Source of the DNA: Phytophthora quininea
Taxonomy: Eukaryota; Oomycota; Peronosporomycetes; Peronosporales; Peronosporaceae
NCBI GenBank assembly: GCA_011947345.1
Contig: JAAVTG010000039.1
Location: 310,001 to 374,000 of the forward strand
Reading direction: 5' to 3'
DNA length: 64,000 bases
Part shown: positions 1-64,000 of the stretch, piece after piece
Position numbering within the stretch: the first letter of the stretch is position 1
Layout: each line of letters opens with the position of its first letter
Translations under genes and position numbers: made by a program
Notes under the pieces: generated by a model
What the model saw: the letters and a program-made list of their open reading frames with translations, nothing else
Database searches by the model: none
Told to the model about the DNA's origin: nothing

Positions 1-470
1 GGCTTCAGCATAAAGCGCTCTCAGCTCAGAAAGAGATAGCTGCAATTGGTCGCCGATCCCGTCCACAATCTGCAAGTACAATCGTTCTTAGCATCGTTTC
101 AAAAGCAAGTACCTTCTGATCGTACGTGTTTGAACTGATCGAAGGCCACCATGCCATCGTTCTGCTGTTGGACGTCGTTGAAGCCCATTAGAATTGCTTC
201 TTTGACGGCGTCTTCCTGCATTTTGATGTACTCTGGCGTCATGGCGCTCAAGGCGGCCTCGTCGATGGTTTTGTTGGCGCCACCATGTTTGTCCACCAGG
301 TCTTTAAAGTACTGCGCACCGAAGTTGTAGATGGCGTCTTTGGTCTCGACTTTGCCTTGTTGGCGCAGCACCTCGCGCGTGAAGTTCCGCAGGACGTCAG
401 GAAAGTCTGCAGGAACCTGCAATGGCCTCGCATACTTGGACGCCATGGCCAAGCGAAGGATTTTCGACAA
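1..470 (-). CDS. RIIa-domain flagellar-type protein, 5' part (runs off the left edge)
   Basis: The N-terminal part reads as an RIIa / dimerization-docking fold of the kind in PKA regulatory subunits and sperm-tail proteins ROPN1 and SPA17: an aliphatic stretch, PxDFPDVLRNFTREVLR, then an aromatic-rich helix ending QYFKDLVDKHG. In that family this domain binds the amphipathic helix of AKAP or radial-spoke partners, so a role in the zoospore flagellum is the best inference. I join two exons: 470-126, then a 56-bp intron (125-70; donor GTACG, acceptor GCAG), then 69-1, which reads IVDGIGDQLQLSLSEL and resembles an EF-hand-like segment. An inner methionine at 446 could be the real start. The gene is cut by the window edge, so its length is unknown. 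Confidence 0.6.
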
Positions 471-472
471 AC

Positions 473-963
473 TCTAACAGTCGCTGAGCTGAAATACCAG
501 CAAGGACTGGGACTGGATGAGTAAAGTGATCATCTACTAACATATTAACGTGCCAGGTAGTCATCGCGAGATGTCTGACGATTATGGGGCCGATTATGCG
601 CGTTGGGTCAGACGCTCGGCCATCTCAGGGTCTGGACGATGCATTTCTCGTGGCTGTATCGGCAGCAGGTGTCAGCGTTGACACATTTCGAGGCATTACA
701 AGCAACGAGCGATTGGTTCAAGTCACGCGCTTTTTAGTCGTGGCGATCCCATTAGTACGTGGCACGTGGTGATCGTGGGACGGTCGACCAGTGCATCCGA
801 CAAGAGTGAATAGCAATGCACCATCGGGACATGGAGCTGATGATCACTGCCACACGCAACGACAGGTCCAGCAGAGTCAACAACTACATCCGTGGGGTTT
901 CGTCAGTTTGGCAAATGCTCACTTGTCAAGTTTCCAGCCACCGCACAAGAACAACTACCCCCG
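473..963. other. Intergenic region, divergent promoters
   Basis: About 490 bp separate the minus-strand RIIa gene from the plus-strand transporter. Short open frames here show no recognisable domain and no splice-consistent extension. I see no RNA gene or repeat. It presumably holds both promoters. Confidence 0.5.
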
Positions 964-2622
964 ATGGCAACCATTGCTGATCCAAGCGACCCCAAGAGCA
1001 AGAACCTCGCAGTCGCTTCACCGATTGATTTTCAAGAGATCAAGACCCCGAATGAACTTGAAGGCGGCGCGTTGAGACCGGGAGGACCCCCAAACATCTA
1101 CAGTCGCGAGGCAATTGGCGTTCTCATCCAGTACGGCGCTCTGGGGGTGATCAATGGGACTCTCTACGCATTAGTTTATCCTTTCCTCAACAATTATCTA
1201 CGCATGTCCGGCACGGCCACCGCCTCCGCCAAGGTGCTGGTTCGTATCCCATGGACCTTCCGCATGTTCTTCGGCATCCTGTCCGACTGCTTCCCGATAT
1301 TCGGCTATCGCCGTCGCCCGTACATGGTGTTTGGGTGGATCTTCGCGACGATCTGTCTGCTGCTGATGGTCATCTTCCCCACCGGCGAGCCGTACTACGG
1401 AGACCCGGACCTCGCGTACGTTGCCACCGCCAACCTCACCGATGCTCAAATCGCACTCATTAACGAAGATGCGCCGTCGAATGGCACTAAGTTCATCCTG
1501 CTCATGATCTTCGCTAACCTCGGCATGACCATGTCCATCGCCGCGTCCGACGGAATGGTCATCGAGTTCGCTCAGCGCGAACCGGACGCGATCCGCGGCT
1601 CGGCGCTGACAATGATGCAAGTGTTCAAGCAGGTCATGTCCATCTTCTCGTCTGCGATGGTTGGCTTCGGTCTCAACGGCGCCGATTTTGGTGGTTCCTT
1701 CTCCGGGTCGATGGGGTGCACGCCATCTCCGCTGTGTGCTGCCGCAGCACTCGTCGCTACCGTGTCGTCCTGGTTGTTCGTGGCGGAGACGAAGGAGCCG
1801 GCCAAGTCGTTTCGAGACTACATTCGACTCCTGTTCGACTTGGTGCAGCACCGAGTGGTGTATCAACTCATCGCCTTCCGGTTCTTCTATTTTGTCTTCT
1901 CGCTCATGAGTGTGACGGCCGTGAGCCCCATTGAGAGCTTGTGGGCAAAGGTGGAGCCTGTGAATGACGCCATCTCTAACATCCTTGCTGCAATTATCTC
2001 GGCCGTCTCGCTGTACATCATCAAGCGCTACGGTCTCACGTGGAATTGGCGAACCATCATCATCGTCACGCAACTGGCGGTGGTGTTTGTGGACTGCTTC
2101 CCGACCTTCTTCACGATTTGGGACGTCTACCGTAGCCAGTGGATGTGGCTGGGGCCGCCTCTGCTTGAAGAGGTCCCCAGCACAATCTCCAAGATTGTGT
2201 CACAGTACGCGACCATCGAGATCGTCGAAGGTGGCAACGAAGCGGCCGTCTTCGGGCTCATTACCACGTGCCAAACCATCGCGTCGCCCTTCTCCACCGT
2301 CATCTACAAGAATATCGATGCGCACTTTGACATCAGCAAGAAGTTTCTCCAGGTGGATAACACGTATGTTCGAAACCAAGTGACCTACTGCTACCTCATC
2401 GCCTACGCCTTCCAGATCTGCTCGATCGGCTGGGTGGTGCTGCTACCGAGACAAAAGGCTGATACACTGGAGCTTAAGCGCACCGGTGGCAAGAGCAAGT
2501 GGGCTGGAATCATCACCGTCGTCGTCTTCGCCTTCTGCTTCGTCTGGTCCGTCCTGACGAACCTCTTGACGATCTTCACCTCCACCTCCTGCCTCAAGAT
2601 CGCCGGCGGCACTGGTTGCTAG
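964..2622 (+). CDS. Folate-biopterin transporter (BT1/FBT family)
   Basis: Single-exon protein of 552 residues with about 12 hydrophobic segments, a major-facilitator-like membrane carrier for folates or pterins. The N-terminal third carries the family look: an amphipathic lead-in (YSREAIGVLIQYGALGVING), then WTFRMFFGILSDCFPIFGYRRRPY, matching the BT1 GxxSD...GYRRxPY loop. A later loop with WLFVAETKEP and a C-terminal hydrophobic pair complete it. The frame stays open upstream to a GTG at 892, but the ATG at 964 is preceded by accCCCCGATGG context and starts a normal hydrophilic N-terminus, so I choose 964. The family is greatly expanded in oomycetes. Substrate specificity cannot be read from sequence. 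The frame is intact over 1.66 kb, unlike many neighbours. Confidence 0.9.
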   Translation: MATIADPSDPKSKNLAVASPIDFQEIKTPNELEGGALRPGGPPNIYSREAIGVLIQYGALGVINGTLYALVYPFLNNYLRMSGTATASAKVLVRIPWTFRMFFGILSDCFPIFGYRRRPYMVFGWIFATICLLLMVIFPTGEPYYGDPDLAYVATANLTDAQIALINEDAPSNGTKFILLMIFANLGMTMSIAASDGMVIEFAQREPDAIRGSALTMMQVFKQVMSIFSSAMVGFGLNGADFGGSFSGSMGCTPSPLCAAAALVATVSSWLFVAETKEPAKSFRDYIRLLFDLVQHRVVYQLIAFRFFYFVFSLMSVTAVSPIESLWAKVEPVNDAISNILAAIISAVSLYIIKRYGLTWNWRTIIIVTQLAVVFVDCFPTFFTIWDVYRSQWMWLGPPLLEEVPSTISKIVSQYATIEIVEGGNEAAVFGLITTCQTIASPFSTVIYKNIDAHFDISKKFLQVDNTYVRNQVTYCYLIAYAFQICSIGWVVLLPRQKADTLELKRTGGKSKWAGIITVVVFAFCFVWSVLTNLLTIFTSTSCLKIAGGTGC

Positions 2623-2717
2623 ACATGGGAGGTCCCAAATGAGAAAAGGTTTGGCTCTATAAAGCTTGCATTGGGGAGTTCTATCGATCTTTGCGTTCGC
2701 TCTGCAGCTCGCTTCAG

Positions 2718-4477
2718 TTAAATAAAATCCTCTTCCTCCTCGTCATCATTAAAGTCTTTCTGGGCGCCAACTCGACTACCACTTGTAGGTGAGGCTGACG
2801 TGCGGTAGATAGCTGCTGCTATGTCATCCTTGTCGCTTGTCTTCTTTGGTAAAGAAGGCAAGACCGCGCCAGGAGCAACCTTCGCTCCGACACCATTTTG
2901 AGGCAGATCCAAGTCAACTTCTTCATCGGAGTCGTCCACAGTCCAAGCGGATGTTGGTGTGAGGGCCTGCGCAGCATCAAACCAGTCAATATTCGCACCA
3001 AGTATCGATAAAACGGGTAAGAAAGAACACGTACCAATTCCACGTAGCGACCAGTGTCTCCACCTCCCGAGTGGCGAGTCTTGAGCAGCACAATAATGCC
3101 CAAAATGGTGACACACCCGCCGATCGTGAACATGAGCGTTTGTGAGCGAGTCATACTCACGTACTCCTCGAAGTACATGATGCCACCCAGTACACTCATG
3201 AGGATCCAGAAGCTCTGGTAGACTGGGATGACCACCAGCGCATCGAAGCGTGCCAATCCACCATTGAGGAAGTGGACTTGGAATCCCAGACACGCACCAA
3301 GACCGGCGACGATAACGTACGACGTGACCTGCGTGAACATGTAGGCGCCAGAATCCCCCAGATCGCGCTCTTAAGAAGCTCTACAGTTGACTTCGCTAGC
3401 AACACCGACTGGCCACCGAACGTGCCTGCGATGCCGCCGTAGCAAATGATGTGGAACAGTCCGTCTTCGTAGTTGTGCGTGCGCTCAATGTAGCGGCAGA
3501 AGTAGAAGAGCCCACCGAGGAAGCACACGATCATCACGATGTAGGCGTACATGGCTGGCTGTTGGTACAATCGGATGAGGTCGTCCAGCTCGTAGGTTGG
3601 GGTGCTGTGACCGGCAAAGATCACGGTCAACGTCACGCCAGTGAAGATGATGGCCGTCGCCAGCATGTTCTGGCGTGTCACCTTCTCCTTGTGGAAGATC
3701 GGCGCGATCAGCATGTTCCAGACGAGCGACAGTGCTGCAAGTGGAGCCAGCAGAGTCTGCGGGGCCATGCCGAAGGCCACAAAGTCTAACAGTGATCCCA
3801 AACACACGAGTCCGAAGCCCAAGACCCACAGTGGCTGCTTGAACGGCGTCTTCTTCTCGTCCGCTGCGTCATTGCGGGTCATACTGAGCTTCTGCAGGTT
3901 GATCCCCACCGAGTTAAGTACCGAGAAGATGAGCGAGATGAGGAAACCAGCCACCCACATGCCCACGGCAGGGCCGGAGTAGTTGAGCTTGAAGCACTTG
4001 GTGGTCTTGCTGTCCACTTGTGTCTCGTCGAATTGAGCACACATGTTGGACAGTCCTGGACATTGGGAGCGCACTGAGGACTGGCAGGAGGCGGCACAGA
4101 CGCGAGAAGTCCCGACCAACCTCGCAGACTGGGAAGCGCACAGCGCACTCCATACGGCGCAGGACGGTGCCGCACGCGCTGCTGGCGTTGGCCAGCTCCA
4201 TAGTCTTGGCGACGGAGCTGAGCTGCTCTTCGTCTAGCGTGCTGTACTGCGGCAGAGCAGCCAGTGGGGATTGACTGAAGTTGCCGCTGCTCCAGGCTTG
4301 GAAGGCCGTTGACGCTGCAATGTCCAGCTCCTCGTACGAAGCGTCACCGCCACAGACCGCGAACGACACGTAGGAGCAGAACTCGAGGCCGGAGGGCGTC
4401 CCGCAGGTGCTGGAGCACTCGTCAGCGACGGTGAAGGGCAGCAAGAGCGCCGAGGCCAGCGGAACGCGCAGCCTCAT
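2718..4477 (-). CDS. NIPA-like Mg2+ transporter with Cys-rich (Frizzled-like) ectodomain; two frame breaks
   Basis: Multi-pass transporter of the NIPA/DUF803 group (DMT superfamily), known for Mg2+ transport at the plasma membrane or endosome. It starts at 4477 with a signal peptide (MRLRVPLASALLLPFTVADE), followed by about 120 residues with many paired cysteines (CSSTCGTPSG; ECAVRFPVC; SRVCAASC; SQCPGLSNMC), like a Frizzled/CRD fold. The NIPA core follows (GINLQKLSMTRN, LLDFVAFGMAPQTLLAPL, VVIPVYQSFWILMSVLGG). Exon 1 ends at 3035; the intron 3034-2967 (GTACGTG...GCGCAG) leads to a last exon 2966-2718 encoding an acidic tail. The frame breaks twice: near 4115 inside the Cys-rich region, and at the five-C run 3355-3359, where one more base restores the NIPA alignment. 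The 4115 break could instead be a 40-bp GT-AG micro-intron. Confidence 0.75.
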
Positions 4478-4614
4478 GGCTGGAGATGCAGATGGGAAGT
4501 GAGCGGCTCAGTTGGCAGTTCAACTTGCTGCGACTATAAATAGGTAGCCTGCGATGTGACAGAAATAGGACGAGGTTATGGTGTGGTGTACACGAGTTAC
4601 GTTAGGAGAAGAAA

Positions 4615-6291
4615 ATGGGGAACTCTGGGAGCAATGCCAGCGGAGGCAAGGGCGTGTGGAAGGGGCCCTTCAGCGACGCAGTAGGAAGTCTATGCGGTAG
4701 GAGAGTAGGTGTGGAGACTGACACTGTCTTGTGCACAGGAGTACGAGTGTCTAGCGACCAAATTCCACGAGACGGTGGCGTCCGCGCCGTCCAAAGCTGC
4801 GGCGATCACCAACTTGCAGGTTCTGCCTTCAGTTGCTATACAATTAGAGTGTGTTATTAACTATCACTGGTTATTGATATTGGTGCTGTAGAAATGGCTG
4901 GAGTTGCCGCTTCCTGCTGGTGTGTCTGAGGAGTTGGCGGCCCCATGCCGTCACCTAGGCTCTTCCTTCTACGACTTGTGTCTGCAAGCAAAGGAAGGAG
5001 CGCACAAGACGGACAAGTTGCAGGTCGTGGACTTTGCACAAGGAGGTGGGTCACTACACTATGATATTTACAGCCGAGAGGACTACTTTGCTGATTCTTT
5101 GCTTAGTCGCTCAATGCGTCCGCGCGTCCTCGCAGTCGATCTCCCAGTCGATGTTTCGGCTGCTGACTGCAAGCTCAGGAGAAAATGGTGTGACGGAAGA
5201 GGAGATGAAGCAGTTATTGTTCGCCGTGTTGGTCATGGCTGAGTATGAAGACGAGACTACATCGAAGGATGTTGACAGCGTATCTGCAGTGGCGAAGGCG
5301 CTCGCTCGTGCCGCAATGCCGTCTGCAGCAGGATCCACCAAGATATCAAGCGACGATTTTGTGCGATGGGTCGGATCGCAGTTCCCTCTTCTCTACACCA
5401 TCTTCATGTCGTGGTTGACGCGCAAGTGCTTTGGATCCCTGACCAAACCATCCTTCCAGACACCCCAGCTGTCACACAAAAGCGCCATCTTGTCCAGGTA
5501 CTTATACTATTTGAATATGTCGCTTGTTTTACTGTTAACGTTTCATTATGCGCTACAGATCTCATTTCATTGTCTTATCCACCGTCAACTCCTCCATTCA
5601 GACATCGATCAAGCGCCTGTACACAAGCGCGCAGGATGGACTGAGTTTCAACCGCTTAAGCTATCATATCTTGGGCTACTCGGGACCAACGCTTATAGTA
5701 ATCCAAGACTCGCGAGGAGGTGTGTTTTCAATATTTTGCTACAGCAAATGGATGACCTCTAATCTCCTGTTTGTTTAGCGGTGTTTGGGATGTTTTGCGA
5801 TACTGAATGGAAAGAGTCGAGTCGCTACTATGGGGGCAACGGGTGCTTTTTGTTCCGTTTGGCACCAGAGATGAGCATTTATCGCGTTTCAGCAAGCGGT
5901 GCCAACGAGAACTACATGTATCTGAACTCCAAGGGCTTCGCGCTACCTCGCGGACTCGGCATGGGGGATCCACGGATAAATTTCGACTGTTTTTGAGCGA
6001 AGATCTGGATGAGAACAGCTACTCGACGCCGAAATGTTTATCTTTCGAGCCTGGTAAGCTGTCGACCAGCGAACATTTTGTTGTTGATGCGATCGAAGTT
6101 TGGGGCTGTGGCGGTGAAGAGAGCGATCTCAATCAAAGGCGCATCGCCAAGAGACTGCGGACTTGATTAATCGAGCTCGGAAAGTAGACAAAGCGCAGTT
6201 TCTCGGCAGTGATTTTGACAAGGAAATGTTCTTGTCCAAGACGTTCGGGCACGGGACTGACAAGGGACGAGTTGCAGACGACGAACAGTAA
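4615..6291 (+). CDS. TLDc-domain protein, mEAK7-like, probably N-myristoylated; frame broken near the 3' end
   Basis: Begins MGNSGSNASGG, a good N-myristoylation signal (Gly2, Ser6) like that of animal mEAK7/TLDC1, an endolysosomal mTOR-signalling protein. I read six exons: 4615 to the donor after KGPFSDA, EYECLATKFHETVAS..., KWLELPLPAG..., an EF-hand-like exon (SMFRLLTASSGENGVTEEEM), then the TLDc domain (LSFNRLSYHILGYSGPTLIV; VFGMFCDTEW; YMYLNSKGFALPRGLGMG; STSEHFVVDAIEVWG). At the five-G run 5963-5967 the frame is lost; one extra base restores the C-terminal half of the domain. A second break near 6150 leads to a coding-looking tail of 42 codons ending GRVADDEQ at 6291; without it the protein ends at 6166. 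The whole domain is present, so I treat the gene as functional with sequence errors. Confidence 0.75.
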
Positions 6292-6382
6292 CATGGAAGT
6301 TGTACGTTGTGCATAAATCACATGGAAGCGTGTTCCCATTTCAAACTTGAGTGCTAATTACTAGTAGGTGTATCAAACAAGG

Positions 6383-8977
6383 CTATTCGCCCATATCAGC
6401 GTCCTCATCTTCATTTCCCTCACCGTTGTCTTCATCTTCTTCGTCGCCGTCGTCTTCCATATCTTCCTCCTCGTCATCCTCATCTCCTTCCTCATCTTCT
6501 TCCTCGTCGTCCTCCTCATCTCCCTCTTCGCCTAAATCGCCATCTTCATCATCGCCATTTACGTTTTGATCGTAGTGGCAACGACGAGGGCCATCTAAGA
6601 CATTGCAATTCTTCATCATGAAAGTCGCCACGGAAGGTGCTGCAAACCCGCAATTTCCCTTGCTTTGTGCCGTACAGGAAGCCACCGCCACAAATCGGAC
6701 TGAACAACGCAATATTTACATCATCCATTGCGCTTTCCACATGGGACAGTAGTTCCATATCTTCCCATCGATAGATACGCGTTACACGATGAACTGGAAA
6801 CTCGGTCTCTCTGAACAACATTGTTAGTTCACCATCAATAACCAATGCTACGAACAAAATCGACTTCTTACCGTTGTATGCGGTCCCGTACCCCATAGCC
6901 CAGCAACACAAAGCTGACGTCGGCGAGATTTTTACTGATGTCACACCGCCCGCAGCAGTTTCGGCTAAGTGGCAGGTCTGGATCACACGTCCAAGCTGCT
7001 CCGGATCAAGCGATATTAACGCTAACCAAGTCGACTGATTCTCCGACGACAACCGACCCCGGCGATTTCGTTGATTCCTAGTGAAGCGTGTTCGGCTGAG
7101 CGCAATGTTTGGTCGAATTTGCGAATATCTCTGTTGAGGGACGGCTGTGGGGGCCGTAGTACTCCGAGCGGGCTCGAGTGCTGAGGAGTAGCGCTGGATG
7201 CTATGGGGAGGGTGTAACCGCGGCCTCACTCGCCGTATCTGCTGGTTCATGTACTGGTCCATTGTGAGAGACAGATCTGCAGCTGCCGACTGCAACGCAG
7301 CCAGCATACTCGGGGCACTCCCATGCATGCCAGATATTGGCACGAGCCGCGGTGGTGGAGGGTGGATAGGGAGAGATAGCGGCATCGGTGGCGCAACTGG
7401 CGCCTGATTTGGGACTACATTGGTTCGTGCAGCAGGCGCTGCGGTCTCAGAAGAGGAGCTGCTCTCGTTAGACGCTGTGGCTTGAGGGTTTGAAACGGAT
7501 ACATCATTCACATCCTCACTAGGGCTCGCTGCACCCCAGTTGGTTCCTGAGTCGGTGGCACCGCTGAGAGAATCGACTCCAAATCCGTCGCAGCCTCGTT
7601 TTCTGTCTCCATCTCCACTTCTTTCTCCGCTTGCCTTAACGAAAAGTCTGCGCATATCGCCAAGTATCGACCGCAGCGAGAGATGTCGAAACCACCATCA
7701 TTGTAGATGAGTGCGTGGGAAAGAATTACACGGCTGTTGTTCATGGCCTTTTTGTCAACAAGGGCTCCGGGGAAAGTGCCCAAGACGGGTCAAAATCCCA
7801 CATCGTCAGAGTGACAGTGAGGTCGGAAGGTGGTGCTTGCCCCTGTGGCCGCTGTGAACACAAATAAGAAGCATTACAACATAAGAAGCAACATATTTTC
7901 AATGACTGCGGAAGTCAACGTACCACATAACGCTCATTTGCCTCGCCAACCATAATCTTAGATGGGTCCGGCAAAAACGTGACAGACCGCAGAGTCTGAT
8001 AGCTAAACATTGCAATTCGTGGACATGTATGCTGGTTGACCAAGTATCCATCAAGTTAGCTTTTGTCAAGCGAGCAATAAAAGCCAAACGTAATATGAGT
8101 ACCTGATAATCCCACGTGTAAACGCAGGTCCCACTTGCGATGGCCAAGATATCACCAGACGGGTGGAAGGATATTGAGATGATGGCGTGGCGCAGTGTAG
8201 ATACATACAGACAGCGACCAGTTTCGATGTCCCAAAACCTGTAAGGGCAAACTAAATGTTACCGAGACTTTAAACCACACCACCAGCTTTCGGTCGTGAC
8301 CGTACCTGACTTGAAAGCCTAAGCAGCCAGACGCCACATACCGTGGGTCGGTGGGGTGGAATTTGACACTCCACGGAGTTCGCGGGTGTCCCACCAACGT
8401 CTGCAAATATTTTGTTGCAATCAGCTCAACACCACCCAAAGAAAGCACAACATTAAGACCTTCCCTACCTGGATGACTTTGCCCGTTTCAAAGCAAATGA
8501 TCTTGACAGTGTGATCTCCATGCGTCGAAGCAAATGTTTTCCTAAATAATAAAGATCACAACGTTCCAGTTAGCCCTCTACAGCCTTTCACGTCAATAGC
8601 TCATTACACGTACCCGTCCGGACTGATAGCTATGGAGATGGTCGACTTGGTCGTCTGCGGTAGTTCGAAATACCGACTCTGGTGCTGTCCAAGACACAAA
8701 ACACATCACGAGTGAGTTGGCGTCGTCTCTACGGCGTCTAGTCTGCCCCATGGCGACTAGCGCGACGCACCTTGCTGGCGCTCTCACTCTCGGCCCAGAA
8801 GTTCTCCTCCTTGTCGACGCCGATGGCGCGCACCGTTTTCTCGCGGCGAGAGCCACCGAACTCGCGTCGGAGCAGCACCGACGCGATGTTCTGCTGGTCC
8901 TTGGCGTGGCGGAACGAGTTGGGCACGCCCGGCGGGTTCAGTTCCGCGACGGCGCGCTGCCAGACCTTGGAGTCCAT
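6383..8977 (-). CDS. AMBRA1-like WD40 protein; frame broken at two or three sites
   Basis: WD40 protein resembling AMBRA1, the autophagy and Cul4-DDB1 substrate receptor of animals and plants. From 8977: basic N-terminus, first exon ending SESASK, then short exons carrying WD repeats (KTFASTHGDHTVKII; TLVGHPRTPWSVKFHPTDPR; FWDIETGRCLYVSTLRHAII; FHPSGDILAIASGTCVYTWD). The pair HPRTPW...FHPT and GC-L-G match AMBRA1 closely. After a long spacer rich in Ser, Pro and Ala comes a C-terminal propeller part (ILSHALIYNDGGFDISRCGRYLA; GGGFLYGTKQGKLRV), the split-propeller layout known for AMBRA1. Frame breaks sit at 7782-7783 (TT) and 7534-7537 (four Cs), each fixed by one base. The frame stops at 6549; a further shift would add the acidic tail down to 6383. 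Confidence 0.7.
6400..6560. repeat. Low-complexity TCN/CTT-type tract encoding an acidic run
   Basis: About 160 bp of imperfect pyrimidine-rich triplets on the plus strand. On the minus strand one frame gives an unbroken Asp/Glu run and a plus-strand frame gives a Ser/Pro run. It lies at the 3' end of the AMBRA1-like gene and may encode its acidic tail, if a frame break just before 6549 is real. Confidence 0.6.
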
Positions 8978-9918
8978 GGCGAGGGGGCTGCAGACAGACA
9001 GAGGGGGAGCGTGAGAAAGGGAGTTACAAGCGGACGGAGTTTACAAACGACGGCACAGAACGGCCGAGTCTCGGGGGATACGCCCACCGATAGATAGATA
9101 GAGAGAGAAGACGCGGACACACCTACCGTGAGGGGTGGAGAAGGACACGAACTTATTCCCTTGGGTGTGGTGGGAGCTCTCTCTAGACGCTGCTGCCTGC
9201 TTCCTCTTCCAGGTCGCTACGAAACCGGATTGACTGCAGTCACAAGAAATCCATCTGCTGAGTCGGTGGCGCGAATGTGGACCTGGCACGGATATCGAAG
9301 CGAAACATTGTTTGTCGATGTTCGTCGAACACCGGCAATACAACACGTGCCGCTCCTCGATAAACTTCTCATGGCTACGAGATTGACGAGATTGACAGCA
9401 AGATCAAGATGCTCGTCGATGCTTGGTTGGGGAGATTCACATTCCCGCCGCTAACTGAAGCTGTTCTTCGTCCGGTCTATGAGCGACACACACAGTTTGC
9501 GCTATCTTCAACCGCGTTGACAGCACTGCCCGAGTGAAGGATGCCGAAGGATGCCTAATGCCCTACTCTGGTCTGCTAGCAGCTTTCGCTGCGACGGCCA
9601 GCGCGAGTCGTTCCCCACCACTTCGGTCCGAAAATGCCGTCTTGAATCTCGTGGCCCGAAAAGTTCAAGATCGGTGGCAAGAAAGCCGCATGTTGTACTT
9701 GATCTGAGTATGCGACCAACACTCTGGGCTTTCTTCCGTTCCCCGCCTCTGACATGGCGCGTACGTAGTTCAGTCGTGCTCATTCTTGCAAGCGCGACGT
9801 CACCCACACGCGCGTGCAGGGTGTCGACACGCCGACCGATTGTTTCCGCCCAAGACTCGGCGCCAAGAGGCGGCAGCGGCTTCGACCAGGCGGCCAAAGA
9901 TCCCACTCGGCCACTGCC
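8978..9918. other. Intergenic region, divergent promoters
   Basis: About 940 bp between two divergent genes. It contains a short GATA/GA microsatellite-like run near 9088-9106 and no protein frame that I can connect to a family. Parts near 9780-9918 may be 5' UTR of the downstream gene. Confidence 0.45.
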
Positions 9919-11797
9919 ATGGGCGCCGCCAACAGCGTGCGCAAGCTCACGGTGGACAGCATCGCGCTGCTGGAGCAGTTGGAGCCCAACCGCCGCGAGC
10001 TGGCGGCCAAGCGCGCCGTCCGTCAGCGCGTGCAGCAGCTGCTGAAGCGGCGGTGGCCCACGGTGCGCGTGCTGCCCTTCGGGTCGTCCGAGAGGTGCCA
10101 GGTTATTTGCAACACTGAGAGGGTTCGAGAACTTAACGGTGTGCATGACACAGCGATCTGGGCTTTGGCGGATGCGACGTGGACTTCGGGATCTACTTTG
10201 AGGACGTGGATGTGGACGCCCAGGGCCAGTTCTCGCCCCAGGAGCGCATCGACCTGCTTGCGACGGCCTGCGAGTGTCTGGCAGGCGCGTTCCAGGTCGA
10301 ACAGTTCATCCGCAACGCCAGAGTACCGGTGATCAAACTCTGGGATCCGAAGCGACAGGTAATGGGGAGGAATCATTTACGATGACGTGGCTAGTTTTGA
10401 TTCTGAGGTGCTGGCTGCTCTCCAGGTGGCTTGCGACGTCTGTGTGGGTGGAATCAACTCGCTGTTGAACACGGCGCTGCTGAAATACTACGGCCAAGCG
10501 GATCCGAGAGTGCGACCGCTGGTGTTCGCCGTCAAGTACTGGGCCAAGCAACGCGGCATCAACGACTCGGTGAACGGCACGCTCAGCTCGTATGGTAGGT
10601 TGGGTATGCCCTTGAAATGGTGCCAAGGTCTTGCTCCGTCTAACGTGTGACCCTGTGGACAGGTTTCACGTTGTTGTTGATCTTCTACTTGCAGTCGAAC
10701 TACGCGGAAGTGCAGCTACCGTCGATGCACTCAGTCGTTCAGAATCTGCAGTCGCAGACAAAGATTTCTGAGCTTCTGGCGCGTCTACAGTCGCTCCCGG
10801 CGTTGGAGATGCCGTCCACTTTTGGTACGTCAGAGATGAACTCGGTGGGAGCTCTTCTTGCAGGGTTCTTTGACTTTTACGCCAACCGATTCAACATGGA
10901 AGACGAAGTAGTGAGTGTTCGAACTGGCACGGCGCTGTCAAAGACCACAAAGTGGAGCCATCCAGTGTCGTGGCGACTAAGCATCGAAGACCCTTTCGAG
11001 CTGGCGCACGATGTCGGTCGCGTCATTTTCCACAAAGAGGACAAGAGCTGCTGCACTCGGAGTTTCGACGAGCAAGCACGATGTTGAGTATGGATCACCG
11101 TCTGGATGACATTTGCACGCTGGACGAGACCTCGTGGAATGCCATGGCGACGTGCTACATTTGCCACGGCAGAGATCACGCTACTCGAGACTGCGGTCTG
11201 CTAGCGCAGCAGCGACTCACATCCGGCGGCGGCAAGTCGTCGGCATTCTTATCAGACTGCTGGTACTGCGGCGAGTACGGCCACTTCAAGGCGGAGTGCC
11301 CGATGCTTTTCTTCCGCGATATCCCGCGTCCAATGATGCATTGCCAGGCCGAATTGACCAAGGCCGACGATGTATCAGCGGCAGAAGTGACCTCCGACGC
11401 AGACTACTGCTCTCCCGTCGCGAGATTTGCGCAGTCGTCGCCTCCCATCGCGATCCCAGTGCCTGCTGCTCCGCAGACGCCGTCGCCTCGTGCCATCCAC
11501 GAACGCCTCTGGGATAGAGGCATCAGTCCCAGCAGCTCGCCGATGCTGCGGCTATCGAGGAAGAAGAAGCGAGCACGACATGGCTCGACGTCCTCCACGT
11601 CGTCGTCGTCTTCTTGGAACTCAAATTCGAGTGGGTTGTCCGCTTCCGAGAAGCGACAGCAGCAGCAGCGCTACCAGCAGCAACGACAGGAAGTGCGTCG
11701 ACGCAATTTTGCGCTGGTCGAGCCCATTCGCAAGTGCGGCAGCAACGCTCGCAGCAACGGCAAGCCGCATGTGGGCAAGATCCTGTGTCCGTCCTAG
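9919..11797 (+). CDS. Non-canonical poly(A)/poly(U) polymerase (Cid1/TUT-type) with CCHC zinc knuckles
   Basis: Template-independent RNA nucleotidyltransferase. Exon 1 (from 9919) ends in the nucleotidyltransferase motif RVLPFGSSE; exon 2 supplies LGFGGCDVDFGIYF, with the catalytic Asp-x-Asp, so the G-S plus D-x-D metal site is complete. Later exons carry KYYGQADPRVRPLVFAVKYW and GTLSSYGFTLLLIFYL, the PAP-associated region, and SIEDPFELAHDVGRVI. A frame break at 11043-11046 (AAGAG where AAGGAG is expected) is fixed by one base and continues LLHSEFRRA into two CCHC knuckles (CYICHGRDHATRDC and CWYCGEYGHFKAEC). The tail is Ser-, Gln- and Arg-rich and ends at 11797. Whether it adds A or U cannot be decided by eye. 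Confidence 0.85.
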
Positions 11798-11924
11798 CCC
11801 CAGATGGCTACACATTTCGACGTCGGGCCGCGTCAGAAATTGACATTATGCTGTACGATAGTTTTGATAAATTTTAGGTTATATGTAACTTTTTAACGTT
11901 TGGGATGGATGGCCAAAGTGCCTT

Positions 11925-11933
11925 TCATTTCCC
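11925..11933 (+). promoter_or_regulatory. Candidate oomycete Inr-like core (TCATTTCCC)
   Basis: TCATTTCCC lies 27 bp before the IMP4 start and fits the TCATTYY core of the described oomycete initiator. The same nine bases occur at 30657-30665, before DRG2. One short match each, so only suggestive. Confidence 0.35.
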
Positions 11934-11951
11934 AAGAGCCACATTGCCATC

Positions 11952-13009
11952 ATGTCGGTGCGACGGAACGTGCGTCTGCGCCGCGAGTACTTGTACCGCA
12001 AGGGGCTGGAGGGCAAGGAGCGCGCCCTCTACGAGCACAAGCAGCAGCTCAAGGAGGCCATCCGCAGTACGTATAGCCGCCGTCAGGACATGTCCGACTC
12101 TATAGTAACCAATGCAACCTGCCTCTTCGTTTAACCAGGCGGCAAGGCCATCCCGACGGAGCTGCGAAGCGTGGAGAAGAACATCCGCCATGAGATGGAA
12201 TACGACGATGAGGCACACGAGAAGCCGCTGAACCACATCGATGACGAGTACAAGAACGCGGGCATGTTCGACCCCAAGATTGCCATCACCACGTCGCGAG
12301 ACCCCAGCTCCAGACTCAAGCAGTTCGCACAGGAGATCCGACTCATCTTCCCAAATGCCATCCGTCTGAACCGTGGTGCTCACACGGTTGGAGATGTAAG
12401 TAAACAAGCATTTCAAGTGGCACGTACTGCTAGAGATTTACAGATGTTGTTGTTAGTTGGTGGAGAGCGCGAGGTCGAACGACTTTACCGATCTGCTGGT
12501 GGTCACGGAGACGCGTGGCGAACCAGGTATGATACTGGTTTTTTGTTATAGTTAAGGACTTTTAGCTTACTTTTTGTTGCTGTTCAGATGGACTGGTGGT
12601 GTGTCATTTACCGTACGGCCCGTCGGCGTACTTCTCGCTGAGCAACACTGTCCTGCGTCACGATATTGAAGACCGCGCCACCATCTCGGAGGCGTACCCG
12701 CACCTGATCATCAACCAGTTCGAGACGCAACTGGGTCAACGTGTCGCCAACATTCTAAAGCACTTGTTCCCGGTGCCCAAGCCAGACTCGAAGCGTGTCA
12801 TTACGCTGTCGAACGACAATGACTTCGTGTCCTTCCGCCACCACGTCTTCAAAGTGACAGGGCGCGAAGTGGAGCTGCAGGAGTGTGGCCCGCGGTTCGA
12901 GTTGCAACTGTACCAGGTGAAGCTCGGCACGCTCGATCAAAAGGAGGCCGAGAACGAGTGGGTGCTGCGGCCGTACATGAACTCTGCCAAGAAGCGCCGT
13001 GTTTTGTAA
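11952..13009 (+). CDS. IMP4: U3 snoRNP protein IMP4 (Brix domain)
   Basis: Nucleolar protein of the SSU processome; IMP4 works with IMP3 and MPP10 to hold U3 snoRNA on pre-18S rRNA. Four exons join cleanly: 11952-12066, 12139-12395, 12457-12526 and 12588-13009, giving 287 residues, close to the usual length of about 290. Diagnostic parts are the start MSVRRNVRLRREYLYRKG, the Brix-domain segments ITTSRDPSSRLKQFAQEIRL, FPNAIRLNRG and GLVVCHLPYGPSAYFSL, and the end FELQLYQVKLG...EWVLRPYMNSAKKRR. Donors are GTACG, GTAAG and GTATG. No frame break. A TCATTTCCC sequence lies 27 bp before the ATG. Confidence 0.93.
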
Positions 13010-13141
13010 ATCAGCTGAGCACACTCGTTTGATTTTGCTGGAATAGATGCTTGTTTTTCCGTGCCTTTTGAAGGATGGAACTTACACTCGTTTAATGAAG
13101 AGCAACGCCCTCCAACGTCTTTACTTTTACCAGCACAGAAC

Positions 13142-16100
13142 TTACAGTGACACGTTGATTTCTGCCTGCAGGAACGAGTCTCCAGGAATGCGCGCAAGGA
13201 TCTTGCTGAGCGGATCCACAGGTGCCGCGTACATTTCAAAGGTGGCGGGCGCCGTCGTGATCTTGCTCAAGTCCAAGTGGAAGAAAGTCCAGCAGCCCAC
13301 TTCAACTTCTTGCGTGACAAGACTGCGGTGCCGCAGCTCCATGACCGCGACGCAACCTACACAAAGAAGAAGACGCATCGTTAGAGGAAGGATAAGACGA
13401 AGCCATTTGAATATGATCGTACCGTCCTTGAGGTGTTCCAGCGGAGTCTGAAGGTACCAAGTGTTGCCGAACCACCAGTAATTGCCTCCTGTCTGAATGA
13501 GCGACTTCGGCGTGCGTTGGGCCGACTCGACAACGTTGCCCTTATAATCCATGATGTAGAGGTTAAAGTGAGGCGTCTCCATGATGGGACCCGTGGCGAC
13601 AGCCACCGCGCCCAGGAACACTGACACGTAAGTGCTGTCGTGCAGTCTATCAGGTGGCCCAGTCAAAGTTGGAGTAATTGGCGTCAACTTCTTGACGGGA
13701 ACTGCGCCGTCAGCTTGAGGCTCCTCGGATTCAACTGGCAGTTCCTCCACCTTTGGCACATGATTCGCAGGGTTCAGGATATCCTTCAGATCTTGCTCTT
13801 CAGCGATATCCACAGCGGATAAACCCTTCAAGTTTTTAATACTCGAGTCGGCACCACGCTTCATCAGTGTTTCTACGAGGTCATAGCGATCTAGTTCGAC
13901 CGCGTAGTGCAAAGCTGTATCGCCGTTCACATCAATCGCGTTCGGATCGACGCCATTTTCGATCAGCCAGACACACCTTGGCGGCTTCGAAGCCTTCGTC
14001 TTCGTCATTCTGAACCACGAGGTGCAAGGGAGTGAAGCCTAGCTTGTTCTTCATGTTCACGTAGTCACGACGCAGACCCGTATCGACGCAAATCATGTTG
14101 TGATTCGGCGAGCTAGTGGTGGACACGCGGACTCCTTGCACCTTGCGGATGGCAAGCATCCACTCGTGCACCTCCTCCTCGGTGTCTGCGACGAACGACA
14201 GCATCCCATCGGGGTTCTTAGAGCTTTTGAGTCGTGGTGAACGAATTTCAAAGCAGCAATCGACGTCCGAATTACGTTTGATCGATGCGTCGCAGAGCTC
14301 AACAATCTTTAGCGGGATTTTGTCCTTTTCCGTCTTGTAGTAGGACAGACACACCTCGTCCACCATCACATAGCGCTTGATGGCCCAACGAGTGCCGCTC
14401 GCCTTGCGTAGGAAACCTTCCTTATACACCTCAATCTGTAATGTCGATGGGAGCACAGGCGGCAGGCCACCGACAGAGGTCGACAGTCGCCGCGTATTAC
14501 CTGCTTTTGACGTTGACGACACCAGCGATCGCCGTCCAGGGCGTTTAGGCGCATTGTGGTCGCCTGGTTTAAAGCCTGGCTGCATGGAAAACGACATGTT
14601 TGAAGCTGTTGACATCCCTCTCAAACGGGGATCAAACCCGCCGATGGGACTGCGGTTTCCGATTGACACACTCTTTGATGGTGAGCGCGACGAAGGAGTG
14701 GTGCTAATGCTGGACACAGAGCGAAGCTTCATGTCAGGTGAATCGTCACTCGCTGTGCTGGTGCTGCTGGCACTGCGTGTGCGAGCAGCTCCGAAGTCAA
14801 AATGCGCCCAGGGTTTGAATTCCGGTTCGCCACCTTACAAAGTAGTCGGACCATATCCAGATGGGCCAATCGACAAGCGTAGTGTAGCGGGGTGCTACCT
14901 GCCGAGTCCTTCCCATACACAAGGTCTTCTAGCTGCGGGTTCTCCTCCAGAACAAAGCGCGCAAGGTTCAAATCGCCATTTTTGGCTGCCACATGAATAA
15001 GAGACATCATGTCGTTGTCGCGGTCGCGCACACGTAGCATGCCAGGCGTTTCCTGAGCAATATGTAGTACTTGTGTTAAGTCGTACGCATTGGCAGCTTC
15101 GAACAATGCCTGGGTGCGGTTCCGCATTCGCACACGAGATAGAAACAGTCGAACAACGGCGAGCACGCGGGCCATGGAGCGGCGACGTACCTCTGCGAGC
15201 TTGCCGGCACGCTGCTTTCGGTAAACGCTTTGCACTGTGATAATCCGTTTGCGTATGCGAAGATACTTTTGGCGCTGGGTGTGGCCGCGGTAAAGCGCCT
15301 GTGACTTTACGACGCCTCGGCGAAAGCGCACAAACATTCGACGGCCTAAGTATGTGCGAACGGCACTCTGCACCACTCGTACCGCCGACTGCAATTTCAG
15401 GTAGCGCGATCGCTCAACTGTCATGCGTGAGAAGGCTTGGATCGTAATAATCTTTTCACGCGTGTCACGGTACTTCTTCGCCTGCGCATGACAACGCCAG
15501 AGTGACTGCAATAGCGTGATTTGCCGGTCGCGCTGCGTATACTGCTTGCGAACAGCATGCATCCTCCATAAGGACTGAACAATGATGATCTTCTTGCGCT
15601 CATTGAGGTAGCGTTGACGACAGATGACCATGCGACCGAATGCTTCGATACGCGTAGCCATCTTCTTCTCACGCAGGAATTTACGGCGCACTAGCGAACG
15701 CCGAATCATCGCCTGGGAATTGATGGTTGCTTCTCGGCCCTTGAGATATTCTGTGCGAACACGGTTTGCACGGACACGAGCTTGAATCATAATGATACGA
15801 CGGCGAGCAACCTGGAAGCGCCGTCGTGCCAAAAAGCCACGAACGACGCGGGATATCTGAATTTGCGCTTTGTTGCGCACAGCGGCGCGTTGCCGTGCCT
15901 TCTTGCCATATTTAAGACGGGCATTGAAACCCCGTCCAGCAGCGTGGAGAACAATGGCTGCCGTCTGCATCTTTCGGTACTTGGTACGTCCGGCATAGCC
16001 TTTGTATCTTGAGGCAATTACGTTTGCAGCGTTCCGCATCTCCAGGAACTCAGCACGTTGTTTATGCATCTTACGCGCATTAGCGACCTTAGCCGCCGCG

Positions 16101-18924
16101 TGCTTTTGCTTAAGGAAGCGCTTCCGTGCCAAATAGCGCCTGACTTGAGTTTGAATCTTCGTGGCAGCAGGTGGCGCCGTGCGGAGGTACAATGCATACT
16201 TACGCGCTGCATTGCCTCTGGCATGGCTTTGCACGAGAATAGTGGCTTTCCGTAGTCGCTGGTACTTACGGCGTTGGATAAATTGTCTAGCCACCGCGTT
16301 CAACAGAGTAATACGATGACGCATAATCTGGTAGTGGCGTTTGGCAGCATACATACGCACCATGGCCTGAATGCGAATAGCCTTTTCACGCATATCCAAG
16401 TACCTGCGACGCTGCTGCCGCCCACGAACGTGCTTTTGGATCACTGTAGCAGCCTCATGAGTAATCTTGCGCTTCGTTGTCGAGAATACGAAGCTGGCTG
16501 TCACGTAGAAACACTTTCTTGTGTCCCAACTGCCAATTCTCTCGAGGAAGGAGCCGCAGGATGACTTCGCAGAAATCTTTGTCTGTCATGCTTTCTCTCT
16601 TGTTCTTCGGTACGTTGCGAGTAAGAATCTGATACTTTTCGTAAAATTCGCCAAAAAGCCGTCGAACAGGGAAACCAGAGCGACGAATGCGCACGGTCTC
16701 CATGACACCAAGATAAATGAGCTGATTTAAAATCAGTTCCGCGTTCCAGCCCTGAGGAAATCGCAAATTGTTGGGCTTGACACATCGCACAAACGAAGGT
16801 GCAGTGGCCTTCAGCTCAACCATCAAATTCGCCATTTGATCACGAATTTACGTCCAACAGTCATCGTACCTGTCATCTTGTTGCCCATCTTGCGAATTGG
16901 CTTGCGCGGGTTGGCACCGCCACCTGCAGCTGCCCCCGGCTGAGCAAGTGGGTAAAGCGTACGCAAGAACTCACATTTGGAACTATCCATCAGAGATATA
17001 AGGTCGTTATGCAGCGAGTCATCGTTCTTTCCAAGAAGCCATTGACGTTGTACGTCACCTCGCCGGCGTAGTGGTGGATAACAAATTCATCCGTGGCAAA
17101 GCGCGGTTTGGAGTAGTAAATGGTCGTTCCTTCAGGAACCTTTCCTTTCGGAAGGTGGGTCTGGTGAAGCTTTTGAATAAAGTTCTCATCACTAGCACGA
17201 CGACCCAGCATGCCTTGTTCATCCAACAGCGGCAGAATGCCCAGCGGCTTCTTGTCAATGAGATCCAGGCACGGTCCATTGTCCTTGAATTCCAGTCGGG
17301 AAAAGTCGATACCTTCTTCCACGTAAACTTCTTGCTCGTATACAAATACGTGCTGGTTAAACTGTTGCTGTAACATTTCGTTCGTGTAGTTGATGCACAA
17401 CTGCTCGAACGAGTTTACCTGCAGACTCTCGAAACCGAAGATATCAAGAATGCCGATAAACTTCGACCCTGCACCTACACCAGAGCTCCCGCCAACCTGA
17501 GATGTCGACTTGTTGATTTGAGAAACCAACCAATCGAAAATCTTGCTGAAAATGTCTTTCGCCAAACCATTGCGTGATTTCACGGACTCCACCGCAGTCA
17601 AAGCGATCTCTGCAACTGAACCACGCGCGCCAGCAGACATCGTACGCTTTGTCAGCGCAAATTCAAGCTCATCCGGTGTAACCATCATCAGCTCAGCCAA
17701 GTTCACTACGTCTTCAGGTTGGGCAATCTGGGACTCATTCTTGGCATTCTCAGTGAACTCCACGTTTCCTAGGTGCAAGACGCAGGCAACGAGACAGAAA
17801 ATGGTCTTCTGAAGATCTGGTGGGATGCCCACAGTCCCCATCGCTTCCACGAGCTCCTTGAAGTCCTTCTTATCATTAATCTCGGGCACCTGAATGCAGT
17901 TTCCTGGTTGAGGAAGTGGAACTCGCTTGCAGGCTTGAGCTTGAGCGCAGCTTTGTCCTCAGCAGACAATCCGGCACAAAGCTGGTAGAAAATATGGTAA
18001 TTGCGCTCGGCCTCAGCGCTGCCAACAATACGGCTCTTTTCCAACAGAAAGTGACTTGTAGTAGCACCCGAGATCGTGCCGTCCGCGTGGTAGTAGATCT
18101 TGATGAACTTGCCAAATCGACTGCTGTTGTCGTTGCGGATCGTTTTCGCATTGCCGAAAGCTTCTAGCAGCGGATTGCTTTGAAGAACACACTGCTCCAC
18201 AGAAGACCCTCGCTATCAGCCTTAGTACCTTTTGGTGCCTTTTTGCCAATTTCAGAAATGTTCGCCAGATACTGCAGCAACAAAGCATAACCCAATGAGG
18301 AACCAGTTAGCATTGCATCATTTCCAAATACTCCCAGACACCGTACCCGCATGATATACTTTGACGCCTCCGTCTTACCGGCACCACTTTCGCCCGATAC
18401 CAGGATGGACTGGCATTTGCCGTCTTTCATCATTGCATGGTAAGCTCCATGAGCCGTAGAGTACACGTGCGGCACCGGGTTGTCCAGTTTCCCGATGGAA
18501 TCTAACTCGGGGAAGTTGTAGAGCATCGGGATGTTCTTGTAGGGATTGATGGAAATCAAAATATCTCCCGTGTACGTCTATCATCGACAGATAAAGCCGT
18601 CAGTAACCATAGCAAAACAAAGGTTACACATGGACTCACGTAGATTTTGTCCTCCAAATACCGTCGTCGTAGCAGGTCCAGCAGCGGAGCCTCGTGCAGA
18701 TTGTCCATCTCCGCCACATTGTCCAGGTCAATCGAGTGCGTGGGGTCGTACGGATGCACCTGGTCGAACGTAAACTGCTGCTCCGTATCCACGTCGGGCA
18801 GCACCACGTGCAGCTTCTCGCCGTCGTCCTCGACCACTGTGCCCAGCTGCCACACGTTGCGCGGGTCCGGACACCAGACCTTCTCGCCCTCGCGGCGCGC
18901 TGGCCGCTTGGCACCATCCGCCAT
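13142..18924 (-). CDS. Unconventional myosin: motor, long IQ array, ankyrin-PH-ankyrin tail; several frame breaks
   Basis: Actin motor of about 1,750 residues. From 18924 ([17 protein letters not shown]): an SH3-like N-terminal region, then the motor with P-loop [16 protein letters not shown], switch [11 protein letters not shown], switch II LDIFGFE, and FVRCVKPN near its end. The neck holds roughly 17-19 IQ-like units of about 23 residues ([18 protein letters not shown] type), exceptionally long. The tail has ankyrin repeats ([21 protein letters not shown]), a Ser-rich linker, a PH domain ([21 protein letters not shown] ... [12 protein letters not shown]), more ankyrin repeats ([20 protein letters not shown]) and a C-terminal beta-rich region. 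Clear introns: one before TYTGDIL (acceptor near 18585), 18346-18272, and 13422-13357. Breaks near 18203, 17904, 17029, 16844, 14834 (one base missing each) and 16475, 13972 (shift of opposite sense) interrupt an otherwise excellent alignment. An upstream ATG at 18942 is possible. Confidence 0.85.
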
Positions 18925-19108
18925 CGCCGTCGTCGCAGTCAAAAACAGGAATGGGGGCGGAACGATGGATGCTGCAAGTCCTGATTTGGTACGCGCTTTT
19001 CAAAATGTGTAGTGCAATTGGGATACGGTATAGTTACATCGAGTGCAATACCAACATATTTCGGAACGGAGACTTGGGGTGGGTTCAAATTATCCGCTTC
19101 CAGTCCTC

Positions 19109-20458
19109 ATGAATTGGCAGGCGAGTGAGCTGGCCTGCGCCATCAAGTACCGGCTGCTGGCGGCTGACGCTGCCGCCGACTTCAAGAGCGGGTTGGTGGC
19201 GCGTGTGGGTGTGCCTAGCGAGTATGTGGCGCCGCTGGTAGACCGCGCCTTCGCGCTACACCCAGCCATGTACTCAGTGGTGTCTGACGAGAACATGGAG
19301 GCCACACCAGACCTCATTGTGCGTTCAATACTAGCTGCATTTTATTGTATTTGATATTGTACTGACGTTGTGTCTATCGTCGTGTTACAGTGGGATGAGT
19401 ACGAGAACCTGGACTGGAAGAGCGTGCTGTCCGGCAAGGTGGTGGCCAACGCTTACTGCGTGCGCAAAGGACTCTCGCGCAAGGCGCAGCTGTCCATCTA
19501 CCTGTCCAAGTACATTATGAAGCACCCAGACTGCTATTTGAGTAGGGCACTTCCTCGTACACTTGTAGTCGACACGTGGGAGGCGTACGACGAGAGTATG
19601 GCTCAGTTCGGCATCTCGTTCCGGCAGCGACTGGACTCGTGTTTATGGGAAGTGCGCCAGGTACTGGAGGGTGAGGACAAGACGTGGATCATAAAGCCTA
19701 GCGCCACCAACAAGGGCGCCGAGGTTAACGTCATTACGAGCTTCGCAAAGCTGCGCGGCTTCGTCAACGAGTGGACAGACATTCGCGAGTGGGTCGTGCA
19801 AGAGTACATCCAACGCCCGTTGCTCCTTCGCGGGCGGAAATTCCACATCCGTGTCTACGTACTTGCTGTCGGCGGTCTCAAGGTGTACGTGTACCAGCAC
19901 TGCTTGGCGCTTTGTGCGCTTGAAAAGTACCGCGAGGAGGATACGGACAACAATTATTCGCATATCACCAACACTTTCCAGCAGCAGAGCCACCCTGACT
20001 TTGTTGAAAGTGAGTGCGTGCTGTTACTGGACGACCTCGATGAGATTCTGGCTGAGCAAGACGTCCCTGATGCTGCTGCCAAGAAAGCCAAGATCCTCCA
20101 AGACATTGGTCACATTACCGCGGAAACGTTTGACGCGTACAAGGGAGAGTTCTCGGTGTTCCAACCGCTGCCCAATTGCTTTGAAATCTACGGCGTGGAC
20201 TTTATGGTGGATGAAGACTTTAACGTTTGGCTGCTCGAGTTCAATCCCGGTCCCGATTTTAAGCAAACGGGTGACCGTCTGCACTTTGTCATCCGCGACC
20301 TCATGGCTGACACACTGAGTGTTGTCACTGATGAATTTTTCCCCAGTGACACTAAGGCCGATGATAAGAAGACTTCGGTCGGTGCTTTTGCCAAGGTGTA
20401 CGACCAGCAGTGGGGTGCGATCTCGAAGGAGCGAGCCTCGATGAAGTTCGTGGAGTAG
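19109..20458 (+). CDS. Tubulin-tyrosine-ligase-like (TTL-domain) protein
   Basis: ATP-grasp ligase of the TTL family, which adds tyrosine or glutamate to tubulin tails. Two exons, 19109-19318 and 19391-20458 (acceptor GTTACAG), give 425 residues. Seen motifs: WIIKPSATNKGAEVNVI (nucleotide-binding loop), VVQEYIQRPLLLRGRKFHIRV, and FEIYGVDFMVDEDFNVWLLE then FNPGPDF, with the Mg-binding Glu and Asn. This is the compact TTL layout without long extensions, so mono-tyrosine ligase is as likely as glutamylase. An upstream in-frame ATG at 19043 exists, but the residues from it look untranslated. Divergent from the myosin gene, 184 bp away. The frame is intact. Confidence 0.88.
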
Positions 20459-20518
20459 TAGAGCAGCGGTCTACATAATAGAATAGAAGACTCCTGCAAC
20501 AAAACCTCTCTATTGATC

Positions 20519-23500
20519 TCAAAAATAATTGCTGCTCGACTTTGCCTCTCCTTCTCGGAGGTATGAGCTGGTTGCAGATGACAGAAAGCCGATTCCCTTG
20601 GCAGCCGATGACAGCAGATTTGTTCCCGACGTTGCTGCAGTGAAGATGTTCGAGCTTGCTGACGACGACAACAGATTCTGCAGCTTCAAAGAGGATGGTT
20701 GTGAGCCTGACGCATCGTATTGCTCATGGAAAAGCGTTGTGCTGTTCGTTCGGCTTCGGCCATCCGTCGCGTCATCGTCACTTGTGCGCGACATCGAAGA
20801 CAAAGTGCGCTGGAATCTACGGCGGCTTGATGGAACCGGAAGCAAGGAGAATCTCGCAACAGGCTCTGCAATGCGAGCAAGCGGCCTACTGTCCTGAGCG
20901 CTAATGACGACTTCTTTCCCATCTAAGGCACAAAAACAAGGGGTTAGATCATGTTTTATCTCATCATCACCTTCCTACAGAACTTACTGATCTTGTTGAT
21001 GTCGTTCGATTCTGATAACGACGAAAACAACAGTCGGCTCTTGCGGAATTGCACCACGACGTTTTCAATCAATTGCGGGCCGTAAATCTCCCAGTCCACA
21101 GGGTCGATAAACTCGCGCATACGCTCAAATAGACCTTTCAACTTCAGCAGTCCAGGCGAGCACTCCTCTGGATTCAGCTCATCGCCCCATCCAAAGCGAA
21201 TAAAATCAGAAAACCCCAACGTGGCTCGAACGAAATACATGTCAAACAGGAACTGCTGGATGCAGCACTCTCCAAAATTCAGCACCGATTCTTTTTGCGT
21301 CGACTTTGCATCAACAAGCAGCGTCACTGCAGCATCATAAACAGCCACACTAACAATGGTAAGCTGTTCGACCAGGACGCCACGAATTGTGCGCTGCATT
21401 AGCTTGATCTGGTCTTCCTTGGCTCCAACGGAGCTCTGAATCATCCAGTTCGCGTCGTCCAAGCTATAGCAACATGAGAATAAGAAACTCGATACAGTTG
21501 GCGTTTCGCACCAGGGTAGCCAAACTTTCTCGTCTCCTAATGCCAGCTCTGATTCTGAAGAGGAATCATCGGTGTCGCCGCCAAGACCCTCATCAGAAAT
21601 GACTTGCTCAATCCAACCTTCGTGGGTAGCAATCCATTCCTACAGAATGAAAATAGTAAGAAAACCTGGACTGCTCGTAAAGTATGGAGTGATCTCGCTC
21701 GTACCTCGTTTGTCGAGTCATATTGCTCAATTTGTATCAACTCGCGCAGCGGATCGATTTTCTGATTCAACAGCATTCGAGCCCACGCTTCGCAATATCT
21801 CTTTGATAGGCCATGGAGCACGTTGACGAAAAGTTGCGGATAAGAAGTTTTCTTCTTGATCTCAGACACAAGATACAGGAGTGCAAGCCCAGAGTGTCAA
21901 CTCGTCTCAACTCTTCGTCAATAAAGCTGTCAATTGAATCATTTCCTCCATTGAGAATATCCTAGACAACCAGACAATACCTGTTTAGTCTCCCACAAAT
22001 GTTTTGATATCCACGATCTCAAACTTACCTCCAGTGTTTCACGCAGCTGTGCCTTTCTTACAAACCCATCAGTACCATATTTAGCGAATGCAGGGCCAAC
22101 CACTGACCGCGCAGGATCCATCTCGGGTATTGATACACTATCCGTGTTTCCAGGAAAGAGAATATTCATTTGGCTTGGAAACTCAGCGACAACTCCCGCA
22201 AAAATATTCGATATGTTCAGAAAGACGCTTGGAAGTTGGACGCCCCCGTCAATTCCTCCATCAGACGTCCGTTCCCCGGAAGAGAATATTCCCTCTCAAA
22301 AAATATCACCAGCTTGAATAACGTCCGAAGGAACTCTTCGGTTAAAACACTTTGGAGATCACTCGCATCCAGGTCAGCCGCTCTTGTTTGGATGACCTTG
22401 AAGTATTCGTAAAACTTCACGTTCTTGAGTCGGTGGTCGCTTCTTGCGTTTCCTGCAATCGTGTCCTCAAGAGTTCCACGGATTTGCGCTTTAATTGCCT
22501 CAAGAGCTTCGACAAAGAGCTTTGAACCAAATCCCGCGTTCGCTTCCGAAACGCTTCAGCAAATAGGACATAGAAGACTGATCCAACTGATCCAGGTGCC
22601 TGTTTATCGTGACTCACAGGTGATACCAAGTGCAGCTCACCAAGAATGTGACCCCACAGACTTATATCCTCGCAGCCTCCACTAGCTTCACTAGCGGCGT
22701 TAAGCTTTGACTGGACTTGAGACAACAATGAAATGGTGTCAATGCTTGAAATAATCGGCAGCACAACCTCAGCGATCTATGAGCAGAAAACGTGTTAGAC
22801 TGTGATACAGCGTGGCAAATAATGACTTTCTCGCTACTGTACCTGATGCTGTTCTCTTTGGAACCACTTGCTCAGCCTTTTCAACAACCCCCAGACGAGA
22901 CAAAGGCATCCAGCCCATCTTTAAAATGTTGTGGTAACTGCGGGGTGGACATCAAATGGCTAGTGGTATTTCCGCCCCCAAAGATTTCCTCTGCCTGCAC
23001 CATTGTCATGCTGATGGTCTTTAATATAACCATCAGCACTCGATCCTGTCGAAAGCTCGCTTTGGAAAGCTGGTCCTTGTGTTCTTTTTGCGAATACCCG
23101 ACATCCACTTGGAACGAGCACTTATAAATGCCTCAACGAGCATCTCAGCATCTGCCGGCGGATCGCTTAGCACTGCTAACGCACACAAGTTATCAGCATA
23201 GAAGCGACTGGTTTTCCCTCGGCATCGTAAGTAGCTTTTTGCGCATGTCACCAGTCTCTGCATAATACACAGGACGTGTTAGAAATGCCACTCCATTCGT
23301 TCAGATGCAGACCAATTCCTGTACCTGTCGAAAGCTCTGAATGCACGTCCACTGGGTCGCAAGGAACGGAAACTCCCGAGCACATTCCTTCCCTGAACAC
23401 TCTGCATGAATTTCTTCAGCCCGTTGATACAGTTGCAGTGCTTGCAGAGTCTCTCCTTCATCCAATAACTGCCACATCTTCTCAGGGACGTTCACAAGGA

Positions 23501-23962
23501 GTGCCGCCTTGTCGGCATCCGTTTCCAGGCTAGGATGTGATCGTTGTTCATCTTGTGGTGTGCATTCCAGCTCTTTTGACAGTTGGTATTCCACTGACAA
23601 CGCACTTGCAAGTGCTTGATCCATCTGCTTCCATATCTCCGGCATTTCCTTCAGAGACACTTCGAGACGCAGCGCAGCCGAGTGCATGTTGACGATCTTG
23701 TCGGCAGACTCGATCAGGTCGCGGTACCGCACGCCGATCATCTTTTGCATCTCCTTGGTCTTGTTCTCCTTCTCCTTGCTGGGGTTATATGAACAATGTC
23801 AATGACGGATACAACCAATCTTCCCCTACACAAGCAGCTACGAATCGCTACGCACCGTGTCCGCTCGAGCAGCACCTTGGCGTCTGCGATGGAGAGGCGG
23901 CGCAGGAAGTCCGCTGCGTCTTCAGCGCGTGGCTCCCCGCGAGCACCCGCCACGGTCGCCAT
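20519..23962 (-). CDS. COG1: Conserved oligomeric Golgi complex subunit 1
   Basis: Subunit of the COG tether for retrograde intra-Golgi vesicles. The start at 23962 encodes MATVAGARGEPRAEDAADFL then RRLSIADAKVLLERTR; the next exon has the COG1 hallmark KMIGVRYRDLIESADKI followed by a heptad-rich helix. Later exons include LCALAVLSDPPADAEMLVEAF, SQKEHKDQLSKASFRQ, KFYEYFKVIQTRAADL, GLSKRYCEAWARMLL and FLFDMYFVRATLGFSDFIRF, all helical, as expected for COG1. I count about eight exons. A break near 23108 needs one base. The last exon (20922-20519, Ser-rich, ending AKSSSNYF) is joined only if one more base is supplied at its junction; otherwise the protein ends soon after FCRKVMMR at 20956. COG2 lies 22 kb away in the same window. 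Confidence 0.75.
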
Positions 23963-24031
23963 AGCCTCGTTGCTTAAAGGGGAGAGCTGCACGAAGTGGC
24001 TAACGCCACAATTTCGGAATGGTGCTACCTA

Positions 24032-24052
24032 AAAAGTTACAGTGTAACTTTT
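24032..24052. promoter_or_regulatory. Perfect 9-bp inverted repeat in the COG1/SANT divergent promoter
   Basis: Arms AAAAGTTAC (24032-24040) and GTAACTTTT (24044-24052) are perfect complements around the spacer AGT. It lies 70 bp from the COG1 start and 20 bp before the SANT-protein ATG, a position suited to a shared operator. Related GTTAC palindromes occur at 37111 and 45911. Confidence 0.4.
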
Positions 24053-24071
24053 GTATTCAGCTCTTTGGATA

Positions 24072-25703
24072 ATGGCGCGCCCGCGTCGAGTTGAGGGCGA
24101 TGCGGACGCCTCGCGCAGCGTGTCGGAGGAGCGCTCGCCTCTGACGCCGAGGAAGGCGGCGCTGCTCAGAGTGCAGAAGAGACCCGTCGTGGTAAGGAGG
24201 TCACAGCGCTGTCGTTGAGCTTTACAATCGCTCTAAAGTCCATGTTTGTTTGCCAGATGATGCTAGACTCCACAAGCGGAGACGAAGAAGGAAGCGCAGA
24301 CGACCGAGATGACCGTAAAGTGGCGACAGCAGCATCGGTCTGGAAGGGTGACGAGTTGTCAGACCCCACCAATTCGGATGGTATGACGATGATCCGTCTC
24401 AGTAGCGGTGTGATACTTTATAGGTGACATGTGACTGTGGTGCTGTCTTCCATAACCAGTTAAGCTGAACAATATTCGGAGATACCTCCGAGCTGCTCGA
24501 TCCTTATACGAGATGCAGTTCCAGATGAAGCGTCCTGCAGCCATTTTGAAGATGAAGCCGAACTCGGTGAGAGGAACAAGACGATGAATCTGTGCTGCTT
24601 CTTTATTTTACCAGCTGATGAGAACTTGCTGGTGGTAGTTCGGACTGAAAAGCCGCTCGACATTCGATGCACTAGCTGCGCTAGTGTCTCCGCTTCGAGC
24701 TCCCAAATTTTTGGTGCGCGAAGCTGAGCATTATGTCATGTTGACAAGACTAACACTGCGCAGACAACTGGACAGGACTGGAAATCGGTTTGTTTGAGGA
24801 GGCGTTCGAGCGCTTTGGCAAAGATTTTCACGCAATCGCCGAGCAGGTGTATAGCTAGCGCAGCTCCGTGTGGTGTATCTTTTGTTGCCAACTTTTGCCT
24901 TGTATCTACCTAGCTCTCGAACAAGACCGTACAAGATACCATTGCATTCTACTACACCTGGAAGAAGCATGGGTCATGCGCGAAAACTCGATGCCCAGAA
25001 GGCGATGGCAACTTGTCGGATGAATTTTTACCAGAACCTGAGCCAGACGTATCCAGTGAAACACTAAAGCTGATGGATCTTCTTCGAAGTACGTGTCCTG
25101 CAAGCAACTCCAAAGCTATTCGTTTCTAACCACAACGAATTCCCACAGAGCGTCAACTTTATATTCAAGACTACTTGGATGCTGCTCGAGCGATGTATTC
25201 TCCGCATCCCCCATACGCGTCGAACCACAAACGGCAAAAGGTTTCGGATTTTGGCTTGCAGCGCGTATCCTGCTTTCAGCAAGCACTTCGCGGTCTGTCA
25301 CCGTTACGCGTGCCTTCTGCATTAGGTAATTTTGCATCGCTGCTCCTTCTAACCACTGAGAAAAGAAATCTAACGGCTCGATATTGTTACGGCCTACTAG
25401 ACTCATGGACCCCCTTTGAGATCAGAGTGTTCGAGGTCGCTATCGAATGCTACGGCAAGGAGTTCCATCAGATCGCCGATGTGGTGGGTGGTATCCTATA
25501 GTGTTGCAATGCAGGTGAAAGGGATCTCACACGTTTGTCTGACGACGCAGATCGGCAGCAAGTCGTGCAGGGATGTGATCGCATTCTACTACATCTGGAA
25601 GAACGATTCTCATTACCAAGTCGTGAAGAACCGATGGGAAAGCAAGAACGAAGTTCGTCCAACCAAGAAGTCATCTACTGCCTCCAAGAACAAATGCGCA
25701 TGA
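24072..25703 (+). CDS. Double SANT-domain chromatin protein (MIER/RCOR-like)
   Basis: Nuclear co-repressor-like protein in about eight small exons. The start MARPRRVEGDADASRSVSEE is basic and acidic. After a helical exon (KLNNIRRYLRAARSLYEMQF) come two SANT domains: WTGLEIGLFEEAFERFGKDF then NKTVQDTIAFYYTWKK, and WTPFEIRVFEVAIECYGKEF then SKSCRDVIAFYYIWKN. The FYYxWKK ending is the form in MIER, MTA and RCOR proteins, which recruit class I histone deacetylases. No clear ELM2 domain is visible; either it is divergent or the protein lacks it. One exon junction (near 24560-24618) is one base out of phase. It ends at 25703, tail-to-tail and 92 bp from the DNA-kinase-like PHD protein. Confidence 0.7.
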
Positions 25704-25794
25704 TCAAATTGTCAGTGTTCATCCACTGTGTATTTCAATCGAACCATCCGAGACGGCACAGCTGTATCTCGCGTGTGTGTAGACGCTAGCTAGT

Positions 25795-27635
25795 TCAATC
25801 GATGGAGATTACATCCTGCTCTGCAACCATGCCTTCATGTGGGTAATTCTGAAGAGTCTTGCACGCAGAGCAAACCCAAGACGACGGGGATCTCCTTCAT
25901 GCTGATGCAGTAGGTGTGGAACATGCGCAGGCACATATCACACATGACTAAGTCCTCATCGTTTTCCGGCTTGGCGCAGATCTCGCAAACTTCCGCGTCG
26001 TTCATGTACGTGCGGGATACATACGCCGTGGGTTGCGTCGTTCCGGGCTCTTGCTTTTGCGGCTGCTTTTGCTCCATCAGTTTAATGTTGCGATACACCT
26101 GGTAACCATGAAGCGCATGACCGATGTTCTTCAGGTCCAGCTTCTGGTTCATGAAGTAAGGGAAATCCACTTGCAGCGCTTTGAATCCCTGAAATTGGCG
26201 CTGCTGCAGCAGACTTGCCAAAGCGGTGTACTCCGACGGGCGGGCACGATTTTTGCCGAAGATCTGAACCAGGCTCTTCCTCGCGTCCAGAGAGAGCCAT
26301 ACAAACTTGTCCGTAACGAAGTCCTCGGACAGCATGTGCAGCTCCATCATATCACACACGACTTGCCAGCACGTGAAGGACCCAAGAGCATTATCCTGGA
26401 AGCCACGGAGGGTATTAAAGATATCCTCAGAGGACGTGGAATTCTTCACAGCAACCGTGCACTCGTCGATATTCTCCAAGAACTGCTCCAGAGTCTCAAT
26501 AAAAGTCGCAACTGTGAGACTGCGGTCCCCGGCAAGTAGCCGGGTGTCTTCAGAGCGCTTCGCCATCGCCAGCAGACTGCGAGTACATCCTTTCAGTTCC
26601 ATTGATTTACCAGTAAAAACGTCGCTGGCAGCTGAACTTACCGCGTCTTGAAGATAGTGAAGTCGTCGGAACTGGGGATGCCCTTAAGTCGATGAAACGT
26701 CTCGAGTTGGTTGCAATACCTGAAAACCACAGCCATCCAGAGCACCTCACGCAGACCCAGACGGCCTTGGTGCGACTGCTGCCACCGGAGTACATGCTTT
26801 CGAAGGTACGCAGTGCTGCGGTCAAGCTCGCGATAAATGTTGCACGTTGCTGTACAAAAGAAAGTGTCAGTATCCACAACAATCACTTTTCCTTGTATGG
26901 TTCCCCGAATCTTACCAAATTTGATAAGACAGGTGTCAACTCGCGGCTCATCGTTGTTGAAAGAATAGCTAAAAAAGATCCATCATCAACAACAAGGACA
27001 TGTTCAAATGCCAGGAGTCTGCCGTACCTGTGCCACATGCCGTGACGCTGATAGACAAAGTCGTAGAAGGTAAGAGCCCCGAGCCACCAGCTCTTGTATC
27101 CACCGCCGTCCGCGCTGTCCAGGAGTTGGTCTCCCAGAAAGTTGAGTTGACGACGCTGACGCTTCGCCGGCTCCGCGCTGTCGTTCTTGATGCGCTTCAA
27201 CGGCGAGCGCGAGTTGTCATCCACGCGCTGCTTCTTCCGACGCATGTAGGTCTCCTCACACTCCTTACTGCACACTGGGACCGACGCCATGCCGCGCCTG
27301 GAGGCGGTGCGGAACTCTGGATTGGCTGCGTTGCAAATGAAGCACTCGCTCGCAGTAACTTTGGCCCCGTCCTTAGATCGCAGGCCTTTCATCTCGAGAT
27401 ACTTGGCCTCGCAGCCGACGGAGCACACGGGCACGGGCGGGGCCTTCTTGTTGGTGTTGGTAGACATGAACTCTGGGTTGGGCATGTGGCAGATGAAGCA
27501 CTCGGCTAAGTTGACGCCGGCCGACGGCGTCACCACGTCGTCAGGACCCGCGGCGTCTCCGTCCTCACTATCCGTGGCATGTGCGCTGCTGCAGCTCTTG
27601 TTGAACCAGCGGCTCAGCTGGAAGTCGTCGCCCAT
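25795..27635 (-). CDS. 5-hmU DNA kinase / thymine-pyrophosphorylase-like protein with tandem Cys motifs and a PHD finger
   Basis: Exons 27635-27028, 26968-26916, 26849-26642 and 26576-25795 join in phase and give 549 residues after one corrected base near 25887. N-terminus: two copies of a zinc-binding-looking unit (ECFICHMPNPEF...VPVCSVGCEAKYLEMKG; ECFICNAANPEF...VPVCSKECEETYMRRKK), spacing like TRASH/FCS fingers. Core: EPRVDTCLIKFATCNIYREL then DRSTAYLRKHV; REVLWMAVVFRYCNQLETF; FTCWQVVCDMMELHML; ALHGYQVYRNIK. This order (KFxxxxYRELDR, FxxxNxxET, GxFxxxQxxxD, ALHxYxxY) is that of the helical HMUDK / alpha-glutamyl-putrescinyl-thymine pyrophosphorylase family, which phosphorylates 5-hydroxymethyluracil in phage DNA. 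C-terminus: a PHD finger (VCEICAKPENDEDLVMCDMC...FHTYC); the last Cys pair (WVCSACKTL) appears only after the frame correction. A chromatin-linked DNA-base-modifying role is an inference. Confidence 0.65.
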
Positions 27636-27968
27636 GTTCCCCGCCCTGTTGTCGTCCGCGCCAATAACCAAATGATACCGTATGGTCTCAGCTAAGTGCG
27701 ATGTGAAACGCGATCTTGTGTAAGACACACAAACAGTTACTCTTCGTGTACCCTTCCTAGTGGATTTAGCCTCGTCAGACACGAAGCAACATGAGCGTTG
27801 GGAGCAAGTTGAAACATGGTGTTCATTGATCGATAATTGTGCGCGCTCGCCGCTGCTGCTCGACAAGCTTCTTTCCTGGACCAGGGAGCAGGCTGGTGCT
27901 CGGCGTGCTCCTGTGTCACATCTCACCTACACATGCGTTCCTTGAAAACTCGATAAGATACTCGTCGC
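27636..27968. other. Intergenic region / 5' UTR
   Basis: 333 bp between the DNA-kinase-like gene start and the transaldolase stop, both on the minus strand. An open frame extends upstream of the chosen ATG to 27926 but has no domain character. I see no RNA gene or repeat. Confidence 0.4.
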
Positions 27969-28973
27969 CTAGGCGCTCAGCTTGGCCTTCAGGATCGTCT
28001 CGAGCTTGACAATGTCCGCGCTGAAGCCGCGGATACCCTCAGCCAGCTTCTCGGTGGCCATGGCGTCCTCGTTCATGCTCAGACGGAAGTCCTTCTCGGC
28101 GTAGGAGACCTTCTCGCCCGTGTAAGCCTTGGCGGCCGCCTCGGCGTCGAGCTTCTTGGTGAGCTTGTCCGTGGACTTGGTCAACTCCTCCAGAAGCGCA
28201 GGAGAGATGGTCAGGCGGTCGCAGCCCGTCAGCTCAGTGATCTCGCCCGTGTTACGGAAGCTGGCGCCCATGACGATGGTCTTGTAGCCGTACTTCTTGT
28301 AGTACTGGTAAATCTTGGTCACCGACACGACGCCGGGGTCCTCGTGGGACTCGTAGCTGGACTTGCCGGTCTTAGCCTTGTGCCAGTCCAGAATGCGGCC
28401 GACGAAGGGTGAGATGAGCGTGGCGCCGGCCTCGGCGCAGCCCACGGCCTGGGCGAAGCCGAACAGCAGCGTCATGTTGCAGGAGATGCCCTCTGTCTGC
28501 AGCTGCTTGCAGGCCTGGATGCCCTCCCAGGTGCTGGCGATCTTGATGAGGATGCGGTCCTTCTTGATGCCGGCCTTCTCGTACAGCTCGATGATGCGGT
28601 GGGCGCGGTCGATCGTGCCCTGGGTGTCGAAGCTTAGACGGGCGTCCACCTCCGTGGACACGTAGCCGGGCACGACCTTGAGGATCTCCAGGCCGAAGTT
28701 GACCGACAGCTTGTCGATGACGTAGCCCAGGCGCTCGGCCTCCGACAGGTCGGCGGACAGGCCCTTGCCGTAGGCGACGGCGTCGTCCACGAGCGCGGCG
28801 TACTGCTCCATCTGGGCGGCCTTGAACAGCAGCGACGGGTTGGTGGTGGCGTCCTGCGGCTTGTACTTGTTGATCTGCTCAAAGTCGCCCGTGTCGGCCA
28901 CCACGGTGGTGAACTGCTTGAGCTGGTCGAGCTGCGAAGCTTCGCGGGCCTTCTTGTTCGGGGATGCCGGCAT
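27969..28973 (-). CDS. Transaldolase
   Basis: Non-oxidative pentose phosphate pathway enzyme; it moves a dihydroxyacetone unit from sedoheptulose 7-phosphate to glyceraldehyde 3-phosphate through a Schiff-base lysine. Intact single exon of 334 residues, the normal length. Motifs: [35 protein letters not shown], the active-site strand [13 protein letters not shown] with the catalytic Lys, [19 protein letters not shown], and [12 protein letters not shown]. The ATG at 28973 is chosen because the residues before it, to 29084, look like UTR and [20 protein letters not shown] is a normal cytosolic start. Strong C- or G-ending codon preference, as expected for a highly expressed gene. The frame is unbroken. 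Confidence 0.97.
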
Positions 28974-29424
28974 CTTGGTGGAGTGGAGGATGAGGTGGGG
29001 AGTCTGGTGCTTGGTCTTCAGGCCGCAGATTCGAAAGTGACCTGGCCTGGATCGTGCGTCGTCAGCGCGGGTATACAAAAACAAGTGACGGCAGCGCGCT
29101 TACAAAAGCAGCATATATCCTATAAATCGGGTACGAATTACTAAACAGCTACATTTTACGCACTATTACGTGCCACCAGCGACACGTTTGACTGCGCATC
29201 AAACTTGTTTACCTTGATGACAGGACTTTGTATGCGACAGTAGTGGCAACTTGGCTCACTTGCCGATCTGGACGCACCAAGCGGAGAGCGCTATGGCGGA
29301 CATGGTAGGCCGCAAAGGGTTCGTTTGCATGCTGTTGGCGAGCACGGTTCAGGTGTCTAGTAGTTGATCGCGTTCTACTTATATTCTAAGCTGCATCACA
29401 CCGACACCTGTCCGAAGCTGCGGC
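28974..29424. other. Intergenic region: transaldolase promoter and SAM-carrier 3' end
   Basis: 451 bp between two minus-strand genes. Only short open frames occur, including a 26-codon plus-strand one at 29293 that I do not support. No repeat or RNA gene seen. Confidence 0.4.
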
Positions 29425-30530
29425 TCACAAAACTGCTGCAAACGTTGAGGTGGCCTTCTCGTACATGCCGAAGAAGACGAACCCGCCGATGCTGATCCAC
29501 ATCGTGCGCGGACCGACACCGGAAAAGAGGCGCTTCACACCTTCGTCCTTGTACACGCGTGAGAGCGTGTTCACTGTGCCATGGTACGGAACACCCTTGG
29601 CGTCCTTGCCGAGCATCAAACGCGTCTTCACCACATCGAGCGGCGTTGTGACGCACGCCGCCACGCCACCAGCAATCGAGCCGCAGACTGCGCCTTGGAA
29701 CGAGGACACGGGGGCATTCTGTTTCTTCGACCATTGGTACTGCAGTACAAACAACACGTCAGGAGTCTGTCATCAAGTGTAAAACCAAGAAAATATATTT
29801 TCCTACCTTCAGGCCCTCCCAGAGCGGAAACTGGATGAACGAGAAGGGGATCTCGCGTGCGATCATGCTCCAGTAGCCTCGGTAGAATCCCCGAATACCG
29901 TCCGCTGCGCGAATTGCATTCAACGCCTCCGGCAGCGACTTGTACACGCCTGTCTGCATGCGCTGCTTCACGATCTCCGTTGGGGTACGGACCAAACACG
30001 CTGCCTAGACATACAAAACACCGTCATACTCGTCAGCTTACTACGCTGTTCCTAGCAGCAAAATACATCAACAAAACACTTGCCATTTCACCTGAGGCGG
30101 CGGCAACCATGTGCACGAGTGGCGAGTGTCTGTGGTTGGGAGCAACGATGCCGATGGCCGACTTGGAGGTTTCGTACGTGCTGAAGAAGAGAGCGCCTGC
30201 AGCGTACAGCATTCGGTGATTAGCCTCACGGCCCTCAATTCACAGCAGCGACACCTCACGAACCTCCTGGCGCAGATCCTGCAGCAGCAGCAGACAACCC
30301 CGAGTAGACTCCTCGGAAGCCGCCAGCCTTGAAGAAGCCGTTTGCCGACTGCAGGCGCGTCTTGATGGTGTCCAGCGGGAAGAGCGCAATGTCTACAGAT
30401 GTTCCTGCCACGGCCCCGCCCTGCGGTAGCCACAACAATCAGTGACAGCTCAATAGGTGCAGCTGGTTGTCATCATCCGCACCAGCAGCGCGGGGAAGAA
30501 GCCCCTCTCGGGCGGCGCGCTGTCCGCCAT
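29425..30530 (-). CDS. Mitochondrial S-adenosylmethionine carrier-like protein (SLC25A26 type)
   Basis: Mitochondrial inner-membrane carrier with three repeats of two helices. Five exons. Exon 1 (from 30530) is [16 protein letters not shown]; exon 2 has [20 protein letters not shown] then TRLQS and GFRGVYSGL, matching the SAM-carrier first repeat (Px[DE]xx[KR]). Repeat 2 has [15 protein letters not shown], with [20 protein letters not shown], a hallmark of SAM carriers; repeat 3 has [14 protein letters not shown]. Stop at 29425. The intron after SGEM uses a GC donor (GCAAGTG, starting 30083), an otherwise good splice signal. Carrying SAM into mitochondria is the family role; no residue here proves the substrate. 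Confidence 0.87.
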
Positions 30531-30562
30531 ACCGATCTTGCCTGTTTCGCCAGACGAGCGAA

Positions 30563-30612
30563 ATTGCAATTGCAACTTGCGGCTGGCCTTTCACACGCGC
30601 CAATAGCCAATC
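30563..30612. promoter_or_regulatory. Divergent promoter with two CCAAT boxes and a 12-bp palindrome
   Basis: The 195-bp gap between the SAM carrier and DRG2 holds two CCAAT boxes in tandem (30600-30604 and 30608-30612, the second as AGCCAATCAG) and the perfect palindrome TTGCAATTGCAA (30563-30574). An Inr-like TCATTTCCC follows at 30657. This is a plausible bidirectional promoter, read from sequence only. Confidence 0.4.
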
Positions 30613-30724
30613 AGCACGGTCTCTTCTGAATCATATTGCATACTGCCTACGATATGTCATTTCCCGTGGGTGGCGGTCAGCGAGGAGGAAGCGGCTTCGA
30701 GGCCGCAAGCAGATCGCGGCAGCC

Positions 30725-32562
30725 ATGGGCATCGTCGACCGCATCAAGGAGATCGGTGCGTTACGGTGTAATTTCGCCATGCTGTTAATTTAACTAACAG
30801 TCTTCCCAACGTGTGGCTGTTGTATTTCTGCAGAGGATGAGATGAAGCGGACGCAGATCAACAAGGCCACCGAGGGCCACCTCGGTCGGCTCAAGGCCAA
30901 GCTGGCCAAGCTGCGTACGGAGGTGCGATCGCCCTATGATGTACTAGATGGAAAATATGGTCCATTCACATGTGACGTTCTATTAGCTTCTTGAAGAGAG
31001 CAAGTCGGGCGGCGGAGGCGGCGAAGGTGCGTCCCTAATGCAATTTTGTTGCGAGTAATTGAAGCTTGTTATCGCTAACAAGGAGTAATTTGATGTAGGG
31101 TTTGATGTGGCCAAGAGTGGAGATGGACGAGTGGCGTTGATCGGGTTCCCAAGTGTGGGCAAGTCGACGATGTTGAGGTGTACACGTGTGCTACGATTTA
31201 TTGATTTTTAGTATCCACTAAACTCGTGGAAATCTGTTGCGATTCGCAGTCAACTGACCGAGACGCAGTCGGAGACGAATGCGGTGGAGTTTACCACGTT
31301 GACGTGCATCCCTGGCAACTTGATCTACAACGATGTCCGCATTCAGGTATCTTCAATATAGCAATTATTATCAGCGAGACGGAATGTTGACAAAGTGAAA
31401 TGATGCAGCTGTTGGATCTTCCCGGTATCATTGAAGGTGCCGCTCACGGTCGGGGCCGTGGTCGAGAAGTTATTGCTGTGGCCAAGTCTGCCGACATGAT
31501 TCTGATGGTGCTCGATGCCGGTCGAGAAGCTGGTAATCGCCACCGCGAGATTCTGGAGAATGAGCTGGAAACGGTGGGGCTGCGTCTTAACCGCCAACCT
31601 CCTGACATCTATTTCCGCAAGAAAAATGGCGGTGGTATTACGTTCAACAGCACCATCCGCTTGACCAAGGTGGGATCTTCAACACGTGGCAATATAATGT
31701 CAACTAACATTTGCTAATGATGCCTTAATGCCGTATTAGCTTGGTGATGATCCGTACCAAACAGTGTACAAGATCCTGCACGAGTACAAGATTCACAACT
31801 GCGAAGTGCTTTTCCGCGAGGACTGCACGACCGACGATTTGATTGACGTCATCGAAGGCAACCGCAAGTACGTGAAGTGCCTGTATGTGTACAACAAGAT
31901 CGACGTTGTGTCAATCGAAGACGTAGACCGATTGGCACGCAAGCCAAATTCCACCGTCATTGCTTGTGCTCACGGCGATCGCCCTGCGGTACGAAGAGTT
32001 TGTTTATTTCATTGCTCTATCTTTGATGGTTTATACTAAATTATTTTCCGTGTGTAGTTGAATTTTGACACGCTGTTGGCGAAAATGTGGGACTACATGG
32101 GCCTTACACGTGTTTACACTAAGCGCCGTGGAGAGGTACAAGTGGATTCTACTTTCTCTGCTCGTATGATTCTTTTTCCAACATTATTTCTTCTCTGTCC
32201 CAGGCACCGCAATTTGATGAGCCCGTGGTGTTGGGATCGGAGCGCAGAGGTGTCAGCGTGCAATCTGCGTGCATGTCGGTAAGTAAATCATTGGGGTTGG
32301 TATTTCAGACGACTCGGCTCTAATCTCTGCCTACTAGATCTCAAAAGACATGCTGGACAATTTCAACTACGCGTTGGTGTGGGGAACGAGCACGAAGTAC
32401 AACCCCCAGCGCGTGGGCAAGGAGCACATGCTGCACGATGAGGACGTACTGCAAGTGATTGTGAAAACCGCAAACCAGCAAAAGCGCGACAAGAATTACA
32501 ACCAAAAGGTGCAAGCCTACTTCGACAAGTACAAGAAGAAGAAGAAAGCGCTCAAGACCTAG
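30725..32562 (+). CDS. DRG2: Developmentally regulated GTP-binding protein DRG2
   Basis: Obg/DRG-family translational GTPase that works with a DFRP partner on ribosomes. About nine exons join in phase without any break. G1 is [13 protein letters not shown]3 is [19 protein letters not shown]4 is NKIDVVS. DRG2 rather than DRG1 is shown by [20 protein letters not shown], the [17 protein letters not shown] stretch, [10 protein letters not shown] and the TGS domain ending [17 protein letters not shown]. After the usual C-terminus comes an extra Lys-rich tail ([20 protein letters not shown]), absent from animal DRG2 as I know it. The start [11 protein letters not shown] is normal. Convergent, nearly overlapping with the next gene. 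Confidence 0.95.
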
Positions 32563-32569
32563 GTTTGTC

Positions 32570-34131
32570 AAGAAGTTCGAGGGACCGTATTGCTCCACGT
32601 AAAAGATCGTCCTGAATACATGCTTACAGCTGCACATGTTGAACACTTTGACCATCGCCGCATGCATGCTCCTCGGGGCTATCAACAGTAGAATAGCTTT
32701 GAAGAAGGCTTCATCTTGTTGTTGCCATGCCAGCCCGTAATGCTGCTTGAGGCGGTTCGTTATACGCGTGAGGGTCCTGGAGAACACAAAAGCATTAGCC
32801 ATTAATTAGGTTGAAGGACAACAAAGCGATCCATTTAGTAGCTCACTCTTGCTTTAGTGGTGGGTAAGCAGTATTTTCTTGGGCGTCCGAGTTCCCTGCA
32901 GTTTTCCGTAGGTGCTCGAGCACAAATCGCCAGTTAGCGATTGGTTTTCTTGACATGGGAAGCGAAGTCCTGCAATACACCCACAGTATAATCAGCAAGT
33001 ATAGCACATGCCGAAGCTCAAACACCTTCTGCACCAGCATCGTGAGTCGTAGTCCTCCAAACCTTCAAGGCCTTGCAATGCCTTCCCGTTGGCAGCAAGC
33101 AGAGAGCCGATGAATTTCTCCCCAAATCGACCTCCAATCCGCGCAACGTTTAGTAGTGATGTTGGGGAAGGAAGCTGTTCCTTGGACTCCTCTTGACCAG
33201 CACGCCTACGTTTCCGAGATAACCGGCGTACAGCTTCAGCAGCCAAAGTCATCATTGGACGCGGGACTTGCGCAAATGCGCTTTCAGTGCCTCCGGGATA
33301 CCCATCAGACGGCTGTGGAGATTTTGGAAGCAGTTCGTAATCCTCCAAAATCTCGTTGGGATCTTGTGAAAACCTGAAAGGAACAACTGCAAGGTCAGCG
33401 CAGTCACGCATAACAACGAATAAAGGGAACTCACTCTGTGTTCCGTAGGTTGCGGACATGCTGTGGCCATCGAAACTTTCTGTTCACGAAAGAAAGCATC
33501 AGCTATCAGCCCACCCGGACCACAACACGTAACACCATCCAACATACCTAGCAAATTCGTCAGCATGTGCAATAGGAGCTTCGATCGGCGGACCGGTAGG
33601 AATCAATCCCCGACGGATTGCCGTCCCCTCCGCTACAGACACGTGAGAGATGAGCCTCCGCATGAGCCATTTCGCCTCCTGGAATTCACCAATCGTAGCC
33701 TTTTCTTCTTCTGTTCCATCACTCTCATCCTCACTCTCCGCAACCACTGACTCTGCTGATGTTAGAGATCGCAGTCTACTTGCACCAGTCGGCTGGGATT
33801 CAGCCTCGTCTTCCGTGTCCGAGTCGGACGCTATGTCCTTCTTCTTGGCCTCCCAGTTGCCTTCTCCATCTTCGTCGTCCGATATTTCCACGCCCATACC
33901 TCCGTCCGGCCGCATCTCGTCCTCCTTCTCCTGTGCATCGTCCGACTCGGATGATTCCGAGTCTTCCTGAGGTACTTTCTTGGCTCTACCTGCATCGCTG
34001 TCGCTCTCGTCCGACTCGCCACTGCTGCTGTATCCAGCGACCTCTATCACTGCCGGCTTGACCTCACTCTCGCTCTCTGTATCGCTGCCGTCATCCGCGC
34101 GTCGGAGCCGCTTCCTCGCTCGTCGAGCCAT
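32570..34131 (-). CDS. Unknown acidic, Ser-rich, probably nuclear protein
   Basis: Not recognised. The start at 34131 (MARRARKRLRRADDGSDTES) gives a basic nuclear-localisation-like head, then about 130 residues of Ser/Asp/Glu runs (EDSESSESDDAQEKEDEM), then a more ordered half: AKWLMRRLISHVSVAEGTAI, FSQDPNEILEDYELLPKSPQ, MTLAAEAVRRLSRKRRRAG, GRFGEKFIGSLLAANGKALQ and TNRLKQHYGLAWQQQDEAFF. Introns before RKFRWPQH, FSQDPNE, TSLPMSRKP and TLTRITNR all join in phase, which supports the model. The stop is unclear: the last frame stays open antisense through the DRG2 last exon to 32341, so a lost base near 32570 is likely. Acidic-basic layout suggests a chromatin or nucleolar role, but that is a guess. 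Confidence 0.6.
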
Positions 34132-34201
34132 TTTCCAATGCAAATTTCTCAATGCGAGTTTTTGGTCAGATTGACTGGGCAGAAACAGTTCGTCTACATC
34201 G

Positions 34202-35683
34202 ATGGCGTCGCTGGGCGTGAAGCACGGCGAGCTGGGGCTCTTCGACGCCTCTGGGCGCCCAGCCAACCCTGCTGTCATTCAGTCCGGTGAGGAGCGTGTT
34301 CAGGTGCTTCGTGGTGGCATGCGTGCCGTGCTACTGCCGCTCGGACTGCGATTGTTGGAGTCTGCAGGTATCAAGCGAGGCGAGACTCTTGTTCTGGTGC
34401 TGGACAACAACCGATCCAGTGTGGCCTGCATGCTTGCAGCCATGCAGTTGCAGTGCATTTGTCCTGTGGTGGGCAGGAGTCGCGTAGCACTGCTGGACAT
34501 GGTCAAGCGCGAGACAGGCATCACTCGAGTGGTCACAGTGGACGACTCGGCGGAGTCAGTGGTGGTGCAGGACGACGCCAACCCTCAAGCTGCTGAACAG
34601 AGCCAGGAATCGGACTCGTGGCTGCAAGACCCAGAGATCACCAAGAGTGGCTGCGTCTGCATGCTGACGTCGGGCAGTGTGGGCCAGCCCAAGGTCGTGC
34701 CCTGCACCTGGGAGCACATGCTGCTGCAAGGAGAATCGACGAACCAAGAGCTCTTCCCTAAGGGTCCCGCACGTATCGTCTGCGGGACATCGATCGCCCA
34801 CGCGTACTCGATCAACACCATCTTTGCATTGTTCACATCGTCGTTTGATGAACAGTCGGAGCTCTGCTTTGCCTCCAATGCAGTGGGGCTCTATGCGCTG
34901 CTGAAAGAGCGCAGCGAGATGTTCACGGCGCTGTACGCGACGCCTGGGACGTACACTGCACTCGCTGCAATGCCGCCGACTGCGCTGTACGCTGATGTTC
35001 CGTATTGTGCGGGGACTCGACTTTCACTGCCGCTGTTTAGCAAGATGCGCGACCAGTACGGACTGCAGTTGATGCAGAACTATGGGTCGACTGAAATGGG
35101 GGATATGGCGGCTTGGTATTTACACGGGAAGAAATTCGACGAAGAATCGCAGGAGATGGCAAGTAATGAGAAGCAGCTGTACGTTGGCAGTGTCTGGCCA
35201 GGTGTTGAGGCTCACGTTGACGCCAACGGGGAGGTCATCATCAAGACTCCATGGCAATCTGTGGGATACGTGAAAGAACACACGTTGATCCGTTTGGGCG
35301 CAGCGCACCACACTTCTGATCTTGGCTGTGTTACGCAAGCCAAAGATGGAGTTCCGTGCGTGTGGCTCCAAGGACGTCTCCGCCCTTCGGTTGAGGTCGA
35401 GTGGCAGGATCAGCGTGTTCAATACTCTACAAAGGAGATCGAACGCGCCATCAAGTCACACCCTGGTGTGTCGGACGTACTTGTGCTGATCCAAAGCGAA
35501 ACCAATCGAGAGCAAGGAATTGTCCAGGTCCGTGTTGTTTTGGAGGATGGCGCCACGGTCCCGGCAACCGATTTGAAACAATGGTGCACGCAACAACAGT
35601 TCCCAGCACTCCATGATGCACTGCGCATCGAGTTTGCAAAGTTCTTGCCCTGCAGTCCCGCCGGAAAGCTAATGTACACATAA
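34202..35683 (+). CDS. AMP-binding (adenylate-forming) enzyme, acyl-CoA synthetase-like
   Basis: Intact single-exon protein of 493 residues in the ANL superfamily, which activates a carboxylate with ATP. A3 loop: LTSGSVGQPKVVPCTWEHM. A5: MQNYGSTEMGDMAAWY. A7 region: HTSDLG, with the Asp that binds ribose. A10: LPCSPAGKLMYT, with the catalytic Lys. It is short, and the N-terminal domain is reduced compared with fatty-acyl-CoA synthetases; no carrier-protein domain follows. Substrate cannot be named. The ATG at 34202 is 70 bp from the divergent acidic-protein gene, so a longer N-terminus is unlikely. Confidence 0.88.
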   Translation: MASLGVKHGELGLFDASGRPANPAVIQSGEERVQVLRGGMRAVLLPLGLRLLESAGIKRGETLVLVLDNNRSSVACMLAAMQLQCICPVVGRSRVALLDMVKRETGITRVVTVDDSAESVVVQDDANPQAAEQSQESDSWLQDPEITKSGCVCMLTSGSVGQPKVVPCTWEHMLLQGESTNQELFPKGPARIVCGTSIAHAYSINTIFALFTSSFDEQSELCFASNAVGLYALLKERSEMFTALYATPGTYTALAAMPPTALYADVPYCAGTRLSLPLFSKMRDQYGLQLMQNYGSTEMGDMAAWYLHGKKFDEESQEMASNEKQLYVGSVWPGVEAHVDANGEVIIKTPWQSVGYVKEHTLIRLGAAHHTSDLGCVTQAKDGVPCVWLQGRLRPSVEVEWQDQRVQYSTKEIERAIKSHPGVSDVLVLIQSETNREQGIVQVRVVLEDGATVPATDLKQWCTQQQFPALHDALRIEFAKFLPCSPAGKLMYT

Positions 35684-35793
35684 GCAACCGCCGAGCATTG
35701 TAGCGCAAGCACCACGTCGAATTTTTTGTGAATGTATTTCCCATGCATTTGTCCAGTGCTAGGAAAACAATAAATGAATTCACTTGCAGGCAA

Positions 35794-37089
35794 TTACATC
35801 TGAACGACATGCAGCGCCTTCTCATCGCACAACGCAATGCAATTGGGCTCCGTGGGGGACCACCTAATTTGGTTTATCGGTTCGTCCGACTTCAATAGCG
35901 TGTAGCTGCTCCAGGACCCCTCCATATTTTCTCCAGGCGACGTCATGCCTGCACAAATGTCGTAAACGATAGCGGTATTGTCTTCGCCAGCACTGCAGAG
36001 ATCGTATCGCGAATGAGGCGACCACGAGATCGAGTTAACACCAGCCGTGTGCTTGTTCAGCTCTGCCATCGGATAGATGGGCCGGCGCAGATCGATAACA
36101 GAGATCGTGTTGCTGTCATCAGCAAACGTCGCGATGAATCGGTCGTCCCTCTTATTCCAGGCAACTCGAAGGAGCGCAGCTTTATCTGGAGATTCATATA
36201 CGATGGTACTTGAGGCAAGCGATCTGCAAAGAACACAAAACTATCAAGTTAGCAGGCTAGCTCACATCTCACTTTCTATAGTTTAATGACGCCGTACCTC
36301 AGGTCAAATAGTCGCAGAGATCCGTCGCCGCCGACCGACGCAAATTTCTTGGAGTCGCTGCTTGAGAATGCAATGTCGTAGACATCAGTGTCATGTGCGA
36401 CGATTTGATGCTTGGGCGAAGTTGGTTGCTGTGTCGGACAATTTAAGAAGTTGGTCGGCCAATACACAGCACAAATTGCAGCTTCAACGTACGTTAATAT
36501 CCCAGATCGTGCATGTGGTGCCTGTGCTGGACGTTCCAATGATGTTCGGTTCGACCTCGTTCCAGTCGAAGCTTGTAAGCGGTGCGCACGCGTCGTTGTT
36601 ATTTTTCTTCTGCATTTGAAATAGCAGCAGCAAGCAATGAGTATCTAGCCCTCCAGTTAACGAATACCACAAAGTTTGGTACCTCTGTAAATCTACAATG
36701 CAGCTCGATGGTCGAGTCAGAAATGGTCCAAAGCCGCAAGAAGTCGGCAGTCGTAGCCAGCAACTCCACGTGTGAGCTGAGCGAAGCAGGCGACCACATG
36801 ATCTTGGTTGGAGGGTATGGGTGGTCGATCTCCAGCGCCGAGACCACCTCCTTCTGGTTAGCAGTTGGGTGGAAGATCTGCATAGTAAAAAAGAGTAAGA
36901 AATAGAACCACATAAATTGGCTCGTCTAAAAACCTCGATCTTGTTGGCATATTCGCCCGGGATGAACGTCGACGCTGCAATGCGCAACGAGCTCACATCT
37001 GGACGCCAGCAGAGTCCGTACAGTCGGTCCCTCGTAGGGTACGTGATGAAGGGGCGGTCGCACAGGACCGAGCGCTGCGGAGTCGCCAT
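35794..37089 (-). CDS. WD40 scaffold WDR68/DCAF7 (TTG1/AN11-type)
   Basis: Seven-bladed WD40 scaffold; the family binds DYRK kinases and DDB1 in animals and MYB-bHLH factors in plants. The start [19 protein letters not shown] then YGLCWRPD is the family N-terminus (YxxPWxxYxxxW variant). Later: [20 protein letters not shown] then [51 protein letters not shown], matching AHDKEVYDIAF; and a last exon with [20 protein letters not shown] and [20 protein letters not shown]. About six exons, all in phase as far as I traced. Stop at 35794, convergent with the AMP-binding gene 110 bp away. Target proteins are unknown. Confidence 0.88.
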
Positions 37090-37110
37090 CGCTTCCTTTT
37101 CAAAATGAAA

Positions 37111-37124
37111 GGTTACGCGTAACC
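37111..37124. promoter_or_regulatory. Perfect 14-bp palindrome in the WDR68 / IQ-TPR divergent promoter
   Basis: GGTTACGCGTAACC is its own reverse complement and lies mid-way in a 106-bp gap between divergent starts (37089 minus, 37196 plus). A dimeric factor could bind it. It shares the GTTAC half-site with palindromes at 24032 and 45911. Confidence 0.4.
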
Positions 37125-37195
37125 CTTTCTAAATCTGACTACTTTGTAAATATAGAACAAAGTTGAAGTTGTTTCTAAATTTCATTCGTGTTAGA

Positions 37196-40100
37196 ATGGC
37201 TCCACGGAAGGACACCGCGCGGCGGTCGAAGACGACTGTATACCCTGATGCAGAGCGGGAGGTGACGCGACTCCCTTACTTGACCGATGCGGCGCTGGGT
37301 CTCAACCGCGACGAGCCTGGCTGGGCAACAGAACGGAGAGAAAGCAATAACCACCCGCCTACTAAATCTACAGCAGCAGCTACCAAGCCAAGGTTCACCA
37401 AAAGAAGTCACTGCGTCCTCTTGCTGGTAAAGCCAAAACTGTAGAGTGGGGTGACAGCTCTCTACCAGCAAACGAGAGCTATGTGCCGAGTCTTCCCGCT
37501 CTCGATGAACGGGTACTGATTTTGTATCACTCGTCGCTCAAACGGAAGTGGAAACAACACCAGCAACAGGAAGTCGATGTCTGCACGTTGTTGGCGAATC
37601 AATATAGCCACGAAGCCATTTACGCAGCTACCCAAATACAAAAGATTGCGCGAGGGGTGGCCGCTCGAAAGCGATGGCAGGACTTTTACTGTCTACGGAA
37701 TCAGGCCGCGGCTTCGCGCATTCAATTGGCATTTCGACGGCTTATTGTATATCGGAAAACGTTGATGCGGCTGGAAAACAAGCGAACCAACCGAGCGACA
37801 AGGATCCAGGCGTGGTATCGAGGCTGCCGATGCCGAGACTTTCTAATCTACCAGCGCATTCGTGTTATGAACCAAAGAATCGTGAACTTTCAGCGGTATA
37901 TTCGTGGGCGACGGTTGTGGCGAATTGTGATGTCGATTCTACACCAGAGACGAAGCGACGTGGCTGTTCAGATCCAACGTTGCTATCGGGGGTGGAAAGG
38001 AAGGCAATGTGCAGTGGCAATTCGCTTTGAGCAGAATCGTCATGTACGCCGGCTGCAGTACGAAAGCTCTGTGCATACTCAAAGCATGAGGTGTAAAGGC
38101 TGCGACCTGGATACTTGTACGGAGGACTCGCTGTTTGCTTGCTTCATAGTACGATACGTGGGTCTTTATGACTTTAGCGGTGCAAGAGCTCTCGGGGAAG
38201 ACGCCATTCGCCTCTATCCATTATCATCCAAATTTTCTTTTTCTACGCGGTTTTGTTGCAGGCAATGGGCGAGGACTTGGAAACATCAATGGCATTCCTG
38301 AAGCGAGCGAAAGAAATCGGGATCGACGATGAAGAAATTTTGAAGGTAAAGTAACAACTTTACTATGGCTTTTCGATAGCGGCTACTGACATTTTGTTGC
38401 CTTGACCACGCAGTGTGAAAGATGCTATTTCTTGCCTGCACACTTGCTCCATCCAAACGATGCACAGCCATTTTGGACCTGGCAATATTATATCAGAGTC
38501 ACGATCAACTTACCCGCGCAGAGGCTAACTACTCGAAAGCTCTGCTCCAATCGCCTCTAGAGTATGTCATACCTGGATATTTACACCGCGTGGATATGGT
38601 AGATCGCTTATTGCTGAATTATCACCGATTTTGCTCGATTTTCAACTTTCGACAAGTGAATGTATTGGTCAAGGAAGTGTCAACGTCCAAGAAAGGCAAG
38701 AAAGCTCGCGTTATGCTGTCCCGATTTAATCATTACACTGTGATCGCACCAACTGACGGCACGCGGTTGAATACGGTATATCTAACAGATGATGAAATAC
38801 AGACGATCATAAAACCTCCGAGCAGAGAAGGAGATAAGGTCAAAGTACCCGAAGGAGGAAACACTGGCGCGAATTTCCGTGGCATTACTTCATGGGGAGG
38901 TAGTGCCATGAATTCGTCCATGCGGCAGAAAAGCTTTCGGTCTTTGCTGAAAGATACACCAGGACGATCATCACGGTCGATTTCACAGCAACCTGTTTTC
39001 ACGCAGCTATTCCAGCGAGAGTTTGTTGGTCTTAATGTTCGACCTCGTGACCTAGCGCAATTTTCGGAATCTAGATCGAAGTTACGGCTTACGAAGCCGA
39101 ACGCGGAGCTTCTTATCAACGAATTAGTATTTGTTGAGTCAACTGACGAACTCTCACGCCAAGAATCGTCATCGCCACAGAAAATTATGATGATACCTTC
39201 GGTATTGAAGCTTCGACAACAGCACCGGAGTGCGGTTGTTCGAACACATGCTGCGATTCACATCCAGCGGATCCACCGAGGATTTCACCTGCGGACAGAA
39301 GTTCGACGTGATAAGCTTTTGAGCGATATCAAGCATCAGCAGATCGACGAGATGTATCGTCGCCTGCATGAAAACTACCTCGTTCGCGAGCTGAGACGTT
39401 CCAGTGCCGTTGCTATTCAACGCATATACAAAGGTTACGCCTTCCGTAACCTGCTTTGTCAATGGCAAATCCAAGCTTGCAACATCCAACGAACGTTTCG
39501 TGGATATTGTGGACGATTAAGAGCAGCAGCATTTCGGGATGGAGCGTGCTCGCTTTACATGACGCAGCGAGTTTTCCAGCGGGGAATAAACATCAGCGGG
39601 CGTTTGATCATGCTGATCATCGAAAAGGTACGGGCATACCGATGGGATGTAAGTGCTCACAACTAACTTTTGTTTGTTTGTTTAGTGTGGTCTATCGTTT
39701 CGCTTAAGCGGCTATGACTTGGAGGAGTGTGTTACTTATCACGGTTTTTCTCGCATGCCAGCACGATGCGTTTACTGTGCTATCTCAATTGGACGTATGG
39801 CGAAACCCTTCGTGGTCGGGAGTTTACTCGAAAGGGTGACAAGCTCATGATCTGGAATGCTTCATCAGTTAATCCTTCTACCGGAGAATGCTTCGTTAAC
39901 TGCAGACCTCTGACGACAGTTGGTGGAATTGTCGAAGTGGCTCTAGCTGACTGCGTGCAATCAATAAACCTGCGAAGTCTTGGCGCAGGAGACCATGTCT
40001 CTCTCGAAATGCCAATACCGTCCAGCGATACAGCTCGTCTTGTCGAAGCCATAGCAGATAGAGCGTGCTTAACTCCTGCGCTTCAAGCACCTACCCGGGA

Positions 40101-40278
40101 GCTCAAGGCAAGGGGCTGTGGACTTTTCACGATTTCAATTCAACCTCCACCACAAATGCACTTCACATACAAAAGCAAAGAACTGCTTCCAGCACCGAAG
40201 GCACCAGCAGCGTGCCATTGCAAAACACATCCAGACTTGACTTCGTGTTCCCTGTTGTTGATGGTCTACGTGGCGTGA
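37196..40278 (+). CDS. Large IQ-motif plus TPR-like protein; at least three frame breaks
   Basis: Not matched to a named gene. The start MAPRKDTARRSKTTVYPDAE is basic. IQ motifs follow in two clusters: TQIQKIARGVAARKRWQDFY, SRIQLAFRRLIVYRKT, TRIQAWYRGCRCRDFL and VQIQRCYRGWKGRQ first; IHIQRIHRGFHLRTEV, VAIQRIYKGYAFRNLL and CNIQRTFRGYCGRLRA later. Between them is a TPR-like pair (ILDLAILYQSHDQLTRAEAN). The final part (GETLRGREFTRKGDKLMIWN onward) is beta-rich. Breaks near 37390, 38469 and 39800 are each repaired by one added base, and the pieces then join through in-phase introns. Calmodulin binding is expected from IQ motifs; proteins of this type are often ciliary or centrosomal, but that is not shown here. 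The 3' end may extend to 40424 in another frame. Confidence 0.6.
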
Positions 40279-40455
40279 GTATCGGAAAGAAATACTATCG
40301 TAAAAAATGTGGACGGCATGCGGTGCAGTTTACAAGGTGCCGCTGTATTCTACCGATAGTGTCCACGTCGGCACACATTGCAGCCATTAGTTTAGCACTC
40401 AGCCCACCTACACTTTCGCCGTAATTCGTGAGGTCTCAAAAAATGCGAAGATTGA

Positions 40456-43400
40456 TTATTTATCATCGTTCGTGCCTGATGATATCGGCGTTACCGGCAT
40501 AAAGTAGCGCCGGATCGCGTCACGGAAGCGCTTGCCATACAGTCCCGGCTCGATGATCGTGGGAGATGATTGCCCAGCGATCATACTGACTGACTTGCCG
40601 ACGCTCTCAACCCGTTTGATCAAGTCAAATTGCCGAAGGTAATCGATAATTCCAACCGTCATTTCAGATGGCGTCTTCTCCTCTTCTTCTCCATCGTCGT
40701 TTCGACGGCGACTCAGGCCTACCACCATCGAATAATCAACAATGTTGATTGAGTTGAGGAATGCTGTGTCGTTCTGTACAGCCTTCAAAATGAAGCGATG
40801 ATCTTCAGCAAAAACACCAATCGGATGCCCTTTGCTGAATTCCAAAAGTTGCCATCAAGAAGCACGCGGCTGGCAACTGGCGTTGTCTCTGAAGTTGGGC
40901 GAGGTTTAGCAAAACGATTCCGCGAGCTTCCTTTGAGATCGTAGGTCCTCACGAGTTGCTTGTGGTAAAATGCGTTCTCCATGACGCAAATGTACTGCAC
41001 CATTTTCTGACCCGTGTCCTTCCGGGTAATAGTTGTTTGATACAGTCCAACAGTCTTCGACAAAAGACTTTTACGCCCATCAAAATAAATACTCGCCATA
41101 TACTTGAAGTAGCCGGGAAGAACCCCCAAAAGCTCTGTTAAAGTTGGTGATGACCACAGTTCATGAGCTATATCGGCAAAACCAACAAACCAGTGAGCAC
41201 AAAGTGCGTACCTGCATTTCAGTCGAAGAGATGTGCTTGATCACAAATCGATCGTCCAGTGTCCGGTAAAATGAAGCACCAGATTTACCACCGTTCGCAT
41301 CCCAAGTTGCAACATGAGATATTGAAAAGACGAAGCTCTGCAGACTACCGTAAAAAAGCTCCCGAAGCACCTCGAACTTATACAAATCAAAACGTGAGAT
41401 TATAACCGAACAGTATTGAGAAAGCAAAAACATACCTGAAGTGGGAAGTACGCAATGGTAGATAGCTCCCAACACGTACTTGACAAGCTGGACGACGTCT
41501 TGCCGTAAATAAGCGAGAGATGAAGCGGCATCTCTACTATGGAGTACTTGAATTGAACATTTAGCGAAGTCTCGAGCGCAGCACGTGACCAGTTCGTCGA
41601 CACTGCGTTGGAATCGTCATACAGTTGTGTCTTGGAAGAAACTGATTCGACCGCTTCGTTATGTACACGAACCTTCCATCCATCGAGCTCCTCTTCATAT
41701 GAGTCTGTTGATAGCGCATAGGCAACGCATGTAATTGGCTTGAGCTCGTCGACCAGCACCACATGTGCTTTTGAACGCTGCGGAAGGCTAGGATGACCAG
41801 CAGTTAGAGATTCCGGAAGATCGATTGTAAAATCGCTTCCTGGGGAGGAGCGGCCTAGAACGCGATAAAGATCCCACAATGCTTGCTTCCACGTTGATCG
41901 CTGACTCTACGAAAGAAACATTGCGTTAGAACTTAAGTCATACCTGAATTTATGGGACAACACTAACCTCTTTTGCCTCCCCGTTGTTGTCATTAGCAGA
42001 GCTGAATGGTACTGGCGGCCTTTTCGACGATTCAGCACTTGCTATTGTGGAAGCTGACAGTATCGCCTTGCTGGACGGAGAGTCGAGATCAGTCATCGTA
42101 CTCAACGCTCCGCTGCTTCGTCGACGGGCAAGTGGCTCCACGCCACCCCATTCAAGTTCCTTTGCGATGGTACTAGGTGTCAGCGTTGATTCCGCGACTA
42201 CCCGTGGAGATGGAATTGGTGATAAGGCCGTTGCCGGATGAAATGTGATTCCTCCAAGTGTGAAGGATCCACTATCCGGAATCGGAGGTGCTGCTTCCGT
42301 CGAAAGATGCTTCTTGATTAACTTGCGGAGTCTTAGCATGCACGTGATCCACTTGCACGCTAGTAGATACAAAGCGCGACGAGTTGCGTCACACGCGCCC
42401 AGATTGTCAGCAGGCCCCTCCTGAAGACGTTCCAATTTGAAAGAAAACAAGGCGCTTCCACTTTGAACCATTTTTGAAATGCACATCACTTCAAGCACAA
42501 TCCGTGCGTGATGTCCTGAATCGGTGCGCTCAAACGCTTCCACGGCTGTGTTGATTCCTCTAATTTTCTCCGTGAAAGAAGTTATCAATGCATCTAGCAG
42601 ATCCTTTAGATTCAGAAGTCGCCCACTGACTTCGTGATGCACAGCTGCACGCTCCGCTTTCTCCCAAGATTGTTTCTTCTGAAGATCGCTGTGACTTCGG
42701 CTAAGATCGGCACGATCCAGACGAAGTGACACTTGTTTAGAAAAGTCAAAGCGTGCCACAGAATTACCGATGTTAAAAACAGCACATGCGACTCCATTGA
42801 TGAATGCGCGCAACTGGCAGGGGGACGTGGGCAACACGGACCCTTCTGCTTCCGAAAAAGCACTTCCAAGAATCTAGCAAAGGAATACTTGTAAATGTAC
42901 TTCTCCAACGGGATGAAAGAGGAGATAACTCCATTGCATTCGTGACACCACCGCCAAAATATCACCGTAGGAAACCCATTATCAGCATCAACCACAGTTT
43001 CATCATCAATCACCGAAGCCTGAGACATCGGATTCGACGCTAATAGCGCTTGGGGATTGAGTTCCCTGTCTGAGCCCGCCGTGAAAGAGAATTCGCTAAA
43101 CGAACCGAACGATTTATCGGTTGCTCCAGCATCGCTGACTTGACTCATCGTCTGTGACAGTGGTTTACTGTCTGGCAGCTCTTCGAACGAGATGGTTATA
43201 GTTCCAGTCCGGCAACTAAAGGAGTGGACGTGGTCCGCCATCAAACGATTGCATTTCGCATTCTAGCAAACAACATCACGTTAGAGAACAGTAAGCCTGG
43301 TTTTACTGGATTTACATACCTGGCATTTCAAGGACAGCGCGGCAAGTTCTTGGTTTAAAAATTGCCAAACGATACATCATCGTCCGAGCCTGCCGTGATA

Positions 43401-45829
43401 CGAAGGTGATTGGCTTCAATGCACTGGTGATAACGGGGTTTAATGATCCAGAGTCACGGACGCGCAAAGTGGATGTTGTACACCAAGTAGTGTGCGGTTT
43501 CTCGCTCAATGCCGTGCTATCCTTCGACATCAGCATACTCTTATTTAAATCTAGATCGGACAGCACATGAGCTTCGAGGAGTAACTGATACGTCATCGAT
43601 AGCGCCAAGCGAGTCAGGCGTTTCAATACCCGCAAAGTATTCTTTGATGGCCCAGTGATCAAAATGGTGCAGCCATTAAGTGGGTCACAGCCATCCAGAT
43701 ACAGATATGTATCTGTTCGCATTCGGCTCGGTACCGCTGGTGCTTTCATAAATACGCCAGCAAGAGCATTTAGAGACTTTTTGGCTGGAGTCAATTCTTC
43801 GTCAGGCACAACTGGGATTGACTTCACAGCGAATGATCTGCATCGACCGATAACCTTCGCTGGGTCCAATTTATCCACGTGGTCGACGGAAGTCAATACC
43901 TCTGCGCCAGTGTGCCGCGCAATTCGCTGAAGCATTTCATTCTTCACGTTGAGCACGATTGATATCCGTCGATCACACAACAATTCTTGTGCAACACGTG
44001 AAACAGTCTTCCCCACAAAAATGACATCTGGCTCCAGCACAGATATTTTATCCACAAGGATAGACATATAACTTTTTCCTGTTCCAATAATGTGTCGAGC
44101 GAGCTCATTCTCCCTGCTCCGTTGGACCGATCATAGCTAATTCCACAGGCAAATAGCAAAATTCGCGGATTAACGACTTGGCGCGCCATTTGCTTATGGC
44201 TCAAGTGTTTGTGACAGACAGTACCAGCAAGCCACTTAAAGTTGTACTTGCTCTTTTTGCTTTCGACTTAGTCGAATTTGCCATCGCAATGCTTTTCACT
44301 TTCACAAGATTCGCGTAGTTAAAGCCACTCGGTGAGCGAAAGTTCATGCTGAACAGCATGTGTCCTGTCACAACAAAGGCCACGTCTTCCAGAGTAACTG
44401 TCAACTGATTAAAATCAATAGCCTTTGCGTCAGCGTCTGGTAGTTGCGCTGGCAGCATAGATACCAGATTATTAATGCCATCACGAATTTGTGCGTGAGC
44501 ACTTTGCTATTGTTGCAGGAAAAATATCAGTATCGCCAAAGTACTCCTTTTAACAAGCCTGCAGACTTACCATGTATTTGTCCAAGGTAATTTCTCGTTG
44601 GGTATGGAGGTTATTGCTGTTATAAGCAAGTCCCCATTGCGCCTCATCGGTGTCAGTTGAGGTGTCGCCATAACCACTTTTCACCCCTTTGTTAAGAGCC
44701 AACACTTCAGCTTCCATCAGTCCCCGCTCTCAATTGCGCCTAGTAGTTCGGCACTGGAATGCCTCCTCCTCGCTGGACGTTGTTGAAATCTTTGTTCAAC
44801 CTCCACACTGTCGGAAGCCTCGAAATAATCCATCGACTCAAGTGATGGAGTCGTAGCGCCATTTTGTTGCGCCGCCGATTCGTCTAGAGCCACGGGGTCA
44901 CTTGAATTGGAGTCAACCGGCGATAGCAACGACGATGGCATCTCGTTCGGGTCTACTTGTGGTCCAAACACAAGTGGTGACGGTTTCTTTTTGACAGGGT
45001 CCACGTTTGAGTGACTTGATTTACGGTCAAACCGAGTAGGTAGCGATTCTTCCACCGTCTCGTTTTCATCCAAACTCTCGATTGACTGCCTGCCACGGTC
45101 CTTTTCCAAAGACTTTTCTTCTTCTCGGTAGTACTCGCAAACCGCAAGCAAAACTTACACACGCGAATGCCTCCGGGAAAGCCATGCGGTTCACCATCGA
45201 CAAAATTGTTACTACACTCGTAGCAGAAGATCTGCCCGCACAGACGACAGTGGTGGCGCCTTCGAAAGAGTGAGAACGCTGTCTGGCAGTCATAGCAGAC
45301 CTGGCAATAATCCAGAAATCAAATCTGGGTTACCAGGGAAAATAAATCGTAGAGAAGAGTCCTCACCTTGCAAAGGTGGTCTGGCATCCAGTATTGACTG
45401 CCAGTAGACATCGGCGGCGGACGCGTCCTCACTGGCGACGTCGCTGTGAATCAGATACGACACAGTACATCAGTCACAGCGTCTAAGCTAAATAAAAGCT
45501 AAGCTAGTCAGAGGCTAGTACCGATTGGGTTCTTAGTATCCACACCGTCCCGGTCTGAATCCTGTAGCATGGTACATTGTTCAAATAGCCGATAGGACTC
45601 TCTAGTCGTGGTCAGTTTGTTTTTACCTGAAAGGCGGAGGCTAAGAAGCCTGGCACCGGAAACGTGGTCAAGCTGCGACCATTAAACCCCATCAAGATAC
45701 AGGTTATTTTGTGGGTTATTGAACTTAACCATCTACCACAGGGGCGCAGACGCACCGGGAGGGGTCTCGATCCAGGCGCTGGTGCGGCAAGGACTGCGCC
45801 TTGCGCGCGGGCGACCTCGCGTCGTCCAT
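40456..45829 (-). CDS. PIKfyve/Fab1-like phosphatidylinositol-3-phosphate 5-kinase
   Basis: Makes PI(3,5)P2 on endosomes and vacuoles. Order: N-terminal region ([20 protein letters not shown]), a FYVE finger ([20 protein letters not shown] then [14 protein letters not shown], the R+HHCRxCG signature for PI3P), acidic linker, the TCP-1-like chaperonin domain ([78 protein letters not shown]), the Cys-rich middle, and the C-terminal PIP-kinase domain ([70 protein letters not shown]). This order is found only in Fab1/PIKfyve. Breaks near 45143 and at the four-A run 40844-40847 are fixed by one base each. Many exons in the middle are traced only roughly. Divergent from COG2. Confidence 0.88.
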
Positions 45830-45910
45830 GAAGCGTCTGCGTCGAGGAGAACTTGGCCACCTGCCCCAGCTTCAAGTCGATGATGAAAAACTCTCTTCCG
45901 CGACTTAAAG

Positions 45911-45943
45911 GGAGTAACCAGGCTAAAAGCTAGGTTACACTCC
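45911..45943. promoter_or_regulatory. Inverted repeat in the PIKfyve/COG2 divergent promoter
   Basis: Arms GGAGTAACC (45911-45919) and GGTTACACTCC (45933-45943) pair except for an inserted AC. It lies 20 bp before the COG2 ATG and 82 bp from the PIKfyve start. The GTTAC half-sites point outward here. Confidence 0.35.
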
Positions 45944-45963
45944 AAGCGTATCCTACTACTACC

Positions 45964-48652
45964 ATGGTGCTAGGCAAGTACTGCTTCGATGAGGAGGCCT
46001 TCTCGGGCGAGGCCTTCGAGGTGGGCGCGTTCCTGGAGGACTGTCGCTCGCGCAGCCCTATGGAGACCATTCACCAGGACCTGAAGCAGTTCCAGACGGC
46101 GCTGGAGAACCAGCTCGTGGCCATCATCAACGAGGACTATGCCGAGTTTCTGCAGCTCTCGTCCAAGCTCAAGGGCGTGGATGAGGCCGTCTCCTCTGTG
46201 CGTGCGCCCATCCTGGGTGTGCTGAAACGTGTGGACGAAGTCCATAGTGCTATGGTGCGTTAATAAGACTTGAATTGGGGTCTTAGCGGTCCTCTAAATG
46301 ATAGTTTGCTACAGAGCGCACTGCAGAACAAGATCCAGGCGCAGATCCAGTCAGCGGGTGAGCTCCAGCAACAGGAGGCGGATCTACAGCTGAGCATTAA
46401 GATCTCGGAGAAGTTATTGCTACTGGAAGAGCTGCTGGATATCAGTTCTGCAGACAGCGACGACGAGGGAGCTAATCGAAGCCAAGAGGACCCCATTGAC
46501 TCGGAAGACAGCGACGAAGAATTTGACAACTTTGAGCGGGTGAAGAAGAGTCTCAATACAGCTAGTGCCGCGGAAGGCTGCGCGAAGTTGGAACGAGTGG
46601 CGCAGATCTTCGTCCAGCTGGACCTGGAGTTTTTGAATGGCATGCACCTCGCAACGATCCAGGTAGGAGCCCTCTCATTCATGATGATTGTGTGACGCTA
46701 ACATTTCTTTATCTGCTGTTGTAGAGAGAGGAAAAGCGACTGGCGGCTGTCGAAGATGCACTACTACGGAGACTTGAAACAGAGTTTGCGACGGAAATCT
46801 TTCCTGATACATTTTACAATCGCGACCACACCATTAGTGCGATCACCTTAAGTTATCTGCTGCGGGCGTACGTGCTACTGAACAAGAATGACATTCCTGA
46901 AGAGATGGTTGGGCATTTGTTGATGCAGCCGTTTGCTGAGGAAAACATCACGAGAGGCAAGCTGGACGGACGGGTCCGCGGGTCCTGCGAGGGACTCCCA
47001 CAGATTTACGAATCCATCCTGGATTTTATTTCTAACAAGTTTTCGGACACGCTTTCGCTGGCTGTCTGCCAGGGAGAAAGCAAGTGCTCAGTAGACATTC
47101 TTGGAAATGCAGTCTGGAAGCCGCTGCAAGAGATTTTGTCCACAAAGCACGCCGTCATTTTTCAAGCTGCTGATCCTGAGCGTTTCCACCAGAACTATAC
47201 TATTAGCATGCGTTTTCTTGATGACATCCAAGCTCGATTCTGTCGTACAGAGATAATGAGAGCGCGCTTCCGATCTCACGAGAGCGTCGTGGAGTTCAAG
47301 GAGAAGTGGAATATCGATGTATATTTCCAACTTCGAGCGACGCAACTAGCATCAAGTTTTGAGAAATCGTTTGGAGTCAAGCGTGACGAGCCGTCTACCG
47401 CAGAAACAGCGGCTGAGATTGGAACAACATTAAACAAAGTGGATCTGTCCTTCGAAAACTCTGCCAAGCTGTGGCAAACTATGCAAGAATGCTGGAGCGA
47501 CAAAATTTTCCTGCCACCGTTGCTTCCTAATTTTTGCAAGTTGTGCATGCAGCTTTTCACGTATTATATCAACATTTGGAAGGAGCCATTGCTGAATGCT
47601 GTCGCTGAGCTAAATAACGGCACGAAGGTGGACTTTACTGCTGTCCCGCTCTACTTCCTCGATACCGATGAGGATTTGCTGTATGCTGGAAGCGATTTCC
47701 ACCTTTTAAGAAAGAAGGTGAGTGGAGATTGATCTGAAATGCAGTGAGTCAAAGATACTAACTCGACCGGTGTGTCTAGATCTCACATGAGCTTCTTCCA
47801 GTTATGAAGACCCATGTCGATGCGTTCACGGAAGACAGCGATAATTTTGTTGCGGAATTGTTCCAGGAGGTAAAATTTCCTCGATAGTTGCTTTGGTAAA
47901 ATCGCTTACTTGTTTTACTTTTTGATTGCGCAGTCGATAGAGATATTGTCGGAATTGGAGGCAAGTTGCTGGTCTGCAGCTGTAACAATGGTGGCTGCAG
48001 AGTGCAAAAAGGTTTTACCTGCGCTTCGGTACGTCAAGTTTCACACCGGACACAATGTAATCGAAGATCTAATAGTGTGTTGCAGTACCGTGAAGGGACA
48101 GTATCAGATGACGAACAAGCCCCTCCAACTACTCCGTCCTCTTACGTCACTAACATCATTCAGTGCGTTTAATTGTCCAGGCAATAGTGTACGCATGTCT
48201 GCTGACTACCGTTTCTCCTATAAACAGACCCGTGCAAATATTCTTGGAAAAGTGGGGTACGAATTTTGATTCTACCACAAGGCAGCAGTTGTTGCAGTCC
48301 ATCGCTAAAGAAATCTGCGACTTATATTCGTCACTGTCGTCCGAGCTGCTGCGATCCGCGATGGAGTTGGAGGAATCGCTCAAGAGCCGTAAGATGCAGC
48401 GGCACGGCTCCAGCGCGGTCTTGGGCGCCAACGCTGTGTCGGACACGGAGAAGATGCGGATGCAGCTGCTGCTGGACTTGCAGCAAGTGGAGAGGTATGT
48501 CCAAACCGTTGCCATGTACATTTCAGTGCTACTTATCATTGACGCAATGCATTATTCTGTGTACTGTTAGCGAAATGCAATCGCTGGGTTTGGACGTGCA
48601 GAGCTGCAGCGGGCTTCAAGCTGCCCTTGCCAAGTTGGTGGCTTTAGAGTAA
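45964..48652 (+). CDS. COG2: Conserved oligomeric Golgi complex subunit 2
   Basis: COG tether subunit, lobe A partner of COG1, COG3 and COG4. The start at 45964 reads YCFDEEAFSGEAFEVGAFLE then DCRSRSPMETI, the COG2 opening (CFDxxxFxxxxFxxxxFLxxCR), and INEDYAEFLQLSSKLKGVDE follows. Next: a coiled exon with an acidic insert (SSADSDDEGANRSQEDPIDS), a long helical middle (KLWQTMQECWSDKIFLPPLL), and a conserved tail (QYQMTNK then PTTPSSYVTNII; PVQIFLEKWGTNFD; GTCxxxLLLDLQQVER-type helix; ending QAALAKLVALE). One break near 48119 (AAGCC where AAGGCC is expected) separates TNK from PTTPSSYV. About eight exons. It shares a 134-bp divergent promoter with PIKfyve. Confidence 0.85.
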
Positions 48653-48729
48653 TTGAAGTGCAGAATGAAGCGTTTTGATTGGACGAAATTCTATGGTGGC
48701 AGTTTACTTTGACCAGCATCGCGTTGATC

Positions 48730-50238
48730 ATGGACAGCGGACACTGCAGCGCGGCGCTGTTGCGATGGGGCCTGTGCCTTACGATGACCTCGCTGTCTCT
48801 GTGGAAGGTAGTGGAACTGGCTGTCAGTGCCGGCAATAAATCCAAGAAGGACAAGTATCTGGGCGGCTTCCCGGGGCTGGTGGGCAATACGCCGCTCGTG
48901 GAGCTCACCAGTCTGTCCAAAGCCACTGGCTGCATCATTCTGGTAACCAAATATTGCAAAACTGTTGCTGGCAGCAAATAGCAAGCTCATGATCTGCTTT
49001 TTTGGTGGATGCTGTTAGGCAAAGGCAGAGTTTTTGAATCCGGGAGGCAGCTCCAAGGACAGAGTGGCGAAGGGTATTGTGGAGGACGCCGAACGACGAG
49101 GGCTTCTGAAGGAGGGCGGCACTATCATTGAAGGAACTTCTGGCAGCACGGGAATTAGTCTGTCGCTGATGGCACGAGGTCGGTGTTTATAGGGAAAGTA
49201 CTTGAGCTTTTCTGGTGCTGATACTATTGTGTTCTTGGTCAATGAAGCACGAGGATATAAGTGCATGATCGTCATGCCCGATGACCAGGCGAAAGAGAAG
49301 AGTCAGCTACTAGAGCAGTTTGGTGCCGAGGTGGTCTTGGTCAAGCCGGCCTCCATTGTGAACGCAAAGCACTATGTGAATGAAGCCAAGCGTATCGCGC
49401 GAACTACGAAAGGTGAGTAGCCGACGAAACCTAAATGCGTGGTGCAGTTTTCACTCACGTCTAGCTTTTGTGTGTGTAGGGGTTTCTTCACCGACCAATT
49501 CGAGAACACGGCCAACTTTGATAGTCACTACGCGACGACGGGGCCCGAGATTTGGCGTCAGACCAACGGGGAGGTAGATGCCTTCGTCATGGCTGCAGGC
49601 ACAGGCGGCACTATCGCCGGCACGTCTGCGTTCTTGAAGGAGCAGAACCCCAACGTCCAAGTGTTCCTTGCGGACCCGCCAGGCTCGAGCCTATACAACA
49701 AGGTTTGCTTGCCAACGAAGCTTGTGGTTCTTGCTGAAAGTTCGTCTAACACGGCCCGTGCGATAGGTTCGTAGCAACGTTTGCTATGCTTCCGAACAGG
49801 CTGAGAAGAAAGTGCGCCGTCACAGGTAACTACTAAGCTGCTGTGGCCTGATCATGTCACCTCGCTAAACCTGAATGTCCTCCGCAGATACGACACTATT
49901 GCTGAGGGCGTGGGCATCGACCGCCTGACCGAGAACTTTTGCTGGCCAAGGTGGATGACGCATTCAAAGTGACGGACCAGGAGATCGTCGAGATGTCGCG
50001 CTTCCTGCTGCGTGAAGAGGGCATTTTCGTGGGCAGCTCCAGCGGTCTCAACTGCGTCGCTGCTGTGCGCGCCGCCCGCAAGCTCGGGCCGGGCCACACC
50101 ATCGTGACGGTGCTGTGCGACTCAGGTCAGCGCCACCTGACCAAGTTCTGGAACGACGAGCACATCCGCCAGGACTGGCAGCTCGAGCCCAAGGCCTCGC
50201 ACCTCGAGTTCCTCGACGGATCCGACGGCCAACCGTAG
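48730..50238 (+). CDS. Cysteine synthase-like PLP enzyme with N-terminal membrane segment
   Basis: Fold-II PLP enzyme that makes cysteine from an activated serine and sulfide. Exon 1 (from 48730) has a hydrophobic stretch ([20 protein letters not shown]), then the catalytic core: [35 protein letters not shown] with the PLP Lys, [15 protein letters not shown] for the phosphate, [36 protein letters not shown] and [15 protein letters not shown]. The motif [11 protein letters not shown] and the anchor resemble fungal mitochondrial outer-membrane cysteine synthase 2 (Mcy1) more than soluble plant or bacterial enzymes. Six or more exons. Breaks at 49479-49482 (after the acceptor) and at 49937-49940 (four Ts) are each repaired by one base. 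Localisation is inferred only. Confidence 0.82.
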
Positions 50239-50407
50239 AAGTTGAAGTCGACCGTTATTTTGAGATCTTTCTACAAAATGAAACGTCGAATTTCATTGGC
50301 TGATCCGTAGATCGCGTCCCTACCTGCGCAAAGGTAAGATACCGTTTGAGTTACGAGCTACTTGGCCTCACAACGCAACTCGCCTTAGTCCACTCAAGCA
50401 AGTTCCC

Positions 50408-51246
50408 ATGGCGGCAGTCTCCACCCCCGCAGCCTCCATCGCCATCCCCAGCGACGTGGGTGTCATCGCCAACGTCAGTCCGCGTGGGGTGGATCTCGAC
50501 CAGCGACTGGATCTGTCGCTTGGTAAGGCCTGGCTGCTATGGTTACTGTAGCAGGTTATCTTACTTACAGGATGTTGTTACTGCAGATGCGTTGATCAAG
50601 GAAAGGAAGAAAGAGTACAAGCAGCAAAAGAAGGAAAGCAACAAGAAGAACAAGCAGCCGGAGAAGAGGAAGCCCGTGCAGAAACTGCAGCACAAGCAGA
50701 AGCGCAAGCAGCAGGCCACCAACGTCAAGAGCGGGCAGAAGGCCCAGCGCAAGGCGCTGGTCAACAAGAACCGAGGCCTGCCGGCACTCCCAAAAGCCAA
50801 GACACAGCAGCAAGTCAAGACCAAGACGAGTATTGCAGCTACCACCGCTAAGCTGCGGCGACAGATGCGACCGTCTAAGCTGGCGCAGAAGTCGCAGCGT
50901 CTAGTTGTCAGCCCGAAGGCAGGGAAAGGGCAACAGCCAAAGAAACAGAAGCAAGGGCAACAGAAAAGTTTGTTGCGCCGAAGAAGCAAACCCAACAGTC
51001 CCACCAACAGGTGAAGAAGGTGAAGATGCCTGTACGACAGGTATCTCGCTCCATGAACAAGAAGACCAATTTGAGTATTACCATTCCCGGCAAAAATCAC
51101 AGAAGAAGCATCAGAACGTGCTGCTGCCCGGAAAGGTGTCCCAGACAACGGCGAAGAAGGCGGTGAAGCGATCCAAAAACCGAAAGATGGCTGCCGGCAA
51201 CGCGACACACGTTGTGCGCCGAGTGCACCAACGCAAGAAGAACTAG
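50408..51246 (+). CDS. Lys/Gln-rich protein with UAP56-binding-like motif; candidate mRNA export adaptor
   Basis: Exon 1 (from 50408) encodes MAAVSTPAASIAIPSDVGVI and ends RGVDLDQRLDLSL; the next exon starts DALIKERKKEYKQQKK. Across the junction this reads LDLSLDALIKERKK, very close to the UAP56-binding motif of ALYREF and UIF (LDMSLDDIIK). The rest is almost all Lys, Gln and Arg (RNA-binding-like) with a conserved-looking end (KNRKMAAGNATHVV). One break at 50964-50967 (four As) continues KFVAPKKQTQQSHQQVKKVK, and another near 51095 reaches the stop at 51246. No RRM is present. An export adaptor of the UIF/ALY kind is the best guess; low-complexity basic nucleolar proteins are the alternative. 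Confidence 0.5.
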
Positions 51247-51368
51247 AAGAGGTCCTCTATGTTTGTTTTTGACTGTTGCTTTTCAACATGCCTACCATTT
51301 TGCGCGCATCTCGTCACGAAGCTATTCGATACGTACGCAGTTCTCTATCGATGTCTTTGGCGCGCTCA

Positions 51369-53666
<2,298 letters not shown>

Positions 53667-56367
53667 CTATGGAGACACAACTGCAGGACGAAGAGCGAGT
53701 CCTTCGTGCATCTTTATGGCATTTCGGATGCGCACGTCGGTTTTGTTGTCGTTTACGATTCCTTGCAGTATCTCGGACCGAATGAGAACGACGTTTTCGT
53801 TCTGCGACTCAGTGGTAGCATTGGTGACGGCGTCCAGAATTTCAGTCAGACGCAGCGGACTTGATACGTCTTGCTGCACGATTCGCTGCATTGCAGGGAA
53901 CAGCACCGCATTAATGGCCTGCGCTTGAATGCTCGAGACTATAGAGCCTACATCCACCAGTCCTCGTCCGAGACATGCGTAGTCCAGACTCAGCTCGTTG
54001 CAGTCTTCATCCCCAAAGCCTATCACTTCAACATACGACGCATAGTCCTGGGGGTTTGGAAACAGTCCACTCTCTCCGCTCATAATACGCCGAAGAACGC
54101 CGAGAGCTTTCAGCTGCATGTCTCTGGGAACAAGCTCTGGCTTGTATATCTCTTGACTCCTGTTGCGGTGCGCTGGGGTAACGTTCACACCGCCTAACAT
54201 CGGCTGCACCGTCTTGATAACTTTAATTATTATGCGAAGCAACATGCGCTCGCGCTGCCACAGAGTTGTCCATGATGCATCATCTGGGAGTTTATCCAGA
54301 AGTGTTGAGTTTTTCCGACTTTGTTTGACGAACTCCAAGCGATCGGCGGCGAAATCCACGAGGTCAGACGACAAATCGAATTTTTGTCCGTACGGGTTAA
54401 GCATATTCTTCTCGCTTTCGTCAGTGAGAAACAGAGGAGCTGACGATGCGATCTCGGTCAACCGCGGGTGCTTATGGCCTGGGATTTCGTCGTCAACAAC
54501 GGAGTAGCCGTAGGCTATAGCAGCGAAATCATATTCGCCGACCGTGGTCATGTAAAACGGGTGCGTTTCGGCTTCAGTTGCAGTCAAATCCGAGTAAATA
54601 TTCGCTGGCAAGTAGTCCATAATGGATGACGATAATCCGTGTTCTGCAACGAAAGTGGGGTCTCGCAACTGGCTGCGAGTAAATACTGAAGATCCGGCAA
54701 AGTTGTGACGCAAACCTAACGTATGTCCAACCTCGTGCATAACAATACCAGCGAAGTACTGCGCAATGAGTCGGTCAGGCACGTAGCCATTACTGTCTGC
54801 TGCTACCGCGCTTAGTAGAATCTGATCCACCTGGTGTTGAGGGTCGTGTGCCAGTCCACATTGTTGACTTTGAGCTGCGTGACTTAAGAGTGCTCCCCTT
54901 GCACGCTTTGACGTCTTCTCTGAGACAGATGCAACATCGTTTGAGGAAAACGTCGCCTTTGGCGGATCGACAGGAGACTTCACGTCGAAGTCTCCCGCTA
55001 CTGAGTTAATGAATCCATATTCGAAAGTAATATCACTGTGCAAAATCTCACCAGAACGCGGATCAATAATTGATGGACCCGCGGCGTACGTCTGGCTGGA
55101 AATCATGACGGAGATGCTGTTGTGCCGGAGATCTCCTAGACGATAATCATCTGGCCAATCGTTGTCCCCGGAAGTACAGCTCGTATTGCGTTAGTGAGCC
55201 CAATACGTTCAAAAGCGGGAGCCCAAGCCTCTACACCCGCAGCAAATGCCTTTCTCCATTGCGTGGGGACGGAAGGATCGATGAAGTAAGTGATTGGGTT
55301 TTTAACTTGATTCGTAACAAGATCGACTTCGAGCTTACGACGATGAATAACGGTCCTTCGAGGATTCCACCAGTGAAAGCCCTCGCCATCGCTAGGCTCT
55401 TGTCCCTGATCACCATACTCAGTGTACCGCTTGGAGAAGTATCCCACCCTGTCGTCCGACACCCTTTGCGGCATGATCTCATTCGGTAGCAAACTGATGG
55501 CATAGTTAACCAACATAACCCCAGCATCAACTTCGTATTCCACAAGTAACATCGTGTTGCGCTCGAAGGATTCCGATTGCGTTTTAATTGGGTCGAAGTT
55601 GGATGAAGCAAGCTTGGACGACACGAAGAATCCATTTGAAAGAAAGACTTCGGAAGGAATGTAAAAAGCGGTGTCCGTCTCCATGTAGATCGGCACTTTG
55701 GTGATGTATCCAGGCCACTGGCTGTCGTCGACCACTCGCTTTAGCTCGTCAGTGGTGTTTTCACGGACACTTGCGTAGTGATATTCTTGCACGAATAGTA
55801 GAGACCGATTGTTGCTGGACATCTCAAAATGGAAAGCGACATCAGATGTCTCCAACAAGATACTACCCCGCTCCATGCCGAGTTTCACAGGCGCAGCATG
55901 CTTTGCCACGGTCGCATAAACGATAAATGAAGAGTTCCAGTGCTCTTTACCGAGGACGAACACGGCGTGGTCATCTGGGTTAAATTGCACATCGAAAAAT
56001 GGGATGACGCCGTTCTGCACAAGCGCTTCGTCTTCAACTGTCTCGAGGCTTCCAAAAACTTCATTGATGTCCCCAGTACCAGTAGTTGCGGACTTATTTG
56101 TCTCTCGTGGCAAGCGAGTGGCTACTCCAATGCTAACACCAACCAGAAAGAGAATAGAGATAATAACGACGGCAACTTTCCCTCGCCATCCATGTCGGTT
56201 GGTAGCAAGTAGTGATGCGGTGTCATGCTCCGAACTAATACCGGGGTTTCGTCGTCTGCGGGTGGATCTGGTTGCGCTCCAAGTTCAATGTCAATCTCTT
56301 CATCGCTGCCCGAGTGCACAACGTCCTCTAGTTTTGAATGTGGTGTATCCACGATTTGGGCACCCAT
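53667..56367 (-). CDS. Membrane-anchored metzincin metalloprotease (EcxA/DUF5117-like)
   Basis: The start at 56367 gives an acidic cytosolic head (MGAQIVDTPHSKLEDVVHSG), then, after a break near 56218, a single membrane helix (VAVVIISILFLVGVSIGVAT), so a type II topology with the enzyme outside is likely. The ectodomain of about 790 residues contains ITYFIDPSVPTQWRKAFAAG, AWAPAFERIGLTNAIRA, AGPSIIDPRSGEILHSDI and the zinc site HEVGHTLGLRHNFAGSS (HExxHxxGxxH), then SSSIMDYLPANI, the Met-turn. This order matches EcxA-like secreted bacterial metalloproteases. A break at 55166-55169 (four Cs) splits the ectodomain; one base joins VLPGDNDWPDDYR to the rest. Its bacterial look hints at old transfer; untested. 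Confidence 0.75.
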
Positions 56368-56546
56368 GGCAGTCTGTAAAATCCAAGGTTGGCGATTCTT
56401 TCGCGTGATGGTGTTGTGAGCTCGTGAACGACAATGCCGTTTGCAGGCGATGCATGCTGTCGGTTGGAACTTGGTGCTCTCGAATCAAAGTGGTTTCGTA
56501 CACGCGGCACACTATTCTTGTTCCGTGAACCGCCGGGTCAGCACAT

Positions 56547-57550
56547 TCACAACGTTTTCTGCCGTTTCTTTATCGTTGACACGAATTTTTTGACTGAAGC
56601 GAGATAGTTTTTCCGACGTTGGTTCAGCTGCGATGCGTATTGAGCTTTAGTAAGATTGGCTGGCACGTTGTTTTCACTTCGCACTTGAGCGGATATCCAG
56701 CGACGTAGCTGCAAGTCCACGAGATGGGCAATATCCTTTTGGGTCTTGGATTGGTCTCGGCGCTTTTCACAAGAAGCAAAAGTAGCATACAAGATGAGAA
56801 CATTGGTGACATAATTCAAGACTGATGTAGCACATACCCGTTGCGCTTCATGAGCCTCATTTCTCGTTTGCTGAAGCTGACGCTGTTGTAGATCACGTTC
56901 AGCTTGTTCAATCAAAGCAATCATTACCGCATCATCGTCAGTGCCATCCGCTACATTATTCAACGCCATCGTATTGTGTTCCCATGGATCCCCGTGGCAA
57001 TTCGGAGCCTCAAACACAGCCTTCATCGTCTGAAACACTTCATCTGGAACTCGCCCACCATCTTCGCTTCGTAGAGTATTTCGTTCACGGCAGATAGACG
57101 CCGGGACGTTCACGTATAGAATACCAAACGCGCATTCCACTGCCATCCATCAACATCACGTTAGCTGCTGAAGTATGGTGTTCAATCATCCAAAATCACT
57201 TCCTTACAGTCGTTAGCGAGATGGAAGAAGCGTTTGCGCTGGCTCCGGTACTGGAAATTATCGTCTACGAGCAGGACTAGCTGTTGTGTTGCTTCGCTCT
57301 GCCTCTCTGTATTCTGCTGCCCAATACGTGTGCTTACTCGCGCAACCATCTCCTGTTGGCTCAGTTTCCATTTGTCGGGGTTAAAGCAGCTTGACTCCGT
57401 CATTTGTGCATATAGATCGTCGAAAGAGATGCGCTCATATAGCATGGCAGCAGTACTACCAGACTCTGCTAACTTCTTCACTAGCGTGGTCTTCCCTGCG
57501 GCGGGGAGGCCGCACACGAGCACAAGAACAGCGGACGGCGTCACAGCCAT
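56547..57550 (-). CDS. PSTK: L-seryl-tRNA(Sec) kinase
   Basis: Phosphorylates Ser-tRNA(Sec), a step in making selenocysteine in archaea and eukaryotes. The start at 57550 has the P-loop LVCGLPAAGKTTLVKKL and the family segment LVDDNFQYRSQRKRFFHLA. Exon 1 ends at 57208 (donor GTAAGG); exon 2 begins at 57139 (LECAFGILYVNVPASICRER) and includes GDPWEHNTM, as in PSTK; the last exon ends KKFVSTIKKRQKTL at 56547. Exons join in phase: the donor must be at 57207, since reading through gives a stop at once. Presence implies that this organism makes selenoproteins. Confidence 0.88.
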
Positions 57551-57648
57551 TGGATCGACAAATCACAACTGACCTGGTTTGTATCAGTGCTCCTCTTCGT
57601 GCCTGTACAGACACCACCACCATTACCATGCATACACGACTGCTATCA

Positions 57649-58158
57649 TCACAAAGCGAGGTCGCACCTCAATCTTCGGTGCACAGCAGACGCCGGCGAC
57701 TTCTTAGCTGAGGCGCTGCCACTTAGTCGACGTCGTCGTCGTCGGGTTGGGGTGGCCTCTCTGAGTCTGAGGCTGCTCTCTCCGTTCTGCTTATCTCGTT
57801 CAAGCTCTTCTGCGTCTTCTTGCTGCCTCTTGATTGCGCTCGCTGTCCTCGTTCGCTTCCTGGCTTCCTGATCCTCCTGGGAGATATATGTTTTTAATGA
57901 GAAACAGATCAACCGTGGCCAGCAGAGGTAAAGCTCCCTCACCGTCACTTTGCGACGGGTAAGCGACTCAATACAGCGCTGTAGACGCCGCAGTTCTCGC
58001 TGTTGGAAGCGATGCAGCTGCCACCGTCGCCACTCGTGGGGAACGTTCACGGACACGAAGCGCAGGACGAAGGCCAGCAGCGGCAACAGGATGTTGAGCA
58101 GGATGCACAGGAAGCCGAAGAACGCCACGAGTTCCGTCACCAGCTCGGTCAGCACCAT
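57649..58158 (-). CDS. Small membrane-anchored basic coiled-coil protein, unknown
   Basis: Not recognised. From 58158: MVLTELVTELVAFFGFLCIL then NILLPLLAFVL, one long hydrophobic N-terminal segment, then a basic helix (HEWRRWQLHRFQQRELRRLQ), an intron (after RRKVT; acceptor CTCCCAG), and a charged tail (EDQEARKRTRTASAIKRQQE) ending in an Arg-rich and Ser-rich stretch. Two exons, in phase. It could be a small organellar or ER-membrane protein. The ATG at 58158 is chosen because upstream residues lack coding character. Confidence 0.5.
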   Translation of the reverse strand: MVLTELVTELVAFFGFLCILLNILLPLLAFVLRFVSVNVPHEWRRWQLHRFQQRELRRLQRCIESLTRRKVTVRELYLCWPRLICFSLKTYISQEDQEARKRTRTASAIKRQQEDAEELERDKQNGESSLRLREATPTRRRRRRLSGSASAKKSPASAVHRRLRCDLAL

Positions 58159-58358
58159 TTTTAACGGTATTTCATATACTAAAAAAATGCCGATTGAAAA
58201 ACTCGAGGCAAAATGTTGAAGACGCACAGCTTACTATTACCATGGGACTTGTTCTTTCTCGTCGATATTTTCGGTTGCTTCTCTATCAGCATGCTATAAT
58301 ACTACCGAACTCGGCCTCAAAATTACCAGACGATTGCAGCTCTGGGCTCGTCGACCCA

Positions 58359-61300
58359 CTACGGGTTCGGCGCGTTCCCGGCCTGGTGGTAGCCGCCTTG
58401 GAAGGTGGGTGGTAGATCGATGCTCGCACCCAGCGCCAGCAGCATTCGCTCCAGACGAGCCACGATGTCATCGAACGAAGGTCGGTCCGCTGCATCCGAC
58501 TTCCAGCACTCGGTGATGAGGTCGATATACTCGCTGTCCACTCCGTCTGGAATCGGCGGCCGGATGCCAGCGTTGATCGTTTTGTTGTAGAATTTGATTG
58601 GTGCCATCCCGATGAAAGGGTTCTGTAGGCCGCCGGCAATCATTTCCCACATCACGATGGCAAAACTGGTCACGAAGCAAACATTTTGTCAGGTTTACAT
58701 CACAATGATCTCGTATCATACCGGAAAACGCACCTCCAATTGTCGGCCTTGAAGGTGTACCCCAGGTCTTCGTCCAGAAGAACTTCAGGGGCAACCCATC
58801 CTGTTGTACCGCACTGCGTGAATGCAGTATCACTGTCGAGAACCTTGCTAATACCGAAGTCGGCTACCTTCACGCGCCAATCGTCATCCACCAAGAAGTT
58901 GTGGGACTGCAAAACACACACAAGTATCCGCATTAGTCAAAGTGCTACTCAGAAACAATCTATGCTATTCCTACCTTGATGTCGCGATGGATAATGCGCT
59001 TAGAGTGGAGATATTGGATACCTCGTGCAGCATCGAGCATCATCCGTACTTTGAACTGCAAAACCAACGTGTAAGTGTCTACAATCCCACACTGTTTACG
59101 AGTGTTGCGCAGTAAACTTACCTTCCACGGAATCGTCTCAAAGTTATTGCCATGAATGACTTCGAATAAACTATCAAAACAAAACGACAGGTGTGAGTAA
59201 ACAGTTCAAGCCTGTACTTGTCGAGTGCACGGTACCTTTTGCGAGAGCAATATTCCGTCAGAATCATGAGCTTCGGGTCCGTACATGCTCCGATAAATAA
59301 CACAATGTTCGGGTGCTTCAGTTTTCTGAGCAACGCCACTTCTTGTCGGTAGTCCCCGAGAATCTTGTCCGTCAAACGAGCATACCGGAACGACTTCACA
59401 GCCACTTCAGCCGCGCCGTTTCTGTTGATCCACAGACCGCGGTACACAGTAGCAGCTTTTCCGCAGCCAAGTTCATTCTCCTTGCCTCCGAGGATATGAA
59501 TGCTTTCGTACGGAATTTCCAAATATTGGTTCTGCGACTCGAGGACGCGAGCTTGCTCCTGCAATGTCGAAACATCTTCCTTCGCCAATTCTTCCGAAAT
59601 CGAACCCGTCAACGAAATTGACGAATCCGCACGGTGAACGACCTTGTGATGATTTGTCGGAGAAGCTGCTGCTTCCGCATCATCTTTGCGCGAAACTGCT
59701 TCTTCAACAACATCAGCCATGCGCGATACAGGTTTAAGGTCCTGGCTAGCTTTCCGTCGAATTAAATAGTGCGTGACAGAGAGAATCTTTCTCAGTTCCG
59801 CTTCTCGCGCTTCCACTCCTCTCTGAACTTCATGCCGCCGCTCTGCTGAAAGACTGACAGCTGCAGTACCCGAATTGATCTACAACATTGTCCAGCATTA
59901 ACTCCTGATACATCAATCCAATAACGGTATTCTAACGAGACGTACCTGCTCGAAGAGCTTTGCGAGAACAGAGTTCTCGCCGTTATCCTTGTCATCGACA
60001 TGAATCTTGTCACCATGAGCAAGCCCAATGTCCGTTCGAATGCCTGCGTTTTCATCCTCCAGCATGACGGCAGTCGATAGCTGTGAATCCTTTGCAAGAT
60101 CATCCGTCTGTCGAATCCAAACAATACGCTGGCGATCCTTCGGGATGCCAATATTTAGTGCGATTTCTTGTCGAAGCACGCCAACTGTAGCATCAAACGG
60201 GATTTCCAAACAGACAGGGGATTGTGTGTCTCCTGAAGCTTGAACGCAGACCTGTAAAGTGCAGAGAGTTAATCACGGCTCTATTAACACGCAAAAATAA
60301 GGATTTTGATACTTACGACTCGCAGCAGCATGCAATCATTATCAACTGCTCGTCGGATCCTCTCGCGGATCGCTTCCTCTGATATTTCTGATAAGGTGCT
60401 AGCGAAAAAATGGACCTAGAAAGCGTGAAATAAAGTCCAATTAGTCAAGCCCAGCACCGGGTTCTTAATGGAGAGAGACGTACATGATGGGGAAACACGC
60501 GGTAAATATCGCTTCCGTGGACATGAGCAGTGACAGCGCGCTGAAGCTTGGAACTCGATGCGAACGAATCCTTTCGCTGAGGTGATCGCTCTCCATTCGA
60601 CCCAGCACCAAACCACAACTCCACTTCGTCGTCTGATGTGCCTCCTCCCCAACTGCTCTCCATTCCTTGCCACGTCACCAACATATACTTTGACACGATT
60701 CGCTCCGTCCCGCGGTGTAATGGGACATCGACGCGCAGGTAAATGTACATCGTGCTGCCTTCTTCCAACACAGACGTGATGCCACCGATTCCTTTCAGCG
60801 CGTAGAGCCCAGTCTGTTAACAAAACAAAACAAATATACGCGTTAGTGCATGCGATCTGAATTAACATTTCTCCAACTATGATAATGCACTTACCATGCC
60901 CTTTTCCACCACAACCATCCTTTGCGTCGCGCTCTCTGCATCGGAGGTGTCGTACCCGCATACCGCCCAGTTGAACGGCGACGTATCTGACCGAATATCC
61001 TGCACGGTTTGCGTTACATCCGGGGTAAATTCAATGTCATTCGTGATGAACCGCCTTGAAGAGCTCCGAGGCCGCCGCCGCGGGTTTGCAAGAATACCGA
61101 TCCATCCCTGCATCAACGAATTTTGCACCTTTGTGAGATCGGATACCGAAACGCTGTAGATCAATTGCCATATACTTCGAAGCACACTTACATGAGCTCC
61201 TCTGGGTTCTGCAATGTGACGTGTGCCACAGCTCCCATGTGTTTCTGCAGGCAGCGATCAAAAATTAGATAAGTTCCAACAAAAGTCTCTAGACGAAGCA

Positions 61301-61736
61301 CACCCACCCGGATCACATAGTTAAACTCTGCGTATTTTGTACGAAGGTAAATTGGTAGATTCCTGCCTTTCCAGCAGAAAGACAGCACGTTTGTAGGCGC
61401 CTCGTTCTCGTCGTAGCAATCCACGCTGGTGAGACCGTAGCAGAGCGCGTTAGGTGAGAAGAGCTCTGGCGGCCACTTGGACTGGTCCGAGATGCTACCG
61501 TGGCCCGAGGCCAGCACTTTGAGTGTGTTGCGCTTCTCTCGCTGGTCCTGTCGACGTCAGTCATCAAACGTCAAGGAAAAGGCAACAGCAACTGTTGACA
61601 CAGCAACCCACCGCGAAGGAGAAGATGACCCACGTGGGCGAGTTCTTGGTCTTGATGTCGTGCAGCACGCCGTCCACCTGGCTGAAGCGCAGGTCCTGCG
61701 CCTTGACGGTGCGCACAAGGTGTGCGGCACCTCCAT
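58359..61736 (-). CDS. TKL-type protein kinase with two ADF-H-like domains and a ubiquitin-like domain
   Basis: From 61736. ADF-H-like unit 1: VDGVLHDIKTKNSPTWVIFS, then TLKVLASG, NALCYGLTSVD, VLSFCWKGRNLPIYLRTKYA and GAVAHVTLQNPEEL. Unit 2: VQDIRSDTSPFNWAVCGYDT, YIYLRVDVP, SKYMLVTWQGMES, SSKLQRAVTAHVHGSDIYRV. Both follow coactosin (DIRSDxSPxNWxxxGY ... WxG ... HGxxxxI). A ubiquitin-like part follows (PFDATVGVLRQEIALNIGIP), then a coiled linker and a Ser/Thr kinase: GCGKAATVYRGLWINRNGAA, VAVKSF, HRDIKSHNFLVDDDWRVK, VADFGISK, GWVAPEVLLDE. It ends PTFQGGYHQAGNAPNP at 58359. About ten exons. ATG choice is uncertain because a likely lost base follows it. An actin-linked kinase is an inference. 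Confidence 0.72.
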
Positions 61737-62571
61737 GGCGTTGCGCTTGGAGTGGGCGAAGCACAGAATCCTGGCGCCGGTGGGAGGAGCCTGCGGAGGG
61801 CTCCCGAGTGCTGCGCGTGCTGAGGAATGCCGCGAGTCGGCCGCTCTGCCTGCGAGATCTGTCCCAGGATGTAACACAGCCGTGAGTTCGTCACCAACCA
61901 GCGGAAGGCGCGGCGTCCCCGACCCCTGAAGACCTACCTATCGACTGCCGAGTGCTGGAGCAAGGCGGAGGAGCGTCCGCGGCATGCGCTGCCGGCCCCC
62001 GAGTCTCTCTAGCTTTGCCGCTCTGACCGCCCGCCCCCACTGTGCGCTGCGTTCAAGTATGTCGCGAAAAACAACAGCACAAGGCGTCGCACTCGCTGGA
62101 CGCAAGACAAAACATTTTTAATTTATATGTACTATGTTTCATATACCGGAGTGGACACAAGAGTCTTCCTGCGGTCCCTCCAGAGCTGGCCAGGCAGGCC
62201 GGCTGGCTGGTTGCCAATGAAGCCGGCCTGCAGGCTATTCGGCTTGACCAGCACTCGAGAAATGCTTCGTGACAAGCTGCTGCGGCAGCTGCTGCTTTGT
62301 TTCGGGCGGAGGCGATGGTGGTGCGCTCTCGGCGCCGGTGGTGGTCTTGCTTAGTTGCTGCCGAGCGCCGACATGATCAGCAGCGGGCCACTGCAATCTA
62401 CGCTGGTCTCGATGCTCCCGTTCAGGCAGTGACACAGGAACCTGAACGACTTGCGACCATCGATCTCACAGACGACGCAATCGACGGGGAGACCGAGACC
62501 GAGGACGAGCTGGATCTGAATCTGGAGGTGCTTCTGTAGCTTAACGAAGAAGGAGCTGTTTCAATTCTTGT
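61737..62571. other. Intergenic region before decayed sequence
   Basis: About 835 bp upstream of the kinase gene. It has GC-rich UTR-like sequence to about 62040, then short frames with no family match. No RNA gene seen. Confidence 0.4.
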
Positions 62572-63294
62572 GATGGAGGCTCAGGAAATTAGTGAGAGAA
62601 GTAAGTCTGTAAGCCTAATGTCAGAGTTCTATGTGGTGTGAAGTGAGCTGTACTCGCAGGTCGTCGTCGTTGGTGCAGTTTCCGAGAAACAAGAATCTAC
62701 AAATGACCGAGTCGACATTGACAAGTACAGCGCCTTGCTCGGTTAACTTCCGATGCAGCCGCATGCTGGAAGTTGTAGAAGCAATGTCGATTCATTATGC
62801 GTGGGCAGCAGCCCAAGTGAATATCGTCAAGCTGCTGTTGCCGTCTGCTTCAACGTCTTCAAGGTGTTGGCGAACTGGTAGTTTGTTGGTGTGGGCGATC
62901 ACAGGCGGACAAATTGCGGTGGTCGAACTTCTCGTACTGCACAGTCGTCTCGAAGCGGACTGCTTCGGCGACGACGGTAACAACTCAGCGCTGGTCTGAA
63001 TCCACCGAGAGACTCGCCACACTTAAGGCCATCCTGAAGCTTCTGCTGCGTCGAGATCTCGACGACGGCAGCGTGGACGTTAACCACAAGAACATGCACG
63101 GTCTCACGGCATTCGATGTGGCCGAGACGCCTGCTGCCAAGCAAGTACTGCAACAACTTGGCGTCAAGACTGCTCGAGTCGTTCCTGTCGAGAAAGTTTT
63201 ACGCTGGGACCGCGATCGATACCGCGACGAGATCGAGTATCTACCTCCGCCAGGACGCCGTCGTCTCGTGCTCCGAGATCAATCCAGCAGTTAA
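62572..63294 (+). pseudogene. Decayed ankyrin-repeat gene
   Basis: A short first exon (MEAQEISER, from 62572) with a splice donor leads to sequence in which ankyrin-like pieces lie in different frames: VDIDKYSALL, AAAQVNIVKLLLPSASTSSR, ITGGQIAVVELLVLHSRLEA, and NHKNMHGLTAFDVAETPAAK. In-frame stops occur at about 62998 and in the other readings. Unlike the genes to the left, one added base does not restore a long frame, so this looks like true decay. Confidence 0.5.
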
Positions 63295-63434
63295 TAGCAG
63301 GCTCAATTCTTTGCCGACACGAACAACCGCTTAGGGGACGACACCTCCTTCGTCTTCTTGTGCTTCTTGTGCTTCTTGCCGCCACCAAGTCCCCGCAATT
63401 TCTTCGCTTCTTGTTGAGCTGCATAGTCGTCCAG

Positions 63435-63623
63435 TCACTTGACGACGTCCATGTTTTCGGCGATGCGAGCGAACATCATGGGCGTGAAGCCGTAGCAGTC
63501 TTCCACGTCAAAGCGAGCGTGCCGTTCGACTAGCAAATACTCGACCAGGTCCGAGTACCCTTTGAAGCACGTAATGCGTCCAGCCCATTTGCGGTTCACA
63601 ATCACGCCACAGTTCTCAACCAA
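63435..63623 (-). pseudogene. Isolated ankyrin fragment, opposite strand
   Basis: A 62-codon frame reads GRITCFKGYSDLVEYLLVER then CYGFTPMMFARIAENMDVV, close to an ankyrin repeat pair. It has no partner exons near it and lies in opposite orientation to the ankyrin remnant just upstream, so a rearranged fragment is likely. Confidence 0.45.
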
Positions 63624-63627
63624 CTAA

Positions 63628-64000
63628 GTGACAACCCCCGCGCCACCTGCTGCAGTTCTCGGCCTACGCGACGCAGTACGACAAGCACCACTACTCGACG
63701 CTAACAATTCACGAGACACTCAAGTTTGCGTACGCTGTTGTGGCGGCGGCATGTCCAAGCACACGCAAAACATGCTGAGTCACGACACGCCCGAGCAAAA
63801 TGAAGTCGAGGTGGTTAAGAACTACTTTGAGCACTATCCCCGACCTGGTCACCGAGCAGCTCGGTCTGCAGAACCCCTAGGACACCATCCTGAACAACGC
63901 CATGCTGCGTGGCGTGTCGGGTGGAGAGCGCAAACGCGCGACAACGGGCGAGATGGAGTTCGGCATCGAATACATGACGCTCATGGATGAGATCAACACG
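63628..64000 (+). pseudogene. PDR-type ABC transporter fragment (ABCG family), broken; runs off the right edge
   Basis: Pieces of a full-size PDR transporter nucleotide-binding domain: FSAYATQYDKHHYSTLTIHE then TLKFAYA, GGGMSKHTQNMLSHDTPEQN, VEVVKNYFEHYP, DLVTEQLGLQ, then [19 protein letters not shown] and a Walker-B-like LMDEINT. At least two frame shifts separate these, and a TAG stop follows GLQNP (around 63880), so repair needs more than added bases. VSGGERKR is the PDR signature. It extends past the window. Confidence 0.75.

What the first reader, a model, noticed from the sequence alone, without database searches (positions are those of the whole stretch)
25795..27635. Eukaryotic 5-hmU DNA kinase / thymine-pyrophosphorylase-like protein fused to a PHD finger
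In a 549-residue, four-exon model the core keeps the order of motifs of the helical HMUDK family (KFxxxxYRELDR, FxYxNQLET, GxFTxWQxxxD, ALHxYQVY), which in hypermodified phages phosphorylates 5-hydroxymethyluracil in DNA. Here it is bracketed by two Cys4-like fingers and a PHD finger, the hardware of a chromatin protein. This is the best candidate in the window for an undescribed system: a nuclear enzyme that modifies, or once modified, DNA bases, perhaps steered by histone marks. The family match is by my memory of its pattern, not by a search.
Basis: partly seen in the sequence, partly recalled or inferred. Interest (0 to 1): 0.87.

Follow-up and report, generated by a model that had tools for sequence, protein, structure and literature searches.

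The report
Phage-like DNA-handling domain in oomycete chromatin protein
An ordinary-looking oomycete gene carries, next to a histone-reading finger, a domain related to the DNA-handling half of a phage enzyme that decorates DNA bases, but with half of that domain's never-changing residues replaced, so it is probably a reader or scaffold rather than a base-modifying enzyme.

Summary
The gene is real: four minus-strand exons (27635-25835, 536 residues) encode two Cys4 modules, a nearly full HMUDK_hel domain (PF18723, E 2e-20) and a PHD finger. In phages and bacteria the kinase chemistry sits on a separate P-loop domain, fused or adjacent in 8 of 26 loci; the oomycete protein has none. Of 14 positions invariant in 26 of 26 phage/prokaryote sequences, seven, including a GPG loop and C-E..K, are absent from all 22 oomycete sequences; the other seven are kept in 21 or 22 of 22. 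Predicted models of a phage and an oomycete member both resemble helix-hairpin-helix base-acting enzymes. Of 32 database hits 25 carry both domains and 24 name an organism, all oomycetes, Albugo included; those aligned form one clade on a long stem. Best reading: a phage-type DNA-handling fold domesticated as a PHD-guided DNA reader or adaptor. In the window's copy the PHD's last two zinc ligands are out of frame. Databases already annotate the domains; my paper searches listed no description of the protein.

The parts
25835..27635 (-). whole coding region, ATG to in-frame stop, four exons, 536 aa
   Evidence: spliced and translated; PF18723 + PF00628; ortholog alignment
27028..27635 (-). exon 1 (N-terminus, two Cys4 modules, start of HMUDK_hel)
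   Evidence: GT donor at 27027
26916..26968 (-). exon 2 (53 nt)
   Evidence: continuity with orthologs
26642..26849 (-). exon 3 (NxxRxxDR and FRYCN motifs)
25835..26576 (-). exon 4 (C-terminal half of HMUDK_hel, linker, PHD, in-frame stop)
27411..27500 (-). first Cys4 module, residues 46-75 (C46, C49, C71, C75)
   Evidence: no Pfam family over its cut-off there
27258..27344 (-). second Cys4 module, residues 98-126 (C98, C101, C122, C126)
   Evidence: no second place in the genome at E up to 1
26093..27071 (-). HMUDK_hel domain PF18723, residues 189-451 (interrupted by three introns)
   Evidence: E 2.1e-20; fold of an ortholog
26821..26841 (-). kept motif N224-R227-D230, invariant in 26 of 26 phage/prokaryote sequences and 22 of 22 oomycete sequences
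26285..26293 (-). position of the phage/prokaryote GPG loop, here S385-L386-D387; the D is 22 of 22 in oomycetes
26096..26110 (-). position of the phage/prokaryote C-E-x-x-K motif, here H446-G-Y-Q-V450
25892..25987 (-). PHD finger, in-frame part, residues 487-518 (six of eight zinc ligands)
25795..25878 (-). ortholog-like end of the PHD and C-terminus, read in another frame than the 536-aa product
   Evidence: against orthologs; described only

Best explanation
The gene encodes an oomycete protein, probably nuclear, with the order [Cys4]-[Cys4]-[HMUDK_hel]-[PHD]. Its core descends from the helical DNA-handling partner of the phage and bacterial 5-hydroxymethyluracil DNA kinase and probably has a helix-hairpin-helix fold like that of base-flipping enzymes. 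In the sampled oomycetes it goes back to one ancestor older than the split of Albugo from the rest. It has no P-loop kinase domain and lost half of the family's invariant residues, then changed little. Most likely it works as a non-catalytic reader or adaptor: the PHD docks on the N-terminal tail of histone H3, the HMUDK_hel domain binds DNA (perhaps probing or flipping a base), and the Cys4 modules add contacts. Shown here: gene structure, domains, conservation, residue losses, single clade, fold resemblance of models. Inferred: nuclear location, DNA binding, H3 binding, base flipping, lack of catalysis.
Against: Helical models can give middling Z by common arrangement, and Foldseek alone found nothing significant in PDB for the phage model (best E 1.7) and nothing at E 0.001 or better in viral models for the oomycete one (best E 1.3e-3). 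The oomycete model is moderate (mean pLDDT 61; 20 of 29 ten-residue blocks of residues 181-470 at 75-90, the others 40-70), and it is of an ortholog, not of the window protein. Seven invariant positions are kept, and some replacements are themselves conserved (D387 in 22 of 22), which would also fit a changed activity rather than none. The Y[ST]xAY position lies in a gappy stretch, so its loss is less sure than that of GPG and C-E..K. DNA and histone binding were not tested. The family's catalytic residues are not given in any text I could read, so 'invariant' stands in for 'active site'. The window's own PHD is incomplete in frame.
Confidence: 0.55

Rival explanations
1. One reading: a nuclear 5-hydroxymethyluracil DNA kinase or hypermodification enzyme, steered by histone marks.
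For: True PF18723 homology; the three hypermodified-thymine phages examined (M6, ViI, W-14) all carry this domain (3 of 3); seven invariant positions are kept.
Against: No P-loop kinase domain in the protein; seven of 14 invariant positions absent from all 22 oomycete sequences; no PF18748, PF18724 or Tet_JBP hit in the genome, the last two with silent controls. Neither a thymidylate-synthase-like hydroxymethylase nor the genome's own thymidylate kinases were searched for as possible partners.
Confidence: 0.07
2. A changed enzyme: the helix-hairpin-helix core keeps part of the pocket and has evolved a new active site, for example around the oomycete-invariant D387 at the old GPG loop, acting as a base-releasing or base-transferring enzyme on an unknown modified base in DNA or RNA.
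For: The fold rows contain glycosylases, a transferase and a queuosine salvage enzyme; replacements at lost positions are conserved in oomycetes (D387 22 of 22, S391 22 of 22, H446 21 of 22).
Against: No known catalytic signature was identified; placing D387 opposite a glycosylase aspartate is my reading of motif order from recall, not a structural superposition.
Confidence: 0.2
3. A protein-protein scaffold of a chromatin complex in which the HMUDK_hel fold no longer touches nucleic acid.
For: Zinc modules and PHD on both sides; residue losses.
Against: The kept residues R197, N224, R227 and D230 are ones that the 26 phage/prokaryote members never change, which is unexpected if only the fold mattered.
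Confidence: 0.15

Closest known systems
Phage/bacterial HMUDK_hel proteins (PF18723; named aGPT-Pplase1 in some records, e.g. phage Pam3 gp50)
   Same: Homologous domain over profile 6-271 of 281, kept R..N..R..D and G.F....... D residues, same predicted fold group
   Different: Oomycete form lacks the GPG, C-E..K and Y[ST]xAY residues and the lysine found in 25 of 26 after it, has no P-loop kinase partner in cis, and is fused to Cys4 modules and a PHD finger
5-hmdU DNA kinase with P-loop plus helical domain (Bacillus phage SBSphiC ORF L030:1502-3409; a 637-aa SP10 protein of that name, F8WQ30, is row 3)
   Same: Carries HMUDK_hel at its C-terminus (for SBSphiC)
   Different: SBSphiC has a P-loop kinase domain, PF18748, in front, which the oomycete protein does not have
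5-PmdU glycinyltransferase PUGT (PDB 8z2m/8z2n, phage PaMx11); Pfam has an amino acid:DNA transferase family, ADDT PF18724
   Same: Best or second-best fold match of both models; by its title acts on a modified thymine in DNA
   Different: No sequence match found by profile; I did not check which Pfam family PUGT itself falls in
DUF2419 queuosine salvage enzyme and OGG1/AGOG glycosylases
   Same: Same fold group by VIA-align for the phage model; DUF2419 also for the oomycete model
   Different: Sequence identity 6-12 percent in the fold rows; catalytic residues not tested
PHD fingers of BAZ2A/B, DPF2, MOZ
   Same: Sequence and fold matches to the ortholog PHD
   Different: Histone specificity of the oomycete PHD untested; window copy incomplete in frame

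Membership tests
HMUDK_hel (PF18723) | profile score over the curated cut-off along most of the model | tested here: met
   73.7 bits against 25; profile 6-271 of 281; 72-82 bits in the three orthologs given
HMUDK_hel (PF18723) | residues invariant in 26 phage/prokaryote members | tested here: not met
   7 of 14 columns kept (six in 22 of 22, F357 in 21 of 22), 7 absent from all 22 oomycete sequences, one of them with a gap at three of these
HMUDK_hel (PF18723) | shared fold | tested here: met
   oomycete ortholog model finds an HMUDK_hel protein of Microbacterium phage Lucky3 first in BFVD (prob 1.00, E 1.3e-3); both models share their top PDB groups
5-hmdU DNA kinase (enzyme) | P-loop kinase domain in cis | tested here: not met
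   no P-loop family in the protein at E up to 1; present in L019, L022, L030. Other members have it in trans
5-hmdU DNA kinase (enzyme) | P-loop partner PF18748 in the same genome | tested here: inconclusive
   0 matches in a six-frame search that ignores introns; thymidylate-kinase-like partners not searched
5-hmdU DNA kinase (enzyme) | phosphorylation of 5-hmU in DNA | not testable with these tools
   needs a biochemical assay
thymine hypermodification pathway | source of 5-hmU (TET/JBP or hydroxymethylase) and transferase | tested here: inconclusive
   Tet_JBP 0 and PF18724 0 in the own genome, controls silent; hydroxymethylase not searched
helix-hairpin-helix glycosylase superfamily fold | overall fold | tested here: inconclusive
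helix-hairpin-helix glycosylase superfamily fold | catalytic Lys/Asp | not tested
   no residue-level structural superposition available
PHD finger (PF00628) | profile score over the curated cut-off | tested here: met
   33.5 bits against 24, profile 1-32 of 47
PHD finger (PF00628) | C4HC3 zinc ligands in frame in the window copy | tested here: not met
   six of eight in frame; 21 of 21 other oomycete sequences tested have all eight

The most novel reading that the evidence does not exclude
Oomycetes carry a histone-guided, base-flipping enzyme that acts on an undescribed modified base in their DNA, with an active site re-formed around D387, so that a phage hypermodification module became a eukaryotic epigenetic eraser or writer.
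Probability: 0.12. Interest if true: 0.9.

Novelty: new variant of a known kind. Interest (0 to 1): 0.5.

Why it matters
Eukaryotic descendants of phage base-hypermodification systems are a possible source of unrecognised chromatin marks or readers. Passages read from a study of P. infestans and P. sojae report 6mA as the major mark and no detectable 5mC (PMC6211444). A gene found once in this genome and shared from Phytophthora to Albugo, PHD-linked and related to a DNA-hypermodification module, gives one concrete gene to delete and one protein to assay. If it proves to be a reader or enzyme for a modified base it would open a new line in eukaryotic DNA modification; if it only binds DNA it is a clear example of an enzyme partner turned into a chromatin protein.

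Tried and rejected
Foldseek against PDB with the phage model gave nothing significant (51 matches, best E 1.7). Sequence-profile search of solved structures with the phage alignment gave no convincing relative (3 matches, best E 0.3); with the oomycete alignment the 60 rows shown of 132 all match the PHD region. tblastn of the oomycete core in phages: no match at E up to 0.1. Viral contig scans with the Albugo protein and with the oomycete core alignment: 1 and 144 pattern matches, no relative. PADLOC and NCBIfam: no family for the four proteins given to each. Other copies of the Cys4 region in the genome: none at E up to 1. I considered that the gene is a transposon relic, because a P. palmivora source calls its ortholog 'putative transposable element' (P0015), and rejected it: one place in the genome (such counts are lower bounds), no transposase domain, orthologs across genera. 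A fold absent from the VIA-align lists is not excluded by them. Invariant residues could not be mapped onto coordinates, as no coordinates are returned.

Papers. None of the titles listed names an oomycete HMUDK_hel protein; lists were complete for but showed 20 of 39 and 10 of 46. I saw passages only of PMC13092281, PMC6449724, PMC7653180, PMC5977210, PMC6211444, PMC12730594 and PMC11946847. Four look-ups failed because the papers are not held (by identifiers recalled for Iyer 2013, Lee 2018 and two later papers on thymidine hypermodification); what I say of them is recall. The PUGT structure paper (Wen 2024) I saw only as a reference-list entry. Phage SP10 by the accession I recalled was not in the collection.

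Rows dropped before counts. One search used 21 of the first 26 oomycete hits plus the window; P0001, P0011, P0019, P0020 and P0024 fell out by a string filter. One search shows the same changes at the GPG and C-E..K positions in all five; in P0020 and P0024 the NxxRxxDR motif was not found (their listed proteins are shorter). Loci L009-L012 and L014 (found with M6 or in the same two genomes) and the fragment matches L027 and L028 were not used. The two genome samples (5 of 398, 11 of 400; in the second, 10 over the cut-off) are centred on genomes chosen because they hold the family, and these are counted in them.

Full report
WHAT IS THERE. On the minus strand four exons (27635-27028, 26968-26916, 26849-26642, 26576-25835) join through GT-AG introns of 59, 66 and 65 nt into a 536-residue frame. 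hmmscan finds HMUDK_hel (PF18723, '5-hmdU DNA kinase, helical domain') at E 2.1e-20, residues 189-451, and a PHD finger at E 4.2e-8, residues 487-518. PHROGs gives phage family phrog_2396 at 1.7e-9 for residues 190-288. Before the core lie two C-x2-C...C-x3-C modules (residues 46-75, 98-126) where no Pfam family reaches its cut-off. The window lies in an 87-Mb, 993-contig genome, and the DNA and PF18723 searches each find only this place.

ONE CORRECTION. The in-frame product ends at 25835. Ortholog-like residues of the PHD end and C-terminus lie in another frame, from 25878 to a stop at 25795; a 549-residue model to 25795 has to cross that break. The window's PHD has six of its eight zinc ligands in frame; 21 of 21 other oomycete sequences tested have all eight. 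I cannot tell an assembly error from a real frame break.

WHO HAS IT. A search of 5.8 billion proteins gave 32 hits, of which 24 carry an organism name, all oomycetes (Phytophthora, Peronospora, Bremia, Plasmopara, Nothophytophthora, Lagenidium, Pythium, Globisporangium, Albugo; no Saprolegniales among them); 25 of 32 carry both PF18723 and PF00628 in precomputed annotation. A second search with a core-only profile gave 27 hits; five name an organism, again oomycetes. The search needs shared 5-residue words, so more distant eukaryotes are not excluded. A phage M6 query, by contrast, gave 3327 hits, 120 listed.

THE PHAGE AND BACTERIAL FAMILY. All three hypermodified-thymine phages examined (W-14, M6, ViI) carry PF18723 (3 of 3). 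In two phylum-wide samples of prokaryote genomes, each centred on a genome known to hold it, it is rare: 5 of 398 and 11 of 400. The domain is not the kinase itself. In phage SBSphiC a P-loop 5-hmdU DNA kinase domain (PF18748) is fused in front of it; in M6 and Pam3 PF18748 is the neighbouring gene, and in SirVictor a P-loop nucleotide kinase. Two bacterial proteins (L019, L022) fuse a thymidylate-kinase-like domain to it and two more loci (L023, L025) have one just upstream. In all, 8 of 26 loci show a kinase fused or adjacent; a ninth P-loop pattern match (L037) is annotated as an AAA ATPase and was left out. Loci are short and the first look was by pattern, so 8 is a lower bound. Three of six plasmid loci carry a MazG_C gene nearby. 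NCBI calls many such proteins 'nucleotide kinase domain-containing protein'. Passages of two papers show that phage 5-hmdU DNA kinase phosphorylates 5-hmU in DNA (PMC7653180; PMC6449724); passages of a third report a 5-hydroxymethyluracil kinase domain among newly validated defence domains (PMC13092281). I did not find which protein parts those papers used.

WHAT THE OOMYCETE DOMAIN KEPT AND LOST. A profile built from 26 phage/prokaryote sequences alone scores the window protein 67.8 bits; the best of 500 shuffles scored 3.8. Fourteen alignment columns are invariant in 26 of 26. Oomycetes (22 sequences) keep R197, N224, R227, D230, G355 and D365 in 22 of 22 and F357 in 21 of 22. The other seven residues are absent from all 22: the alanine of the Y[ST]xAY motif, all three residues of the GPG loop (here S or T, mostly L, and always D) and C, E and K of C-E-x-x-K, where 21 have another residue and one, P0017, a gap. 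Some replacements are conserved within oomycetes (D387 and S391 22 of 22, H446 21 of 22). The HMM alignment of the window protein and the MAFFT alignment agree on the GPG and C-E..K positions; the Y[ST]xAY position is in a gappy stretch and less sure. In a maximum-likelihood tree the oomycetes are one clade (100/100) on a stem of 2.91 changes per column, with Albugo first to branch; the attachment point among prokaryotes is unsure because of long branches.

HOW IT MOST LIKELY WORKS. In phages the P-loop protein must reach a base inside DNA; a helix-hairpin-helix partner that opens the helix and presents the base fits both the gene fusions and the fold (inference). The oomycete protein has the partner without the kinase, zinc modules where the kinase stands in the fused forms, and a PHD finger behind. 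Losing GPG and C-E..K while keeping the R/N/R/D set suggests loss or change of the chemical step with DNA contact retained. I therefore favour a PHD-guided DNA reader or adaptor (0.55), over a changed enzyme (0.2), a pure scaffold (0.15) and a 5-hmU kinase-type enzyme (0.07). No 5-hmU pathway partner was found in the genome: Tet_JBP 0, PF18748 0, PF18724 0, but the first and last had silent controls and exons are searched one by one; thymidylate kinases and hydroxymethylases were not searched.

NOVELTY. The domain pair is already in the precomputed annotation of the database searched. From recall, Iyer et al. 2013 reported members of these hypermodification families in some eukaryotes, including stramenopile algae; that paper is not held. 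Searches listed no paper whose title describes the oomycete protein, two of these lists being cut (20 of 39, 10 of 46). It is a new architectural variant of a known family.

Noticed in passing
window 25795-25892 (minus strand): Reading-frame break inside the PHD finger of this copy; orthologs are intact. Could be an assembly error or a recent real break. Described only.
   Followed up: partly
P0015 (Phytophthora palmivora ortholog): The source names this ortholog 'putative transposable element', which looks like a misannotation.
   Followed up: partly
L033 (Gloeothece plasmid), L034 (Sinorhizobium plasmid), L037 (Streptomyces plasmid): HMUDK_hel genes with a MazG_C pyrophosphohydrolase gene next door (L033, L034) or within about 3 kb (L037). 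Gloeothece also has genes annotated CBASS phospholipase and TIR there, Sinorhizobium one annotated thymidylate synthase (no Pfam family at E up to 0.01 for it): a possible defence module with base modification.
   Followed up: partly
L019, L022: Bacterial proteins fusing a thymidylate-kinase-like P-loop domain to HMUDK_hel.
   Followed up: yes
window 24914-25703 (+ strand): Convergent neighbouring gene whose exons read to me like SANT/Myb-type repeats; Pfam gave no hit on the four single-exon frames tried.
   Followed up: partly
window 27972-29099 (minus) and 29425-29769 (minus): Transaldolase (PF00923) and mitochondrial carrier (PF00153), ordinary neighbours.
   Followed up: yes
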